From Mycobacterium sp. EPa45 (GTDB lineage: Bacteria > Actinomycetota > Actinomycetes > Mycobacteriales > Mycobacteriaceae): a stretch of 64,000 bases of DNA. This document shows, one piece after another, positions 1-64,000 of the stretch. Where the stretch lies: contig NZ_CP011773.1 in the NCBI RefSeq assembly GCF_001021385.1, positions 6,014,001-6,078,000 of the forward strand. The letters are read 5' to 3'. The translations under genes and the position numbers were made by a program. The notes under the pieces were generated by a model. That model had not been told where the DNA came from. It worked only from the letters and a program-made list of their open reading frames with translations, and did not search any database. Position 1 is the stretch's first letter, and each line of letters begins with the position of its first letter.

Positions 1-1
1 C

Positions 2-484
2 CACCGTGAGCCGGGCCCCGTGATCGCGCTGCTGGAAGACCCGCGTGTGACGGTCGAGTTGATCGCCGACGGCGTGCACGTCGACGCCGCCCTGTACCGG
101 CACGTGGCTCACGCGGCCGGCCCCGACCGGATGTCACTGATCACCGACGCCATGGCCGCAGCGGGAGTCAGCGATGGTCGCTATCGGATCGGGAGGATGG
201 ACGTCGAGGTCGACGACGGGGTGGCCCGGTTGGCCGGCACGTCGACGATTGCGGGCAGCACCGCCACCATGGACCGGGTGTTCGCGTTCGCCGTCGCCCA
301 CAGCGGGCTGCCCGACGACGAGGCACTGCTGCTCGCGGTACGCCAGTCTTCGGTGAATCCGGCTCGCGCACTGGGGCTTCCGTGTCCCGAACTGACCCCG
401 GGAGCGCGCGCCGACCTGGTCGCGCTCGGCGCCGACCTCACGGTAACCGACGTCCTGAACGGCGGCGCCTGGGTTACACGCTGA
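2..484 (+). CDS. nagA: N-acetylglucosamine-6-phosphate deacetylase, 3' part
   Basis: This is the C-terminal part of NagA, the cytoplasmic metallo-amidohydrolase that removes acetate from N-acetylglucosamine-6-phosphate in amino-sugar recycling. The frame is open from the window edge, so the 5' end lies outside. Visible family signatures are the DGVHV segment (metal-ligand histidine), the SLITDAMAAAG segment with the catalytic aspartate, and the ending of the form NPARALGL...GARADLVALG that is typical of the beta-sandwich return in this superfamily. No frameshift is visible. The next gene starts 84 bases downstream and looks independent. Identification is confident; only the N-terminal half cannot be judged. 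Confidence 0.9.
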   Translation, partial: HREPGPVIALLEDPRVTVELIADGVHVDAALYRHVAHAAGPDRMSLITDAMAAAGVSDGRYRIGRMDVEVDDGVARLAGTSTIAGSTATMDRVFAFAVAHSGLPDDEALLLAVRQSSVNPARALGLPCPELTPGARADLVALGADLTVTDVLNGGAWVTR

Positions 485-568
485 GCCGACGAACGCCCGT
501 TCGAATTCTTGTCGGACCCCTCGGGCATGGTGTCTGAAACGCCGTCGCGCCGACGAAAGGGGCCCGCA

Positions 569-2114
<1,546 letters not shown>

Positions 2115-2162
2115 TACTGCGAAGTCCCCTGCGCGCGCGCCGGGGTCGCATACCATCCACGA

Positions 2163-2819
2163 ATGGGTGGGATCTCGTTGCAGTCAGTCGAGCGTTCCGT
2201 CGCCCAGACGCCGTTGATCGGTCAGATCCTGGCTCGGCTCGCTGACGCTGAGCGAGCCGTAATCCGTGCGATAAAAGCACATCTCGCCGAGATCGACCCG
2301 CCGCCCGACGAGCCGCCGGAACTCTCCACCGATCAGCCGCCCGCAACTCCGACCGACGTCCTGCGTGACCTACTCGACCGGTCTATGTACAGCCGCCCCG
2401 ACGACAGCCGGACGGCCCTCTACCTGTCGCTGCTGCAGGAGCTCCTACCCGACGAGGCGCGCATCCTCGCCGCGCTGTCCGACGGCGCCTCCTACCCCGT
2501 CATCGATATCGCCGAGCCGCTGCTGGGCACCAGCACCGCACTGGTCCTGACCAACGCCTCGACGGTGGGGCGCGCCGCCGGCGTCTCGCTTCCTCATCAC
2601 ACCCCCCTCTACGTCAGTCGCCTCGTTCTCGCCGGGCTTGCGGTCATCGGGCCCGAAGGCGGGAACGCGATGTACGACGACTACGAGATGCTGCTCACCG
2701 ATGCTGTCGTGAACATGGCAATTGCCAAGGCGCGGCGCGGTATCCGCTCCGCACGTGTGATCCGGCGAACCGTCCGGATATCCGAGCTCGGCCAAGAGCT
2801 GTGGGAGGCCGCCAAGTGA
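2163..2819 (+). CDS. Abi-alpha/DUF4393-like protein
   Basis: The protein has 218 residues and no signal peptide. An N-terminal helical region is followed by a central segment, LQELLPDEARILAALSDG, and a C-terminal winged-helix-like part with YVSRLVLAGL and ISELGQELWEAAK. This pattern resembles the Abi-alpha (DUF4393) family, named for a phage abortive-infection protein but mostly uncharacterised. The stop codon overlaps the GTG start of the following DUF445 gene (GTGA), so the two are almost certainly translationally coupled. The fold assignment is made by recognition only. A link to phage defence is conjecture from the family name. Confidence 0.6.
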   Translation: MGGISLQSVERSVAQTPLIGQILARLADAERAVIRAIKAHLAEIDPPPDEPPELSTDQPPATPTDVLRDLLDRSMYSRPDDSRTALYLSLLQELLPDEARILAALSDGASYPVIDIAEPLLGTSTALVLTNASTVGRAAGVSLPHHTPLYVSRLVLAGLAVIGPEGGNAMYDDYEMLLTDAVVNMAIAKARRGIRSARVIRRTVRISELGQELWEAAK

Positions 2820-4054
2820 GTATCGACATGGCCCACGTCTTCACCTATCCGTGGTGGGTCTATGTGTCCATACCGCTCGGGGCGGCGTTGGTCGGCTGGG
2901 CTACGAAGATCCTCGCGCTGAAGATGATGTTCTATCCCGTCGAATTCAAGGGCATCAAGCCGTATCTGGGATGGCAGGGCCAGATCCCCAAGCGGGCGCC
3001 GAAAATGGCTGCCGTTGCCGTGGATTCACTCACCTCGGGGATCCTGAAACCCGAGGAGATGTTCGATAAGATCGATCCCGACGAGCTCGTGAAGGAACTT
3101 GGCGAGCCGCTCAACGCGGCGGCCACCGAACTCGTCGACACCATGATGATGGCGCTTCAACCCCAGTTGTGGCGTGCCACACCAGACCAGGTCAAAGACC
3201 TCATCGTAGCCAACGTGAACAACCGTATCCCGGCCGCCTCACGGGCGATGTTCGCCGAGCTGCGCGGTCAGGTGGACCAGATCTTCGACATCAAGCACAT
3301 GGTCGTCACCAACCTGGTCCGCGACAAGGCCAAGCTCAACCGCGTGTTCCAGGACATCGGCCAGTCCGCGTTCAAGTTCCTGGTCCGGGCCGGTTTGTGG
3401 TTCGGGTTCACCATCGGCCTCGTCCAGGTTCTGGTCTTCGGCTTCACCGGATGGGTATGGACGTTGCCTGCGTTCGGACTCTTGACCGGTGGCCTCACCG
3501 ATTTCGTTGCGTTGCAGATGATTTTCCGTCCACTGGAACGGCGTACGGTGTTCCCCGGCATCAAGTGGCAGGGCGTTTTCCAGGCTGAACGCGATGACGT
3601 GATCAAGGGGTACGCCGCGTTGATGGCACGGGAGATCTTCACGCCGAAGGCCATCATGGAAAGCGTGCTGACCGGTCCGATGTCGGACAAGTTCTTCGAT
3701 CTCATTCAAACCGAGATCAGCAACACGATCGACGCTCAACTCGGCAGAGCTGTCCGGGTGATCAATGCTGTGGGCAGTCGGCAGTACCAGCAGATGAAGC
3801 AGCAGATCGCGGCCTCCATCATCGCGAAGCTGCCCGAGACATCAAGCTACATCGAGGGATACTTTCAGGAGCGGCTCCAACTCGAAGACATGATGGTCGA
3901 GAAGATGCGCGACCTCGACGCACAGTCCTACGAGAATCTGCTGCGGCCCGCGTTCAAGGATGACGAATGGATCATCGTCGTGCTCGGCGCCGCCCTCGGC
4001 TTCCTGTTCGGCGAAGTGCAAGCCGAACTGATCGTGATGCTCGCCGGCCACTAG
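2816..4054 (+). CDS. DUF445 family membrane protein
   Basis: This is a 412-residue membrane protein of the DUF445 family (function unknown; proposed envelope role). The GTG at 2816 is chosen because GGGAGG lies seven bases upstream and the start overlaps the previous stop. There is one membrane segment near the N-terminus, a hairpin in the middle (around FGFTIGLVQVLVFGFTGWVW) and a C-terminal segment (IIVVLGAALGFLFG). The protein shows an internal duplication: ALKMMFYPVEFKGI...GWQG near the N-terminus matches ALQMIFRPLERRTV...KWQG in the middle, typical of this family. It is coupled to the Abi-alpha-like gene, and its TAG stop lies in a CTAG palindrome shared with the convergent VOC gene. Confidence 0.8.
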   Translation: MSIDMAHVFTYPWWVYVSIPLGAALVGWATKILALKMMFYPVEFKGIKPYLGWQGQIPKRAPKMAAVAVDSLTSGILKPEEMFDKIDPDELVKELGEPLNAAATELVDTMMMALQPQLWRATPDQVKDLIVANVNNRIPAASRAMFAELRGQVDQIFDIKHMVVTNLVRDKAKLNRVFQDIGQSAFKFLVRAGLWFGFTIGLVQVLVFGFTGWVWTLPAFGLLTGGLTDFVALQMIFRPLERRTVFPGIKWQGVFQAERDDVIKGYAALMAREIFTPKAIMESVLTGPMSDKFFDLIQTEISNTIDAQLGRAVRVINAVGSRQYQQMKQQIAASIIAKLPETSSYIEGYFQERLQLEDMMVEKMRDLDAQSYENLLRPAFKDDEWIIVVLGAALGFLFGEVQAELIVMLAGH

Positions 4055-4404
4055 TCCCGGTGTGCCACAACGTTGATGACGTTGCCGTCCGGATCGCGAA
4101 CGAAGAAGCGCCGCACTCCCCACGATTCCGTCGTCAGCGGGTGCACGATCTCGTAGCCACGGGCGCAGGCTTGCTGGTACGCGGCGTCGACGTCATCGGT
4201 CGCGACCGAGATGACGGGCGCCGCAGGCGCGGTCGCGTCATCGGTCAGCAGCTGCAGGTTCGCACCGGTGTCGGGGCTGGTGAAGCGGGCCACCCAGCCG
4301 AGGTTGAACTCTTCGGTCGTCAGCCCCAGGTAATCGGTGTAGAAACCCTTGGCCGCCTCGATGTCGGCGACCTGGAGGTCGGCAATGATCCGGTTGACAC
4401 GCAT
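4051..4404 (-). CDS. VOC (glyoxalase/bleomycin resistance) superfamily protein
   Basis: The protein of 117 residues has the beta-alpha-beta-beta-beta module of the vicinal oxygen chelate superfamily. It begins MRVNRIIADLQVADIEAAKGFYTD, a typical VOC opening, and ends with VRDPDGNVINVVAHRD, where the glutamate metal ligand usually found as DPDGN..E is replaced by valine/valine. The substrate is unknown and metal binding may be altered. The stop overlaps the stop of the convergent DUF445 gene. The start at 4404 fits the family length. Confidence 0.8.
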   Translation of the reverse strand: MRVNRIIADLQVADIEAAKGFYTDYLGLTTEEFNLGWVARFTSPDTGANLQLLTDDATAPAAPVISVATDDVDAAYQQACARGYEIVHPLTTESWGVRRFFVRDPDGNVINVVAHRD

Positions 4405-4467
4405 CCGTCCATTCAACCCTCCGCGGCATCGCGATGGGAGACTCATTTCGACCAGGAGGCCCGCATC

Positions 4468-4788
4468 ATGCACACCGTCGTGTTGGTAGACAGCAGAACC
4501 GCTAGCACGCTGGCTCAGGTGCTGCCCCTGCTTTTGCTCACGCTTGTGGTGGAAGTGCGCCGTACGCAACGACATCGCCGCTTGTCGCAGCTGGGCATTG
4601 GCGCGTTCCTGGCGATCTTTGGTCTGGTTGAGGTCATCTTGGTGCTCTCGATCGACGGTGCGTTCTACCCGTTCCAGTGGTTCGACTTCTTCTCGGCGGC
4701 GATCATCTTCGGGCTGATGTACCTGATCGCCTCGCTGTCGTTGTCGGACCCCTCGAACGATGACAGCGGCGAGAACTTCCAGGCCTAA
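4468..4788 (+). CDS. Small two-helix membrane protein
   Basis: A hypothetical protein of 106 residues preceded by a clear AGGAGG ribosome-binding site eight bases from the ATG. It has hydrophobic segments around LAQVLPLLLLTLVVEV, LGIGAFLAIFGLVEVILVL and FFSAAIIFGLMYLIASLSL, so two to three membrane helices, with a basic loop VRRTQRHRR that should stay cytoplasmic. I do not recognise a family. It ends at the tail of the convergent HNH gene with a four-base overlap. The strong ribosome-binding site supports its being a real gene. Confidence 0.65.
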   Translation: MHTVVLVDSRTASTLAQVLPLLLLTLVVEVRRTQRHRRLSQLGIGAFLAIFGLVEVILVLSIDGAFYPFQWFDFFSAAIIFGLMYLIASLSLSDPSNDDSGENFQA

Positions 4789-6143
4789 CCACCTTCGTCG
4801 CTTTTCGGCAGGAAGCGTTCTGGATGGTGGAAGTCGTTGACGCCGCCGACGTGGATCGGCAGGTGTGGTGGTGGTATCCATTCGGTGTCGCCGTTGGGTT
4901 GTTTTCGGGTGGTCCAGCCGCCGGTTTCGACGAGTTGGTTATCGGGTGGGCAGGCAAAGGCGAGTTCGTCGATGTTGGTGGCGCCGCCGTGTTTCCAGTC
5001 TTTGGCGGCGTGGTGGACCTGGGCGGCATAGCCCGGGACGGTGCAGCCTGGTTTGGTGCAGCCGCGGTCTTTGGAGTGCAACACGATTCGTTGATCGGCC
5101 GAGGCGATGCGTTTGGTGCGGCCCAGCCACAATGCTTGGCCGGTGACCCCGTCGAAGATCGTCAGGTAGTGGTAGGCGTGTCGGGCCATCCGGATGACGT
5201 CGGTGATCGGCAGCATGGTGCCGCCGCCGGTCACCCCGTGGCCGGTCTTGGTCTGCAACTGCTGCAAGGTGGTGGACACGATCACGGTGACGGGTAGCCC
5301 GTTGTGCTGGCCCAGTACCGGGTCGCCGAGGGTGCGGCGCAGCATCGCCATCAGGGCGTCGTGTTGGCGTTGGCCGAGCGTGCGGGTGTCAGCCTGCGCG
5401 TGTTCGGCGGTGGGCTCACCTTCGGTGACCGCGGTCTGATCGGCCGGGTTGCACATACCCAGCGTGGCGTACTTGGCGAATGCCGCCTCGACGTACGAGC
5501 TCATCTCCGGGGTGGCCTGGATACGGATCTCGGTCATCCCGTCGGGCTGCTGGCGCCCGACGACCACGGTGCGTTTACGGGCCCGGTCCTCATCGGAGAA
5601 CTCCCCGTCAGGGTTGATCTCCAACGCCAGCCGGTGCGCCACTCGGCTCAACTGATCCGGACGCATTCGCAGTGCGTGCTCGGCCAGGAACCGTTCAGCG
5701 TCTTCGCGGACCTCGCCGGGGACGTCGACCGGCAGCGCACCCAGGAATTTCTGGATGATCCGCACATGCTCGCCGTCGAGGAGCCCGCCGCGCCATGCCT
5801 CGGCCGTGCCCGGCTGACGCGGCGCCACCGGTTCACCGGTCAGGCTGGTGCGCGGGGTCAGCGGCTCGATGACCTCGGCGCGGCGGCGGGCTTCGGCCGG
5901 GGTGATCCGCAACCAATCCGCGAGCAGTTTGCCCGGCTTGCCACCAAGCTCGCTGAGCTCACGCCGATGCAGCTCATGGCTGAGGTCGTAGCGCACCACA
6001 TCATGACGGCGGGTTGCCTTCTCACACCGAGCGGCCAACTCCAACACGTCGATCACCGCAAGCCCGGCAAGATCGACCTTCGCCAGCGTGGTCAACGCCG
6101 CCTCGATCGAATCGAGCGCCTCATCCACTTCGATCGAAAGCAT
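4785..6143 (-). CDS. 13E12/DUF222-family HNH endonuclease-like protein
   Basis: A protein of 452 residues with an N-terminal DUF222 (13E12 repeat family) helical domain and a C-terminal HNH nuclease domain. The HNH part is seen in HSKDRGCTKPGC..., where paired cysteines and the QVHHAAKDWKHGG stretch provide the metal site and general base, followed by NIDELAFACPPDNQLVE. This family is present in many copies in mycobacterial genomes and is associated there with repeated elements, though I see no flanking repeats or integrase here. Its biological role is not settled. The gene is intact and monocistronic. Confidence 0.88.
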   Translation of the reverse strand: MLSIEVDEALDSIEAALTTLAKVDLAGLAVIDVLELAARCEKATRRHDVVRYDLSHELHRRELSELGGKPGKLLADWLRITPAEARRRAEVIEPLTPRTSLTGEPVAPRQPGTAEAWRGGLLDGEHVRIIQKFLGALPVDVPGEVREDAERFLAEHALRMRPDQLSRVAHRLALEINPDGEFSDEDRARKRTVVVGRQQPDGMTEIRIQATPEMSSYVEAAFAKYATLGMCNPADQTAVTEGEPTAEHAQADTRTLGQRQHDALMAMLRRTLGDPVLGQHNGLPVTVIVSTTLQQLQTKTGHGVTGGGTMLPITDVIRMARHAYHYLTIFDGVTGQALWLGRTKRIASADQRIVLHSKDRGCTKPGCTVPGYAAQVHHAAKDWKHGGATNIDELAFACPPDNQLVETGGWTTRKQPNGDTEWIPPPHLPIHVGGVNDFHHPERFLPKSDEGG

Positions 6144-6227
6144 GTTCGAATCCTATGCCCGCCGGGGCCGGCGGAAACCGACGTCAGATCCGATCTGTGG
6201 ACGAACCCGAGACTGGGGATAACAGCG

Positions 6228-6920
6228 CTAATCGCCGAAGCTGATGACCTCGCCCCGGTTGATGGAGACCCAGTCGCGCGCCTCCAGATACGGGCGGAAG
6301 GTCTCGGCGATCAATCGTTCATCGGTCGGCGTCTTGGGCCGCTGAAGCTCGTAAAGGTGCGGAAATTCGGTCCACGCGACGACGGCGTCCCACAGCCGCA
6401 CCGCGGCATCCCCGGTCGGCGGGTCGATGAGCACCGGCCCGAACAGGCACTGCCCGTCGGGGAAGAACAGCGTCGGTACCCCGTAGCCATCCGCCGCCAC
6501 GACCCGATTGTGGTCGGCCAGGACTTCGTCACCCGTGGTGGGATCCGCGATGGCCTGGTCCACCAGTGCAGGGTCGAATCCCAACTCCGCCAGCAAGTGC
6601 CGGGCCACCGCCGGGTCGTGCGGTTTGTGACCATCGACGTGCAAGGCCCGCCCGGCACGTTGGTACCAGGCCTCCACAGCCGCCATCGACTCGCGGCGCA
6701 ACAGCGCCCCGACGCGCATCATCGACCAGCCGTAGGACCAATCGCGTTCCCAGGGGTGCTTTTTGCCCTCCTGGCGATTGATCTCCTCAAGGCTGAAGAA
6801 GCGCCAGTTCACCACCACCCCGGTCCGGTCCCGCACCTCGCGGATCCAGAGCGACGTCTGGTAGGCGTACGGGCACATGACGTCGAAGTGGAAGTCGACG
6901 GACTCGGGCCGCCCGCTCAC
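6228..6920 (-). CDS. DsbA-like thioredoxin-fold oxidoreductase
   Basis: The product has 230 residues and begins [19 protein letters not shown], the thioredoxin-fold opening of the DsbA/FrnE/2-hydroxychromene-2-carboxylate isomerase group. The redox motif is CPYA, with only the first cysteine kept, which fits a glutathione- or mycothiol-transferase-like role rather than a disulfide oxidase. The [10 protein letters not shown] segment supplies the cis-proline loop. No signal peptide is seen, so it is cytoplasmic. Its GTG start overlaps the stop of the upstream mycothiol-dependent-enzyme-like gene by four bases (GTGA), which suggests a shared thiol-dependent pathway. The actual substrate is unknown. 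Confidence 0.75.
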
Positions 6921-7699
6921 ATCGTGAACCTCAGGTTGCGGGCGGCGCGTTCACCGAGCTCGGCGTCGCCGGTCCAGCTGACCGCACCGGAGTCGATCTG
7001 CGCCTGGGGATCGATGCGGCCACACGCGAGCATGATGAAGGTGGTCGAGTCCGTCGTCAGCGTCGCTGTCGGGTTATCAAGGTGGTCAACCTGTTTCGCC
7101 CGTCCGTTGACGGCGACATCGATCTCCCGAACCAGCGGCCCGGTCAGCTGGAAGGCGATGCTGCTGCCCTCGGGGACACCGACCTTCTTACCGGCGATGT
7201 AGCCGATCGAGCTTTCCACCTGCGCCAGCGCCAGTTCGGCGGCCAGGCCGGTGTCGTCGGTGGGCCGGCCGAGTGGAATCGTGATGTCGCGCACGTGAAC
7301 CCAGAAGTCGAAGACCCGGATCTCCAGGAATCGGCCGTAGGTTCCGCGGCCGGTGGGCATCCACGATGGCCGGTCGAGGTCGGCGGCCGTCAGCGTGCTG
7401 AGGTCGCGCCGCCGCTCGGCGAAGACGGAAGTGACCTTGTCGGCCAGGATCGCGGGATCGTCCGTGCCGGCCAGGAACTCTGCCGCCCGGCCGAACGGCG
7501 GCGGGGTGGCATCGTCCTGCGGCAGCCAGCCCGCCATGACGGCTTCAATGCTGACAACGTGCTGAATGACATCGCGGACGACCCAGTCCGGGCACAGCGA
7601 CTGTGCCTTCCAATCGGCCTCGCTCAGGTCGGCGCACAGGCCCTCGATAGCGCCGTAACACGCCTCGAGTGCGGCGCGGATCTCGTCCAGACTCCTCAT
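6917..7699 (-). CDS. Maleylpyruvate isomerase-like mycothiol-dependent family protein
   Basis: A 260-residue protein with an N-terminal DinB-like four-helix bundle (MDMPI_N type), seen in [43 protein letters not shown] and [10 protein letters not shown], and a C-terminal SCP2-like part ending [16 protein letters not shown]. Family members use mycothiol as cofactor; the histidines QHV and WVHVRD are at the expected metal-binding places. It is the first gene of a two-gene operon with the DsbA-like gene. Being mycothiol-linked supports an actinobacterial host. The substrate cannot be inferred. Confidence 0.8.
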
Positions 7700-7751
7700 G
7701 ACTCGATCAAACTACGCGCGGCGGACGGCCGGGTCTGATCGGGCTGATCCG

Positions 7752-8324
7752 TCAGCCCGCGGCGTTGGTCAGCATCGGCGGGCAGTTGCCCGCAGGATCG
7801 GTCGCCAGCTCGAAATGCCACACCTCGTTGGCGTAGATGCGGCACAGCCCGAACCGCGCACCGTTGGCCGTCAACCACTGGTCAGCGCCCACGCCCCCCA
7901 CGTCGACCGCCTCGCCGACGACATGCCTGGACGCCTCCGGAGTCTGCACGTACTCACGCGCGGCCGCCAGGCTGCCGTACTGAGCCACTGCGCTGTCAAG
8001 CAGACGCTGCTGGAACTCCGGCGACCGCCACCCGGAGGTGATCGTCATCGTGATGCCGGCGGCCGACGCCGCCGTGGCCGCCTGCTGAATCGCGTCGAGC
8101 AGGCTCGGGTCCAAGCGCCCGATGGCGGGGTTCTGCACATCGAACGGCGTCACGATCTGGCCGTCTGCCAACGATCCGTCACCGGCGATAATTGCCGGCG
8201 GATCGACGCTGACTGTGTTGTCCGCCAGGGCAATTCGGGTCGCCGGGGCGGCACCCACCACGACCGCCGCCGCGATCGCCGCGCCAACCATCCCGGCCGC
8301 CACGAACGTGCCATCTATCCGCAT
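7752..8324 (-). CDS. Exported D,D-carboxypeptidase (VanY/M15-like)
   Basis: A 190-residue exported protein. The first 35 residues form a signal or anchor (AAGMVGAAIAAAVVVGAAPATRIALA). The catalytic part contains SGWRSPEFQQRLLD, the zinc-binding SRHVVGEAVDVGG (SxHxxGxAxD) and EVWHFEL, the three signatures of the M15/VanY peptidase family, which trims D-Ala from peptidoglycan stem peptides outside the membrane. It is divergently placed with a lytic transglycosylase gene, and only 45 bases separate the starts, so the two cell-wall enzymes may share a control region. Confidence 0.85.
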   Translation of the reverse strand: MRIDGTFVAAGMVGAAIAAAVVVGAAPATRIALADNTVSVDPPAIIAGDGSLADGQIVTPFDVQNPAIGRLDPSLLDAIQQAATAASAAGITMTITSGWRSPEFQQRLLDSAVAQYGSLAAAREYVQTPEASRHVVGEAVDVGGVGADQWLTANGARFGLCRIYANEVWHFELATDPAGNCPPMLTNAAG

Positions 8325-8369
8325 GATCTCCTCATCATCGCAGACCGAATCCTGGTGCTCACCGCTGCG

Positions 8370-9320
8370 ATGCGACAGACTTCAGCGGTGCGCACCCGAC
8401 TGTCCCTCCTACTCGCCGCGGCCCTGCTGGCCGTGACCGGGTGCACGCCACGGACGGTCGACTCTGCGACAACACCGGTAGCGGGCCCGTCGGCCACCTC
8501 TGTACCCGCGGCCGCCCTGGACGCCACAACCACTCCCGGCGCGCTCGCGGGTGCCCAGCCCCGGCTGGCATCGGATCCCGCCCAGCTGGCCGACGACCTG
8601 GTCGCCGATGAGCTGGCCATCCGCGACCCGTCGACCCCGGAAGCCGCTCTTGCGGCGGCTGCGCGGCGTCAGCAGGTCGCCTACCGCAGCATCGGACGCC
8701 ACCCCGAGTGGGATGGGACCATCCGGTCGCGGATTCCCGCGACGCTGATCGACGCCTACGACCGCCATGTCGACGCGCGGCGACAGCTCGCCGCGATGGC
8801 AACCACGCGAGACACCCTGCCTGCGTGGCGCGTCCAGCCGCCGCCTCCGGCCGACGAACTGCTCGGCTACTACCACGAGGCGGAAGCCGCGACTGGCGTC
8901 GGTTGGAATTACCTGGCGGCGATCAACCTGATCGAGACCCGCTTCGGCAGCATCGCGGGACTGAGCACCGCCGGTGCGGATGGACCGATGCAGTTTCTGC
9001 CGTCGACCTTCGCCGCCTACGGCGACGGTGGTGACATCCGCTCGCCCCGCGACAGTGTCCTGGCCGCCGGACGGTATCTGGCTGCCAACGGCTTCGACGC
9101 GGACCCCGATCGCGCCATCTTCCGCTACAACCACGCCGACCAATACGTGGCCGCCGTCAAGGATTACGCCGCGGTCCTCGCCGATCCCGCCACATTCGCG
9201 GGCTTTTACCGGTGGGACGTCTACTACGTGACCACTGACGGTGACGTAGTCCTGCCGATCGGGTACGCAGCGGATGCGCCCATCCCGGTCGGCGAGTACC
9301 TGGCCACCCACCCGCAGTAG
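8370..9320 (+). CDS. Lytic transglycosylase lipoprotein
   Basis: A 316-residue exported lipoprotein. The N-terminus RLSLLLAAALLAVTGC ends in a lipobox with Cys at about position 25. A disordered Ala/Thr-rich linker is followed by an SLT-like domain: GWNYLAAINLIETRFGSI carries the catalytic glutamate, and ADGPMQFLPSTFAAYGDGG is the GPMQF-type motif of soluble lytic transglycosylases. This enzyme cleaves the glycan strand of peptidoglycan with anhydro-muramic acid formation. The start at 8370 is chosen for length to the lipobox; GTG 8388 is an alternative. It is divergent from the VanY-like peptidase and followed by a strong hairpin at 9366-9396. Confidence 0.85.
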   Translation: MRQTSAVRTRLSLLLAAALLAVTGCTPRTVDSATTPVAGPSATSVPAAALDATTTPGALAGAQPRLASDPAQLADDLVADELAIRDPSTPEAALAAAARRQQVAYRSIGRHPEWDGTIRSRIPATLIDAYDRHVDARRQLAAMATTRDTLPAWRVQPPPPADELLGYYHEAEAATGVGWNYLAAINLIETRFGSIAGLSTAGADGPMQFLPSTFAAYGDGGDIRSPRDSVLAAGRYLAANGFDADPDRAIFRYNHADQYVAAVKDYAAVLADPATFAGFYRWDVYYVTTDGDVVLPIGYAADAPIPVGEYLATHPQ

Positions 9321-9365
9321 CTCAGGTCTCGTCTGCGACCTGGTGCCGATCTACCTTTCCGGGCC

Positions 9366-9396
9366 CAGCTGGATCATCGTCCTGATGATCCAGCTG
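9366..9396. terminator. Hairpin between convergent genes
   Basis: A perfect 13-bp inverted repeat, CAGCTGGATCATC and its complement, is separated by the five-base loop GTCCT. It lies between the convergent ends of the transglycosylase gene (9320) and the csbD-like gene (9474) and so is well placed as a bidirectional terminator. No T-run follows, which is usual in mycobacteria. Confidence 0.7.
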
Positions 9397-9473
9397 CTCC
9401 TGGAGGACGCGCTGCTCTTCGCTCGCTTTCCTGGCGTCCACCGGCGTTGCCGGCGGCTCGTTGCGAAGTTCCA

Positions 9474-9647
9474 TTACTTCTTGAAGGCGTCTTTGACCTT
9501 CTCGCCCGCGTCCTTGAGGCTGGACTTGGCCTGATCGAGCTTGCCCTCGTTTTCGGTGCTCTTGTCACCGGAGGCGCGGCCTACTCCCTCTTTGGCCTTG
9601 CCTGCGACGTCGTCGACCTTATTGCTGATCTTGTCAGAGATACCCAT
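9474..9647 (-). CDS. CsbD-like stress protein
   Basis: A 57-residue, highly charged, lysine-rich protein starting MGISDKISNKVDDVAGKAKEG. The KVDDVAGKAKEGVGRASGD core is the CsbD family signature; members are abundant general-stress proteins with no known enzyme activity. The start at 9647 gives the usual family length. It stands alone, convergent with the transglycosylase gene, with a shared terminator hairpin. Confidence 0.85.
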   Translation of the reverse strand: MGISDKISNKVDDVAGKAKEGVGRASGDKSTENEGKLDQAKSSLKDAGEKVKDAFKK

Positions 9648-9688
9648 GCCCCGGGTGTACCTCGGTAACCCGATTACGAAACTCGCAC

Positions 9689-9994
9689 TCAGCCCTGGAC
9701 GTGCCGGACCGTCCACACCACAAGGTAGGAACCGACCGCCGGCACCCAGCCGAATCGCCGCGAATCGACGACGCCCGGCGCGCGGGGATTGTCCGAGCAT
9801 GCTTGGAAAGTGGCGGCGCGACCGCGCCCCCGAACCTCCCCCACCCGTTTGATGAGCCACCGCGACGGCTGCGTGGGATCGGGGAACACCCGCAACTGGC
9901 CCTGGCGGACGCGACCACCGCGCACCGCCAACAGTCCGTCACCAGGGCGAAGGGTGGGTGCCATCGACTCCTCGACCACCTGGAAACGGCGCAT
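9689..9994 (-). CDS. sodX: Nickel superoxide dismutase maturation protease (S26-like)
   Basis: A small S26 signal-peptidase-like protein of about 101 residues from ATG 9994 (an in-frame ATG at 10027 would add 11). VVEESMAPTLRPGDGLL holds the serine nucleophile in an SMAP motif, and WLIKRVGEV holds the general-base lysine. There is no obvious long membrane anchor. The gene is divergent from and almost touching the nickel superoxide dismutase gene. SodX proteases are known to remove the leader before His1 so that the nickel hook can form, and this pairing supports both identifications. Confidence 0.85.
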   Translation of the reverse strand: MRRFQVVEESMAPTLRPGDGLLAVRGGRVRQGQLRVFPDPTQPSRWLIKRVGEVRGRGRAATFQACSDNPRAPGVVDSRRFGWVPAVGSYLVVWTVRHVQG

Positions 9995-10049
9995 CGGCCA
10001 GTACCCGAGCCCATGGTTCTCGCGCATATTGAAAGGGTAAGTTAGGGCC

Positions 10050-10472
10050 ATGCTGCAAAGACTTTTCGCCAACGCCACCCCTGCCCACGCTCACTGCGAC
10101 CTGTACTGCGGCGTCTACGACCCCGCCCAGGCCAAGATCGAGGCGCTGTCGTGCCTCAAGACCATCCAGAAGTACAACGACTCCGATGACGAGCACTTCC
10201 GGACTCGCGCGATCCTCATCAAGGAGCAGCGTGCCGAGGAGGTCAAGCATCACCTCATGGTGCTGTGGGCCGACTTCTTCGCCAAAGAGCACTTCGAGCA
10301 GTTCCCCAACCTGCACCAGCTGTTTTGGGACGGCGTCCACGGTGCCGGCGAGGTCAAGAAGTCGACCGACGCCGCCGTCGCTCAGAAGCTGCTCGACACC
10401 ATCGACCAGATCTCGGATATCTTCTGGCAGACCGAGAAGGCCAAGGGCATGGGCGTCTACCCGCCTGCCTGA
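10050..10472 (+). CDS. sodN: Nickel-containing superoxide dismutase
   Basis: A 140-residue precursor with a 14-residue leader ending before HCDLYCGVYDP, the nickel hook. The mature protein would start at that His, with Cys2 and Cys6 as thiolate ligands and Tyr9 and Asp nearby as in characterised enzymes. The rest is the four-helix bundle, with KEQRAEEVKHHLMVLWADFF matching the family. In Streptomyces NiSOD residue 5 is a proline in a cis peptide; here it is tyrosine (codon tac), an unusual change inside the active-site loop. Helper protease sodX is divergent 55 bases away and a strong terminator hairpin follows at 10488-10520. It dismutates superoxide in the cytoplasm. Confidence 0.92.
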   Translation: MLQRLFANATPAHAHCDLYCGVYDPAQAKIEALSCLKTIQKYNDSDDEHFRTRAILIKEQRAEEVKHHLMVLWADFFAKEHFEQFPNLHQLFWDGVHGAGEVKKSTDAAVAQKLLDTIDQISDIFWQTEKAKGMGVYPPA

Positions 10473-10487
10473 CAACTGCTGTTCTTG

Positions 10488-10520
10488 AGTGCCGCGCGGT
10501 CGCAATGGCCGCGCGGCACT
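10488..10520. terminator. Hairpin terminator after sodN
   Basis: A perfect 12-bp stem (AGTGCCGCGCGG and its complement) with the nine-base loop TCGCAATGG starts 16 bases after the sodN stop. The convergent Nudix gene ends at 10534, so it can terminate transcription from both sides. Confidence 0.8.
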
Positions 10521-10533
10521 TACGTTCCGGGGC

Positions 10534-11250
10534 CTATTTCCAGGCGAACAGCGGCTGCTCGAGTTCGTCGACCGGGTCGTGCCGGCCTTCCAGGCACAGC
10601 CACCGAAGCTGCAGCAGCACAGCGCCGGTCGGCGCGTGGATGAGGTCATTGCCCAACGGCAGCTGCACAACTGGCCGAGGACTTTCCGCAATCGTGATGA
10701 ACCGCGGCGAGTCCGGCCGCTGCAGTTGATGCAGCCCCACCCGATAGACGGCGACGACCTCGTCGGGGGAAGGGCGGGGGTCCAGCCGGCCGCCACCCCA
10801 GATCACCACCGGCGTGATGATGTAGCCGGAGCGCGTCGAGTAGTCGTCAAGGAGCCCCAACACCGATGAATCGGGCAGCCTGACGCCGATCTCCTCGTCG
10901 AGTTCTCGCAGCGCCGCGTCGACAACGGTCTCCCCCGGGTCCAGCCGCCCGCCCGGAAGAGCCCACTGTGCGGCGTGCGAACTGAGTCGGGAAGCTCTGC
11001 GGCACAGGAAGAATGCGGCGCCACCGGATACCCCGACCATCCGGCCGTCCAGACCGGCCTCCATCGGCCGCCCCGCGATCCAGTCGTCGACGGGAGCTGG
11101 ATCCACCCGATCCTCGCCGATTTCGGAGTCGACGAGCACCACCGCGACGGCGGCATGGCGCTTCGTCGGGTCGGCGACCGCGCGGCGTTCATGCCGGGCC
11201 AGGTGGCCGTGAATCTGTACCCGCAGCGCCTCGTCGTAGGTGATCGTCAC
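10534..11250 (-). CDS. Nudix hydrolase
   Basis: The protein has 238 residues and a full Nudix box, GRLDPGETVVDAALRELDEEIGV, which matches the pattern Gx5Ex7REUxEExGU and gives the magnesium-binding glutamates. Upstream of the box the QWALPGG strand is also typical. An N-terminal extension of about 90 residues is unassigned. Such enzymes hydrolyse nucleoside diphosphates linked to another moiety, often CoA; the substrate cannot be chosen here. It is transcribed alone. Confidence 0.88.
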   Translation of the reverse strand: MTITYDEALRVQIHGHLARHERRAVADPTKRHAAVAVVLVDSEIGEDRVDPAPVDDWIAGRPMEAGLDGRMVGVSGGAAFFLCRRASRLSSHAAQWALPGGRLDPGETVVDAALRELDEEIGVRLPDSSVLGLLDDYSTRSGYIITPVVIWGGGRLDPRPSPDEVVAVYRVGLHQLQRPDSPRFITIAESPRPVVQLPLGNDLIHAPTGAVLLQLRWLCLEGRHDPVDELEQPLFAWK

Positions 11251-11303
11251 CGTTCGACCATAGAGCCGGATCCTCGTCGCTCAGACACGAGGACGGAGAT
11301 CAA

Positions 11304-11588
11304 TCAGTAGGTCGGAATGAAGACGTTGTTGATCCAAACGCCCCAGTGGTTCCAGCCCGTGTCCCATACCTGCTTGTTGCCGTTGGCCCACGATGGGTCG
11401 ACCGGCTTCGGGGGCGCCCAGGCCGGCGGGCTACCGGCTTCGGGTCCGGCCGGCGGAAGTGCGGGCTGTCCCGGAGCGGGCGGCGGCGGCGGCGGGTTGG
11501 CGCCCGCGGTCGCGGGGCTCAATCCCAATGCGCCTGCAGCCAGTCCACCGGCGATCGCAGCGCCGGCAACAATGTCGAGCAACTTCAT
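11304..11588 (-). CDS. Small exported proline-rich protein
   Basis: A 94-residue protein beginning MKLLDIVAGAAIAGGLAAGALGL, a signal peptide, with probable cleavage near ATAGAN. The mature part has a run of prolines, then PAWAPPKPVDPSWANGNKQVWDTGWNHWGVWINNVFIPTY, rich in aromatic residues. I recognise the general style of small mycobacterial secreted proteins but not a family with known function. ATG 11588 is chosen because GGAG lies at a suitable distance upstream. Confidence 0.7.
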   Translation of the reverse strand: MKLLDIVAGAAIAGGLAAGALGLSPATAGANPPPPPPAPGQPALPPAGPEAGSPPAWAPPKPVDPSWANGNKQVWDTGWNHWGVWINNVFIPTY

Positions 11589-11710
11589 GGCTTCGTGCTC
11601 CAATCGTGCGTCAATCGTGCGTGAGTAACGACCCGCCTGGCACCGATATACCTATCCAGATCTGCAATCGATAAACATCCGGCGTCTGATCTGGGCAAAT
11701 TTTGGGTCGT

Positions 11711-12532
11711 TCAGTCCGACCCCATCGCCGCCGCGATGGACTGCGCCATCAGTCGCGCAGCATCGTTTCGGTCCATCGATGCCAGTAATTGCCCGATGCC
11801 GCGCATCTGCTCGCCGACGAGAACGGTGGGGCCGTTGGTCAGGTTGGCGAATGCTTCGGTAACCACCTCCCCGACGGATACCGCGTCGGCCGGCGTCTCG
11901 TCCTCAGAAGAGAGCGTCCCGCGTTGGTATTCGAGCTTGCGCAACGCGGGCGTGTCGGTCTTGCCGAGGAGAAGGCCGATGACGTCAACGCCCTTGCCGT
12001 GCAGTTCACTCCACAGCGCCTCGGCGAACACCATGTCGAAGGCCTTGGACGCGCCGTACGCCACCATGTTGGGACCGCCGACAAAGCCTGCCCCGGACCC
12101 GAACACCACGATCCCACCTCGGCCCCGCTCGACCATCGGGGCGGCGAAGTGATGGCAGAGTTGCATGGGCACCACACAGTTGCGCTGTACCATCGCCTCG
12201 GCCGCTTCGATCGAATTGGCGAGGAACGGCTTGAAGTCGGGGTCGGCGCCGGCGCAGTACACCAGGAAGCCGACCTCGAGGCCCGAGACCGCATCGATCA
12301 GCGTCGCCGCCGTACCGGGTGCGGCGAGATCGATTGCCAGTGTTTTGGTTTCGACGCCGTGCCGGTCGCGGATGCCCGTTGCCACGTCGTCGAGCACAGC
12401 CTGGCGGCGGGCGACCAATACCACGTTGACTCCACGCTCGGCGAGGGCGTCGACGAAGGCCGCACCCACGCCGTCGGACGCGCCGGCGACCAATGCCCAG
12501 GGGCCGTAGCGGTTGGCGAAGTCGTCACTCAT
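11711..12532 (-). CDS. Short-chain dehydrogenase/reductase
   Basis: A classical SDR of 273 residues. The cofactor site is ALVAGASDGVGAAF and the active-site motif is YGASK (Y-x-x-x-K), with the catalytic serine in VFGSGAG. It is the last of three overlapping genes (zinc dehydrogenase, SnoaL-like protein, SDR) that are divergent from an IclR regulator. The upstream stop and this start share a base (TGATG), so they are coupled. The substrate is probably a hydroxy or keto lipid or aromatic, but this is inference from context. Confidence 0.85.
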   Translation of the reverse strand: MSDDFANRYGPWALVAGASDGVGAAFVDALAERGVNVVLVARRQAVLDDVATGIRDRHGVETKTLAIDLAAPGTAATLIDAVSGLEVGFLVYCAGADPDFKPFLANSIEAAEAMVQRNCVVPMQLCHHFAAPMVERGRGGIVVFGSGAGFVGGPNMVAYGASKAFDMVFAEALWSELHGKGVDVIGLLLGKTDTPALRKLEYQRGTLSSEDETPADAVSVGEVVTEAFANLTNGPTVLVGEQMRGIGQLLASMDRNDAARLMAQSIAAAMGSD

Positions 12533-12933
12533 CAGTTCGCCACCCGCACCGACGTGAAGGTGCGCCGTGCGATGCGCCAGCCGGCATCGGTACGCACGAC
12601 CTCGTCATCGTAGAAACCCATCGCGTTCACCCCGGAAGCATTGTCAGCCATCATGATCCACGCATCGACGTAGCATCGCGTGACCGCTTGGTCGCCCTGC
12701 AGATCGATCGCGATATTGCTGATGCGATGCATCAGGTAGCCGAGCTCGGCATGGACGACGTCCATGAACTCGGTGATCGCTTCCACGCCGTCCCACACGC
12801 CGATCTGGCCGTAGTCGGCGTGGCAGTCGGGGGTGAACACAGTCCGGAACAAGTCCCAGTCGCGGCGATCGATACCGCTTGCGTAGCGGATCAGCAGATC
12901 CGAAATGTCCTGGCGGTCTTGCAATTCATTCAT
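12532..12933 (-). CDS. SnoaL-like/nuclear transport factor 2 fold protein
   Basis: A 133-residue cone-fold protein of the SnoaL-like group. It opens with NELQDRQDISDLLIRYASGIDRRDWDLFRTVFTPDC, typical of this family, and contains the paired acidic and histidine residues YLMHRISNIAIDL. Members act as small dehydratases, isomerases or cyclases, or serve as non-catalytic partners. It is coupled on both sides, four-base overlap with the dehydrogenase gene and one-base overlap with the SDR gene. Confidence 0.8.
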   Translation of the reverse strand: MNELQDRQDISDLLIRYASGIDRRDWDLFRTVFTPDCHADYGQIGVWDGVEAITEFMDVVHAELGYLMHRISNIAIDLQGDQAVTRCYVDAWIMMADNASGVNAMGFYDDEVVRTDAGWRIARRTFTSVRVAN

Positions 12934-13982
12934 GCGATGTCTCCGTTCGGGTGCACGATGATGCGCGGCGGCCCAACGGAGCGCCGGGCCATGTCGATCG
13001 CTTCCGGTACCTCGTCGAGGGTCACGATCCTACCCACGCTGGGCAGGGGGTCGAGGCGCTTGGCCGCTATCGCGTCCAACGTCCCGTACCAGTCCTGCGG
13101 CATCGGTCCGCCGCCGAATTGGATCGTCACCCCCTGACGCGTCGCGGTGGTGATGTCGAGGGTGTCACCGGTGTACCAGCCACCGGCACAGTAGATCCGG
13201 GTGGCCATGTCCGCGGATTCGACGAGCTTCTGGATCAGCCCAGCGGCCCCGACACACTCGAAGACGACGCACGGTCCCCACAGATTGCGCTCGACCCGCA
13301 GTTGTCGCCACACGTCGAACGGGGACTGTTGCGCCGGATCGACGACGACGTGCGCACCGAAGGCGTCGCGTGCCAGGTCGCGGCGGTCCTGTTGGTAGTC
13401 CGACACGACGATGGGGTCGATCCCGCGGGCCGCCAGCGCGGCGACCGCCGAGAGGCCGATTGCGCCCGCCCCGATGACGATCGGGATCTCACCCGGCTGC
13501 ACGTCGGCCGAACGCACATAGAACTCGCCCACGGCGAACGCGTCGACCAACGCCGCGGCATCGCTGGAGACATCGCCTTCGACCACCCGGGCAATCGACT
13601 CGGCTACCACCAGGAACTCGGCGAAGCTGCCCTGCGCCTCCGGGTGCTGGCCGATGATGCGCGCCCCGTCAGCTCCCCCGTTGACCAGACGGATGGGAAT
13701 CGAGGTCACCCGGGCACCAATCGGGATCTGCTCGCTGCAGCCGGGCCCGCGGGCGACGACCTCCCCGACGAACTCGTGCCCGAGCACGATGTCGCGCTCC
13801 GCGTCATAGAGGGAGCGGCCGGTCGGATCGTCGAGGCTCAGTTGCGGGTGGTCCATGAAGTGCACGTCCGAGGCGCAGATCGCGGTGCTCAACGTCCGCA
13901 GGAGCAGTTCGCCCGGACCGGGAACGGGATCCGGTGTCTCTCGCACCTCGATCGTGCCGTGTCGCAATACCGCTGCCCGCAC
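12930..13982 (-). CDS. Zinc-dependent alcohol dehydrogenase (MDR)
   Basis: A medium-chain dehydrogenase of about 350 residues. The GTG at 13982 is preferred because a GGAGG site lies eight bases upstream. The catalytic zinc site is seen in AICASDVHFMDH and GHEFVGEVV; the structural-zinc cysteine lobe is absent, as in the sorbitol-dehydrogenase-like subgroup. The Rossmann motif is IPIVIGAGAIGLSAV. It heads an operon with the SnoaL-like and SDR genes and faces an IclR regulator, with an inverted repeat between them. The reaction is probably oxidation of a secondary alcohol; the substrate is unknown. Confidence 0.85.
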   Translation of the reverse strand: MRAAVLRHGTIEVRETPDPVPGPGELLLRTLSTAICASDVHFMDHPQLSLDDPTGRSLYDAERDIVLGHEFVGEVVARGPGCSEQIPIGARVTSIPIRLVNGGADGARIIGQHPEAQGSFAEFLVVAESIARVVEGDVSSDAAALVDAFAVGEFYVRSADVQPGEIPIVIGAGAIGLSAVAALAARGIDPIVVSDYQQDRRDLARDAFGAHVVVDPAQQSPFDVWRQLRVERNLWGPCVVFECVGAAGLIQKLVESADMATRIYCAGGWYTGDTLDITTATRQGVTIQFGGGPMPQDWYGTLDAIAAKRLDPLPSVGRIVTLDEVPEAIDMARRSVGPPRIIVHPNGDIA

Positions 13983-14013
13983 GTACTGCACCTCCGGTGG
14001 CTTTTCTCTAATA

Positions 14014-14032
14014 ATCGAGATACGATCTCGAT
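14014..14032. promoter_or_regulatory. Inverted repeat, probable IclR operator
   Basis: ATCGAGAT and its complement ATCTCGAT are separated by ACG in the 92-base divergent promoter between the dehydrogenase operon (start 13982) and the IclR regulator (start 14075). The position and symmetry suit a dimeric regulator controlling both directions. Confidence 0.55.
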
Positions 14033-14074
14033 CATTCAAAATGACAGTAGGAACAGCGACGGCTGGAGTCAAGG

Positions 14075-14941
14075 ATGAGAGGGGCAACGTCCGCGCCGAC
14101 CGAACGCGTCCTCGACGTCGTCGAATTATTGGCCAAGCCCGGCAACGAGCAGCTTCGGTTCTCGGATATCGTGCGTGCGCTGGACCTGACCCAAGCCACC
14201 GCGCATTCGATCCTGAAGACCCTCAGCGACCGGGGCTGGGTGACTCGGGATTTGGTGAGCAAGGCGTTTCGCCTGGGCCCAGCGCTCGCCGTCGTCGCCG
14301 CGCGCACCGACGCGGCACGGCCGTTGGCGCATGCCGCCCACTCTGCCGCCGTGCAGTTGTCCGCTGAAATGGGTTATGCCGCTTCGGTGGTCGAGCGCGT
14401 CGGTGATGCACTGATCATCACCGCATTCGAAGGACGCGAAGCCGGCTTGCACACCACTCCGCCCGGGGAACGGATCGCCTACGCCCCGCCCTTCGGCGTC
14501 GCCTTCGCGGCCTGGGACACCCCGTCGGAACAACAGGCCTGGATCGAGCGCTCGGGTTCGTCGAATCCCGAACTGGCGGAGCGTCTCGAGCGGGTGCTGG
14601 TTCGCACCCGCGAACGCGGTTTCGACATCGACTGGACCACGCCGGCGCTGGGTCAGATGACGCAATTGGTCGGTGCCTTGCGCGACGATGTGCCCGAACA
14701 CATGCGGGCGATGCTCGATCAGTTACTGGTGGAATGCGCCACGATCGGGCTGCTGCCCGAAAATGACTCGGCGCCAAGGCCACAACCCATCGCCTCGATC
14801 TGCGCACCGGTCTTCGACGAGCGTGGCGCTGTGCCGATGATCCTCGCGGTCCATCCGTTCGTGGCGCTGCCGATGCGTCAGGTCACCGCGATCGGCAAGC
14901 GGCTGGTCGCGGCCGCGTCCGCAACGCACTCTGGGAAGTGA
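14075..14941 (+). CDS. IclR-family transcriptional regulator
   Basis: A 288-residue regulator. The N-terminal winged helix is seen in TERVLDVVELLAKPG...FSDIVRALDLTQATAHSILKTLSDRGWVTRD, which closely fits IclR-type DNA-binding domains. The C-terminal part is a ligand-binding GAF-like domain. It is divergent from the ADH-SnoaL-SDR operon, and an inverted repeat at 14014-14032 lies between. It probably senses the substrate of that pathway. Whether it activates or represses cannot be read from the sequence. Confidence 0.88.
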   Translation: MRGATSAPTERVLDVVELLAKPGNEQLRFSDIVRALDLTQATAHSILKTLSDRGWVTRDLVSKAFRLGPALAVVAARTDAARPLAHAAHSAAVQLSAEMGYAASVVERVGDALIITAFEGREAGLHTTPPGERIAYAPPFGVAFAAWDTPSEQQAWIERSGSSNPELAERLERVLVRTRERGFDIDWTTPALGQMTQLVGALRDDVPEHMRAMLDQLLVECATIGLLPENDSAPRPQPIASICAPVFDERGAVPMILAVHPFVALPMRQVTAIGKRLVAAASATHSGK

Positions 14942-14943
14942 AC

Positions 14944-15300
14944 CTATTTGCGCGCGAGCGGGCTGTAGAAGACCAGTCCGTTGCCCTTGTTGTCGTAGAC
15001 CACCGCTCGACGCTCGTGCGCGTCATCGTAGGGGCCCTTGACGATTCCGCCACCGCTGGCCTCGACGGCTTTCGCGGCGGCGTCGACATCGGCGGTCTTG
15101 ATCCCGACCACGACCTGGCCGGGAATCGGGTGGTCGATCTCCGTGGCCAGGGCCAGGGTGACCGGCCCGCCGTCGAGCGCCGCGAAATGCGCGCCGTCGC
15201 GGAACTTCAAGGCCATACCGAGGGTGTCGCTGTAGAACCGGATCGATTCATCCAAGTCGTCGGTCGACAGGATGATCATCTTCACTTCGTGCTCGCTCAC
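14944..15300 (-). CDS. VOC superfamily protein
   Basis: A 118-residue glyoxalase-fold protein. It begins HEVKMIILSTDDLDESIRFYSDTLGM and ends VYDNKGNGLVFYSPLARK, both usual in VOC modules. The start GTG at 15300 gives the standard one-domain length. The metal ligands are only partly kept, so it may be a binding protein or an enzyme with altered chemistry. It is convergent with the IclR gene with only two bases between the stops. Confidence 0.8.
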   Translation of the reverse strand: MSEHEVKMIILSTDDLDESIRFYSDTLGMALKFRDGAHFAALDGGPVTLALATEIDHPIPGQVVVGIKTADVDAAAKAVEASGGGIVKGPYDDAHERRAVVYDNKGNGLVFYSPLARK

Positions 15301-15386
15301 GGGCGCCTCCTGTGTCTGAAGCGCTTCTCAGATTACGACAACGAGGCGTGCGTCATGGGGGCTGCGTCGGCCCGTAGGCGGCGGGA

Positions 15387-16211
15387 TCAGGCGGTGTGCG
15401 CGGTCAACTCCACGGGCGAGGTGGGCTCAGCGGCCGTCACGAGGGTGTACAGCGGCGTGCCCCACGCGTGCGGGCCACTGAGGGCCGGCGCATACGAGGT
15501 GTGGATCGCGATGGCGGCTTCGGAGACCTTGCCGGTATCGGGGTTGTAGTCACACACCGGATCGCCGACGTCACAGACGCTGATCGTGCGGGTGCCGATC
15601 ACCGGCGGCAGTTGCGAGGTGTTGGTCGACGCCAGAAACGAGTGGTCCTGCGCCACACCCTCGCCGTGGCCCAGCGCGACGGCCGTCGACCCCAGTTTGA
15701 TCGTGGTGTCGACAGGCAGCCGGTCGCCGTCGGCGATCAGCAAGGCCGCCGCCAGGTGCGGGTCAGCGGCCAGGTCGTACAGGTTGCGGTGGACGACCAT
15801 CGCGCCCTGCGAATAGCCGGCCAGGATCACCTTGCTGTCGGGGCAGCGCTCGGTGAACGCCTTGTACTGCTTCTCAGTCGCGTCAGTGCCGTCACCGACG
15901 CTGCCGAGGAAGCCCAGCCAGCCACTGATCCCACCCTCGAGCGGGACCGGGGCCGCCGGGTATTGGACAGCCTCGGCATCGATCGTCCGGCCGTCCGCAG
16001 CCAGTTGTGCCTTGAGCTGCTGGTAGGACTGGTACACCACCGAGCCCATTCCGCCATTTGCCGTCAGGCCTGCCGCGTCGCGCTGACCAGATCCGGCTGC
16101 GCCGATCCAGTGGTAGTCGGCGCACCCCGGCGCGGCCGACGCGGTTCCGGCGGTCAGCCCGGCCAATGCGATACCTGCCGCGAGCACGGCCGATCCCAGG
16201 CGCCCAATCAC
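15387..16211 (-). CDS. Secreted cutinase-like esterase
   Basis: A 274-residue exported serine esterase. The signal peptide GRLGSAVLAAGIALAGLTAGTASA is followed by a mature part with the nucleophile elbow AGYSQGAMVVH, the aspartate in CDVGDPVCDY and the histidine in AIHTSYAPALSGPHAW. The cysteines fit the disulfide plan of the cutinase family, which in mycobacteria includes lipases and phospholipases outside the cell. GTG 16211 is chosen because GGAGGG lies eight bases upstream. It is monocistronic. Confidence 0.88.
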   Translation of the reverse strand: MIGRLGSAVLAAGIALAGLTAGTASAAPGCADYHWIGAAGSGQRDAAGLTANGGMGSVVYQSYQQLKAQLAADGRTIDAEAVQYPAAPVPLEGGISGWLGFLGSVGDGTDATEKQYKAFTERCPDSKVILAGYSQGAMVVHRNLYDLAADPHLAAALLIADGDRLPVDTTIKLGSTAVALGHGEGVAQDHSFLASTNTSQLPPVIGTRTISVCDVGDPVCDYNPDTGKVSEAAIAIHTSYAPALSGPHAWGTPLYTLVTAAEPTSPVELTAHTA

Positions 16212-16506
16212 GATGTGTTCCCTCCACGGTTGTCAGCATGTTGATCGCCCGTGACCACGCCCGGCGTTACCGCGCATGGTCAAGGTGACCCGCGATGAGC
16301 TCCTTCGGTGAGGTTCGGGGCAACTGGCGACAGCCGGCCGCGGCGACCGCGGGACTGAGCGCAGGGCTGAGCCTGAGCGCCTGCACGAATGCTGCGATGG
16401 CACCACATTTTCTCGCCGCATTTCACTGGCAACGCTCGGACTTGGCCCTCACCAGGTGGTGAGCGCGTCCGCCGAGCCCGAGCCTTAAGGCCGTCGAATG
16501 TGGGTG
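16212..16506. other. Intergenic, no gene seen
   Basis: About 295 bases upstream of the cutinase gene and downstream of the TetR gene. No frame here has coding-like composition. The only structure seen is a near-perfect palindrome, CTCACCAGGTGGTGAG, at 16448-16463, which might be a terminator for the TetR gene or an operator for the cutinase gene. Confidence 0.5.
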
Positions 16507-17163
16507 TTAAGCAGTACTTTTGGCGTTCTTGGGTGCATAGTGCCCACCCTCGAGCGTCTCGCGCCGTACCTCAGCCAGGAGCGCCCGGGCCACCCACTCA
16601 ACGTGATTGAGCGATTCGTCCAGCGTCAGCCGGCCCGCACGCAGACCCGCGAGCGCGGCGCTCAGCGCAGCATTGAGGCCGAAGGTCACCTGGGGAATGG
16701 CGTCGGGGGCCACGCCGGCAAGCAGGCGGTTGAACAGCTCGACGTTCGTGCGCTCCATCTGATCGATCGATGAGCGCACCTCGGGATCGGTCGACGTCAT
16801 CATCTGCAGCATCAGCGCCGTCATCGCCGGGTTGCGGTTGAACGCCCGCTGCGCGCGGCGCAGATAGTCCAGGACACCAGGGAGCGGATCGCTGTCCGGT
16901 GGCCCACCGCCGGACAGGATGCGCCGAGTCAAACGTTTCTGCCAGTCCGCCAGCGCCGCGGCCAACAAGTTCTCTTTGGACGAGAAGTAACGGTAGAGCG
17001 TGGCCAGCGCGACCCCCGCTCGCTGAGCCACATCCCGCATCTGGACCGCGTCGGCGCCGACCGCGCCGATCAGGTCGATCACCTCTTCGATGATCTTTGC
17101 GCGGCGCGCGAGTTGGCCGCTGGTCATATCTGACAGCGGGATGACACGTCCGGCCGGCGACAT
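16507..17163 (-). CDS. TetR-family regulator (KstR-like)
   Basis: A 218-residue TetR regulator. The helix-turn-helix is AVQMRDVAQRAGVALATLYRYFSSKENLL, close in style to the KstR/KstR2 regulators that control steroid catabolism. The C-terminal domain is helical and would bind a ligand such as an acyl-CoA. It is divergent from the catabolic island starting at 17354. The 190-base gap contains AGAACGTTCT and TAGAACCGTGTTTCA, which resemble the KstR operator plan (TnnAAC..GTTnnA). It is probably the repressor of that island and of itself. Confidence 0.85.
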   Translation of the reverse strand: MSPAGRVIPLSDMTSGQLARRAKIIEEVIDLIGAVGADAVQMRDVAQRAGVALATLYRYFSSKENLLAAALADWQKRLTRRILSGGGPPDSDPLPGVLDYLRRAQRAFNRNPAMTALMLQMMTSTDPEVRSSIDQMERTNVELFNRLLAGVAPDAIPQVTFGLNAALSAALAGLRAGRLTLDESLNHVEWVARALLAEVRRETLEGGHYAPKNAKSTA

Positions 17164-17208
17164 CAGGTCGGGAGCTGGCGTATTGACGATGTCACCTCCG
17201 ACGAAGGT

Positions 17209-17218
17209 AGAACGTTCT
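17209..17218. promoter_or_regulatory. Palindrome AGAACGTTCT, possible TetR operator
   Basis: A perfect ten-base palindrome 46 bases upstream of the TetR start and 136 bases upstream of the divergent operon. The half site AGAAC is shared with the element at 17286-17300. Confidence 0.5.
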
Positions 17219-17285
17219 TCTGCGATGCTACGACAAAGTAGCGCGAGATAGACCAGTAATAGCAGCTAGAGACCTTGACACCAAG

Positions 17286-17300
17286 TAGAACCGTGTTTCA
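17286..17300. promoter_or_regulatory. KstR-like inverted repeat before the catabolic operon
   Basis: TAGAACCGTGTTTCA is an imperfect inverted repeat with AAC and GTT half sites, 54 bases upstream of the first amidohydrolase. The spacing is one base longer than the known KstR consensus, so exact regulator identity is uncertain. Confidence 0.45.
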
Positions 17301-17353
17301 CTATAGGTCTTCGCGGCGGTATCCCGCCGGTCTCTTCGTGATGGGAGGACGCC

Positions 17354-18223
17354 ATGGCCGGACCGGTAGGTCTGCCGGTGATCGACACGATGATCGGCTT
17401 CCCGCACGAGGGGACCGCTCAGTACGACTTCATCCGTAAGCAGACGAAGGATCGCGAGTCCAAAGAGGACTTCGAGTTCCCGGTCGAGTACATGTTCAAG
17501 GACGTGCCCAAGGGCCTGCCCACCGACGATCCCGTGTCACTGCTCCTGCAGCAGATGGACCGGTTCGGAATCGAGAAGTCGATGATCGGCGTGAGCGAAG
17601 GCAGCGCGGCGGAGGTGGCGCTCAAGATGTTCCCCGACCGCTTCATCGCCTCGGGCAATGTGAACGACCCGAACGACGTCATGGGCACCGTCAACAGCAT
17701 CCGCCGCGAGTACGAAACCTACGGGATCCGTGCAGTGTCGTGTTTCCCGTCGGGCACCTTCCCCCAGGTGCCGATCGACGACCCGAAGATGTACCCGGTC
17801 TACGCCACGTGTGTCGAACTCGGCCTCCCGATCTTCTGCTGCGCCGGCGTCCCCGGGCCACGCATACCGATGGCGCCGCAGGAGGTTTCGCGGATTGACA
17901 TCGTCATGTTCGACTTCCCCGACTTGGTCTTCGTCACCCGGCACGGCTGCGAACCGTGGCAGGATCTCGCCGTCAAGTTGATGCTCAAGTGGCCGAACCT
18001 GTACTACTCGACATCGGCGTTCGCACCCAAGTACTACCCCAAGGAAATCATCGACTACGCGAACACCCGCGGCGCCGACAAGATCATCTACGCCGGCTAC
18101 TTCCCGATGGGGCTGTCGCTGGAACGCATCTTCAGTGATCTGCCCAAGGTGCCGTTCAAGGATGACGTGTGGCCGAAGTTCCTGTACGGCAACGCCGCTC
18201 GGATTCTAGGACTGGAGAACTAA
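17354..18223 (+). CDS. Amidohydrolase-related protein lacking metal ligands
   Basis: A 289-residue TIM-barrel protein of the amidohydrolase-2 type (ACMSD-like). The normal DxHxH metal motif after strand one is absent: the sequence reads VIDTMIGFPHEG. The strand-five histidine is also missing (IFCCAGVPG), and the usual GTDYP aspartate is replaced (YAGYFPMG). A histidine in VTRHGCEPW remains. The protein is therefore likely non-catalytic or metal-free, perhaps a partner of the intact amidohydrolase at 20458. It is the first gene of the island and is followed six bases later by the fused acyl-CoA dehydrogenase. Confidence 0.75.
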   Translation: MAGPVGLPVIDTMIGFPHEGTAQYDFIRKQTKDRESKEDFEFPVEYMFKDVPKGLPTDDPVSLLLQQMDRFGIEKSMIGVSEGSAAEVALKMFPDRFIASGNVNDPNDVMGTVNSIRREYETYGIRAVSCFPSGTFPQVPIDDPKMYPVYATCVELGLPIFCCAGVPGPRIPMAPQEVSRIDIVMFDFPDLVFVTRHGCEPWQDLAVKLMLKWPNLYYSTSAFAPKYYPKEIIDYANTRGADKIIYAGYFPMGLSLERIFSDLPKVPFKDDVWPKFLYGNAARILGLEN

Positions 18224-18229
18224 TACCCC

Positions 18230-20437
18230 ATGGCGTTAGCAATCTCGATCGAACAGGAGCAGTTGGCGCAGGCCGTCACTCAGTTCGCAGCCCGGCACGC
18301 CCCGATCGACAAGACCCGGGCCGCCCTCGACTCGATCGCAGCAGGGGAATTGCCAACGTGGTGGGAGGAATTCACCGCCAACGGCTTCCACGCGGTGCAC
18401 CTGGCCGAGGAGGCCGGCGGACAGGGTGGAACCCTCGCCGATACCGCGTGTGTGATCGAGGCAGCGGCAGCGGCGCTGCTCCCCGGTCCCCTGCTGAGCA
18501 CCGTGTCCGCCAGTGCCGTGGCCTCCCTCGCCGATGATTCGGCGGCGAAATTGATGGCCGATCTCGCCGGCGGCGCAACGGCTGTGGTGGTACTTCCGGA
18601 AGACTCCGACGTGCGCGCCGTCCCTGACGGTGAGGGCTGGCGACTGACCGGTTCCATCGGCAGCACCCTGGGATTGCTTGGGGCACAATACGTTCTGCTG
18701 GCCGCCCACGGCGAAGACGGCTCGCTGATGTGGTTCGCCCTGGAGTCCGGCGGCCTTGCCGTCGAGCCGCAGCGCGGCACCGATCTGAGCACCGACGTGG
18801 GCGTCCTGGCCCTCGACAACTACCGCGCGGACGCCACGGTGACCGGAATAGATACCGATCGGGCGCGGTGCATCGTCGCTGCACTGACGGCGTGTGCGTC
18901 GGCCGGCACCGTGCGCAAGGGCGTCGAGACCGCGGTGAACTACATTCGCACCCGCGAGCAGTTCGGCAAGCCCGTCGGCTCATTCCAGGCGCTTCAGCAC
19001 AAAGCCGCTGTGCTGCTGGTGAACGCGGAACTCGCGTCGGCGTCGGCGTGGGACGCGGTGCGTGCGGTCGACGAAGGCATCGAACAGCATCGACTGGCGG
19101 CCGCGTCGGCCGCACTGATGGCGGTGTGCGCCGGTCCCGACCTCATGCTCGACGCGCTGCTGATGTTCGGCGCGATCGGCTACACCTGGGAACACGACAC
19201 ACACCTGTACTGGCGGCGCGCCACCAGTCTGGCCGCCTCTGTGGGGTCGACGCCACGCTGGGCCCGTGAAGCGGGCGAACTGGCACGCACGCTCAAGCGT
19301 TCCACCGCGATCAATCTCGGCGATGTCGAATCGGAGTTCCGCGCCCGCATCGCCGAGACGCTTAATCAGGCGCTGACCCTGCGGAACGAGACGCCCACCG
19401 ACGACCGTCGAGCACCCGGGTTGGCGTACGGATCGCAACGTGACCTGCTGGCCGAGGCAGGCTTGGTCGCTCCCCACCTGCCTGCCCCCTGGGGCATCGC
19501 GGCGACACCCGTGCAGCAGGTGATCATCACCGAGGAGTTCGACAAGCGCCCCGATCTCGTGCGGCCCTCGCTCAACATCGCAGAGTGGATTCTGCCGACG
19601 ATCCTCGACAGCGGAACCGATTCGCAGCGTGAACGATTCGCCTGGCCGATGCTGCGCGGGACGCAGCGGTGGTGCCAGTTGTTCAGCGAACCGGGCGCCG
19701 GGTCGGACCTCGCGTCGTTGGGCACCCGAGCCCAGAAGGTCGACGGCGGCTGGCTGATCAATGGACACAAGATCTGGACGTCGTCGGCGCACGTCGCGCA
19801 GTTCGGTGCGATGCTGGCACGCACCGATCCCGACGCGTCGAAACACCGTGGCATCAGTTACTTCCTGGTCGACATGTCGTCCCCCGGTATCGAGATCAGC
19901 CCGATCAAGCAAGCCAGCGGACACTTCGATTTCAACGAGGTCTTCCTCACCGACGTCTTCATCCCCGACGACATGCTCGTCGGGGAGCCGGGACACGGCT
20001 GGGATCTGGCAGTAGCGACCATGGCCGTCGAACGCACCGCGATCGGCAACTACGTCAACATCGACCGGTCGGAGGCGCTCCGGCGGATGGCCGATGCCGA
20101 CGGCCCCGATCACGACACGATCCTGCAGGCCCTGGGCGGTATCGAAGCCCACACGACCGCCATCAAGGCCATGGTCCTGCGCGAGACGCTGCGTCTGGTG
20201 CAGGGGCAGGGCCCAGGCCCGACGTCGAGCATCGCCAAGTATGCGATGGTGCTGCTGCTACGCCGTGCGTCGACCGCCACCCTCGGGCTCACCGGACGCC
20301 TTGCCATGCTGGAGGATTCGGATCCCGAAGTGATCAGGCCCTACTTCGACATGCCGTCCGAGCTCATCGGCGGCGGCACGGCAGAGATTCAGCTGACCAT
20401 CATCGCCTCGATGATCCTCGGCCTGCCACGGAAATAG
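18230..20437 (+). CDS. Fused two-domain acyl-CoA dehydrogenase (FadE34-like)
   Basis: A 735-residue protein made of two consecutive acyl-CoA dehydrogenase domains. The first (about 1-360) has YIRTREQFGKPVGSFQALQHK and ends GAIGYTWEHDTHLYWRRA. The second (about 390-735) has the FAD-binding FSEPGAGSDLASL, KIWTSSAH and the terminal GGGTAEIQ, which carries the catalytic glutamate. This matches the plan of mycobacterial FadE34/ChsE-type enzymes, in which the two subunits of a heteromeric dehydrogenase are fused. Such enzymes oxidise bulky, often steroid- or terpenoid-derived CoA thioesters. Its place between two amidohydrolases supports a role in ring or side-chain catabolism; the substrate is inferred only. 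Confidence 0.87.
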   Translation: MALAISIEQEQLAQAVTQFAARHAPIDKTRAALDSIAAGELPTWWEEFTANGFHAVHLAEEAGGQGGTLADTACVIEAAAAALLPGPLLSTVSASAVASLADDSAAKLMADLAGGATAVVVLPEDSDVRAVPDGEGWRLTGSIGSTLGLLGAQYVLLAAHGEDGSLMWFALESGGLAVEPQRGTDLSTDVGVLALDNYRADATVTGIDTDRARCIVAALTACASAGTVRKGVETAVNYIRTREQFGKPVGSFQALQHKAAVLLVNAELASASAWDAVRAVDEGIEQHRLAAASAALMAVCAGPDLMLDALLMFGAIGYTWEHDTHLYWRRATSLAASVGSTPRWAREAGELARTLKRSTAINLGDVESEFRARIAETLNQALTLRNETPTDDRRAPGLAYGSQRDLLAEAGLVAPHLPAPWGIAATPVQQVIITEEFDKRPDLVRPSLNIAEWILPTILDSGTDSQRERFAWPMLRGTQRWCQLFSEPGAGSDLASLGTRAQKVDGGWLINGHKIWTSSAHVAQFGAMLARTDPDASKHRGISYFLVDMSSPGIEISPIKQASGHFDFNEVFLTDVFIPDDMLVGEPGHGWDLAVATMAVERTAIGNYVNIDRSEALRRMADADGPDHDTILQALGGIEAHTTAIKAMVLRETLRLVQGQGPGPTSSIAKYAMVLLLRRASTATLGLTGRLAMLEDSDPEVIRPYFDMPSELIGGGTAEIQLTIIASMILGLPRK

Positions 20438-20457
20438 CCGGAAAGGACACCGCCCGC

Positions 20458-21651
20458 ATGACTACTGCGCTTCCGTTCAAGTTCTTCGACTGCGACAACC
20501 ATTACTACGAGGCCGAGGACGCGTTCACCCGCTACATCGACCCGAAACTCAAGAAGCGCGCCATCCAGTGGGCACAGCTCGACGGCCGGCAGCGGCTGAT
20601 GGTCGGCGGCAGAGTCAACCGGTTCATTCCCAATCCGACGTTCGACCCGGTCGGGAAGCCCGGCGCGCTTGACGAGTATTTTCGCGGCCGCAATCCCCAT
20701 GGTGCGGACCTGAATTCGCTCTTCGGTGAGCTGGAGCCGATCCGGCCCGAATACCGCAACCGCGACGCGCGTCTGGCGACCATGGACGCGCAGGGCATGC
20801 AGGGCTGCATCATGCTGCCCACGCTCGGCGTCGGCATGGAGCAGGCCCTGCTGCCGGATTTCGACGCGACGGTTGCGACGTTCAAGGCATTCAACCGCTG
20901 GCTGGACGAAGACTGGGGATTCGCCTACCAGGAGCGGATTTTCACCGCTCCATACATCACGATGTGCCGGCCGGCCGAAGCGGTGCGCGAACTGGAGTGG
21001 GCGCTGGAACGCGACGCCCGCTTCATCGTCATGATCCCCGGCCCGATCACCACCGAGGTCGGCATGCGGCCGCCGGGCGACCCGATGTTCGACGAGTTCT
21101 GGCAACTGGCCAACGATTCCGGCATCACGGTGTGTTACCACTCGGGTGAGACCTACTACTCGAAGTTCATGCCGGCCTGGGGTGAATCGGATTACATGAT
21201 GTCGTTCAACGCGCTGCTCGGCTTCCGGAGCCTTTTCAGTGGGGATGCGATCCAGGACACCTTCGCCAACCATCTGCACAACGGGTTGTTCCTGCGGTTT
21301 CCGAATCTGCGAGTGGCGTGCATCGAGAGCGGTTCGACGTGGGTGTTCCACCTGTTCGAGAAGCTGACGAAGTCCTGGGGCCAGATCCCGTTCATCTATC
21401 AGGAGGATCCGCGGGAGACCTTCCGGCGCCACGTCTGGGTGTCACCGTTCTACGAGGACGAACTGGCCAGCCTGCTGAAGCTGATGGGTGACGACCACAT
21501 CCTCATGGGTTCGGACTACCCGCACGTCGAAGGACTGGCCGAGCCGGCGTCCTACATCAAGGACCTGGAGAACTTCGACTACACGCCCGAGCAGTGCCGC
21601 AAGGTGATGCGGGACAACGGGATCGAGCTGTCGGTCCGCCGTCCGGTGTAG
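20458..21651 (+). CDS. Amidohydrolase-2 family metal-dependent hydrolase
   Basis: A 397-residue amidohydrolase with a largely intact active site. The opening FFDCDNHYYE gives the aspartate and one histidine, CYHSGE gives the central histidine, and ILMGSDYPHVEG gives the catalytic aspartate after strand eight. Family members hydrolyse or decarboxylate ring-cleavage products. The ATG at 20458 follows GAAAGGAC. It sits 20 bases after the fused dehydrogenase and pairs with the metal-less homologue at 17354, which suggests a two-component hydrolase. Confidence 0.83.
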   Translation: MTTALPFKFFDCDNHYYEAEDAFTRYIDPKLKKRAIQWAQLDGRQRLMVGGRVNRFIPNPTFDPVGKPGALDEYFRGRNPHGADLNSLFGELEPIRPEYRNRDARLATMDAQGMQGCIMLPTLGVGMEQALLPDFDATVATFKAFNRWLDEDWGFAYQERIFTAPYITMCRPAEAVRELEWALERDARFIVMIPGPITTEVGMRPPGDPMFDEFWQLANDSGITVCYHSGETYYSKFMPAWGESDYMMSFNALLGFRSLFSGDAIQDTFANHLHNGLFLRFPNLRVACIESGSTWVFHLFEKLTKSWGQIPFIYQEDPRETFRRHVWVSPFYEDELASLLKLMGDDHILMGSDYPHVEGLAEPASYIKDLENFDYTPEQCRKVMRDNGIELSVRRPV

Positions 21652-21661
21652 CCGCGGGTTC

Positions 21662-21946
21662 GTGAAGGTCGCCAAGGCCAATCTGGTCGCCATGCTGTTG
21701 GAGGCCGGTGAGGAGAACGCCGCCGTTCTACTCGCCCGCTCCACGCTGCCCGACGAACTCGACACCGACACCGACCTGGAGGTTCTCGTCAGCTTCGGGC
21801 TGGACCCGGAGCAGGTCGACGAGGTGGCTCGCATGGCGATCGGGGCACTCGAGCCCGACGACGTGAACACCCGCCGTCGCCGCGACCTGATGGACAAGAC
21901 CATCTCCCGGCGGTGGGCCGACCTAGTCGACCGCTGGCAGAAGTAG
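21662..21946 (+). CDS. Hypothetical acidic protein
   Basis: A 94-residue, acidic, helical protein starting with GTG at 21662, ten bases after the amidohydrolase stop. It contains LLEAGEENAAVLLARSTLPDELDTDTDLEVL and ends KTISRRWADLVDRWQK. I do not recognise a family. The tight spacing suggests it belongs to the same transcript. Confidence 0.6.
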   Translation: MKVAKANLVAMLLEAGEENAAVLLARSTLPDELDTDTDLEVLVSFGLDPEQVDEVARMAIGALEPDDVNTRRRRDLMDKTISRRWADLVDRWQK

Positions 21947-21986
21947 TCCACTCGCCGAGCGCATCCGCCGAGCGTGCGGGTTATCG

Positions 21987-22454
21987 GTGACAAAACCCGT
22001 CACAACCACCGAAAACCCCCACGCTCGCCACGCTCTGGGCGACCTGGCGCTGGGAGTGCGCTCCGAAAGCCGCGATGTCCCACTGCCGTGGACCGCCGTC
22101 AACCTCACCGACTATTTGTTCGTCCGTCGCGGCCATTACGCGATCACCGAATTGTTCACCCCGAGCGGCGTTTACGGCCGGTGGTCGTGGCGCGGGCTGA
22201 TCGCGTACTTCCTCGGCTTCGCGGCGATGTTGCCGTTCGCTGCGCTGCCGTTCTTCACCGGGCCATTGGGCGCTTGGCTCGGCGGCATCGACGTCTCGTG
22301 GTTGGCAGGACTCGTGGTGTCGGCGGGAAGCTACTTCATCGTCACCCCGAGCGCAGCGATGGGGATCTGCAATTGCTGGCGGCGACGCCCGCAGCGGATG
22401 CGCACCGCCCTGGTCAGGAATATCGTCTGCTCGACGGAGAGTAGGCGGAATCAC
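21987..22454 (+). pseudogene. NCS1-type permease remnant (C-terminal part)
   Basis: The stretch LPWTAVNLTDYLFVRRGHYAITELFTPSGVYG...GLIAYFLGFAAMLPFAALPFFTGPLGAWLGGIDVSWLAGLVVSAGSYFIV resembles the last helices of NCS1 (nucleobase-cation symporter) permeases. The other nine or so helices are absent, so this is a fragment. Its frame runs without a stop into the monooxygenase frame beginning at 22455. It probably marks an old deletion that brought the monooxygenase gene into the island. Homology limits are about 22080-22350. Confidence 0.6.
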
Positions 22455-23764
22455 GTGACAAGTAACAAGAAGTTTCATCTGGGCTGGTTTGCGAATTTCT
22501 GCGTCGACGCGTGGAACGACCAGTGGGGCGCCACCGGTGGCGAGGACTGGTCGGGCAGCTTCTACATCGAGCTCGTGCAGCATCTCGAGCGGGCGAGGTT
22601 CGATTACCTTCTGCTCGAAGACAAGCTGATGGTCTCCGACGCCTACGGCGGAAGCTTCGAGCGTGAACTCAAGCATGCACTGCATTCGCCCAAACACGAC
22701 CCGGCCCCGCTGATCCGTTGCTGGGCAACGTGACCAAGCATCTGGGCCTGGTCGTGACGCTGTCCTCGACGTTCTATCCGCCGTTTCTGCTGGCCCGATT
22801 GTGCAGCACCCTGGACCACCTGACCGGCGGCCGCGTCGGCTGGAACATGGTGACCTCCGCCGAGGATCGCTCGGCGCAGAACTTCGGGCTCGATCACCTG
22901 CCCCGGCATGACGAGCGCTACGCCCGCGCCCACGAGTACGTCGACCTGGTCCGTCAGCTCTGGAGTTCTTGGGAACCCGACGCCGTGGTGCGCGATCGGG
23001 ACACCAACACTTTCGCCGACTACACCAAGGTGCACACGATCGATTTCGAAGGTGAGTATTACCGCAGCCGCGGCCCCCTCAACACCGTGCCATCGCCGCA
23101 GTATCACCCGGTTCTCGCGCAGGCCGGCGGATCACCACAGGGCAAGGACTTCGCCGCCAAGTACGCGGACACCGTCGTCGGGACGGCCGCCGATCCGGAG
23201 GGCATGATCGCCTACCGCGATTACATCCGTTGTCGCGCAGTCGAATACGGGCGCGACCCCGACTCCATCAAGGTGCTGTTCCTGATCACGCCGCATCTAG
23301 CCGACACCGACGATGAGGCCCGAGCGAAATTGAACCGCATCGTCACCAACGATTACTACATCGAGAGGACCCTGGCCCATCTGGCCGCGATTGTCGAGAT
23401 CGACTTCACCAAGTTCGATTTCGACAAGCCGCTTCCCGACGACCTGGAAACCAACGGCGAGAAGGGTTCTCTGGAAGCGTTCATCCAGCGTGGCAGTGGC
23501 AAGACGCTGCGTGAGCTGACCGCGGCGTACCTTTCCACCGACGATGCACTGGTGGGCTCGCCCAGCACGGTCGCTGACAAACTCGAGGCGCTGATGGCCG
23601 AGGTCGGCGGTGACGGATTCCTGATCACCGCCCCGGGCATGCGGCTCACCCGCAAGTACGTCATCGAGGTGGTCGACGGGCTGGTGCCCGAATTGCAGCG
23701 CCGCGGACTTGTTCGCACTCAGTACGACCACACCCTGTTCAAGGACAATCTGCTGTCCTACTGA
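22455..23764 (+). pseudogene. NtaA/SnaA/DszA-family FMN monooxygenase, frameshifted
   Basis: Two frames together encode one flavin-dependent monooxygenase of the NtaA/SnaA/DszA group, which uses FMNH2 supplied by a separate reductase. The first part (GTG 22455 to about 22716) reads FHLGWFANF...YLLLEDKLMVSDAYGGS and ends in KHDPAPLI. The second (from about 22718) reads LLGNVTKHLGLVVTLSSTFYPPFLLARLCSTLDHLTGGRVGWNMVTS to the end. Family alignment expects PLI-P-LLGN, which would need CCC where CC is present at 22715-22716. One lost base therefore breaks the gene, and a stop follows at 22731. Everything else is intact, so the break is recent or a sequence error. Confidence 0.85.
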
Positions 23765-23879
23765 TTCCGCAACGGGATTCTTATATCGCAACGAGAACGC
23801 GGCCAGGCACGTCCCCGGCTGCATGACCTGGTCGTCACGTTGGAGCGCTGAACCGGCCCGGGTGAGGCAAGGTAGGACT

Positions 23880-24665
23880 GTGGATATCAACCTCACCGAC
23901 AAAATCGCGGTCGTAACCGGAGCCAGCAAGGGCATCGGTCTGGCCATCAGCCAGACCCTGGCCGCTGCCGGGGCGCATGTGATTGCCGGCGCCCGACACA
24001 ACAGCACCGAGTTGGCGGCGCTGGAAGTGTCCGGTTCGGCCACCTTCGTCGCTGCCGACCTGGCAACCGCCGACGGGCCACGGGCCGTGGTCGACGCGGC
24101 TGCGCAACGCGGGGGCGTCGACATCCTGGTGAACAACACCGGGGCCGTCACGCCGCGCTTCGAGGGCCTGCTGTCAGTGACCGACGACGACTGGCTGGCA
24201 GGATTGTCGGTGAATTTTCTTTCCGCCGTGCGCACCACGCGGGAATCCATCCCACACATGCTCGGCCGCGGCGGCGGTTCGATCGTGATGATCGGTTCGG
24301 TCAACGCGACGCTGCCGGAATGGAACATCGTCGACTACGGCGCAGCCAAGGCCGCGCTGGCGAACTTCGCCAAAGCCGTCTCGAAGGAGTTCGGCCGCAA
24401 CGGAATCCGCGTCAATACGATCAGTCCCGGCCCGGTGGCCACCCCGCTGTGGCTGGCCGATCACGGAATCGCCGCGCAGTTTGCCGCGGCCAGCGGAGCC
24501 ACCCCCGACCAGGTCGTGGACTCCGTAGTCGCCGGGTCGGCGACCGGGCGCTTCACCACCGCGCAGGAGGTGGCCGACCTCACGCTGTTCCTCGCCGGTG
24601 AGCATTCGGCCAACATCACCGGTTCCGACATTCGCATCGACGGCGGCTACGTCGCCACTCTGTAG
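23880..24665 (+). CDS. Short-chain dehydrogenase/reductase
   Basis: A classical SDR of 261 residues. TGASKGIGLAIS is the cofactor motif, NNTGAV the NNAG-type motif, and SVNA...YGAAK the active site. The ending GSDIRIDGGYVATL is typical of FabG-like enzymes. GTG 23880 is chosen since GGTAGGA lies just upstream. It follows the broken monooxygenase and precedes an alpha/beta hydrolase, in keeping with stepwise oxidation and hydrolysis in the island. Confidence 0.87.
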   Translation: MDINLTDKIAVVTGASKGIGLAISQTLAAAGAHVIAGARHNSTELAALEVSGSATFVAADLATADGPRAVVDAAAQRGGVDILVNNTGAVTPRFEGLLSVTDDDWLAGLSVNFLSAVRTTRESIPHMLGRGGGSIVMIGSVNATLPEWNIVDYGAAKAALANFAKAVSKEFGRNGIRVNTISPGPVATPLWLADHGIAAQFAAASGATPDQVVDSVVAGSATGRFTTAQEVADLTLFLAGEHSANITGSDIRIDGGYVATL

Positions 24666-24682
24666 AAATCCCGAAAGGAACT

Positions 24683-25492
24683 ATGAGCACCAAATTCAAT
24701 TCCGTCATCTTCATCCACGGCCTGTGGATCCACGCCAGCGCCTGGCAGCCGTGGCTGGACTTATTCACCGAAAGGGGTTATGCGGTTTCGGCTCCGGGCT
24801 GGCCCGGAGACGGTGACACCGTTGCCGCGACTCGTGATAATCCGGACCCCCTCAACGACATCGGGATCGAAGACATCGTCAACCACTATGCCGAGACCAT
24901 CGACAAAGGCGGCAAGCATCAAGCCAAGCCGGTCGTCGTCGGTCACTCCTTCGGTGGCCTCATCGCTCAGGAGTTGCTGGCCGGCGGACACGTCGCGGCG
25001 GCCGTCGCGATAGACCCGGCTCCCATCAAGGGTGTCAAGGCGCTGCCCCTGGCGCAGCTGCGGTCGGCCTTCCCAGTACTCGGCAACCCTGCCAACCGGC
25101 ATCGGACCGTGGCACTCAACGCCAAGCAGTTCCGATACGCCTTCGGCAACACCTTGACCGAGCAGGAATCCGACGAGCTGCACGAGATGTGGACGATTCC
25201 GGGCCCAGGCCGCCCACTGTTCGAGGACGCCACCGCCAACTTCCACAAGGACTCGCCGGCCAAGGTCGACACCCACCTCGTCGATCGGGGTCCGCTGCTG
25301 CTGACCTCGGGTAGCGAAGACCACACCGTGCCGCTGAAGGTCACCAAGGAGGTGTACGGCCTGTACGAAAAGGGCGGATCCGACACCGAATTTCACGAAT
25401 TCGAGGGCCGCGGTCACTCGCTGACCATTGACGCGGGCTGGCGTGACGTGGCTGAAGTGGCCCTGGAGTGGTTGGCGCGCAAGGGTTTTTGA
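24683..25492 (+). CDS. Alpha/beta hydrolase
   Basis: A 269-residue hydrolase. FIHGLWIHASAW is the oxyanion-hole strand, VVVGHSFGGLIAQ the nucleophile elbow with serine, TSGSEDHTVP the acid strand and GRGHSLTID the histidine. AAAGGAA precedes the ATG. It follows the SDR by 17 bases and is likely the last gene of the island. Possible roles are ester or lactone hydrolysis; I cannot choose a substrate. Confidence 0.87.
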   Translation: MSTKFNSVIFIHGLWIHASAWQPWLDLFTERGYAVSAPGWPGDGDTVAATRDNPDPLNDIGIEDIVNHYAETIDKGGKHQAKPVVVGHSFGGLIAQELLAGGHVAAAVAIDPAPIKGVKALPLAQLRSAFPVLGNPANRHRTVALNAKQFRYAFGNTLTEQESDELHEMWTIPGPGRPLFEDATANFHKDSPAKVDTHLVDRGPLLLTSGSEDHTVPLKVTKEVYGLYEKGGSDTEFHEFEGRGHSLTIDAGWRDVAEVALEWLARKGF

Positions 25493-25674
25493 CGATGTCC
25501 GGCATCGTCGTGCCGCACGCACAGCGAGGGGCGCCAGCGCAGCCGGGATGCGAATCGCACGCTCCGGCAGTTTTCCTCTGCAGGACGGCCGCCGCGTTCG
25601 CAAGCGGCCACAGGCCACACCGTCGGCCCGGTAAGTTCGTTCTGATCGTGCGCGACCGATGAAGGCGAGAAGCG

Positions 25675-26328
25675 ATGTACGACCTCGAGAACGCGATCCA
25701 CGAGCGCCGCTCCATCCGTCTGTTCCTCCGCGACAGACCGGTGCCCAAGGAGTTGATCACAGAATCGCTGGAGCTCGCGATCCGCGCACCGTCGAACTCC
25801 AACGTCCAGCCGTGGCATGTGGTCTTCGCTTCCGGTCCGGCCCGGGACCGGCTGGCCGAGGCGCTGCTGGAACAGGCCGACATCGAGGCACCGAACGTTC
25901 CTGAACTGCCGGAAGCGTTCGCGCACCTGCGTCGTGAGTTGGGCGCACTGGTTTACGGGGCGATGGGTGTCGCGCGCGACGATGCCGAAGCGCGACGCCT
26001 CGCGGTGCTGCGGAACTGGGAGTTTTTCCGAGCGCCGCTGGCCGGCATCGTGTGTATGCACCGCGACCTGAGCTACGTCGACGCCGTCGGCGTGGGCATG
26101 TTCCTGCAGACCTTCCTTCTCGCGCTCACCGCGCGTGGACTCGGCAGCTGCGTGCAGGTCTCGGTCGCCGGCTATCCCGACGTGCTGCGTGAGCAGCTTG
26201 GCATCGGCGAGGAGATGCGCATCCTGTGCGGTGTCTCGATCGGCTATCCCGATCCCGAGTTCGCCTGCAATCAGCTCAACGTGCCACGCAATCCGCTGGC
26301 GAACAACGTCGTGTTCGTCGACCGTTGA
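25675..26328 (+). CDS. Nitroreductase-family flavoprotein
   Basis: A 217-residue FMN protein. It begins DLENAIHERRSIRLFLRDRPVP and continues APSNSNVQPWHVVFASG, both signature regions of FMN contact in the nitroreductase family, and later MFLQTFLLALTARGLGSCVQ and GVSIGYPDPEF. Members reduce nitro groups, quinones or related compounds with NAD(P)H. It is separated from the island by 180 bases and its stop adjoins the convergent DUF1906 gene. Confidence 0.87.
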   Translation: MYDLENAIHERRSIRLFLRDRPVPKELITESLELAIRAPSNSNVQPWHVVFASGPARDRLAEALLEQADIEAPNVPELPEAFAHLRRELGALVYGAMGVARDDAEARRLAVLRNWEFFRAPLAGIVCMHRDLSYVDAVGVGMFLQTFLLALTARGLGSCVQVSVAGYPDVLREQLGIGEEMRILCGVSIGYPDPEFACNQLNVPRNPLANNVVFVDR

Positions 26329-27087
26329 TCAGCGGGCCAGGCCCCACTGGCCGAAGTCCGGCGCCAGCACGTCGTCGACATCGACGCTGACACCGTCGAT
26401 CACCGCGCCCGGGTCCGATGCGGTGACCACCTCACGCTGAAAGAGCACGGCGGCGGGTTCGCGCACACCGCCCGACCATGCCTTGGTCTGCCACCCCCAG
26501 CGATAGCCGGGTGTCGTGGAATGGCCGACGACGCCGTCGCCGATCGCCCATCCGAGTTGACGGGCGCCGCCGTAGATTCCGGTGCGCTCGACACCGAGAA
26601 CCGAGTTGATGCCCCGAAACCACTGGATGGCCGTGCTCTTCCAGGTGTCGGCGCTGATGTCCTCGTCGACGCTGAAAAAGATCGGCGCCGACGCCGGGCC
26701 ACCCGCCACGCCGTGCAGGCGCAGCGCGGTCTGCGCGTCGGCGACACCGCCGTCGAAGCCGCGGGTGAAGTCCGACGGTGCGTTGGGCCAGCCGGGTTTT
26801 CCGTACTGATAGCAGCTGACGACGTGCAGCCCGGCCGCGATGAGGCCGTCGGTGTACTGGCGGGTGACGGGCTTGAAATCGAAGGTGGCGCCCGGGCGTA
26901 ACTCGGACACGTACACCAGTGCCCCGTCGTAGCCCGCGGCCTTGATCTGTTCCGGCGAAACCTGGCGTACCGCGAAATCGATGAGCCGCAACCCGTCGGC
27001 CGATGCCTTCGGCGCCCCGAGGACGGCGGCTCCGGCCAGCGCCGTCAGCGCATACCGGAAGACGTCGCGCCGACCGAGCTCGGTCAC
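26329..27087 (-). CDS. Tat-exported DUF1906 (Rv2525c-like) protein
   Basis: A 252-residue protein with a twin-arginine signal, LGRRDVFRYALTALAGAAVLGAP, followed by the DUF1906 glycoside-hydrolase-like barrel (LIDFAVRQVSPEQIKAAGYDGALVYVSE and PIFFSVDEDI). The M. tuberculosis homologue Rv2525c is also Tat-exported and linked to cell wall and beta-lactam tolerance. Its start overlaps the stop of the upstream transpeptidase-like gene by four bases, so both envelope proteins are probably made together. Confidence 0.85.
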   Translation of the reverse strand: MTELGRRDVFRYALTALAGAAVLGAPKASADGLRLIDFAVRQVSPEQIKAAGYDGALVYVSELRPGATFDFKPVTRQYTDGLIAAGLHVVSCYQYGKPGWPNAPSDFTRGFDGGVADAQTALRLHGVAGGPASAPIFFSVDEDISADTWKSTAIQWFRGINSVLGVERTGIYGGARQLGWAIGDGVVGHSTTPGYRWGWQTKAWSGGVREPAAVLFQREVVTASDPGAVIDGVSVDVDDVLAPDFGQWGLAR

Positions 27088-27746
27088 GATCGCGCCGTGA
27101 TCAGCGAGGGTTCACCGACCCCGATGGTGATCTGCGGGTTGGCCGCTGGGTCAAGCCAATTCAGTATCGACTTCATCTCCTCGCGCCCGATCGCGACACA
27201 TCCCCATGTGGGATTGCCGTCGGTCACGTGCAGGAAGATTCCGGCTACCTTCCCCGGAATGCGTTGAGGATTGGACGTGATGTTCACCGCGTAGTCGTAG
27301 ACCGGGCCGGAGTCGTAGAGGTTCTCGGCGATGCCCGAGGGTTGGCCGACCGCGCGGACGTGCGTGTTGTAGGTCGGAGACTTTCCGTCCTCGTCCCACC
27401 AGTCCTGATTGGTGGCCTGGAAGTAGGGCATCTTGGTGCCGGGGCTGGGCTGGCGCCCGAAGGCTTGGTCGAATCCGAATGTGCCCTCCGGCGTGCGGTA
27501 GACGCCGTCGGCCGGTGCGCCGACTCCCAATTCGCCGACTTTGGCCGGCGTGGGACCCAGGACGACCTTCCAGTCCTGGCCAACACGCTGGAAAGCGGTC
27601 AGGGTGCCGGTGGTGGAGCTGGCGGCGGGCACGCCCACGACAACCCACTGCGATGACTCCGGTGCGGCGCTCGCCGGTGGGGCCAGCAGCAGGCTCAACA
27701 GCAGTGCCAGGCCGGATCGCACCACGAGGCTCGCCACGGCATTCAT
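27084..27746 (-). CDS. Exported L,D-transpeptidase-like protein (Rv0309 type)
   Basis: A 220-residue exported protein. After a signal peptide (VVRSGLALLLSLLLAPPASAA) it shows YRTPEGTFGFDQAFG and FLHVTDGNPTWGCVAIGREEM, a variant YkuD-like catalytic segment with the conserved cysteine. The architecture and length resemble Rv0309 of M. tuberculosis. Canonical transpeptidases have SHGCVR; here it is TWGCVA, so true crosslinking activity is uncertain. It forms an operon with the DUF1906 gene. Confidence 0.75.
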   Translation of the reverse strand: MNAVASLVVRSGLALLLSLLLAPPASAAPESSQWVVVGVPAASSTTGTLTAFQRVGQDWKVVLGPTPAKVGELGVGAPADGVYRTPEGTFGFDQAFGRQPSPGTKMPYFQATNQDWWDEDGKSPTYNTHVRAVGQPSGIAENLYDSGPVYDYAVNITSNPQRIPGKVAGIFLHVTDGNPTWGCVAIGREEMKSILNWLDPAANPQITIGVGEPSLITARS

Positions 27747-27804
27747 GGTAACCGCAGGGTGTGCGCGATCCGGTGTAGCGAAATGGACTTTTGGGCAGTT
27801 TTGG

Positions 27805-27821
27805 TAGTACTGGACCGTACT
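27805..27821. promoter_or_regulatory. Inverted repeat before the TetR gene
   Basis: TAGTACTGGACCGTACT contains AGTAC and GTACT half sites and lies 26 bases upstream of the TetR start. Its reverse complement shares CAGTAC-GT-C--GTAC with the repeat in front of mmpL at 28468. It is a likely autoregulatory operator. Confidence 0.5.
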
Positions 27822-27846
27822 GCCGTATGCGCTCTATGGTGAGCGC

Positions 27847-28443
27847 GTGACCAAGATTGCCGACTACGAGGCGGAATCGTCGCCGTGGTCGCCGCGTGAA
27901 GCGGAGCTGCTGGCTGCCACCCTGCAGCTGCTGCAGCAGCACGGGTACGAGCGGCTGACCGTCGACGCTGTCGCAGCAACCGCCAAAGCGAGCAAGGCCA
28001 CGGTGTATCGGCGCTGGCCTTCGAAGGGCGAATTGGTTCTGGCGGCCTTCATCGAGGGCATCCGGTGCGCAGCGGTCCGCCCCGACACCGGCACTCTGCG
28101 CGGCGACCTGCTCCACCTCGGCGAAGCCATCACCGAGCAGGCCGCCCAACACTCCGCCACCATCCGCGCGGTCATGGTCGAGGTCTCCCGCGACCCTGCA
28201 CTGCGGGAGGCGATGCAGCACCAGTTCCTCGACCAACGCAAGGCGCTGATCGAGTCGGTCCTGCAGCAGGCCGTCGACCGTGGTGAGATCAATGCGGAGG
28301 CGATCACTGAAGAACTCTGGGATCTGATGCCCGGCTACCTGATCTTCCGGTCGATCGTTCCCAATCGCCCGCCTTCGGAGAAGACCGTGCTGGCTCTGGT
28401 CGACAATGTCATCGTCCCCAGCCTCACCCGTCCTCTCAGCTAG
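27847..28443 (+). CDS. TetR-family regulator of the mmpL region
   Basis: A 198-residue TetR regulator. The DNA-binding domain is LTVDAVAATAKASKATVYRRWPSKGELVLAAF. The C-terminal half matches the TetR_C group often found beside transporters. It is directly upstream of the orphan mmpL on the same strand, and TACCGTAC-type repeats occur before it, before mmpL (28468-28490) and before the distant mmpS-mmpL operon (58886-58940). This suggests it represses both exporters, as TetR repressors are known to do for MmpS-MmpL pairs in M. abscessus; this is inference. Confidence 0.87.
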   Translation: MTKIADYEAESSPWSPREAELLAATLQLLQQHGYERLTVDAVAATAKASKATVYRRWPSKGELVLAAFIEGIRCAAVRPDTGTLRGDLLHLGEAITEQAAQHSATIRAVMVEVSRDPALREAMQHQFLDQRKALIESVLQQAVDRGEINAEAITEELWDLMPGYLIFRSIVPNRPPSEKTVLALVDNVIVPSLTRPLS

Positions 28444-28467
28444 ACCGAAGTGTTGCCCGAGGCGATC

Positions 28468-28490
28468 CAGTACCGTACCGTACCGTCTAG
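28468..28490. promoter_or_regulatory. Tandem TACCG repeat, probable operator of mmpL
   Basis: CAG is followed by three tandem copies of TACCG and then TCTAG, 89 bases upstream of the mmpL start. The core AGTACCGTACCG differs at two of twelve positions from the complement of the element at 58929-58940 before mmpS. Confidence 0.55.
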
Positions 28491-28578
28491 AGCGATCGGC
28501 CCCAGCTGACCGGGAAACGATCTCTCCCCGCCATGTACGCCATGTAATCGTGTTCGCCGGTTATCGAAAGGCCAACGG

Positions 28579-31479
28579 GTGCAGAGGGTTTCGACGGACG
28601 CTCCAGACCAGCAGGGCGCCGACAAGTCGCTGACACACCGGTTCGCGCGGGCAACCCGGACGCTCTGCATCCCGATATTGCTGTTCTGGCTGGCGATTAC
28701 CGTCCTCAGCAACGCGCTGGTACCGCAGCTGGAAGTCGTCGGCAAAGAGCACAACGTGGCGCTGAGTTCGCCCGACTCACCGTCCCTGCAGGCGTTCAAA
28801 CGCATCGGCCAAGTCTTCGGTGAATTCGACTCCGACAGCGCGGCGATGATCGTCCTCGAAGGCGACCAACCGCTCGGTGCCGACGCGCACCGGTACTACG
28901 ACGAGCTCATTCGCCGAGTGTCCGCCGACCACAAGCACGTCCAACACATCCAGGACTTCTGGGGTGATCCCCTCACGGCCGCCGGAGCCCAGAGCCCCGA
29001 CGGCAAGGCCGCCTACGTTCAGGTATTCCTCTCCGGCAACCAGGGCGAAGCGCTGTCGCTGGCCTCCGTCGACGCCGTCCGCGACATCGTCGACCACACC
29101 CCGGCGCCGCCCGGCGTCAAGGCATATGTCACCGGTGCGGCACCTCAGGTCGCCGACCAGTTCGAGAGCGGCGATAAGGGGACAACGAAGGTCACCCTGC
29201 TCACCATCGGGGTGATCGCGATCATGCTGCTGCTGGTCTACCGGTCGGTGGTCACCTCGCTATTGATGCTGATCACGGTTCTCATCGAAATGTCCGCCGC
29301 CCGGGGCATCGTGTCGTTCCTGGCCAACTCTGGGTTCATCGGACTTTCGACGTACTCGACGAACATCCTGACGCTGTTGGTCATCGCCGCCGGCACCGAC
29401 TACGCAATTTTTCTCGTCGGCCGCTATCACGAAGAGCGGTCGGCCGGCGTCGACCGGGAGACCGCCTTCTACGACACGTACCGCGGAACCTCCCACGTGA
29501 TCCTGGGTTCGGGGCTGACCATCATCGGCGCGGTCTACTGCCTGAGTTTCACCCGGAATCCCTACTTCCAGAGCCTCGGCATTCCGGCCGCCATCGGCGT
29601 CTTCATCGCGCTCATCGCTGCGCTCACCCTCGCCCCGGCCGTGCTGACGATCAGCACGCATTTCGGTCTGCTGGACCCCAAGCGCCGCGCCCGGACCCGG
29701 GGTTGGCGACGTATCGGGACCGCCATCGTGCGCTGGCCGGGGCCGATCCTCGTCGTGTCGCTGGGGATCGCGCTGATCGGCCTGCTGGCGCTGCCGGGTT
29801 ACAAGACCAGCTACGACGTCGGCGCTTACATGCCCGGCGATGTTCCGTCCAATGTCGGCTACACCGCGGCGGAGCGGCACTTCTCGAAAGCGCGGCTCAA
29901 TCCCGAACTGCTGATGATCGAGACCAACCACGACCTGCGGAACCCCACCGACATGATCCTGTTGGAGCGGGTGGCCAAGGCCGTCTTCCATACCCCGGGA
30001 ATTGCGATGGTCCAATCCATCACGCGCCCACTGGGAACCCCGCTCGACCACAGCTCCGTGCCATTCCAGATCAGTGCTCAAAGCAGCGCTCAGATCAACA
30101 ACCTGCCCTACCAACAGGCGCGCGCCGCGGACCTTCTCAAGCAGGTCGGGGAGATCGACAAGACGATCAACATCCTGCGCCAGCAGTACGCGCTTCAGCA
30201 AGAGAGTTCGGCAGCCACTCACGAGCAGGTCGAGGCGTTCCACCAAACCGTCGCCGTCGCACAGGATCTGCGCAACAAGATTGCGAACTTCGACGACTTC
30301 TTCCGGCCGCTGCGTAACTATTTCTACTGGGAGCCGCACTGTTTCGACATTCCGGCGTGCGCGGCGTTGCGTTCGGTCTTCGACGCGCTCGACGGGATCG
30401 ACGCCCTGACCGATCAATTGGCCAATGTCACGGCGAGCCTGGACAAGCTGGACGCGCTGCAGCCGAAACTGCTCGCCTTGATCCCGCAGCAGATCGACAG
30501 CCAGCAGGCCAACCGCGATCTGTCGATGACGAACTACGCCACCCAGTCCGGTCTCTACGATCAAACGGCGGCGGCGCTACAGAATGCGACCGCCCTCGGT
30601 GCGGCCTTCGACGCATCCAAGACCGACGACTCGTTCTACTTGCCGCCGGAAGCCTTCAGTAACAGCGAGTTTCAGCGCGGCCTGAAACTGTTTCTCTCAC
30701 CCGACGGCAAGGCCGCCCGGATGATCATCACCCACGATGTGGATCCGGCTACACCCGAGGGTCTTTCGCACATCGAGTCCATCCGGCACGCCGTACAGGA
30801 AGCGGTGAAGGGAACCCCTCTGGCCGGGTCGAGCATCTACATCGGCGGCACGGCGGCGACCTACAAAGACATCGCCGACATGGCCAAGTACGACTTGATG
30901 ATTGCCGGCATCGCCGCGCTCAGCCTGATCCTGCTCATCATGATGTTCATCACCAGAAGCATTGTGGCCGCGTTGGTTATCGTCGGTACGGTGGCGCTGT
31001 CGTTAGGCGCCTCGTTCGGGCTCTCAGTGCTGGTGTGGCAGGACCTGCTGGGCAAGCCGTTGTACTGGGTGGTCCTCGCGTTGGCGGTGATCCTGTTGCT
31101 GGCAGTGGGTTCGGACTACAACCTGCTGTTGATATCGAGGTTCAAAGAGGAGATCGGGGCAGGGCTGAACACCGGCATCATCCGCGCCATGGCCAGCACC
31201 GGTGGCGTGGTCACGGCCGCCGGCCTGGTGTTCGCCTTCACGATGGCCTCGTTCGCCTTCAGTGATCTTCTGGTGCTCGGCCAGATCGGCACCACCATCG
31301 GACTGGGCCTGTTGTTCGACACGCTGATCGTCCGGTCGTTCATGACGCCGTCGATCGCCGCCCTGCTGGGCCGGTGGTTCTGGTGGCCGTTGCGCGTGCG
31401 GCCGCGGCCGGCCAGCGCGATGTTGCGCCCTTACGGATCCCGGCCCGCGGTGCGCCAACTACTCCTCTGGGATGACTGA
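28579..31479 (+). CDS. MmpL family RND lipid transporter, without mmpS partner
   Basis: A 966-residue MmpL exporter in the inner membrane. TM1 is near residues 30-50; a large porter loop follows; TM2-6 around 205-360, TM7 near 385-405, a long second loop with coiled-coil and paired cysteines ([13 protein letters not shown]), and TM8-12 near 770-930. The proton-relay pairs [16 protein letters not shown] and [15 protein letters not shown] are intact. It is very similar to the mmpL at 55534 along its full length. The GTG start with GAAAGG upstream is nearly identical to the start region of mmpS at 58853, although no mmpS is present here. It follows a TetR gene. Confidence 0.93.
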   Translation: MQRVSTDAPDQQGADKSLTHRFARATRTLCIPILLFWLAITVLSNALVPQLEVVGKEHNVALSSPDSPSLQAFKRIGQVFGEFDSDSAAMIVLEGDQPLGADAHRYYDELIRRVSADHKHVQHIQDFWGDPLTAAGAQSPDGKAAYVQVFLSGNQGEALSLASVDAVRDIVDHTPAPPGVKAYVTGAAPQVADQFESGDKGTTKVTLLTIGVIAIMLLLVYRSVVTSLLMLITVLIEMSAARGIVSFLANSGFIGLSTYSTNILTLLVIAAGTDYAIFLVGRYHEERSAGVDRETAFYDTYRGTSHVILGSGLTIIGAVYCLSFTRNPYFQSLGIPAAIGVFIALIAALTLAPAVLTISTHFGLLDPKRRARTRGWRRIGTAIVRWPGPILVVSLGIALIGLLALPGYKTSYDVGAYMPGDVPSNVGYTAAERHFSKARLNPELLMIETNHDLRNPTDMILLERVAKAVFHTPGIAMVQSITRPLGTPLDHSSVPFQISAQSSAQINNLPYQQARAADLLKQVGEIDKTINILRQQYALQQESSAATHEQVEAFHQTVAVAQDLRNKIANFDDFFRPLRNYFYWEPHCFDIPACAALRSVFDALDGIDALTDQLANVTASLDKLDALQPKLLALIPQQIDSQQANRDLSMTNYATQSGLYDQTAAALQNATALGAAFDASKTDDSFYLPPEAFSNSEFQRGLKLFLSPDGKAARMIITHDVDPATPEGLSHIESIRHAVQEAVKGTPLAGSSIYIGGTAATYKDIADMAKYDLMIAGIAALSLILLIMMFITRSIVAALVIVGTVALSLGASFGLSVLVWQDLLGKPLYWVVLALAVILLLAVGSDYNLLLISRFKEEIGAGLNTGIIRAMASTGGVVTAAGLVFAFTMASFAFSDLLVLGQIGTTIGLGLLFDTLIVRSFMTPSIAALLGRWFWWPLRVRPRPASAMLRPYGSRPAVRQLLLWDD

Positions 31480-31618
31480 CGGCACTGTCAGCAAGAACAC
31501 ATTGTTTCCACATTGAGATCTAGGTTTGTCTCAATTGCAACATGGGTAACTTTAGTAACAGCGCTGAGGCCTCGGCGCCGCCCTGACCAGCTAAGAAAGA
31601 GTCGAATGGATCACCCTT

Positions 31619-32104
31619 ATGAACACAATCCTGTACTTCAGCTCCAATGGCCCCGTATATGAGACCCGCGCCTACACCAAGGCCGATATCGACCGCCTCT
31701 TCAAAGGCCGGCAGCTTCACTGCCTGACCAGCCCCGACCGACAGTTCGACTTCTGGTTCAGCCCGTCATCACCGGGATGCCAGAGCCGGATCAATGTGCA
31801 AGCAACCGAAGTTCTTCTGGCAACAACCAATTTCACCGCCAAGTCGGTGCCGCTGCTGCCCGGCTGCGTAGTCGTCGCCACTCACGATGCAGACGGCGAC
31901 CTCGACGGGCTCAGCTGGCAACAGCTCGACCTCCTGGTCCGTAAGAACCGCTCGCTGACCACCCGCGAACTGCGCGTGCTGGACAAGAGGATTCAGCGCC
32001 ACAACCGGCGCCAGTCCCGGCCGGTCCGCCCCGCCGCGGTCACCCCCCTGCCCGCCGCGAAATCACGCACACCGGTGCAGCGCACCGCGAAGGCGGCTTC
32101 CTAA
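31619..32104 (+). CDS. Hypothetical protein with basic tail
   Basis: A 161-residue cytoplasmic protein of unknown family. It starts MNTILYFSSNGPVYETRAYTKADIDRLF and later contains DGLSWQQLDLLVRKNRSLTTRELRVLDKRIQRHNRR, followed by a basic Pro/Ala tail of the kind that binds nucleic acid non-specifically. The 139 bases upstream are unusually AT-rich for this genome and could hold its promoter. An inverted repeat lies downstream at 32181-32251. Confidence 0.6.
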   Translation: MNTILYFSSNGPVYETRAYTKADIDRLFKGRQLHCLTSPDRQFDFWFSPSSPGCQSRINVQATEVLLATTNFTAKSVPLLPGCVVVATHDADGDLDGLSWQQLDLLVRKNRSLTTRELRVLDKRIQRHNRRQSRPVRPAAVTPLPAAKSRTPVQRTAKAAS

Positions 32105-32180
32105 ACCCTCGGTGTCCCGCGCTGAACTCGATGGGCACTTCTGCCGGCCCGCTGATGCCGGACGCTCGCGATAGTCGGCT

Positions 32181-32251
32181 CCCGCATCGACTTTCACCTT
32201 TCGCAGCGGAAGATCGAGTGCGGCGGTCCAAAACGTGAAAGTCGACGCGGG
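32181..32251. repeat. Large inverted repeat, possible terminator or element
   Basis: CCCGCATCGACTTTCAC at 32181-32197 is matched by the complement of GTGAAAGTCGACGCGGG at 32235-32251 with one mismatch; the loop is 37 bases. It lies between two same-strand genes. The long loop is unusual for a simple terminator, so it could be a small dispersed element or a regulatory RNA structure. Confidence 0.5.
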
Positions 32252-32344
32252 CCGCGGTCAGGGGTCGTAGATCCGCGCGCGATGCCCGCGTTCTACGCAC
32301 TTTCGCTGATGTTTGGCCAATCGCTGGGACCGATGCTGGCTAGC

Positions 32345-35300
32345 ATGAGCGCAATCGAAGCGGAGTCGCCGCTGCTGACTTGGAGCGAGCACATCGTGGG
32401 GGAGCTGCCAACCGGAACCGTGACGTTGTTGCTTGCCGACGTCGAGGGCTCCACCCGGCTGTGGGAAACCCAGTCCGAGTCCATGGCGGCTGCCCTGGGG
32501 CAGCTCAACCGCACCCTCGACGATCTGGTCAGCGCCTATGGCGGTGTGCGGCCCGTCGAGCAGGGCGAGGGTGACACTTTCGTCGTCGCGTTCGCCCGGG
32601 CCAGCGACGCCGTCACGTGCGCCCTGCAGCTGCAGCTGGCACCGCTGACGCCCATCCGTCTGCGCATCGGGCTGCACACCGGCGAGGTACAGCTGCGCGA
32701 CCCCGGCAACTACATGGGGCCCACCATCAACCGGACCGCACGCCTGCGCGACTTGGGCCACGGCGGCCAGACCTTGCTGTCAGGTGCCACCGAACAGCTC
32801 GTCGTCGACCGGCTGCCCGCCGATGCCTGGATGACCGACCTCGGCGTGCATCCGCTCCGCGATCTGCCGCGGCCCGAGCGGGTTGTTCAGCTGTGCCACC
32901 CGGAGTTACGCAACGATTTTCCGGCGCTGCGTACCGCCGGCGACGTCGCCGGCCGGCATCTTCCGGCGCAGCTGACCAGTTTCATCGGCCGTGATGTGCA
33001 GCTCAGCGAGACCGAGCAGGTCCTCAAGGAGAACCGGTTGGTCACGCTGACCGGCTCGGGCGGCGTCGGGAAGACCCGGCTGGCGGTGCGGGTGGCCGGG
33101 CGGATGGTCGATGTCTTCGCCGGCGGAGTATGGTTTGTCGACCTCGCTCCGGTCACCAATCCTTCTGTGCTACCCCTGGTTCTGGCGCGCACACTGGGTC
33201 TCGCAGATCAGGCCGGCCGCTCCACCATGGAGATCGTCGCGAAGTTTGTCCAAAATCGCCGGATGCTGCTGGTACTCGACAATTGCGAGCATCTACTCGA
33301 CGCCTGCGCGGAACTGGCGGTGGCCATCCTTGACGCCGGCCCAGAACTCAGCGTGCTGGCGACCAGCCGAGAGCCGATTGGGGTCGGCGGCGAGGTGATT
33401 TGGCGGGTGCCCTCGCTGTCTTTGGTGGACGAGGCCATAGAGTTGTTCGTTGACCGCGCCCGACGCACCCGGCCGGATTTCGCTCTCACAGAGGGTAATT
33501 CGTCGGCGGTCGCCGAGATTTGTCGCCGTCTCGATGGCATGCCGTTGGCAATCGAGTTGGCCGCAGCGCGGACACGCACGCTGTCGCTGCCCCAGATTGT
33601 CGACGGCCTCCACCACAGCTTCCGGTTACTCGCCGGCGGGGCGCGCAGCGCTGTTCGCCGCCAGCAGACCTTGCGCGCGTCGATCGACTGGTCGCACACC
33701 ATGCTCACCGATCCGGAGCGTGTGCTCTTCCGTCGCCTCGCGGTCTTCATGGGCGGCTTCGATCTGGCTGCCGCCGACACCGTCGGAGCAGACGCAGACG
33801 TCGAGCACTTCCAACTCATCGATCTGCTCGGTCTGCTTGTCGACAAGTCACTGGTGGTCGCCGAAGAAGTTCACGGGATGATGCGGTACCGCCTGTTGGA
33901 GACCGTCCGACAGTACGGGCTCGAAAAGCTCGCTGAATCGGGCGAGGCCGTGACGGTGCGCAATCGGCATCGCGATCACTACACCGAAGCCGCGGCCACG
34001 CTCGAGGCGCGATCAGGCGGCGACGGAACACCGCTGATTCCGTGGGCCGAACTCGAGATGGACAACCTGCGAGCGGCTCACGCTTGGAGTTGCGACGCCG
34101 CTGAGTTCGGGTTCGCTCTGCGGTTGGTATCGGCCTTGCAGCGACTCTGGTTGGCAAGTGGGCGGTTTCGTGAAGGCGTGGCCGGATTCGACGCCGTCTT
34201 CGGCGACGCGCGCTACCGCGACGCCGATGTGGAGCCCGAGGTATGGGTGCGGGCGGTTGCCGATGCGGGTCTGCTGGCTATCTGGTTCTCCGTCCCCTTC
34301 GACCTGCAGCGAGCGGAGGAGGCTCTGGCAGCGGCGCGTCGTTTCGATCACTCGGCGCTCACCGTGCGGAGTCTCATCACCTGCGCCATGCTCGCTTTCT
34401 CCGATCCCGAACGGGCGCACCCCTATTTCACCGAAGCGGCTGATCTTGCCCGCGCATCCGGTGATCTCGCCGCGCTGGCTCAGCTACGCGCCTACCAATG
34501 CTTCGTCAGCGGTGCCATGGGTGACCCACTCGCTGCGCAGTCGGCAGGCGAGGAGGGGCGCGATCTTGCCCACGCGACCGGCGACAGCTTCATGTCCCGG
34601 TACAGCAGAGCGTTTCTCAGCAGCGCGCTGGCAATGCAGGGCAAGCTGGCCGAGGGGGTCCTGGTGTCCCGGGCGCTGGTCGATGAGGCGCAGGCGGTCG
34701 GTGACGCCGCGATGGAATTCTTCGGGCGGATAACACTCGCGCAAGCGTTCGCATTCGCCGGCGATGCTGCGGCGGCGCGCGAATCGGCCGAAATCGCGCT
34801 GGAGACTGCGGCCGCTCTGGGCGGCTTCCACGAGGACAGTGGATACGCGGCGCTGGCGGTGGCCGCGCTTGCGGCGGGTGATGCCGAGGGGGCCAAGCAG
34901 GCCTGCGACGCAGCCTGGCGGGTTACCTATCCGCTGAAAGAACTGCTCACCAGAACCATGCTGCCGATGGTTGACGCGGCACTGGGATGCGGCGATCTGC
35001 TCGGTGCCCGCCGATGGGCGAACGACACCGTCGCGGTCGCGCCGGGGTTCCATCGGATGCGCGCTCTGACTTCGCGGGCGCGGGTCGCCCTCGTGCAGGG
35101 TGAACGGCAACAGGCCGACACCGACCTACACGACGCCGTCACGATCGCAGAGCACACCCGGGCGTATCTGTTCCTCCCCGATGCCCTCGAATGCCTCGCG
35201 GCATTGGCCGCCGACAACGCCCCGGAGAACGCTGCCCGCCTTCTCGGCGCGGCCGAGAGTATGCGGCAACGGCACGGCGAGAAGCGCATTCCGATGTTTC

Positions 35301-35644
35301 AGGCGATGTATGACGCGATGTTGTCGTCGGTTCGGGACATATTGGGTGAGAACCACTTTGATGCCGCGTGGCTGGAAGGAACAGCGCTGTCAACCACCGC
35401 GGCGATTGCCTACGCGCAGCGAGGTCGGGGTGTGCGTGGGCGACCGGCCAGTGGCTGGGAATCGTTGACCCGCAGCGAAGTGGACGTCGTACGACTTGTC
35501 AGCGAAGGGCTGTCCAATAAGGACATTGCGTCGCGGCTGTTCATCTCGCCCCGCACCGTGCAATCACATCTCACGCACGTGTACACCAAACTCGGAGTCA
35601 CATCGCGCGTGCAACTCGCGCAGGAAGCCGCCCGGCACAGCTGA
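32345..35644 (+). CDS. Adenylate cyclase-like/NB-ARC ATPase/LuxR regulator
   Basis: A regulator of about 1099 residues. The N-terminal class III cyclase-like domain (about 20-190) has LLADVEGSTRLWE and QGEGDTFVVAF with the two metal-binding aspartates, and NRTARLRDLGHGG. The usual substrate-specifying lysine is not seen; the region reads VEQGEGD, as in the Rv0386 type. An ATPase domain follows with Walker A GSGGVGKT near 236 and Walker B LLVLDNCEH near 308, then winged-helix and TPR-like repeats, and a LuxR helix-turn-helix at the C-terminus (about 1040-1099, SNKDIASRLFISPRTVQSHL). ATG 32345 is chosen by comparison; 32333 and 32282 are alternatives. Confidence 0.85.
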   Translation: MSAIEAESPLLTWSEHIVGELPTGTVTLLLADVEGSTRLWETQSESMAAALGQLNRTLDDLVSAYGGVRPVEQGEGDTFVVAFARASDAVTCALQLQLAPLTPIRLRIGLHTGEVQLRDPGNYMGPTINRTARLRDLGHGGQTLLSGATEQLVVDRLPADAWMTDLGVHPLRDLPRPERVVQLCHPELRNDFPALRTAGDVAGRHLPAQLTSFIGRDVQLSETEQVLKENRLVTLTGSGGVGKTRLAVRVAGRMVDVFAGGVWFVDLAPVTNPSVLPLVLARTLGLADQAGRSTMEIVAKFVQNRRMLLVLDNCEHLLDACAELAVAILDAGPELSVLATSREPIGVGGEVIWRVPSLSLVDEAIELFVDRARRTRPDFALTEGNSSAVAEICRRLDGMPLAIELAAARTRTLSLPQIVDGLHHSFRLLAGGARSAVRRQQTLRASIDWSHTMLTDPERVLFRRLAVFMGGFDLAAADTVGADADVEHFQLIDLLGLLVDKSLVVAEEVHGMMRYRLLETVRQYGLEKLAESGEAVTVRNRHRDHYTEAAATLEARSGGDGTPLIPWAELEMDNLRAAHAWSCDAAEFGFALRLVSALQRLWLASGRFREGVAGFDAVFGDARYRDADVEPEVWVRAVADAGLLAIWFSVPFDLQRAEEALAAARRFDHSALTVRSLITCAMLAFSDPERAHPYFTEAADLARASGDLAALAQLRAYQCFVSGAMGDPLAAQSAGEEGRDLAHATGDSFMSRYSRAFLSSALAMQGKLAEGVLVSRALVDEAQAVGDAAMEFFGRITLAQAFAFAGDAAAARESAEIALETAAALGGFHEDSGYAALAVAALAAGDAEGAKQACDAAWRVTYPLKELLTRTMLPMVDAALGCGDLLGARRWANDTVAVAPGFHRMRALTSRARVALVQGERQQADTDLHDAVTIAEHTRAYLFLPDALECLAALAADNAPENAARLLGAAESMRQRHGEKRIPMFQAMYDAMLSSVRDILGENHFDAAWLEGTALSTTAAIAYAQRGRGVRGRPASGWESLTRSEVDVVRLVSEGLSNKDIASRLFISPRTVQSHLTHVYTKLGVTSRVQLAQEAARHS

Positions 35645-35647
35645 CTT

Positions 35648-36021
35648 TCAGGCCGGCCGGGTCTCGACGAAGGTAAGCGCGGCGCCTACGCCATCCTTCG
35701 GCGTGTACCGCAAGACCGTGACCTGACCATCGTGGACCGTTGTCGACAAGTTTGCGCCATAGATCTTGCTCGCAACGGCGTCGGAGCGCGGGCCCCCTGC
35801 ATGAACATCTCGACGGTGTGCTCGCCGGGCTCGCACGCGACGAAGTGGGCTTCGTAGAACGGCTCCTCGGTCCGCCGACCGTCGACCTCGATGACAGCCG
35901 TGCTGCCCTGCGCGACTGCTCTGCCGATGACGTCGAGATACGCGGCATGCAGCAGCTTGCCGATGACCTTCTGGCCGGGCGTCAACCCAACCTGGATCTC
36001 GATGCCGGTCGGCCCGTTCAC
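35648..36021 (-). pseudogene. Hypothetical small protein, frameshifted
   Basis: Reading from ATG 36021 gives MNGPTGIEIQVGLTPGQKVIGKLLHAAY...EHTVEMFMQG. A second frame then continues GPRSDAVASKIYGANLSTTVHDGQVTVLRYTPKDGVGAALTFVETRPA to a stop at 35648. Joining the frames needs one more base in the C run at 35793-35797 (G run on the coding strand). The joined protein would have about 124 residues, a beta-rich fold and no recognised family. Either a real frameshift or an error in the homopolymer explains this. Confidence 0.55.
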
Positions 36022-36086
36022 AGAGAGGGAGCCTAGCCCACGCGATTAGCGGTTTTGCGTCGTCGGCAAATACGATCGATGGCGCA

Positions 36087-37730
36087 ATGAGCGATCAAGA
36101 CCTCGGTGTCCGGACGGCGCCCACGACGGCTGCGGCGAACCGGCTCCTGGCCGAAGCCGGTCGCCGTCGAACCTTCGCCGTCATCAGCCACCCCGACGCC
36201 GGTAAGTCCACGCTCACCGAGGCGCTGGTGCTGCACGCGAGAATCATCACCCAGGCCGGTGCCATCCACGGCAAAGCCGGGCGGCGGTCCACGGTCTCGG
36301 ACTGGATGGACATGGAGCAGGCCAGGGGTATCTCCATCACCTCCACGGCACTGCAGTTCCCCTACCACTCGCCGGAGGGCCAGGACTGCGTCATCAACCT
36401 GCTCGACACCCCCGGGCACGCGGACTTCTCCGAGGACACCTACCGGGTGCTGAGCGCCGTCGACTGCGCGGTCATGCTGATCGATGCAGCCAAGGGCCTG
36501 GAACCCCAGACACTCAAGCTGTTCCAGGTGTGCAAGCACCGCGGCCTGCCGATCCTCACGGTCATCAATAAGTGGGACCGTCCCGGCCGTCACGCGCTGG
36601 AACTCCTCGACGAGATCCAGGCTCGGATCGGGCTCAAGCCGACCCCGTTGACGTGGCCGGTCGGCATCGCCGGCGACTTCAAGGGCGTGCTGGATCGCCG
36701 CACCGGCAACTTCATCCGATTCACCCGCACAGCGGGTGGTGCCACCGCCGCACCCGAGGAGCACATCGCTCCCGAACAGGCCCACGAGGCAGCCGGCATC
36801 GACTGGGACAACGCGGTCGAGGAATGCGAGCTGCTCTCCGCCGATGACGGTGACCACGACCAGGAAGCGTTCCTGCAGGGCGTGACGACGCCTGTCCTGT
36901 TCACCTCCGCGGCCCTGAATTTCGGCGTCAACCAGCTCCTGGACAACCTGACACGGCTCGCGCCTCCGCCGAGCGGCCAGGTCGACGTCGAGGGCAATGT
37001 GCGGCCGGTCGACGCACCGTTCAGTGCCTTCGTTTTCAAGGTTCAAGCCGGCATGGACTCCGCCCATCGCGACCGCATCGCCTACGCCCGGGTGTGTTCG
37101 GGAACCTTCGAGCGAGGCGACGTCCTCACTCACGCCGCGACCGGCAAGCCGTTCGTCACCAAGTACGCGCAATCGGTGTTCGGCCAACAACGCTCGACAC
37201 TGGACAATGCGTGGCCGGGCGATGTGATCGGGCTCGCCAACGCCGCGGCACTGCGCCCAGGAGACACCCTGTTCCGCGACCTGCCCGTGCAGTTCCCGCC
37301 GATTCCGAGCTTCTCCCCCGAGTATTTCTCCGTCGCCCGGGGCACTGATCCGAGCAAGCACAAGCAATTCCGCAAGGGCATCGAGCAACTCGAGCAGGAG
37401 GGGGTGGTGCAGGTTCTGCGGTCAGACCGCCGCGGCGAGCAGGCGCCCGTCCTGGCCGCAGTGGGCCCACTGCAGTTCGAGGTGACCAGTCACCGGATGG
37501 CCACCGAATTCAATGCACCGATCTCTTTGGAACCGCTGCCCTACACCGTGGCGCGTGCCGCCGACCCTGAGGACGCAGCGTTCATCGACAAGCAGGTGTC
37601 GACCGAGGCTCTCACCCGCACCGACGGTGTGACGCTCGCATTGTTCACCACGAAGTGGCGGCTGCAGGGCTTCTGCGAGGACAACCCGAATGTGAAGCTG
37701 CGCCCGCTGGTTGCCGCAGGCGACGACTGA
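36087..37730 (+). CDS. prfC: Peptide chain release factor 3
   Basis: A 547-residue translational GTPase, RF3, that recycles release factors 1 and 2 from the ribosome. The G motifs are SHPDAGKST (G1), DTPGHADF (G3) and NKWD (G4; more often NKLD). The RF3-specific C-terminal part is present, with GPLQFEVTSHRMATEFNAP. It is a full-length, single gene starting with ATG 36087. Confidence 0.93.
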   Translation: MSDQDLGVRTAPTTAAANRLLAEAGRRRTFAVISHPDAGKSTLTEALVLHARIITQAGAIHGKAGRRSTVSDWMDMEQARGISITSTALQFPYHSPEGQDCVINLLDTPGHADFSEDTYRVLSAVDCAVMLIDAAKGLEPQTLKLFQVCKHRGLPILTVINKWDRPGRHALELLDEIQARIGLKPTPLTWPVGIAGDFKGVLDRRTGNFIRFTRTAGGATAAPEEHIAPEQAHEAAGIDWDNAVEECELLSADDGDHDQEAFLQGVTTPVLFTSAALNFGVNQLLDNLTRLAPPPSGQVDVEGNVRPVDAPFSAFVFKVQAGMDSAHRDRIAYARVCSGTFERGDVLTHAATGKPFVTKYAQSVFGQQRSTLDNAWPGDVIGLANAAALRPGDTLFRDLPVQFPPIPSFSPEYFSVARGTDPSKHKQFRKGIEQLEQEGVVQVLRSDRRGEQAPVLAAVGPLQFEVTSHRMATEFNAPISLEPLPYTVARAADPEDAAFIDKQVSTEALTRTDGVTLALFTTKWRLQGFCEDNPNVKLRPLVAAGDD

Positions 37731-38420
37731 TCACCACTTCGCGGCGACGTTGATCGCGATCTGGTCAGCGATCTTCGGGGCTGAGTCCCCGGGGTCGGCC
37801 GCGCAGGTGTTGACGTCGATGATGATGTTGTTGCGACGCTCCAGTGCCCGGCCACAGGCCCGGCCCGGAGCCTTGGCCTCTTCCTCTGTTGCGGTCGTGC
37901 TCAAAGCGTCGTCAGCGGTTGCGATCTGCCCGACCGACCAGCGGGTCCCGCTCTGCGTGTGAGTGAATGCGTGGCACGCCTGCCATTGTTGCGCCGAGGC
38001 GGAGAAGAAATTTTCGGCTTGCTCTGCCGTGGGGAACAACACCACTGCCTGCTTGACGTAATGGTCCAATTTGTCTCCGTCGCTGAGGCTTTGGTCGCGC
38101 TCCGCCAGGTAGCCACTGTCGGCATACACGCGCGTCTCAGCGGCGCCGTCGATGGCGAGGCAGTCCAGTGGCGCCATGACGCCGGCGTTGTCGGCCATCG
38201 ACGTCGCCGTATTCGTGACAGCCATATTGTTGACCCCCATCGCGGCGTTCACCTGATCAGGGCTGAGCAACAGCCCTGGCAGTTCCCGTTCGACAAGCGG
38301 GCGCGCGATCAACTTGGGGGGCGTCGCCGTCACCGCAACGCCTCCGATGGTGCCCCCGCACCCGGCGCTCATCAGCACACAGAACACGGCCGCCGTCACG
38401 ACCAGTTTCCGACGTTCCAT
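37731..38420 (-). CDS. Lipoprotein with PknH-like sensor domain
   Basis: A 229-residue exported lipoprotein. The signal VVTAAVFCVLMSAGC ends in a lipobox cysteine. The mature region starts with LLLSPDQVNAAMGV, contains two cysteine pairs (APLDCLAID, QACHAF, GRACGRAL, VNTCAA) and has FPTAEQAENFFSASAQQWQAC, the plan of the PknH extracellular sensor domain found in mycobacterial Lpp proteins. It may bind a ligand at the cell surface. ATG 38420 gives the best signal peptide; GTG 38441 is possible. Its stop is adjacent to the end of prfC. Confidence 0.8.
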   Translation of the reverse strand: MERRKLVVTAAVFCVLMSAGCGGTIGGVAVTATPPKLIARPLVERELPGLLLSPDQVNAAMGVNNMAVTNTATSMADNAGVMAPLDCLAIDGAAETRVYADSGYLAERDQSLSDGDKLDHYVKQAVVLFPTAEQAENFFSASAQQWQACHAFTHTQSGTRWSVGQIATADDALSTTATEEEAKAPGRACGRALERRNNIIIDVNTCAADPGDSAPKIADQIAINVAAKW

Positions 38421-38446
38421 TTCCCGCAGGGGTATACCCACATTTT

Positions 38447-38499
38447 GCGATTTCGGCGCGCAATCCGCCGTTGAGCGAACGAAAGCGCGCCGAAATCGC
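38447..38499. terminator. Hairpin after SDR gene
   Basis: GCGATTTCGGCGCGC at 38447-38461 is a perfect complement of the segment 38485-38499, with a 23-base loop. The right arm reaches the stop codon of the minus-strand SDR gene (38499-39176) and the hairpin precedes the minus-strand lipoprotein gene, so it probably terminates the SDR transcript. Confidence 0.65.
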
Positions 38500-39176
38500 T
38501 AGGTGTTGACCGTGGACAGACCCGCCTTGACCTGGCGTGACAGCTCGTCAGCCAGGATCTCGGCGTCGCCATTGAGGACGCCGGTGATGGCCTGCTTGGC
38601 CACCTGTGCGGGATCGATCTTCTGCTCGGCCGGGATGTAGCTGACCATGTCGGTGTCCATGTACCCGACGTGTAGGGCGGCGACGTGAATTCCCTTGGGC
38701 GCGAGCTCAGCTCGCAGCGCGTCGGTGAGCGCCCAGGCGGCTGCCTTGGCCGCCGAGTAGGCGCCCGAGCTCGGCGGGTGCACCCACGCCAGCACCGACA
38801 GCACGTTCAGTACCGCTCCCCCGCCGTTGTTCTCGATGATCGGCACGAACTCCCGGCTGACATTCAGCGTCCCGAAGTAGTGGGTTTCCATCTCGAGCCG
38901 GATGTCGTCGATCGGCCCGGTGAGCAGCGGTGCCCGCGTGGAGACGCCGGCGTTGTTCACCAGCACCGTGACATCGCCGGCGATCTCCGCCGCGCGGCGC
39001 ACCGACTCCGGGTCGGTGATGTCCAGCTGGACCGGGATCGCGCCGGGCAGGTCGACGGTCTCCGGCCTGCGGGCCGCGGCGTAGACCTTCGCCCCCCTCG
39101 AGAGCAGCTCGGCGGCCAGCTGTCGTCCCAATCCGCGATTGGCACCTGTTACCAGTGCGGTGATCTGCTCGGTCAT
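38499..39176 (-). CDS. Short-chain dehydrogenase/reductase
   Basis: A 225-residue SDR with ALVTGANRGLGRQLA, VLVNNAGV and a YSAAK active site. The serine is in NVLSVLAW. It is slightly shorter than most FabG-like SDRs but has all catalytic residues. It stands alone, followed by a strong hairpin. The substrate is unknown. Confidence 0.85.
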   Translation of the reverse strand: MTEQITALVTGANRGLGRQLAAELLSRGAKVYAAARRPETVDLPGAIPVQLDITDPESVRRAAEIAGDVTVLVNNAGVSTRAPLLTGPIDDIRLEMETHYFGTLNVSREFVPIIENNGGGAVLNVLSVLAWVHPPSSGAYSAAKAAAWALTDALRAELAPKGIHVAALHVGYMDTDMVSYIPAEQKIDPAQVAKQAITGVLNGDAEILADELSRQVKAGLSTVNT

Positions 39177-39336
39177 CGATGTCCCTTTCCACGGTTCTTT
39201 GGTTGGCTCAACACTAGAGCAGGCTGAGTTAATTCCGGTAGACCCAGCTGGTGACCGCCTGGTACAAGCCGGTGCCTCCCAGCTGAGAGCGCGGCGGTCG
39301 TGGCGGTCCCACTCGGATGAATCCCACGATGGTCCG

Positions 39337-40551
39337 ATGCAGCATCACAGGCACATCGCACGCAGTGCGGCGGCGCTCGCCGCCGCCATGGGTATCGGCC
39401 GGTTCGTTTACACCCCGATCCTGCCGCTGATGACGGCACAAACACCCATGACGCCACATACCGCCGCCACCTTGGCCACCGCCAATTACATCGGCTACCT
39501 TGTCGGCGCACTGGCGGGCTTCGTCTGGCCACGACTCGCCCGATCCGTCGTTGCCTGTCGCGCATCGCTGGTCGTACTCGTCGCGAGTTTGGCCGCCATG
39601 CCGTTGGCCGGCACCACGTTCGAGTGGATGCTGCTGCGCACCGTGGCCGGCGTGACCAGTGCGCTGGTGTTCGTGATCGCCGTCAACACCCTGCTGGAGC
39701 ACCTACACGGCAGTCCGGCGCACCTGGCCGGGTGGGCATTCGGTGGAATCGGTGCGGGCATCGCGTTCTCAGCGGTCCTGGTGCTGGCCGGCCAGCAGTG
39801 GCGGCTCGCCTGGTGGGGCGCGGCGATCGCAGCTGGGATCCTGACCACCGCCGCTTGGATGATGCGCCCGGCTCCCCCCGGTGTGCAGTCGTCGGGTGTG
39901 ACTCAAAATCGCCTGCCGCACTGCATATTCGGGTTGCTTGCGGTGAGTTACACCCTCGAGGGCGTCGGCTACATCATCGCCGGCACCTTCCTGGTCGCCG
40001 CGGTCACACAGGGCGCACCGCACTGGCTCGGCGGCGCGACGTGGCTCGTCGTAGGGCTGGCGACCATTCCATCCGCGGCGCTGTGGGCGGCGTTGAGTAC
40101 CCGGTGGTCACATTCGGGACTCTTGGTGACGGCGTTGTGCGCGCAAGCGGCGGGAATCGCCGCGGCAGGCATCTTCGGCGGGGTCGCGGCCGCGCTGATC
40201 GGGTCGGCGTTGTTCGGCGGCACGTTCATCGGAATCAGCACGCTGTCGCTGGCGGCCGCGCGTCTGCTGCGCTATCCGCGTGCGGTCGCACTGTTGACCG
40301 CCGGATACTCGGTCGGGCAGATACTGGGACCGGTCGTGGTCAGCCCCCTGCTGCATGACGGCTTCCGGCCGGCCCTGGTGGTGGGTGCGGCCGTGGTGCT
40401 AGCTGCCGCCGTGGTCGCGGGGCTGATGCGGGTCGTCGGCGGGCAGCCAGGACGAGGAGTCGGCGAGTCCGAAATCCACTATGCCCCGGGTGAATTCGTC
40501 GACCAAGGCGTGAACCGCGGGGTTGTCGTCGTCGCGCCGCCACACCAGTGA
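39337..40551 (+). CDS. MFS transporter (YbfB/YjiJ-like)
   Basis: A 404-residue inner-membrane transporter with about 12 hydrophobic segments. The opening SAAALAAAMGIGRFVYTPILPLMTA is characteristic of the YbfB/YjiJ group of MFS permeases. The substrate is unknown. The last 50 codons are hydrophilic and overlap the convergent LysR gene by 153 bases. ATG 39337 is chosen because it directly precedes the first membrane helix. Confidence 0.85.
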   Translation: MQHHRHIARSAAALAAAMGIGRFVYTPILPLMTAQTPMTPHTAATLATANYIGYLVGALAGFVWPRLARSVVACRASLVVLVASLAAMPLAGTTFEWMLLRTVAGVTSALVFVIAVNTLLEHLHGSPAHLAGWAFGGIGAGIAFSAVLVLAGQQWRLAWWGAAIAAGILTTAAWMMRPAPPGVQSSGVTQNRLPHCIFGLLAVSYTLEGVGYIIAGTFLVAAVTQGAPHWLGGATWLVVGLATIPSAALWAALSTRWSHSGLLVTALCAQAAGIAAAGIFGGVAAALIGSALFGGTFIGISTLSLAAARLLRYPRAVALLTAGYSVGQILGPVVVSPLLHDGFRPALVVGAAVVLAAAVVAGLMRVVGGQPGRGVGESEIHYAPGEFVDQGVNRGVVVVAPPHQ

Positions 40552-41331
40552 CCACGTCCACAACGGCGACGGGTTGATCACCGCCCGGCGCACCAGGTCT
40601 TTGGGCAGCGCCTCGTCCTGGCCTTTCGGGTTGTTGACAACCGGACGGCCCAGGCCGCGGACGTGCTCGAAGAACGTTGGGCCGGTGACACCGCCGTCGT
40701 CGGTGCGCATGATGCGGGCGCCGGTGGCGGCCGCGAACTGCTCGGCGTAGCGATTCCACGACAACCAGCTGCCGGCATCCGCGTCGACCAACACGACGGT
40801 GTCGGCGGCATCGACCGGCGCATCGTCGGAACCGACCGCAAGCGCGTAGAGCCGGTCCACTCCCAGCAGCCGGGCCTCGAGAGACAGCGCCTCCAGGTCG
40901 TCCTTCTGCACCCAGCAGATCGCCAGATCGAGGCTGCCGTCGGCGACCCGCGCGGCCTGCGTGTGCGACGGCATGACCCAGGTGTCCACCCGCAATTGCG
41001 CGATCCCGGCCGCCCGCTCGGACCAATCCGTCGGACACCAATTGACATAGCCGACCCGGACCGGCTCCGAACCACCGAGATTAGAAGCGCGCCTTCGCAA
41101 TTCGTCAGCTTGGGCGATCAGCGCCCTCGCGTCCGGTAATAGCGCGGCGCCGGCTGGTGTCAGGGTCACTGAGCGGCGGTCGCGGTCGAAGAGGGTGATC
41201 TTGAGGTCGCGCTCGAGAACCTTGATCTGCTGAGACAGCGACGGCCCGGCGATGCGGAGACGTTGAGCAGCGCGACCGAAATTCAACTCGTCGGCCACGG
41301 TGACGAAGTAGCGCAGCTGCCGCAACTCCAT
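40399..41331 (-). CDS. LysR-family transcriptional regulator
   Basis: A 310-residue regulator. The N-terminal winged helix is LRQLRYFVTVADELNFGRAAQRLRIAGPSLSQQIKVLERDL, a classic LysR domain. The C-terminal part is the periplasmic-binding-like effector domain. It is divergent from the SDR and DUF4440 genes at 41449-42505, which it probably controls, and it overlaps the 3' end of the MFS gene. Confidence 0.9.
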   Translation of the reverse strand: MELRQLRYFVTVADELNFGRAAQRLRIAGPSLSQQIKVLERDLKITLFDRDRRSVTLTPAGAALLPDARALIAQADELRRRASNLGGSEPVRVGYVNWCPTDWSERAAGIAQLRVDTWVMPSHTQAARVADGSLDLAICWVQKDDLEALSLEARLLGVDRLYALAVGSDDAPVDAADTVVLVDADAGSWLSWNRYAEQFAAATGARIMRTDDGGVTGPTFFEHVRGLGRPVVNNPKGQDEALPKDLVRRAVINPSPLWTWSLVWRRDDDNPAVHALVDEFTRGIVDFGLADSSSWLPADDPHQPRDHGGS

Positions 41332-41448
41332 CGCTGCAGCCTAGTAGGCGCTGCCTCACAGCAGAGAGGGGATCTGTCGACCCGGCGTGGCATCAGCGTG
41401 AAGTCCCACGTGTTGAGCAAGGCAGACAGCGAAGAAAGGACCATCAAC

Positions 41449-42153
41449 ATGGACATCCCGGCGCGGGTCGCCGTGATCACCGGTGCCTCCCAGGGCATCG
41501 GGGCCGGCCTGGTACAGGGCTATCGCCGGCTGGGCTACGGGGTGGTCGCCAACTCGCGAACCATCCGCGACAGTGACGACCCACTGATACTCACCGTCGC
41601 CGGCGACATCGCCCGACCAGGGGTGGGACAACGCATCGCCGACGCTGCGGTGCAGCGCTTCGGCCGCATCGACACGGTGGTCAACAACGCCGGCATCTTC
41701 ATCCCCAAACCGTTCACCGATTACACCGACGCCGACTACGACGCCATCACCGGAGTGAATCTGCGTGGCTTCTTCGAGGTGACCCGGGCGGCGCTGCGGC
41801 TGCTCGGGACCGGTGGCCACGTCGTCAACATCTCGACCAGTCTGGTGGACCACGCCAACTCCCAGGTGCCGTCGGCGTTGGCATCACTGACGAAGGGCGG
41901 CCTCAACGCCGTGACCAGGGCGCTCGCCGTCGAGTACGCCGGCCGCGGGATCCGGGTCAACGCCGTCGCCCTCGGGGTCGTCAGCACCCCGATGCACGAT
42001 CCGTCGACCCACGACATATTGGCCCAACTCAATCCGCTGCGCCGGCTCGGCGATATCGACGACGCCGTCGAGGCCGTGCTGTACCTGGAACAGGCAGGAT
42101 TCGTCACGGGCGAGATCCTGCACGTGGACGGAGGTCAAAGTGCAGGACACTGA
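41449..42153 (+). CDS. Short-chain dehydrogenase lacking catalytic tyrosine
   Basis: A 234-residue SDR. The cofactor motif AVITGASQGIGAGLV and VVNNAGIF are intact, as is the catalytic serine region VNISTSLVD. The usual Y-x-x-x-K motif reads A-S-L-T-K (LASLTKGGL), so the catalytic tyrosine is missing. The protein might be a binding partner or use another acid. GAAAGGA precedes ATG 41449. It overlaps the following gene by 14 bases and is divergent from the LysR gene. Confidence 0.83.
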   Translation: MDIPARVAVITGASQGIGAGLVQGYRRLGYGVVANSRTIRDSDDPLILTVAGDIARPGVGQRIADAAVQRFGRIDTVVNNAGIFIPKPFTDYTDADYDAITGVNLRGFFEVTRAALRLLGTGGHVVNISTSLVDHANSQVPSALASLTKGGLNAVTRALAVEYAGRGIRVNAVALGVVSTPMHDPSTHDILAQLNPLRRLGDIDDAVEAVLYLEQAGFVTGEILHVDGGQSAGH

Positions 42154-42505
42154 GGATCTCCTACGATCCGTATTGAACCGGTGGAAAGCCGCTATCGACG
42201 CCCACGATCCGCAAGCGGTCGCCGCCGTCTTCGCCGCCGACGCGATTTTTCAGGGCCTGCGCCCCTTCAGCGTCGGGCGACAGGGAGTCTTCGACTACTA
42301 CGACTCTCAGCCTGCCGGGATGACGGTGAACTACTCGGTGCTGGAATCGCGGCAGATCGGCGCCGACACCGTACTGGGCTATGTCGCAGCGAGTTTCGCG
42401 TTTCGCGATGGACAGGCCAGGGACCTTCGCCTTGGCATCGTCATCACCCGCTTCGGCGAGCACTGGAGCATCGCGTACTACCAGGCGAGCCCCGCTCCGG
42501 ATTAG
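42140..42505 (+). CDS. DUF4440/SnoaL-like small protein
   Basis: A 121-residue cone-fold protein starting with GTG 42140. LLRSVLNRWKAAIDAHDPQAVAAVFAADAIFQG is typical of the DUF4440/SgcJ-like families. It is coupled to the preceding SDR by a 14-base overlap, so both likely serve one pathway under the LysR regulator. Catalytic or carrier function is unknown. Confidence 0.8.
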   Translation: MQDTEDLLRSVLNRWKAAIDAHDPQAVAAVFAADAIFQGLRPFSVGRQGVFDYYDSQPAGMTVNYSVLESRQIGADTVLGYVAASFAFRDGQARDLRLGIVITRFGEHWSIAYYQASPAPD

Positions 42506-43392
42506 CGGCCGAGGTGGATCTGCAATCCGTGGCTGCGCAATTGTTCGAAGCTGTAGCTGAATTCGCCGCGGCGGCCGATGGATACGACGTAGCGGTCCTG
42601 GCCTTCGTTGATCGAGAAGGTGAAGGAGAACGTGCAGTTGGCACTGTCGCCGGTGCCCGCACCCAGCGACGTGGTGGTGAGAATGTCGCCCTTGCCATTC
42701 CTGACGGTGACCGGAGTGGTACGCCCGACGTCGGCGTAGCCGTCCGTCCCGTGGCAGGCGCCCCCGTCGGTGACGATCGCGCCGGTGCCGAGGCTGTCGG
42801 TCAGTACGAAAACACCGGAGATCTTGGCGGATTCAAGAACGCGAAAACCCTTGTTGAACCGCGGGCAGAACACATCGACCGCGATCTTGTCGGCGAGCAG
42901 ACCCTGCTGCTGCCCACCGTGTTCGAGCTGATTACACACCTCGTGCCCGTGGGCTACGGCATTGGCCTCGGAATTGAACTGGTCGAACAACCCCGCCGTC
43001 TGCAACGCCTGCACGTAGTCGACTTCGGGCACCGGCCCCGGTTTGTGCCGTGCCCACAGTAGGCCCGCTACCACTCCGGCGATGATGACGATGACCGCGG
43101 TCGTCACTCCCGTGGCCAGCCACGTCAACCGAATGCTCGACCGAGCCACCGGCACTTCGACGTAGTCCGGCAACATCTGCCCACCGACGGGGTCGTTCGA
43201 CTCGGCCCTGCCGTTTCGAACCCGATTGGTCGGATGTCCGGCGGTGTAGTAGCGGCCCTCGAAGCGGGCAGTTGGATCGGGCCGCCAGCCAGTCGGCGGG
43301 GTCGGTGTCAGGACACCGCCGCAGCGCGCGCAGCTGCCGTGTGCGTCGAGGTCCGCCCCGCAATAGGGGCAGGCCGCGGGCGCACGCTTCAT
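42502..43392 (-). CDS. Membrane protein with zinc ribbon, DUF2510 and DUF732-like parts
   Basis: A 296-residue membrane protein. It opens with a zinc ribbon (CPYCGADLDAHGSCARCGG), then GWRPDPTARFEGRYY of the DUF2510 type, a single membrane helix (GVTTAVIVIIAGVVAGLLW), and an extracytoplasmic part containing VDYVQALQTAGLFDQFNSEANAVAHGHEVCNQL, which resembles DUF732. This is a combination seen in mycobacterial envelope proteins. It ends in a four-base overlap with the convergent DUF4440 gene. Confidence 0.75.
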   Translation of the reverse strand: MKRAPAACPYCGADLDAHGSCARCGGVLTPTPPTGWRPDPTARFEGRYYTAGHPTNRVRNGRAESNDPVGGQMLPDYVEVPVARSSIRLTWLATGVTTAVIVIIAGVVAGLLWARHKPGPVPEVDYVQALQTAGLFDQFNSEANAVAHGHEVCNQLEHGGQQQGLLADKIAVDVFCPRFNKGFRVLESAKISGVFVLTDSLGTGAIVTDGGACHGTDGYADVGRTTPVTVRNGKGDILTTTSLGAGTGDSANCTFSFTFSINEGQDRYVVSIGRRGEFSYSFEQLRSHGLQIHLGR

Positions 43393-43557
43393 CGCTCTTG
43401 AATATCACCGAAACCGGCATCTCGCTGCGGCAATGCGCTCTTTGTGCAGGTGCGCGCGCCGGGCCGCACTGGCGCTGCGGGGCTGGGTATGCCAGGCGGG
43501 TTAGGGTGCTTTGGTCGGCTTCAGTGAACAAGCCGACCGGAAAGTTGAGCAAAATCT

Positions 43558-44589
43558 ATGAGTGCACCAGCAGAGACGTCACCGCTCGAAGCCCGGGTCG
43601 GCCACTACTACCGGATGGACGGGACCTACCTCGTCGGCCGCGAGAAGCTTCGTGAGTATGCCCGCGCGGTGCAGGACTACCACCCTGCCCACTGGGATGT
43701 CGCTGCGGCCGCCGAGCTCGGCTATTCCGATGTGATCGCCCCGCTGACCTTCACCTCGGCGCCCGGTATGCAGTGCAATCGGCGGATGTTCGAGTCGATC
43801 GTCGTCGGGTACGACACCTACTTGCAGACCGAAGAGGTCTTCGAGCAGCACCGCCCGATTGTCGCCGGTGACGAGCTTGTCATCGACGTCGAACTCACCT
43901 CGGTACGCCGCACTGCGGGCCGGGACTTCATCACCGTCACCAACACGTTCACTGACACCCGCGGCGAGCGGGTGCACACTCTGCACACCACCGTTGTCGG
44001 CATCACCGCCGAGGACATCGACGCGGGAGTGAAGACGGCCGTCCAGAACGCGATGATGCACGACATGAACATTCTCGACATCGGCGGGATCGACGACGAA
44101 TACGAGAAGGAGCTGCGACCCGAGGGCGAGATCCGCATCTCGGACGGCGGTCTGACCCGCACGCCGGGAACGCGGTCATTCGACGACGTCAAGGTCGGCG
44201 ACGAGCTGCCGACCCACCACACCCGGGTGGCCCGCGGCGACCTGGTGAACTACGCCGGAGTGGCCGGCGATGCGAACCCGATCCACTGGGATGAGGACAT
44301 CGCCAAGCTTGCCGGCCTGCCCGACGTGATCGCCCACGGCATGCTCACCATGGGCCTTGCCGCGGGCTTCCACTCGAGCTGGTCGGGTGATCCGGGTGCG
44401 GTGACTCGCTTCGCGGTGCGGTTGTCGCAGCCCGCTGTCGTCTCGGCGAAGCAGGGCGCCGACATTGAGTTCAGCGGCAAGGTCAAATCGTTGGATCCCG
44501 AAACCCGCTCGGGCGTAGTCCTCATCGGCGCGAAATCCGAGGGCAAGAAGATCTTTGGTCTGGCGACGATGAACGTGCGATTCGCCTGA
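43558..44589 (+). CDS. Fused MaoC-type (3R)-hydroxyacyl dehydratase (HadA/HadB-like)
   Basis: A 343-residue protein with two hot-dog domains. The C-terminal one carries the hydratase-2 motif YAGVAGDANPIHWDEDIAKLA with the catalytic Asp and His, followed by HGMLTMG. The N-terminal half resembles it (DYHPAHWDVAAAAELGYSDVIAP) but lacks the asparagine. This is the fused HadA/HadB arrangement seen in mycobacterial dehydratases of the mycolic acid pathway, for example the HadD type of M. smegmatis, so a similar role in fatty-acid elongation is plausible. The protein is cytoplasmic. Confidence 0.82.
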   Translation: MSAPAETSPLEARVGHYYRMDGTYLVGREKLREYARAVQDYHPAHWDVAAAAELGYSDVIAPLTFTSAPGMQCNRRMFESIVVGYDTYLQTEEVFEQHRPIVAGDELVIDVELTSVRRTAGRDFITVTNTFTDTRGERVHTLHTTVVGITAEDIDAGVKTAVQNAMMHDMNILDIGGIDDEYEKELRPEGEIRISDGGLTRTPGTRSFDDVKVGDELPTHHTRVARGDLVNYAGVAGDANPIHWDEDIAKLAGLPDVIAHGMLTMGLAAGFHSSWSGDPGAVTRFAVRLSQPAVVSAKQGADIEFSGKVKSLDPETRSGVVLIGAKSEGKKIFGLATMNVRFA

Positions 44590-44596
44590 CGCCGCG

Positions 44597-45217
44597 TTAC
44601 CCGCGAAGCTCGGAAAGCCATCGCCCGATCCCGCGCGGATCCGCGATGTGATCCGGATTGACAACGCGCATGGCGGCATTGACGGCCATGGCTGCCTCGC
44701 AACTGTCCGGATCCTGCAACACGACCCGTCCACCGGCGCCTTTCACGTCCTCGCAACCGCGGGCTCCATCTTCGCTCGCGCACGAAAGCAAAACGGCCGT
44801 TACCGAATTGACGAGCTGGGCCGCGCTGGAGAACACCGCGTCCAGCGAGGGACGCGAGCACAGGATCGGTGGATCCAAAGTCAGGTGGGCGCGCACGCCG
44901 GGACCCGTCTCATACTGCTCGATCGGCGTCTGCGGCTCCGTCGACCGGCCGCGGTCGTTGCCTGCCAGCAGGTGGTATCCGGCAGGGGCGAGGGTGACCT
45001 CGCCAGGTGTGCACGGCCACGGACTGTTGCTCGGTTCACGAATCGGAATTGCGGTGTAACTCTGGAGAACTCGATCAAGTCCTGAGTACTGCGGCGCGCG
45101 ATGCAACACCACGAACACCACCGTGTTGCCGATGTCGACGAGTGTTTCGAAGATCCCTCGCAACGCCTTGATTCCCCCGGCACTGCCTCCGATCACAACG
45201 ACGTCAGGGCCCGACAT
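44597..45217 (-). CDS. CheB-type methylesterase domain protein
   Basis: A 206-residue CheB C-terminal (methylesterase) domain without a receiver domain. VVIGGSAGGIKALR holds the serine, VVLHRAP the histidine and CASEDGARG the aspartate of the catalytic triad. In bacteria with chemotaxis such enzymes deamidate or demethylate chemoreceptors. Here the gene is coupled to cheR (14-base overlap) and a hybrid kinase but no receptor is present. The target is therefore unknown, possibly the kinase itself. Confidence 0.85.
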   Translation of the reverse strand: MSGPDVVVIGGSAGGIKALRGIFETLVDIGNTVVFVVLHRAPQYSGLDRVLQSYTAIPIREPSNSPWPCTPGEVTLAPAGYHLLAGNDRGRSTEPQTPIEQYETGPGVRAHLTLDPPILCSRPSLDAVFSSAAQLVNSVTAVLLSCASEDGARGCEDVKGAGGRVVLQDPDSCEAAMAVNAAMRVVNPDHIADPRGIGRWLSELRG

Positions 45218-46070
45218 ACTGATTCTGACTCTTGGCGTAGATGCCCAGACGGCGGTCCTGCGGCTTGAACAACCGCATGCCGTCGACGGTCAGGCCCTCC
45301 CGTGGACCGATGACGAGATTGCCGAATGGAGCCAAGCTCTCCCAGAACATGCGTTCGGCCCGGCGTTGCAGCGTTTCCTCGAAATAGATGAAGACGTTCC
45401 TGCACAGGATCAGATGAAATTCGCCGAAGGTGCTGTCGGTGGCCAGATTATGCGAGAAGAACTCCAACCGCGAACGCAGTGTCGGGCTGAGAATGCACCG
45501 ATCATACTTGGCGATGTACCAGTCCGAGAATGGTCTTACCCCGCCGCTGGCTTGGTAATTGCGGGTCGCGCCCACCATGGCATCCGCGGGGTAGATTGCC
45601 GACGCGGCGATCTTGAGGGAGTCGCTGTCGATATCGGTTGCATAGATCGTCGACCGATCCAGCAGACCGGCCTCATCCAGAAGGATCGCAACGGAATACG
45701 CCTCTTCACCCGTCGCGCAACCCGCGACCCAGATCCGGATGCGCGGGTAGGTGGCCAGTCGGGGCAACAGCTCCGCACGGATGTTGTTGAACACCAGTGG
45801 GTCTCGGAACATCTCGGTAACATTGACCGTCATCGTGGACAGCAGCGAGGCCAACAGGCTGGGATCGCGGAGCACCCGATCCTGAGCCCTGGATATGGTG
45901 CCCAACGAATGCCGTTCGACGAACGCCATCAGCCGTCTATTGCGCGACGCATCCGTGTAGTGACGAAAGTCGTAGCCGAGAAACTCGTACACCGCGTAGA
46001 AGAACGCCTCCGCCTCGATCGCCGTCAGTTCCTTGGACCGAGCCGGATCATTCTCCGCGGGATTACTCAT
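45204..46070 (-). CDS. CheR-type protein methyltransferase
   Basis: A 288-residue CheR methyltransferase. The N-terminal helical domain is followed by the Rossmann-like SAM site IRIWVAGCATGEEAYSVAILL, then FHLILCRNVFIYFEETLQ and a C-terminal IGPREGL. It would transfer methyl groups from S-adenosylmethionine to glutamate side chains. Its stop and start overlap both neighbours: cheB downstream and the hybrid kinase upstream (8 bases), so one operon. No methyl-accepting chemoreceptor gene is visible in the window. Confidence 0.9.
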   Translation of the reverse strand: MSNPAENDPARSKELTAIEAEAFFYAVYEFLGYDFRHYTDASRNRRLMAFVERHSLGTISRAQDRVLRDPSLLASLLSTMTVNVTEMFRDPLVFNNIRAELLPRLATYPRIRIWVAGCATGEEAYSVAILLDEAGLLDRSTIYATDIDSDSLKIAASAIYPADAMVGATRNYQASGGVRPFSDWYIAKYDRCILSPTLRSRLEFFSHNLATDSTFGEFHLILCRNVFIYFEETLQRRAERMFWESLAPFGNLVIGPREGLTVDGMRLFKPQDRRLGIYAKSQNQYVGP

Positions 46071-49000
46071 TGGTGCTTGCCGCCCCCTGCTGGCCTCGCA
46101 ACCGACTGCCCAGCCACACCCTGAGCACGGATGTCAACTGATCCATGTCGACCGGTTTGGTCACATAGTCCGAAGCACCTGCGTCCAAGCACTTCTGGCG
46201 GTCACCCTTCATTGCTTTTGCCGTCAACGCCACGATCGGCAAGGTGCGCCAGCGGGATTCAGCCCGGATCCGCCGCATCGCCTCGTAACCGTCCATGACC
46301 GGCATCATGATGTCCATCAACACGAGCCCCACCTCTGGATGCGCGGCGAGGCTGTCAAGTCCTTCTTGCCCGTTTCGGGCGGGTATCACCGTGATGCCGT
46401 AGCGCTTCAGCGCGCTACCCAGTGAGAAGACGTTGCGGACGTCATCGTCGACCAGCAGGACGGTGTTGCCCTTGAGGCTTTCGTCGACCCGCTTGGGGTT
46501 TGACAGAATTTCGCGGGCCGAGTCGGGCATGTCGGTGGCCACGCGGTGAAGGAACAGTGCAGTTTCGTCCAGCAGCCGCTCAGGTGATTTGGCGTTCTTC
46601 AACACGATGGCAGAAGCCAGCACCTCGAGGCGCTGCGTCTCGGCGGTGGTCAATTCCCTTCCGGTGTGGACGATTACCGGCAGATGTTTCTGTTTGAGCT
46701 GATCCTTGACCCGCTCGATGAGATCTATGCCGTCCATATCGGGCAGCCCGAGATCGAGGACCAGACAGTCGTACGAGGTCGGTCCGGCCAATTCGGCCAG
46801 CACCTGCTGGCCGGTTCCGACGCACGTGATCGCGATATCGTCGCTCTCGATCATGTGCTTGACAACCTGACGCTGGCTGGCATCGTCTTCGGCGACCAGC
46901 ACGTGGCGCGGCCCCGGCTTCAGGAAATCGGCGACCGCGCTGAACATCGACCGGAGATCGGCGACCTCGGCGGGCTTGTTCAACGTGTGGATTGCACCCA
47001 TCCGCCGGCCGCGGCCGTCGTCGTTCGCACCCGAAATGACGTTGACCGGTATGTGCCGCGTGGCGAGGTCATGCTTGAGCACGTCCAGGACAACCCAGCC
47101 GGCCATGTCCGGCAGACCGATATCCAACGTGATCGCGGCGGGTTGCCTTTCCTTCGCCAGCGCCAACGCCATTCGGCCGCTTGCGGTGACGACCGCATCG
47201 AAGCCGGCTTCCGTGGCCAGCTCGACGAGCAATCCTGCAAATGTCGGGTCGTCCTCGACCACAAGCAGGACCGGTTTGGACCCTTCCGGCCAGCTGACGG
47301 ACGAAATATCCACCGCGCCAATGCGTGAGAGCGCACCATCGGCTTCAGGCGACATCTGACCAGGCGACACCTCAGCGGTGGACGCGGATCCGTTTGCGGC
47401 CACCTGCTGCGGTGCCGGCGGGGCGAGCACACTGCTCGGTGGCGCCGCAGCGCGCGGGGCCTCGGGCAGCGCGGCGTCACCCGCCTGTGGGGACGTGACG
47501 GGCAGATAGCAGGTGAAGGTTGATCCCTCGCCCAGCGCACTGCGCAGCGTGATTTCGCCGCCGAGGTTGCGTGCGAGTTCGCGGCTGATCGCCAGCCCCA
47601 ACCCGGTGCCGCCGTACAGCCTGGTGTTTCCCTTGGCCGCCTGCTGGAAGGACTCGAAAATCAGGTGGTGGTCCTGCTCGTCGATACCAATTCCGGTGTC
47701 GACGACGGCCACTGCCAGGTAACCGGTTCCTGGGTTGCCTTCGATGTCACCCGCCCCCGACAGCTCCACGGTCACCGAGCCTTGGTCGGTGAACTTGATC
47801 GCATTGGCCACCAGGTTCTTCGCGATCTGCTTCACGCGCGTGTAGTCACTGAAGAGTTGCGTTGGGGTGGCGTCGCCCACCACCACCCGGAAGCTGACAC
47901 CCTTGTTGTCCGCGATCGGGCGAAAGGTGCGCTCGAGGAAGGCGACCAGGTCGCTTACCTGGATCAGCTCGCGCTCCAGACGTAACGATCCGGATTCCAC
48001 CTTGGCAAGGTCGAGCACCTCGTCGATGAGGTTCAACAGGTCCTTGCCGGACTGTTGAATCGTCTCCGCGAACTCCTGCTGTTTGTCGGTGAGGGGGTCA
48101 TCCGAATCGGCCAACAAGCCCGCCAGGATCAGGATGCTGTTGAGCGGTGTCCGCAACTCGTGCGACATATTCGCCAAGAACTCCGACTTGTACCGCGATG
48201 AGACGGCCAGTTCCTCGGCCTTGGCTTCGAGGGTCTGGCTGAGCCGATGCAATTCGTTGTTCTTCTGCTCCAGCGACTGCGCCTGCGTCTCGAGGCGCTC
48301 CGAACTCGCCCGCAGTTCTTCCTGTTGCGAGCGCAGCTCCTCGGTCGTCTCCTCCAGCTCGGCATTCTGGGCCGATAACTGGTCTTCGCGTTGCGTCAGC
48401 TGTTCGTTCGCGGTCCGCAACTCCTCTTCCTGCGCCTGCAGTTCCTCGGTCTGCGCCTGGGACAACCGCAGCAACTCATTGGTCTTCTGTGCGGACTCGA
48501 TGGCGCTGAGGGCAACTCCCGCTCCGAAGGCAATGCTCTCCAACAGTTCGACATCGTCCTGCGAGAACAACCGCAGGGCGGCAAGCTCGAGGACGCCGTG
48601 CACCTCGGAGTCGGTCTTGATGGGAATGAGGATCAGCGACACCGGGTCCGTCTTGCCCAAGCCCGAGACGATCTCGACATAGTCCCCGGGGGCGCCGGTG
48701 ACCTCGATCCGATTGCCCTCCAGCGCGCACTGGCCGACCAGCCCGTCCCCCAATCCGAACGAATTCGGCAAGTCCTTGCGGCGGTGGAAGGCATACGAGG
48801 CCACCAGGTCGAACCGGTCCATCTCCTGCGCCTGCCGCAGATACAGGGCTCCGTGTTTGGCATCGAGTGCCTGCGCAGTGCGTGACACGATGACCGAACC
48901 CGCGGATGCCAGATCAGGCGCCGCCTGAATCTCGGTCATCAGATTCGCCTGAGTTTCCTTGGCACGGCGGGCCTTTTCGTTCTGTTCGGCCGCCCCGGTC

Positions 49001-49626
49001 ACCGTGCGATGGATATTGCGGCTGGTGAAATACAACATGATGCCCAGGACCAGGACGATGGCGCTGGCGAGGATCCACAGCAGTGACCGGGCGAAACGGA
49101 CCGCATTTTCCGCCCTGGTGTTGGCACTGGCGACGGCCTTTACCGAGTCCTGCTCGATCTGGCCCAACTGACTCTCCAGCGCCGCGACCTGACCGGCGAG
49201 GTCTCTCGCGGAAGCCACTGCCTGCCCATTGTTCTGGGCGTTCTGCAGATCGGACCGATAGTTCGACCGGAAGGTCGACCAGGTGCCCAGTGCCTGCTGG
49301 TACATCGAGCGGATCGAGCTGTTGTCCTCGGTCTCCGCGCCCGCTCGAAGCTCGGTGTCAACGGTTCGGTCGAGTTCGTCGAGCTCGCCGGCGAGTTCCG
49401 CGCGGCGGGCGGGGTCGTTGGAGAACAACAGCCTGTCGTGCGCGACGAGCAACGCCTTCAGATCACGCTGGACGTCGAGTGCGGCGACCTGGTCGTTGCG
49501 GGCTTGGGACCGCTCCTCGAACAGGTCGGTGATCTGCCGGAGTTGAACGGTGTAGAGCGTATTCGCCATGATGACGGCGAGAAGCGCGCATCCGCACACG
49601 ATCGCCAGTCGGGTCGCAAGCTTCAT
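46063..49626 (-). CDS. Hybrid sensor kinase with three receiver domains
   Basis: A 1187-residue membrane kinase. TM1 lies near 5-25 and TM2 near 182-201 with a helical extracytoplasmic domain between; a GAF domain follows (about 235-378). Residues 396-473 form a leucine heptad coiled coil with 12 leucines exactly seven apart and many Glu/Gln pairs. The phosphorylated histidine is His489 in NMSHELRTP, with an ATP-binding domain (DTGIG 643-647, GGTGLGL 672-678). Three receivers end the protein with phospho-acceptors near Asp835, Asp958 and Asp1105; the last has the KP pair at Lys1157. It is coupled to cheR and cheB downstream and is 6 bases after the GGDEF-EAL gene. Confidence 0.93.
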   Translation of the reverse strand: MKLATRLAIVCGCALLAVIMANTLYTVQLRQITDLFEERSQARNDQVAALDVQRDLKALLVAHDRLLFSNDPARRAELAGELDELDRTVDTELRAGAETEDNSSIRSMYQQALGTWSTFRSNYRSDLQNAQNNGQAVASARDLAGQVAALESQLGQIEQDSVKAVASANTRAENAVRFARSLLWILASAIVLVLGIMLYFTSRNIHRTVTGAAEQNEKARRAKETQANLMTEIQAAPDLASAGSVIVSRTAQALDAKHGALYLRQAQEMDRFDLVASYAFHRRKDLPNSFGLGDGLVGQCALEGNRIEVTGAPGDYVEIVSGLGKTDPVSLILIPIKTDSEVHGVLELAALRLFSQDDVELLESIAFGAGVALSAIESAQKTNELLRLSQAQTEELQAQEEELRTANEQLTQREDQLSAQNAELEETTEELRSQQEELRASSERLETQAQSLEQKNNELHRLSQTLEAKAEELAVSSRYKSEFLANMSHELRTPLNSILILAGLLADSDDPLTDKQQEFAETIQQSGKDLLNLIDEVLDLAKVESGSLRLERELIQVSDLVAFLERTFRPIADNKGVSFRVVVGDATPTQLFSDYTRVKQIAKNLVANAIKFTDQGSVTVELSGAGDIEGNPGTGYLAVAVVDTGIGIDEQDHHLIFESFQQAAKGNTRLYGGTGLGLAISRELARNLGGEITLRSALGEGSTFTCYLPVTSPQAGDAALPEAPRAAAPPSSVLAPPAPQQVAANGSASTAEVSPGQMSPEADGALSRIGAVDISSVSWPEGSKPVLLVVEDDPTFAGLLVELATEAGFDAVVTASGRMALALAKERQPAAITLDIGLPDMAGWVVLDVLKHDLATRHIPVNVISGANDDGRGRRMGAIHTLNKPAEVADLRSMFSAVADFLKPGPRHVLVAEDDASQRQVVKHMIESDDIAITCVGTGQQVLAELAGPTSYDCLVLDLGLPDMDGIDLIERVKDQLKQKHLPVIVHTGRELTTAETQRLEVLASAIVLKNAKSPERLLDETALFLHRVATDMPDSAREILSNPKRVDESLKGNTVLLVDDDVRNVFSLGSALKRYGITVIPARNGQEGLDSLAAHPEVGLVLMDIMMPVMDGYEAMRRIRAESRWRTLPIVALTAKAMKGDRQKCLDAGASDYVTKPVDMDQLTSVLRVWLGSRLRGQQGAASTNE

Positions 49627-49632
49627 GTCTCC

Positions 49633-52233
49633 CTAGCTCTCACCGGTAACCTTCGCTCTCCAAGCAGTGGGCCACTTCTCCACCTCCGCGGCCAGGTCCG
49701 TCGCCTCGATCGGATGGGCGTAGGAGAATCCTTGCTGCAGAACGCATCCCGCGTCCCGCAACCAGTCGGCCTGCTTCTGGTTCTCGACCCCTTCGGCGAT
49801 CAAATCGACCTGCATACACGCGGCCAGTGCGATCTGGCTGCGTACCAGCCGTTGTACGCGCCGGTCGTCATGGACCTCGGCGACGAACGTGCGGTCGATC
49901 TTCAACCAGTCGACGGGGATGTGCAGCAGGTTCGTCATACTCGCATGGTCGACACCGAAATCGTCTATCGCCAAGTTGAATCCGATGCTTCGAGCGTGGC
50001 GCAGCGCCACACACGCCGGAGTTGGGTCACGATAGAACGTGCGCTCGGTGACTTCCAGGCAGATGTTCTCCGGTGAGATCCCGTTGTCTCGCTGGACACC
50101 GATCAGGTCGTCGAGGAAGCTTCCGTCGAGCACGTGGTCCGGCGAGATGTTCACGTGCAGCTTCAAGTCGTCTCTTCCCAGGGCTGCGAAGTCCTCGAAA
50201 CTGCGCACCAGGATCCATCTGCTCAATGGGGCGATCTGCCCGGCACTTTCGGCCAGCGCGATGATGTCGGTTGCGGGCATCTCCTCACCACCGACCCGCC
50301 AGCGGACCAGGGCCTCGAGCCCGAAAAGCGCTCCGGTGGCTGAGTTCACGATCGGCTGATAAGCCATCCGAAACTCCGACCGGGCAATGGCATCCGCGAC
50401 TTCCGATCGCAGGTCTACCCTTCCTCTGTGCCGCGACCCGATCCCATCGGTGTAGAGGACACATTCGTCGAGCCGGTTCTTCTTCGCCTCGAACATGGCG
50501 ATATCGGCCTGGTTGAGCAACTCCTCGGGAGTGTGTGCGCTCGCGCCGAGACACGAGATGCCCATGCTCAGCGACGGATACAGCGTCACGTTCTTACAGT
50601 GAACCGGTTCGCCCTGGACCTGCTGCAGGATCCGGTTCCCCGCTGCGACGGCATCGTCGATCGACCGCACATCTTCGAACACGACGATGAACTCGTCCCC
50701 GCCGATGCGGCAGACCAGTGCGTCGTTGCCGGCGGCCAACCTCAGCCGCACAGCGACTTCGACGAGCAGCTCGTCACCGGTGTCATGGCCGTAGGTGTCG
50801 TTGACCGACTTGAACCTGTTGACGTCCATGTACATGAGTGCAGCCAGTTTTGTGTGGTCCGGCCGGCGGGACAGCTCCGCGAGTCGCTCGTTAAGTTGCC
50901 GACGATTGGCCAGGTCGGTCAGCGGGTCATGGCTTGCGAGGTGGCTGATCACCAGTTGGGCCTGCTTGATCTCCGTCAAGTCATGCACCACGACCGCGAC
51001 GTGCAGATCGATCGAGTCACCGATCGGCGACAGTGTGATCAGGACGTCGACGGGGCGACGGAGGCCGGCGGCGAACGTCATCTCCATCGACACTTCCTGG
51101 TGCGTCGCCAGGGTGCAGTCCAATTGTTCACGCAACCTGTCTCGATGCGCGTCGACGGCGAGGTCCACGATGGATCGGCCGATCAGGCTGTCGTCGTGCC
51201 CGCTGAACAGTGCGATGGCGGCCTTGTTGCAGCTGCGGATCGCGCCCGTGGCATCAACGGCGAGGATCGCGTCAGCGGTGGCCTGCATAACGGCGGCATA
51301 CTCCGCCTGAACCCGGTAGAGCGTGGCGTTGGATATCGCGAGAGCGGCTGCCACGGATGTGCCGCGGAACAGCGCGGTCTCGACTTCGGAAAAGGCGGGA
51401 CCGTCGGTGCGGCCGACACAGAGAATACCGACAGGTTGTCCTCGGGCCGACAACTCCTGGATCATGACCGCCCCGCCGGGCATCGGGCTGCGCACTCCGC
51501 CGGATGCCTGCTCAACGAGCCACTGCTGCAGCAACTCCGACCTTCGACCCGCTTCGGTGTGCGAGAACGAGTCCTGCCACTGGCTGCCCGGGGCCGGCAG
51601 ACGAAGCAGACATGCCGCGTCGAACAATTGGCTCATCTCGGCGACGATGGTCTTTTCCAAGGTCGGCAGGTCGATGCTGTCCTCGGCGAAGATATTGGCC
51701 AGCCGAGCCCGCCGCCGCGTAAAGGCAAGCTCTTCACGCTGGCGGCTCTCGGCGGCACGTGCGATCTGGAGTTGCTGTTCATGCAGGCGCGCCGCCTCCA
51801 TGTGAAGTTTGGCAAACGATTGGTCCAGCTCCAGCAAAGCTTTCACTTTGCCGTAGAGCACCGCTGCCGAAACTGGCTTGAGCAGAAAATCCACCGCTCC
51901 CAGGTCGTAGCCGCGATCGAGATCGCCGTCGTCCGCCTGGCCGGTAAGGAAAATGATCGGCGTAGAGGCCAACTCGTCGGCCTCCCGAATAAGACGTGCG
52001 GTCTCGAATCCGCCCATCCCCGGCATGTTGATGTCGAGCACGATCACCGCAACCTTGCGCTGCAGCAGTTCGGTGAGCGCCTCCTCGCCCGAGCCTGCCT
52101 GGACAAGTTCGCAGTCCAGGGGCCTGAGCACGGTACACAGCAGCTCCCGCAGCCGGTCATCGTCGTCGACAACCAGGACCGTCTGTTTGCTCTCGGTTGT
52201 CGTGGGCTCCTGCACCACGCCATCCATCAGCAC
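49633..52233 (-). CDS. REC-GAF-PAS-GGDEF-EAL cyclic-di-GMP protein
   Basis: About 866 residues. An N-terminal receiver has VVDDDD and Asp67 in LDINMPGMGG, with Lys119. GAF-like and PAS-like domains follow, then GGDEF (511-515, CRIGGDEFIVVF) and an EAL domain with EAL at 640-642, DDFG at 757-760 and IAEGVENQ. Both catalytic sets look intact; the RxxD inhibitory site before GGDEF is absent. It could both make and break cyclic-di-GMP under phosphorylation by the neighbouring kinase. GTG 52233 is chosen (ATG 52227 is near) and it is first in the operon. Confidence 0.9.
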   Translation of the reverse strand: MLMDGVVQEPTTTESKQTVLVVDDDDRLRELLCTVLRPLDCELVQAGSGEEALTELLQRKVAVIVLDINMPGMGGFETARLIREADELASTPIIFLTGQADDGDLDRGYDLGAVDFLLKPVSAAVLYGKVKALLELDQSFAKLHMEAARLHEQQLQIARAAESRQREELAFTRRRARLANIFAEDSIDLPTLEKTIVAEMSQLFDAACLLRLPAPGSQWQDSFSHTEAGRRSELLQQWLVEQASGGVRSPMPGGAVMIQELSARGQPVGILCVGRTDGPAFSEVETALFRGTSVAAALAISNATLYRVQAEYAAVMQATADAILAVDATGAIRSCNKAAIALFSGHDDSLIGRSIVDLAVDAHRDRLREQLDCTLATHQEVSMEMTFAAGLRRPVDVLITLSPIGDSIDLHVAVVVHDLTEIKQAQLVISHLASHDPLTDLANRRQLNERLAELSRRPDHTKLAALMYMDVNRFKSVNDTYGHDTGDELLVEVAVRLRLAAGNDALVCRIGGDEFIVVFEDVRSIDDAVAAGNRILQQVQGEPVHCKNVTLYPSLSMGISCLGASAHTPEELLNQADIAMFEAKKNRLDECVLYTDGIGSRHRGRVDLRSEVADAIARSEFRMAYQPIVNSATGALFGLEALVRWRVGGEEMPATDIIALAESAGQIAPLSRWILVRSFEDFAALGRDDLKLHVNISPDHVLDGSFLDDLIGVQRDNGISPENICLEVTERTFYRDPTPACVALRHARSIGFNLAIDDFGVDHASMTNLLHIPVDWLKIDRTFVAEVHDDRRVQRLVRSQIALAACMQVDLIAEGVENQKQADWLRDAGCVLQQGFSYAHPIEATDLAAEVEKWPTAWRAKVTGES

Positions 52234-52811
52234 GGGATTAATGTTCCCTCCCGCGCGAGGTCTGGCACAAGCACTCGAACTTTCACTCCCCCGACTCTTT
52301 TCGTGAACAATGACCCGTTGCAATAAGTGTGCCGCTGCGCCACCCCCATAGGACGCCAATCGACAAATACAGCAAATTTCGTCGCTTAACCGTGATGTAG
52401 TCGGTGCGCCCGTCGGCATACGGTCGCTCCGAGACCGTTCGGCGTGGCGTCCCGACGTACCTTCCTCTAGGTTCGGGGCGATCGATCAAACGCGGCAGCG
52501 CAAACTCCGCCTGCAGAATATCGACCACCCCGACGCAGCGTTCGGTATCCGCGCGTGTCGGCGAGTCCAGACAGTCGTCGGATCGAGACGAATCCCACCG
52601 CGACGCGAGCGCACCTGCAGCACCGGACCTCCGACCCATCCCCAATCGCCGGGCGATCCTCTCCAATGACGCCGCCCGTCGTCAGGGTGATCTCGTGGCG
52701 ACGGGTCCCTCACGCTGCGTCGACGTCCGGAGCTATGACGCTTCGGCAAACATTCCCACCGGCCGTCGCATTCCAGTGCAGATTCGCGGGTCGTGGGGTC
52801 TACTGGTGGCT
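52234..52811. other. Divergent intergenic region, no clear gene
   Basis: About 578 bases between the starts of two divergent cyclic-di-GMP genes. It should contain both promoters. GGGAGGGAA upstream of 52233 is a likely ribosome-binding site for the minus-strand operon. Frames that cross this region show no recognisable domain. Nothing else was identified. Confidence 0.5.
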
Positions 52812-54935
52812 ATGCGGTTCGAGGGGGTCGACGAACCACTCGCAGACGACGGGCCCGAGATTCCCGTCGAACTCATTCGTACCCTCTTGGGCCTGTTGCG
52901 AAGCCGTCTCGGGCTGGAAACCGCGTGGCTGGCCTCGTTCCGCGATGGGATGCAAACGTTCGAGGTGCTCGACGGCGACACTGACGCAGTAAGTTTCACA
53001 TCCGGCGACCGTGCGTCACTATTCGATTCCTATTGTGTTCGAGTCATCGACGGGCGGCTGCCCGGAATCATCCCCGATACCCGGGCCAACCAGACCACCG
53101 ATGCACTTCCCGTCACTCGTGAATTCGGCCTCGGCGCCTACGTCGGCGTGCCGGTGCTCAACCGCAACGGCGCCACGATCGGAATGGTTTGTGCTGTCAG
53201 CCGTGAGGCCAAGCCGTACCTCGCCGATATCGACCTGCGCATTGTCAAGCAGATCGCCGAACTCATCGGCACACTCATCGAATCTCCGGATAGTGGCACC
53301 GATACCACCGCGGCTCAGCGGGCGGCGATCCGAAGGGTGGTGTATCAGCGCGATTTCGAGGTGGTGTTCCAGTCGGTCCACGACGTCCCGACCGGCAAGG
53401 TGGTGGGTGTCGAGGCGCTTGCCCGCTTTCCCAGAGAACCATTTCGTCCTGACGGATTCCTCGCGCAGGCAGCACTGTTGGGGCTGGGGATCGAGTTGGA
53501 GACCGCGATCGTGGCGCGGGTCATCTCAATGGTGCCGCAGCTGCCCGAGGACATCTTCATCGCAGTGAACATCTCGCCCGCGGCGGCGCTGGTCGCTCCG
53601 TGGAGTCAAATGCTGGCCGATGTCGACCCCTCGCGAATTGTGTTGGAGCTGACCGAACACGATGCCGTCCTCGACTACGGCGCGTTGGACGACGCGTTGG
53701 AGCCGTGCCGCGCACGAGGCGTCCGGGTGGCGGTCGACGACGTCGGCGCCGGCTTCTCCTCGTTCTCTCACGTCCTCGAACTGAGCCCCGAATTCGTCAA
53801 GATCGACCAGTCGATCACCCGCCACATCGACGTCGACGATGCCCGACGCAGACTGGCGCACGCCATCGCCGAGCTCGCCGGTCAGATGGGCGCGACGGTG
53901 ATCGCCGAAGGTGTTGAGACACAAGGTGAACTCGATGCCATCAACGCGGTCGGCATCAGCTCGGCCCAAGGGTATTACCTCAGCCGCCCACGGCCACTCG
54001 TGCACGGGTTTCCGGCTGCTGCTGCGGCGGCGTCGAGTGATCTGCTTCCCACCGCGGTCGACCTTCTCGGCGAGCGGCGGTTCGAACTGGCGCTCGCCCA
54101 TTCGCCCATCGGCATGGCTGTTGTGGGGTTGGACGGGACGTTCCTACGCACCAATCGCGCTCTGCGGACGATGCTCGGATACACCAAACGCGAGTTGGCC
54201 GAACTCACCTTTCAGGAAATAACCCACCCCGACGATCTCGAGGCCGATATCGCACTTCTCACCGAATGCCTGGAGGGACGGCGCCGCTCCTACCGCATCG
54301 ACAAGCGGTACATCGCTGCCGACGGCCGTGTCGTGTGGGGCGCGTTGACCGTAGTGGTGGTGAACGCACCGCGAGATCAGCCGCGCTATTTCGTCTCGCA
54401 GATCGTGGATGTGACTGCCGACCGCATCCGTGAGGCCGCTCTGGCACGACAAGCCGCCACCGACCCGCTGACCGGGGTCGCGAACCGGTCGGCCGGTTGG
54501 AGCCGCCTGGAACAGCTCCACGTCAGCGGACGGGGTTACGGGATCCTGTTCTGCGATATCGAACGCTTCAAAGCCGTCAACGATCAGCACGGCCACCGCG
54601 CGGGTGACCAGTTGCTGGTGCAGGTCGCCGGGCGGCTGCAAGCGGCGGTCGGAGAGGACGATGTCGTCGCCCGCTGGGGCGGCGACGAATTCCTGGTGAT
54701 CACCGATTCAGTCAACGACTGGGAACTCGCACGCCTGGCCGACCGGATCACCGACCAGCTGGACACGGCGCCGGTGATGCTCGGCGAGGGCAAGCAAGTT
54801 GCGGCCAGGTTGACCATCGGAATCGCCGCGCACCACACCGGTGACGGACGCTCGATCGATGCCGTCCTCGAACATGCCGACCAGGCCATGTACAACAAGC
54901 GACGCCGACGACGCCGACGGGCCGCGGGTAGTTAG
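52812..54935 (+). CDS. GAF-EAL-PAS-GGDEF cyclic-di-GMP protein
   Basis: A 707-residue cytoplasmic protein with the rarer order EAL before GGDEF. An N-terminal GAF-like domain (about 20-160) precedes an EAL domain (EAL 201-203, VDDVGAGFSS near 308-317, IAEGVET), a PAS domain (about 425-540) and a GGDEF domain (GGDEF 623-627) ending in a basic, arginine-rich tail. There is no RxxD inhibitory site. Both halves retain the main catalytic residues. It is divergent from the GGDEF-EAL/kinase/CheRB operon and probably acts in the same circuit. ATG 52812 is chosen since the GAF domain begins soon after. Confidence 0.9.
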   Translation: MRFEGVDEPLADDGPEIPVELIRTLLGLLRSRLGLETAWLASFRDGMQTFEVLDGDTDAVSFTSGDRASLFDSYCVRVIDGRLPGIIPDTRANQTTDALPVTREFGLGAYVGVPVLNRNGATIGMVCAVSREAKPYLADIDLRIVKQIAELIGTLIESPDSGTDTTAAQRAAIRRVVYQRDFEVVFQSVHDVPTGKVVGVEALARFPREPFRPDGFLAQAALLGLGIELETAIVARVISMVPQLPEDIFIAVNISPAAALVAPWSQMLADVDPSRIVLELTEHDAVLDYGALDDALEPCRARGVRVAVDDVGAGFSSFSHVLELSPEFVKIDQSITRHIDVDDARRRLAHAIAELAGQMGATVIAEGVETQGELDAINAVGISSAQGYYLSRPRPLVHGFPAAAAAASSDLLPTAVDLLGERRFELALAHSPIGMAVVGLDGTFLRTNRALRTMLGYTKRELAELTFQEITHPDDLEADIALLTECLEGRRRSYRIDKRYIAADGRVVWGALTVVVVNAPRDQPRYFVSQIVDVTADRIREAALARQAATDPLTGVANRSAGWSRLEQLHVSGRGYGILFCDIERFKAVNDQHGHRAGDQLLVQVAGRLQAAVGEDDVVARWGGDEFLVITDSVNDWELARLADRITDQLDTAPVMLGEGKQVAARLTIGIAAHHTGDGRSIDAVLEHADQAMYNKRRRRRRRAAGS

Positions 54936-55047
54936 ACCCACCTGCCGAGCCGAACGCGGCAATGCCTACATCACGCTGCGATGCGATGGACGGTCTAGTT
55001 AGTTGGGGTAACGTTTCTGGTATATCCGCGCAGGAGGGAGTGCTCGC

Positions 55048-55527
55048 GTGAACCTTGGCCCCTGGGGTGATCTCACGATTCTTGCCGCCATGCTCGAGAT
55101 CGTCTTCGCCGCTTGCGTATTCGTATACATCGGCCGACTGGAGCGCCGCCCGCCGCACCCGATGGGCGAGCAGGTGGGTGCCCACAAAGCAGTGCTGGCG
55201 AAGGTCCGCAAACGTGATCCGCTGACGCGAGAAGAATTCGACTACGCGAGCGAACTGGTTGCCGACGCCCGCTCGCCGCTGGCGTACGCGATTCCCGCGG
55301 CGTTGTTCACCATCGGCTTCTTCTACGTCGTCGGCTGCCTGTTCATGTTGCATCTCGACGGCGGCAACCCTTCGTTCCGGACGTTCATCGGCGGCATCCC
55401 GATGCTGACGTCGATGAACATGGCCGCTCAGTTGCGCCGGGTGGCGGGAATGAAAAACAAATTGCGCGACATCCCGGTGGTCGAGAACCAGACCACCGAC
55501 CAGCTCACGTCCGTTGACCGCGACTGA
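55048..55527 (+). CDS. Hypothetical membrane protein
   Basis: A 159-residue protein from GTG 55048, preceded by AGGAGGGAG. Hydrophobic segments are ILAAMLEIVFAACVFVYIG at the start and LAYAIPAALFTIGFFYVVGCLF in the middle, giving two membrane helices with a charged loop. No family is recognised. It ends six bases before the convergent mmpL gene. Confidence 0.7.
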   Translation: MNLGPWGDLTILAAMLEIVFAACVFVYIGRLERRPPHPMGEQVGAHKAVLAKVRKRDPLTREEFDYASELVADARSPLAYAIPAALFTIGFFYVVGCLFMLHLDGGNPSFRTFIGGIPMLTSMNMAAQLRRVAGMKNKLRDIPVVENQTTDQLTSVDRD

Positions 55528-55533
55528 TTCTCG

Positions 55534-58410
55534 TCACTTCGGCGTTTTGGCGATCCCGTCGCCGTCCTCCCACAGCAGAAGCTGACGAACCGACTGGCGG
55601 GTTCCATACGGCTGAAGCATCCGGCTGGCGGGGCGGGGCCGCACCCTCAGTGGCCACCAGAACCAGCGACCGAGTAGTGCCGCGACCGCCGGCGTCATGA
55701 AGGACCGCACGATCAGCGTGTCGAACAGCAGGCCCAGGGCAATCGTCGTGCCGATCTGCCCGAGGATCCGTAAGTCGGCGAAGATGAACGACGCCATCGT
55801 CGCAGCGAAGACCAGACCAGCTGCCGTCACCACGGCACCTGACCCGGCCATCGCCCGGATGATGCCGGTGTTCACCCCGGCGTGGATCTCCTCTTTGAAC
55901 CGGGATATCAATAGCAGGTTGTAGTCGGATCCCACCGCCAGCAACAGGATGATGGCCAGCGCCAACACAATCCAGAACAGATGAATCCCGAAGATGTCCT
56001 GCCAGATCAACACTGACAGCCCGAACGAGGCACCCAGCGACAACGCCACGGTGCCGACGATCACGAACGCCGCGACGATGCTGCGGGTGATGAACATCAT
56101 CACGAGCAGGATCAGACTGAGCGCGGCGATCCCGGCGATCATGAGGTCGTACTCGGCCCCGTCCTGGATGTCCTTATAGGTGGCCGCGGTACCGGCGAGA
56201 TAGACCTTCGAGCCCGCCAGCGGCGTTCCCTTGACGGCCTCCTGCGCGGCGTGCCGAATCGAGTCGATGTGCGAAATGCCCTCGGGCGTGGCCGGATCAC
56301 CGTCGTGGGTGATGATCATCCGGGCGGCCTTGCCGTCGGGAGAGAGGAACAGCTTCATCCCGCGCACGAACTCCGGGTTGGTGAACGCCTCCGGCGGCAG
56401 ATAGAACGAGTCGTCGGTCTTGGAGGCGTCGTATGCCTGGCCCAGTGCAGTCGAGTTCTGCAGTGCCGCTTGCGCTTGGTCGTTGATGCCCGAGGTGGTG
56501 GCGTAGTTGGTCAGCGTCAGATCGCGGTTGGTCTGCTGACTCTCGATCTGCGGGGGGATCAGCGCCAGCAGCTTCGGTTGCAGCGCATCGAGTTTGGCGA
56601 TGCTCCCGGCCACATTACCCAGCTGGTCAGTCAGCGCATCAATGCCGTCGAGTGCGTCGAACAGAGATCGCAGCGCGGCACAGGCAGGAATGTCGTAACA
56701 GTGTGGCTCCCAATAGAAGTAGTTGCGCAGCGGCCGGAAGAAGTCGTCGAAGTTGGCGATCTTGTCGCGCAGGTCCTGGGCGGTGGCCACGGTGTCCTGG
56801 AAGGCCTTGGTCTGCTCGTCGGTGACCGCGCTGGACTGCTGCTGCAGCGCGTACTGCTGGCGCAGAATGTCGATCGAGTTGTTGATGACGTCGACCTGCT
56901 TGAGCAGGTCTTCTCCGCGAGCCTGTTGGAAGGGCAGATTGTTGATCTGAGAGGCACTTCCGGCGCTGATCTGGAACGGGATCGACGTGTGGTCCAGGGG
57001 CGTACCCAGCGGCCGGGTGATCGACTGCACCTGAGCGATTCCGTCGCTGTGGAACACCGCCTTGGCGACGCGCTCCAACAGGATCATGTCGGTGGAATTG
57101 CGTAAGTCGTGATCGGTCTCGATCATCAGCAGCTCGGGATTGAGCCGGGCCTGGGAGAAGTGGCGTTCGGCTGCGGTGTAGCCGACATTGGCCGGGGCAC
57201 TTGCCGGCATGTACCCCCGGGCGTCGTAGCTGGTCTTGTAGGCGGGCAACGCAATCAGACCGATCAGTGCGATGGCGACCGTCACCACGAGGACAGGACC
57301 GGGCCAACGCACGATCGCAGTACCGATGCGACGCCAGCCTTGGGTGCGCATCGGGCGGGCGGGTTCGAACAGGCCGAAGTGGCGGCCGATGATCAGCAGC
57401 GCCGGCGCCAGGGTCAGCGCCGCCACCACGGCGACGAGTACGCCGATGCCGGCCGGCACGCCGAGGCTGTTGAAGTACGGCAGCCGCGCGAACGTCAGAC
57501 ACAGCACCGCCCCGGCGATCGTGAGGCCGGAGCCGAGGATGATGTGCGCGGTCCCGTGATACATCGAGTTGTATGCCGAGACCCGGTCCTGCCCGGCATA
57601 GCGCGCTTCGTGGAAGCGGCCGAGCAGGAAGATCGCGTAGTCGGTGCCGGCGGCGATCACCAACAGCGTCAACAGGTTTGTCGAATAGGTCGACAGTTGG
57701 ATGATCCCGGCGTTCGCGAGCACGGCCACCGACCCGCGCGACGCGGTCAGCTCGATCATCACCGTGAAGATCACGAAGAACACCGTGGTGAGCCGGCGGT
57801 AGAGGAAGAACAGCATCACCGCGATCACCCCGATGGTGATCAGCGTGGTTTTCAGTGTGCCATGGCGGCCCACCTCGAACTGGTCGGTGACCAGGGGCGC
57901 CGCGCCGGTGACGTAGACCTTGAGGCCGGGCGGTGGCGGCGTGTTGTTGACGATGTTGCGCACCGAGTCGACCGACTCATTGGCCAGCGACTCGCCCTGG
58001 TTGCCGGCCAGATACAGCTGAACCAGCGCCGCCTTGCCGTCGGCGCTCTGCGAGCCGGCCGCCGTCAGCGGATCACCCCAGAAGTCCTGGATGTGCTGGA
58101 CGTGCTTGGTGTCCTGCTGGAGCTTCTTGATCAGGCCGTCGTAGTAGTGGTGGGCTTCGGCGCCGAGCGGCTGGTCACCTTCCAGGACGATCATCGCCGA
58201 ACTGTCGGAATCGAATTCGCCGAAGACCTTGCCGATCCGTTTCGCGGCCAGCAATGACGGCGAATCCTGCGGGCTCAGCGAGACGTTGTGCGACTCGGCA
58301 ACGGTTTCGAGCTGTGGGACGAAGACGTTGGTCACCACGGCCAGGCCGAGCCAGAACAGCGCGATGAGGACCGAGAACCGCCGGATGAAATCGGGAATCC
58401 GGTGGCTCAT
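55534..58410 (-). CDS. MmpL family RND lipid transporter
   Basis: A 958-residue exporter of the MmpL family with the 12-helix plan described for its paralogue at 28579, to which it is highly similar throughout. The proton-relay pairs [16 protein letters not shown] and [15 protein letters not shown] are present, as is the second-loop pair [13 protein letters not shown]. Its ATG overlaps the mmpS stop by four bases, so it is translated with MmpS, the usual accessory protein. Likely cargo are lipids or siderophores. Confidence 0.94.
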
Positions 58411-58853
58411 CCCGACTTGTCCAGGCAGTAGGTGAAGGCGTTGAGCGTGTTCACCGTCCGCTCGTCTTTGACGACATCGTCGATCTTGATGCGGCAGCCG
58501 ATCGAGTCGCTGTCGCCCTGGGCGGAAACGTTGACGAAGACCGCAGGCTGCGTGGTGGTCGTGTCATACGCCCACGGCAGCGTGACGGAATCGGCGCGTT
58601 GCGGCTGCGCGTTCACGTCCAGGTAGGTGATGGTCGCGACGGTGCCCGGTGGGCCGAAGACCTCCAGGACCACGTGCTTGGGGTTGAACGGGACGATGTC
58701 GTTGCCCGCCCCGCTGGGTGTGGAGGTCACATCGTGGGAGGCGAAGATGCCATGCAGCCGATACACAGCAAAGCCCGCCACTGCGACGACGACGACCGCC
58801 ACCAGCAGCATCCAGCGTTGGCTGAGCCGTCGGCTGAGCGAAACCCGCTGCAT
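58407..58853 (-). CDS. MmpS family accessory protein
   Basis: A 148-residue MmpS protein: an N-terminal membrane helix ([20 protein letters not shown]) and an extracytoplasmic beta-sandwich with [19 protein letters not shown] and two cysteines ([19 protein letters not shown]). ATG 58853 is favoured over 58868 because AAAGGG lies about eight bases upstream. It assists the MmpL encoded downstream. TACCGTAC-type repeats lie in the promoter region. Confidence 0.92.
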
Positions 58854-58885
58854 CCGTGACCCTTTCATGAGCGGCGACAGGCGCG

Positions 58886-58896
58886 GACGGTACGGC
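58886..58896. promoter_or_regulatory. Repeat before mmpS (proximal)
   Basis: GACGGTACGGC, whose complement reads GCCGTACCGTC, lies 33 bases before mmpS and shares the CGTACCGTC core with the repeat in front of the orphan mmpL at 28468. Confidence 0.45.
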
Positions 58897-58925
58897 GTTC
58901 TCTAGGACTGCTTATCAACTAGATT

Positions 58926-58940
58926 GACCGTACGGTACCG
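58926..58940. promoter_or_regulatory. Palindrome before mmpS-mmpL
   Basis: GACCGTACGGTACCG contains the perfect palindrome ACCGTACGGT (58927-58936) overlapping GGTACC. It lies 73 bases before mmpS and shows the same TACCGTAC theme as the sites near the TetR gene at 27.8 kb. Confidence 0.5.
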
Positions 58941-58972
58941 GACCGGACTCCACAACAGCGGAGCGGGATCAG

Positions 58973-59806
58973 CTAGCCGCCGCGGTACTCGGCAACTTTC
59001 TGTGCATAGTCATCGAGCAGCCGAAGTGAGTCGTCTCGTGATTTCGTCGGCAGCAGCAGGTTCGCCTGGCGGTATCCGAGCCCGTCGAGTGCCTGCCAGT
59101 AGTCGAGGTTGACCGGCGTCCCGAACGTCGTCAGAAGGACGTCGTGGTCGGCACCCGAGCGAATCTGCTCGATCCGTTGGGTCAGCCTTTCGACCGGCAG
59201 CGGGTTGGAGATCCAGCCGGCCTGGTGGCGGATGATCCGCTTGACGGTCGCGTTCGAGTCGCCACCGATCACGATCGGCGGGTGCGGTTTCTGTACCGGC
59301 TTCGGTCTGGCATAGGAAGGTTCGAACTCGACGAACTGTCCGTGATACTCGGCCGGCTCATCGGTCCACAGTGCCTTGATCGCTTCGATTCGTTCGTCCA
59401 ATAGGGTGCCGCGCGTCTTCGGGTCGGTGCCGTGATCTCGCATCTCCTCGAGGTTCCAACCGGCGCCGACGCCGAACACGAACCGGCCGCCGGAGATCAG
59501 GTCAATGCTGGCCGCCTCCTTGGCCGTGGTGATCGGGTCCCGCTGGATGAGCAGGGCGATCCCGGTGATCAGCTCGATGCTCGAGGTGACCGCCGCCGCG
59601 GCGGCGAGGGTGACGAACGGGTCCAGCGTGCGGTAGTAGACCGACGGCAGATCGCCCCCCTGCGGGTACGGGGATTCGCGGCTGGCCGGGATGTGCGTGT
59701 GCTCGGCGATGGCCAACGCGTGGAAGCCCCGCTCCTCGATCGCGCGGGCCAGGGAGATCGTGTCGATGGTGTCGTCATTGACGAAGGTCGAGATGCCGAA
59801 TTCCAT
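58973..59806 (-). CDS. LLM-class flavin/F420-dependent oxidoreductase
   Basis: A 277-residue luciferase-like barrel protein. It begins MEFGISTFVNDDTI and has IAEHTHIP and LISGGRFVFGVGAGWNLEEM, signatures of F420-dependent LLM enzymes common in mycobacteria. The substrate is unknown. ATG 59806 is chosen; GTG 59815 is possible. A second LLM gene lies 35 bases upstream on the same strand. Confidence 0.85.
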   Translation of the reverse strand: MEFGISTFVNDDTIDTISLARAIEERGFHALAIAEHTHIPASRESPYPQGGDLPSVYYRTLDPFVTLAAAAAVTSSIELITGIALLIQRDPITTAKEAASIDLISGGRFVFGVGAGWNLEEMRDHGTDPKTRGTLLDERIEAIKALWTDEPAEYHGQFVEFEPSYARPKPVQKPHPPIVIGGDSNATVKRIIRHQAGWISNPLPVERLTQRIEQIRSGADHDVLLTTFGTPVNLDYWQALDGLGYRQANLLLPTKSRDDSLRLLDDYAQKVAEYRGG

Positions 59807-59841
59807 AACGCCCACACTGCCACTGTCTCCGGCCGCGAGTG

Positions 59842-60792
59842 TCAGGCGAGCTCGTCGATCAGCGAGGCGATGAACGCCTGCGTCCGTTCTCGCGATGCTC
59901 GCCGTTCATCGGCGTCCCGGCCCAGCGGTACGACTCGGGCGGCGAGGTCGGTGACCCCGGCGTCGCGATAGCGCCGCAGCCGGGACACCACTGTCGCCTC
60001 GTCACCGGCCGCCATCGTGTCCCCGACGTCCTCGGCGTCGCCGTGTTCGAGCAGCCGGACGTAATTGGGTGAGAAGTCGGCGTGGCCGAGTACGTCGCTG
60101 GCATAGGTCCGGGCTTCGTCGACGTCTCTGTCAGCGCAGAGCGCCACTGGGACACCGGAGACGACTCTGGTCTTCGAGGTCCCGGCTGCGGCGGTCAGCG
60201 TTGGCACCACATAATCGCCGATCGCGCGCTCGTCGGCCATCCACAGGATGGTTCCGCCGGCGCGCTCACCGGCGATCTTCAGCATCGTCGGGCCGAGCGC
60301 CGCGAGCAGGATCGGCACCTGTTCATCGGCGACATCGATGGGGCTGTGCACGCTGAACGTGCCGTTGTCGACGTCGACGGTGCCCGGTCCCTCAAATGCC
60401 CTGCCGAGTACATCGAGGTAGTCGCGCACCAGCTTGGCGGGCCGGTCATAGTTCAAACCCAGCTGGTCGGTGATGATCCAGTGGTGCGACGGACCGAGCC
60501 CCAGCGCCAACCGGCCGGCGCAGGCGACCTGGGTGGTGAGCGCCTGCTGCGCCATGATCAGCGGGTGGCGAGTCTGGATGGGGACCACCGCGGTGCCGAT
60601 CTCGATCCGCTCGGTCACCTGCCCCAGTAGCGCCACTGCCGTCAGGGCGTCGAGGTATCCGGGCACCTGTGGAATCCAGAACGAGGCGAATCCCTGGTCC
60701 TCGGCGACCTTTCCGTCGTCGAGCAGTCCCGTGAGCCGATCCTTACGCAGGCGTTCCTTGTCAGAACCCACCATCAATCCAATGCGCATCAC
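59842..60792 (-). CDS. LLM-class F420-dependent oxidoreductase
   Basis: A 316-residue LLM enzyme. MRIGLMVGSDK, FWIPQVPGYLDALTAVALLGQVTERIEIGTAVVPIQTRHP and LALGLGPSHHWI are typical of the F420-dependent subgroup. It lies nine bases after the EthD-like gene and before another LLM gene, forming a tight operon of redox enzymes with an epimerase-like SDR at its head. Confidence 0.85.
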   Translation of the reverse strand: MMRIGLMVGSDKERLRKDRLTGLLDDGKVAEDQGFASFWIPQVPGYLDALTAVALLGQVTERIEIGTAVVPIQTRHPLIMAQQALTTQVACAGRLALGLGPSHHWIITDQLGLNYDRPAKLVRDYLDVLGRAFEGPGTVDVDNGTFSVHSPIDVADEQVPILLAALGPTMLKIAGERAGGTILWMADERAIGDYVVPTLTAAAGTSKTRVVSGVPVALCADRDVDEARTYASDVLGHADFSPNYVRLLEHGDAEDVGDTMAAGDEATVVSRLRRYRDAGVTDLAARVVPLGRDADERRASRERTQAFIASLIDELA

Positions 60793-60801
60793 AGTCTCCG
60801 T

Positions 60802-61533
60802 TCACGGCACATAGCGGTCCCACTCGTGCGGGACAAGGGTGTGAAACGGTGCGGCCAGTAGGACTTCGGTCGCTCGTTGTCGGAGCGCCGGTTGCAGTCG
60901 CTCGGCGACGGCGACCGGGTCGTCGTCGAGGAAGCAGTAGGTGAGCGACTGGCCGCTGGGCGCGTTGGCGAGCTTGGCGTCGACGTCGAGCGCTCTGGCC
61001 GTCCAGGTTCCTGCCACCCCGTCGATGTCGAGCAAATGGTCGGTAGGCCCGTCGCCGCGCTCGAGCAGCAGGTAGACGCCTTTGGCCGGCCACCAGGGCA
61101 GGACATCGGCGCCGATCTTGACTCGGTCTGCGGCCCTTCGGCTTTCGACGTCGTAGACACCGCGTTCGACCGGCGGCAGCAGTGTCAGCTTGCGGCCTGC
61201 GTCGCCGAGTGCCTGCGAGAGATCGAGGAAGCCGTCCATTCCGCTGGGCGCGGTGAAGAAGTACGTCATCACGTGGTCGATCTCGTCGTACTGGCCGGCG
61301 CTCGCCGCGCGGGCGACCCGGCAGTCCGGGGTCGACACCAACCGCAGCGAGGCGCGGACCGCCGACAACCGATGCTGCTCGGGACGGTGATCGAGGGTGT
61401 GCCAGCGCAGATACTCGGCGTCGGTGCCCTCGGGGTGGCGGCGGGCCATCGACACGAACAGTGTGGTGATGTCTCCGCTGCCGTTGACGAGAACGCCCTG
61501 CACGTAGTCGGACGGGGTTCCGGGTAGTGACAT
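60802..61533 (-). CDS. EthD-like/dimeric alpha-beta barrel protein (tentative)
   Basis: A 243-residue protein of uncertain family. TTLFVSMARRHPEGTDAEYLRWHTLDHRPEQHRLSAVRASLRLV resembles EthD-like ferredoxin-fold proteins, and the second half might be a repeat of the same fold. ATG 61533 is favoured because GAGG lies six bases upstream. It is eight bases after the epimerase gene and nine before the LLM gene, so it belongs to the operon. Confidence 0.55.
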   Translation of the reverse strand: MSLPGTPSDYVQGVLVNGSGDITTLFVSMARRHPEGTDAEYLRWHTLDHRPEQHRLSAVRASLRLVSTPDCRVARAASAGQYDEIDHVMTYFFTAPSGMDGFLDLSQALGDAGRKLTLLPPVERGVYDVESRRAADRVKIGADVLPWWPAKGVYLLLERGDGPTDHLLDIDGVAGTWTARALDVDAKLANAPSGQSLTYCFLDDDPVAVAERLQPALRQRATEVLLAAPFHTLVPHEWDRYVP

Positions 61534-61541
61534 GGCGTTCC

Positions 61542-62462
61542 TCAAAGCTCAGGGGAGGTCAACAGTTCGGGATTGCGGGCCTCGATCATGCGTCGAAACC
61601 CTTCGCGCCAGGGCACTTTCGTCCTACCGAGCACTTCGTGCATGTAGGTGACGTCGGGCCACAGCGGGGTGTGCGCGTCGGCGGTGTAGTCGAGGACCGG
61701 CTCGACGCCGACGAGCTCGCTCATGTAGGCGCAGTAGTCCTCGACGCTGACTGTCTCGCTGCCAGCCCAGTTGACGATGATCGGCGGGGTGCCGGCGACC
61801 TCCATGGCACGGATACCGAGCTCGACGTAGTCGTCTTCGTAGATGGGGTTGTAATTGTTGGGCTTGTCGGGATGCAGCCGAATCGGCTTGCCGGCCAGCA
61901 TCATCTGCAGCCGATCGGCGGGTGCACCGCCTTCGGGACCGTAGGTGGAGCAGATCCGGATGATCGTCAGCGGGATGCCGAACTGCATGGCGATCCACGT
62001 GCAGGTCTGCTCGGCGGCAATCTTCGAGAAGCTGTAGTTGGCGCGCAAGGGCACCCCGGGCGGGTCGTCTTCGCGTAGTGGTCGTCGGCCTTGGTAGGCG
62101 TAGATCGAGCCGGTCGAGCAGTACACGAACCCTTTGGCCGAGCGGCAGTGGTAGAGCAGGTCACCGGATTTCTGGGCGTTGGTGTCGACGCAACGGACCC
62201 AGTCGTCGGCGCCGGGATCGACGGCGGCGTGGAAGACGTAGGTGAAATCGTCGGGCAGGGCGGAGAAGTCGCCCCTGCTGATATCCAGCGCGATCGGGGT
62301 GATGCCGGCGGCGCGCAGCCGATCCCGGTCATGCTCGTTGCGCAACCGCGCGGCGCCCCACACCTCGTTGCGCTGCGCCAGCGCACGGGCGATCGGGAAC
62401 GCGATCTTGCCGGTGGCGCCGGTGATGAGGACCTTCTCTGCGTCGAGCATCCCATCAGTCAT
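61542..62462 (-). CDS. NAD-dependent epimerase/dehydratase-like extended SDR
   Basis: A 306-residue extended SDR. The cofactor motif VLITGATGKIAFPIA and the active-site YSFSK (Y-x-x-x-K) are present, as is GSIYAYQG. Such enzymes act on nucleotide sugars or on hydroxysteroids. It is the first gene of the minus-strand operon and is divergent from the acyl-CoA dehydrogenase, 44 bases apart, with the palindrome AAGTACTT at 62485-62492 in the gap. Confidence 0.83.
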   Translation of the reverse strand: MTDGMLDAEKVLITGATGKIAFPIARALAQRNEVWGAARLRNEHDRDRLRAAGITPIALDISRGDFSALPDDFTYVFHAAVDPGADDWVRCVDTNAQKSGDLLYHCRSAKGFVYCSTGSIYAYQGRRPLREDDPPGVPLRANYSFSKIAAEQTCTWIAMQFGIPLTIIRICSTYGPEGGAPADRLQMMLAGKPIRLHPDKPNNYNPIYEDDYVELGIRAMEVAGTPPIIVNWAGSETVSVEDYCAYMSELVGVEPVLDYTADAHTPLWPDVTYMHEVLGRTKVPWREGFRRMIEARNPELLTSPEL

Positions 62463-62506
62463 AGCGCACCGGGCGGGGAATGTTAAGTACTTGATATGTT
62501 GGGTCG

Positions 62507-63682
62507 GTGCAACTGACCTTCGACCCGGATGTGGAGGCGTTCCGCGCGGAGTTCATCGAGTTCCTCGACCGGCATCTGCCGTCGGAGGCCGAGGCGGCCG
62601 AGCGGTCCCGGTCGACGTCGCACGTTCCGGCTTGGGCGCGCCGCTGGCAGCAACTGCAGTTCGACCACGGCTGGCTGCTGCCCGGTAACCCGCCGGAGTT
62701 CGGCGGCCGCAACGCCACCGTGCTGCAGCAGTTCGTGCACCGCGAAGAGTTGGCGCGGCGGCGGATCTATCACGTGTTCAACCCGCAGGGCGTCGGCATC
62801 ATCGCCGCATCACTGCTGTCGTTCGGCACCGATGAACAGAAGCAGCGATGGGCCGTACCGATCTTGCGCGCGCAGATGACGGCCTCGCTGGGGATGAGCG
62901 AGCCGGGCGCCGGCTCGGACCTGGCCGGACTATCGACCCGCGCGAGTGTGGACGGTGACCATTTCACGGTCAACGGGCAGAAAGTATGGACCTCCGGCGC
63001 GCACGACGCCGACGTCATCCTGACGTTCGTACGCACCGATCCAGATGCCCCGCGGCACAAGGGAATCAGTGCGCTACTCATCCCGACCGGCACCCCGGGC
63101 GTCGTCTGCCGGCCCTTTCCGTCGGTGCATGACCGCGAAGTGCTGGACTTCAACGAGGTGTTCTTCACCGACGTGACCGTGCCTGCCGAGAATCTGCTCG
63201 GTCCGCTGCATGGCGGCTGGAAGGTGGCCAACGGCTCACTGGGCCACGAGCGCACCATGATGTGGATGGCGTTCGCCAATCGGCTGGAGCAACTGCTCGA
63301 GGACTTCGATCCGGTCGGTGAAATCAACAGGGATCGCTATGCGACTGCCGTGATGGACTACTACGCGCTGCGGTTGCTCGGGTCGGTGGCGGTCAGCCAG
63401 GCGGCTCGAGGCGAGCGGGATGTGCCGGCGGTGTCGGTGCTCAAGGTCCTGGGTTCGGAGTCCGAACAGAACGCGGCGCGTTATGCGCTCGAGGCGGCGG
63501 GGGCAGACGGGCTGGTGGACCCGGCACTGACCGCGCCGTACAACGCTTACGCCCCAGAGCTTTTCGGTGCGAGCTGGTTCGCTCGGTACATCACCACATA
63601 CGCGGGCACGATTGCGGGCGGAACGTCGGAGATCCAGCGCAATATCATCGCCCAACGGGTATTGGGATTGCCTGCGCGCTGA
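62507..63682 (+). CDS. Acyl-CoA dehydrogenase
   Basis: A 391-residue FadE-type flavoprotein. MSEPGAGSDLAGL and KVWTSGAHDADVIL give FAD contacts; the catalytic glutamate is in GGTSEIQRNIIAQRVLGL. GTG 62507 is the start. It oxidises an acyl-CoA to the enoyl-CoA and is likely under the same control as the divergent epimerase-like gene. Confidence 0.88.
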   Translation: MQLTFDPDVEAFRAEFIEFLDRHLPSEAEAAERSRSTSHVPAWARRWQQLQFDHGWLLPGNPPEFGGRNATVLQQFVHREELARRRIYHVFNPQGVGIIAASLLSFGTDEQKQRWAVPILRAQMTASLGMSEPGAGSDLAGLSTRASVDGDHFTVNGQKVWTSGAHDADVILTFVRTDPDAPRHKGISALLIPTGTPGVVCRPFPSVHDREVLDFNEVFFTDVTVPAENLLGPLHGGWKVANGSLGHERTMMWMAFANRLEQLLEDFDPVGEINRDRYATAVMDYYALRLLGSVAVSQAARGERDVPAVSVLKVLGSESEQNAARYALEAAGADGLVDPALTAPYNAYAPELFGASWFARYITTYAGTIAGGTSEIQRNIIAQRVLGLPAR

Positions 63683-63696
63683 GGAATAATTCAGCA

Positions 63697-63864
63697 ATGA
63701 AGAAGAAGCCGCTGACGCCGCGCGACAAGCTCGTGCTCGCCGTCGTCGTGGCCATCTTCGTGGCGGTGATCGCCGGATTCGTCGCGCTGTTCGTCGATGG
63801 GTCTTCACCGGCCTTCCACCGCTGCGGGAAGGACCCGTGCCCGTTCAGCATCGGGGCACCCTAG
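63697..63864 (+). CDS. Tiny membrane protein
   Basis: A 55-residue protein, MKKKPLTPRDKLVLAVVVA... with one helix and a short tail carrying two cysteines (RCGKDPCPF). It starts 14 bases after the acyl-CoA dehydrogenase stop and may be co-transcribed. No family is recognised. Confidence 0.55.
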   Translation: MKKKPLTPRDKLVLAVVVAIFVAVIAGFVALFVDGSSPAFHRCGKDPCPFSIGAP

Positions 63865-63868
63865 CCCG

Positions 63869-64000
63869 CTAGGGCAGCTTCGCCTCCAATCCCGCAATGA
63901 CGGTGTCCACGCTGAATTCGAGCTGCCGGCCGTCATCAGGTGACGCGTCGCGGGCCGCCACCACTTGGCGCAGTACCGGAAAGTCTTCTGCAGCAGCAGT
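63869..64000 (-). CDS. TetR-family regulator, C-terminal part
   Basis: The minus strand is open from the window edge to a TAG at 63869. The segment reads AEDFPVLRQVVAARDASPDDGRQLEFSVDTVIAGLEAKLP, which resembles the ending of TetR regulators with the LEFGLD.I..GLEA pattern. The DNA-binding domain lies outside the window. It converges on the tiny membrane protein, with a CCCTAG...CTAGGG repeat at the joint. Confidence 0.6.
   Translation of the reverse strand, partial: TAAAEDFPVLRQVVAARDASPDDGRQLEFSVDTVIAGLEAKLP

Follow-up and report, generated by a model that had tools for sequence, protein, structure and literature searches.

The window, a 64,000-nucleotide stretch of the Mycobacterium sp. 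EPa45 genome, contains a four-gene operon encoding a REC-PAS-GGDEF-EAL response regulator, a hybrid histidine kinase, a CheR and a CheB, with a fifth, divergent gene next to the regulator (Table 1). The first-pass annotation had reported these five genes, and all of them were confirmed at this place. The regulator and kinase genes are 6 bp apart, the kinase and CheR genes overlap by 8 bp, and the CheR and CheB genes overlap by 14 bp. Past CheB lies a convergent MaoC-type gene, and no cfcD- or cfcE-like genes were found there. Placing the starts of the two outer genes at the onset of similarity to their orthologs, we found that both probably begin inside the listed open reading frames (ORFs), which makes the divergent gap some 0.5 kb long; a promoter scan of this gap found nothing.

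Table 1. Features of the locus, with coordinates as positions in the window.
Feature	Coordinates	Strand	Details
CheB-family methylesterase, catalytic domain only, without REC	44597..45217	-	206 aa; CheB_methylest E 1.7e-29
CheR-family glutamate methyltransferase (predicted), without fused domain	45204..46070	-	288 aa; E 1.5e-35
Hybrid histidine kinase (GAF, HisKA, HATPase, three REC)	46063..49626	-	1187 aa
Kinase coil from GAF to HisKA, candidate methyl-accepting segment	48202..48489	-	residues 380-475; conservation and motif; role inferred
REC-PAS-GGDEF-EAL response regulator, operon gene 1	49633..52419	-	928-aa longest ORF; likely start ~52227
Divergent GAF-EAL-PAS-GGDEF protein, outside the conserved unit	52404..54935	+	843-aa longest ORF; likely start 52695-52812

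Of 198 genomes of the genus, 19, EPa45 included, carry a CheR ortholog (at least 74% identity). M. aromaticivorans, an environmental Mycolicibacterium, has orthologs of both the kinase and CheR. Kinase and regulator orthologs, called at E-value cut-offs of 1e-150 and 1e-200 from the 3-4 best candidates scored per genome, were each present in 18 of the 198, always inside the 19 with CheR, and the single missing kinase and the single missing regulator fall in assemblies broken at the operon. Two of the 19 loci are cut by a contig end; in all 17 uncut loci the four genes keep the same order and strand. The dN/dS ratios of CheR and CheB (0.06-0.14, 5 comparisons each) indicate purifying selection. 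The conserved five-gene neighbourhood proposed at first was thus upheld for four genes and rejected for the fifth, since only 5 of the 17 uncut loci have the divergent gene within 4 kb. The kinase, the c-di-GMP enzyme, CheR and CheB are conserved and inherited together as one unit.

Aligned to the E. coli enzyme, CheB keeps Ser, His and Asp, which we take to be the catalytic triad. CheR, likewise aligned to E. coli, keeps the Arg, Asp and Tyr named as active-site residues in the available text of PMC5907407. These are the domains of chemotaxis CheR and CheB, and the two genes could accordingly be leftovers of chemotaxis or serve a chemotaxis pathway encoded at another place in the genome. However, the complete genome (one contig, 6,177,406 bp) has no match to the MCP domain and none to the CheW domain, whereas the same searches had matches in 7 of 14 control genomes for each domain; zero CheW domains also argue against the presence of CheA. 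The original remark that MCP and CheW are missing therefore stands, and the search for a canonical chemoreceptor set elsewhere came back empty for both domains. CheB carries a REC domain in 10 of 10 chemotaxis-type clusters examined, yet the EPa45 CheB does not. In a CheR tree of 83 rows, which took in about half of the named and the mycobacterial rows, module CheRs (65 rows) and chemotaxis CheRs (10) fall on opposite sides of starred branches, with a warning of long branches from the program; by this tree, the EPa45 CheR belongs to the module group, outside the chemotaxis group. Together with the purifying selection on both genes, these results make a chemotaxis role or relic highly improbable. 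Genome-wide counts gave one CheB and one CheR; a candidate second CheR was rejected, as the weak match covers a 201-aa ORF whose sequence looks like that of a generic SAM methyltransferase.

Clusters of kinase, CheR, CheB and regulator were found in many phyla. For this comparison, 80 named loci were taken as the best of at least 583 relatives, from a query alignment that combined 10 module CheRs with one CheR-PAS fusion; plasmid regions were examined for 8 of 581 records with a match. In 71 of these best 80 loci, CheR is preceded by the kinase or by its REC tail; this is no rate for all CheRs because the loci are the best relatives of a chosen module-CheR alignment. Among the remaining 9, CheR lies within 1.2 kb of the contig start in 4, and 5 were counted as kinase-less, yet one of these (L145) has a kinase on inspection. 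The regulator type varies among module loci (GGDEF, HisKA, lone REC, and LuxR type in L078), as do the genes after CheB, and a GGDEF-bearing REC protein lies within 2.5 kb downstream of CheR in 14 of the best 80 of at least 583. The kinase, found upstream whatever the regulator, is thus the constant partner of CheR.

The operon is a variant of a module that is present in many bacteria and has been studied in part in Pseudomonas, so that the description of an undescribed system given in the first-pass annotation does not hold. According to the available part of PMC4951495, the P. putida cfcABCDE genes encode the kinase CfcA, the CheR CfcB, the CheB CfcC, CfcD and CfcE, with the REC-GGDEF-EAL protein CfcR as partner regulator. 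Both systems have a hybrid kinase followed by CheR and a REC-less CheB, and both have a REC-GGDEF-EAL regulator; in EPa45, the kinase directly upstream of CheR carries the Cfc-type GAF domain and three REC domains. CfcB and CfcC have no chemotaxis role as far as the available text goes (PMC4951495). Gene order and species lead us to infer that locus L124 of P. putida 31303 is cfc; its three-REC kinase shares 36% identity with the EPa45 kinase. The systems differ in that the EPa45 regulator is operon gene 1, whereas cfcR of KT2440 is a separate locus (PP_4959), and in that the EPa45 operon has no cfcD- or cfcE-like genes. The CHASE3 sensor, a further point of comparison, gives no match in the EPa45 kinase at E 1 (4HB_MCP_1 matches at E 0.058 only) but is present in some mycobacterial relatives.

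The same kinase, CheR and CheB also accompany GGDEF regulators in Rhodocyclales, Zobellella, Frateuria, Luteibacter, Pelobacter, Desulfobacteraceae and others (14 loci among L134-L172). In those clusters, however, the regulator lies downstream of CheR and not upstream of the kinase as in EPa45, and in the regulators of GGDEF-EAL type this part is only 27-31% identical to that of EPa45. The CheR tree places the mycobacterial set close to Proteobacteria that have GGDEF outputs (support 81-93), which suggests that the set was acquired from that phylum along with its GGDEF output. Excluded from the GGDEF count were 17 of 112 rows that lacked a clear neighbour (2 mycobacterial), or 35 with all mycobacterial rows out. 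Against such a transfer speak the low GGDEF-EAL similarity and the kinase tree, which was limited to ORFs that combine one kinase domain with three REC domains and groups the mycobacterial set (7 kinases) with cyanobacterial, Deinococcus and actinobacterial kinases.

A link of CheR and CheB to a non-flagellar output is also known from Wsp and from alternative-cellular-function pathways, the output being REC-GGDEF in Wsp. These pathways use MCP, CheW and CheA, unlike the EPa45 genome with neither an MCP nor a CheW domain. Actinobacterial CheB/STAS/CheR-PAS-PAS sets and CheB-CheR-PAS-GGDEF-EAL fusions (L080, L083, L082, L085) likewise have CheR and CheB outside the classic set and an EELxx[ST]N-type coil; they differ in having no hybrid kinase by profile search of the loci, in a CheR that is 29-37% identical in the genus, and in a coil that lies within the CheR chain. 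The available text on HmrA of Caulobacter (PMC11481889) held nothing pointing to a kinase-CheR-CheB module.

The EPa45 kinase consists of helices within residues 2-235, GAF (244-373), the glutamate-rich coil, HisKA (480-546) and HATPase (594-711), and its phospho-sites are all kept (His489 in HisKA; Asp835, Asp958 and Asp1105 in the three REC domains). A structural model that predicts the N-terminal sensor helices is weak overall (mean pLDDT 70, pTM 0.32, most of 420-482 under 50), and its fold search gave histidine-kinase cores and response regulators, with ShkA as the best match and GacS next. Across 50 kinases (EPa45 and 49 of 120 listed relatives, with CHASE3-sensor kinases left out), the coil is conserved at a level comparable with the ATPase (mean column identity 0.883 and 0.864, against 0.624 for the sensor and 0.45 for the linker). 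Its glutamates include E394/E395, E400-E402 and E436/E437.

The motif EEL..[AST]N[EDA][EQ]L occurs in 71 of 95 three-REC kinases (92 of 95 in relaxed form) versus 0 of 66 in three other common REC-bearing kinase architectures; as the motif was defined once the sequences had been inspected, these statistics are descriptive. Two other receptor-less CheR architectures share this Glu-pair motif, namely 28 of 29 long CheR-PAS-type ORFs (25 of 26 when three genes held twice are counted once) and both CheB-CheR-PAS-GGDEF-EAL ORFs. Single short CheR ORFs carry it as well (1 of 113 and 1 of 14), as do 1 of 4795 and 2 of 1082 ORFs that have no listed domain. It is also present in 4 of 16 ORFs whose kinase domain comes without REC; among these, L091 and L105 each represent the front half of a module kinase that is split, and L151 may be a third such case. 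Within EPa45, the operon kinase is the only one with the motif among the 12 of 19 kinases examined, the other 7 having no H-box pattern match. The generic MCP consensus [EQ][EQ]xx[AST][ST] was rejected as proof of kinase methylation sites because it shows no enrichment, the pattern occurring 35 times in the coils of 92 kinases with 31.9 expected from composition shuffles.

The regulator has its phospho-acceptor at Asp129 of the ORF and intact GGDEF and EAL motifs; an RxxD inhibitory site was looked for by eye and none was seen. Among the 30 best non-mycobacterial matches to its REC domain, 28 are regulators encoded immediately downstream of CheR/CheB in other modules, while module regulators make up 90 of 229 REC-bearing ORFs in the compared loci (p 5e-11, kinship ignored). 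By this similarity, the REC domain is closely akin to module regulators of other phyla. The genome totals 26 GGDEF and 12 EAL domains, and with so many other c-di-GMP enzymes one more need not set the pool. The GGDEF-EAL protein could then have an output other than c-di-GMP turnover, as a phosphorylation-gated c-di-GMP sensor or scaffold. The intact motifs argue against this, as does its P. putida counterpart CfcR, a working cyclase according to the accessible portion of PMC4951495, and we consider such an output quite improbable.

Our overall explanation is a Cfc-type, receptor-less chemosensory-like circuit, to which we give a probability of about 0.62. Under this hypothesis, the membrane hybrid kinase would sense an outside signal via its helical sensor and a cytosolic signal via GAF, and would autophosphorylate on His489. 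The phosphate would then pass to the REC domain of the operon's REC-PAS-GGDEF-EAL protein, the three kinase REC domains probably serving as an internal relay or brake. Phosphorylation of the regulator would alter local c-di-GMP synthesis or breakdown and thereby probably surface or biofilm behaviour. CheR and the REC-less CheB would set glutamate methylation in the kinase coil and so tune the gain of the kinase, in the manner of chemotaxis receptor methylation. The phosphotransfer from kinase to regulator is very probable by analogy to CfcA and CfcR, where CfcA His496 and CfcR Asp65 are required for CfcR cyclase activity (PMC4951495, in the part available).

The coil, which gives the methylation-tuned kinase proposed in the first-pass annotation a candidate site, is a putative substrate of CheR and CheB with roughly even odds, and the shared motif may be inherited for another reason because the kinases share ancestry. 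Alternatively, the kinase and regulator control c-di-GMP while CheR and CheB, merely co-transcribed, modify another target, which might be the regulator, a receptor of c-di-GMP, a small molecule or some other coil protein rich in glutamate. Consistent with this, two module kinases (L161 and L079, 2 of the 95 with three REC domains) have no coil though CheR and CheB adjoin. Moreover, mutations in the remaining cfc genes of P. putida, those for CheR and CheB among them, leave the strong crinkled phenotype in place under CfcR over-expression (an unpublished result of the authors, given in the available text of PMC4951495), and methylation there is thus at most modulatory. The constant place of the kinase upstream of CheR and the recurrence of the motif in CheR-PAS and CheB-CheR-PAS-GGDEF-EAL chains count against another target, which we regard as unlikely.

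Beyond this operon, the receptor-less circuit may tentatively be placed in a wide class of systems in which a methyl-accepting EELxx[AST]N Glu-pair coil lies in the kinase or the CheR chain; the EPa45 operon would then encode a "methyl-accepting kinase" with adaptation of c-di-GMP signalling in a non-motile cell. If true, sensory adaptation by protein methylation would move beyond chemotaxis, to kinases of non-motile bacteria with an adjustable memory that feeds c-di-GMP. The coil motif names the exact residues, which makes the substrate of receptor-less CheR/CheB pairs testable. For mycobacteria, the operon probably feeds into an extensive c-di-GMP network.

All five genes named by the first-pass annotation were found, at their positions and with the domains it had assigned to them. 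The four minus-strand genes are also as tightly packed as it had claimed, with 6 bp between the regulator and kinase genes and overlaps of 8 bp (kinase/CheR) and 14 bp (CheR/CheB), and because of this spacing a single transcript for the four genes is likely.

Genes of the operon and its divergent neighbour, in window positions
Gene	Position	Strand	Remark
REC-PAS-GGDEF-EAL regulator	49633-52419	-	Profile domains; first in transcription order
Hybrid kinase (GAF, HisKA, HATPase, three REC)	46063-49626	-	Second in transcription order
CheR	45204-46070	-	Third in transcription order
CheB, esterase domain only	44597-45217	-	Fourth in transcription order
GAF-EAL-PAS-GGDEF divergent gene	52404-54935	+	Profile domains

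Alignment showed intact active-site residues in CheR, CheB, the kinase, the three REC, GGDEF and EAL, using for CheB what we take to be its catalytic triad. The CheR residues used for this check are those named in PMC5907407. REC-CheB was present in all 10 chemotaxis-type clusters read (one from E. coli, nine from genomes of the window's class), and the window CheB has no REC. At the divergent gap (52227-52812), the longest ORFs of the regulator and the EAL-GGDEF gene overlap head to head, orthologs indicate starts inside both, and a promoter scan of the gap found no sigma-70-like promoter.

Mycobacteria are not known to swim. The genome is one contig of 6.18 Mb, and the nearest named proteins come from Mycolicibacterium and Mycobacterium. 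As the first-pass annotation had claimed for receptor, CheA and CheW, whole-genome profile searches found no MCPsignal and no CheW domain, and by implication no CheA; they counted one CheB and one CheR. Therefore, a chemotaxis set elsewhere on the chromosome that could use these CheR/CheB proteins is excluded, as far as the MCPsignal, CheW, CheB and CheR profiles see. A weak extra CheR match was rejected, falling on a 201-aa ORF that resembles a generic methyltransferase. The same kind of search found 26 GGDEF and 12 EAL domains.

Of the 198 genomes searched in the genus, 19, counting the window's own, have a CheR ortholog (at least 74% identity), and 63 further genomes have only a distant CheR (29-37% identity). 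We compared 19 loci, namely regions from the 18 other genomes and one from a class search; two are cut inside the operon by a contig end and were set aside, and the order and strand regulator-kinase-CheR-CheB are identical in all 17 others. An EAL-GGDEF gene lies within 4 kb in 5 of the 17, directly divergent in two of those, so that the proposed five-gene neighbourhood is conserved in its four operon genes but not in the divergent one. Independent searches, which used stringent cut-offs and scored 3-4 candidates in each genome, found the kinase in 18/198 and the regulator in 18/198 genomes, all among the 19 with a CheR ortholog. The missing finds are genomes G093 and G032, both assemblies broken at the operon: in G093 it is split over contigs, with the kinase tail in locus L057 and the regulator on a different contig, and in G032 the contig begins inside the kinase. 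In comparisons with five orthologs, CheB has a dN/dS of 0.07-0.14 and CheR one of 0.06-0.14; neither exceeds the values of the kinase (0.08-0.17) and the regulator (0.07-0.23). The four look like working genes maintained as a set.

In the predicted kinase model (sensor pLDDT 60-90, mostly above 80; whole-model pTM only 0.32), residues 2-235 hold four helices, two of them long, resembling a bundle-type sensor. Three of 18 genus kinases align only from residue 203-213, and the listed relatives aligning only from there bear CHASE3. The input appears to be swappable, while the body of GAF, coil, kinase and REC stays constant. Two listed relatives, P0140 and P0216, show that mycobacteria combine this kinase body with CHASE3 and non-CHASE3 sensors; as the two come from a single strain, Mycolicibacterium sp. 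Dal123E01, this suggests two paralogous kinases there.

Next we considered the glutamate-rich coil between GAF and HisKA. Among 50 mycobacterial-type kinases (49 selected from 120 listed, CHASE3 types left out, plus the one in the operon), mean conservation is 0.883 for the coil, 0.864 for the ATPase, 0.624 for the sensor and 0.45 for the linker before the RECs, and 11 of 22 coil glutamates are invariant. Of 72 kinases from other genera, 93% retain E402 and every one has L403 and N407. The motif EEL..[AST]N[EDA][EQ]L occurs in 71/95 three-REC kinases (92/95 in relaxed form) versus 0/66 of three other common REC-bearing kinase architectures; 4/16 REC-less kinase ORFs have it, two being front halves of split module kinases. 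In the window genome, the operon kinase is the only one of 12 readable kinases with the motif. Kinship alone could account for a motif common to kinases. Elsewhere, a first set gave 1/113 CheR ORFs and 1/4795 ORFs without a listed domain, the latter directly upstream of a CheR (L132). A second set gave 28/29 long CheR-PAS-type ORFs (25/26 genes), 2/2 CheB-CheR-PAS-GGDEF-EAL chains, 1/14 short CheR ORFs and 2/1082 ORFs without a listed domain. The coil repeat E[EQ]xx[AST][ST] has five or six copies in 28/29 of the long CheR ORFs, five and three in the two fusions. E. coli Tsr carries EQQAAS, EETAAS and EQLTAT, its methylation sites, at seven-residue spacing; in the coil of the window kinase, EELRTANEQL stands at 401 and EELRAS at 436. 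The coil is a candidate methyl acceptor for CheR/CheB. Against this role, a generic methylation-site pattern is not enriched in the kinases (35 observed versus 31.9 in shuffles), and the coil is missing from two three-REC module kinases (L161, L079) although CheR and CheB adjoin; these natural exceptions could test the methylation idea.

Furthermore, profiles made from the domains of the window genes were run over CheR relatives on plasmids (581 records, 8 regions read) and at the best 80 named-genome loci among at least 583 relatives. In these 80, a kinase or its REC tail, mostly with three REC, lies upstream of CheR in 71, CheB is nearby in 62, and a GGDEF-bearing REC protein lies within 2.5 kb downstream of CheR in 14; others have a kinase-domain REC protein, a bare REC or nothing there. 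At L078, a locus from the same class as the window, the regulator is of the LuxR type. Kinase-bearing hosts include Pseudomonadota, Thermodesulfobacteriota, Bacteroidota, Bacillota, Cyanobacteriota, Spirochaetota, Verrucomicrobiota and, plasmid-borne, Deinococcus. The kinase-CheR-CheB module is widespread.

Starred branches of an 83-row CheR tree, under a long-branch warning, divide 65 module CheRs from 10 chemotaxis CheRs, and the mycobacterial rows form a single clade (support 100). In the kinase tree, too, the mycobacterial rows make up one clade, at a different position. GGDEF outputs are clustered on the full module tree (77 non-mycobacterial rows; 4 changes versus 13.0 in shuffles, 0/500 as low).

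Other CheR/CheB arrangements were seen. CheB, a STAS protein and CheR-PAS-PAS stand in a row in other mycobacteria (L080:4274-7935, minus strand; L083:3202-7216, plus strand), the L083 STAS protein having a sub-threshold HATPase match; this receptor-less set seems to be linked with a partner-switching or stress pathway. Single CheB-CheR-PAS-GGDEF-EAL chains with several PAS (1509 and 1620 aa; L082:3029-7558, minus strand; L085:5912-10774, plus strand), from two genomes, one in the window's genus and one in its class, unite CheR/CheB and cyclic-di-GMP output in one protein. In Flavobacterium xanthum (L137:8013-10046, plus strand), a CheB-CheR fusion lies close to CheR, CheB and a three-REC kinase, bringing two types together.

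For the regulator's REC and linker, 28 of the 30 best non-mycobacterial matches are regulators directly behind CheR/CheB in other modules, versus a background of 90/229 REC-bearing ORFs at those loci; its receiver is therefore of the type proper to the module, and the effector has been swapped. PMC4951495 makes this REC-likeness argument for CfcR and CfcD of Pseudomonas putida; here it covers a wider set. According to the same paper, in strain KT2440 the hybrid kinase CfcA is first in cfcABCDE, cfcB and cfcC are a CheB/CheR pair, and the cyclase activity of CfcR, a REC-GGDEF-EAL protein, requires CfcA, its His496, and CfcR Asp65. A cited paper links CheR1 with biofilm formation in its title.

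In its core features the window operon resembles Cfc, while gene order and sensor differ and cfcD and cfcE are absent from it. The proposal of an undescribed system is thus not borne out, the Cfc system being published in P. putida. A partial literature search found no report of a mycobacterial CheR/CheB system of this kind, which, its coverage being partial, is weak evidence that the mycobacterial system is unreported. The operon is a real, conserved receptor-less signalling unit, a mycobacterial variant of Cfc with the cyclic-di-GMP enzyme built into the operon.
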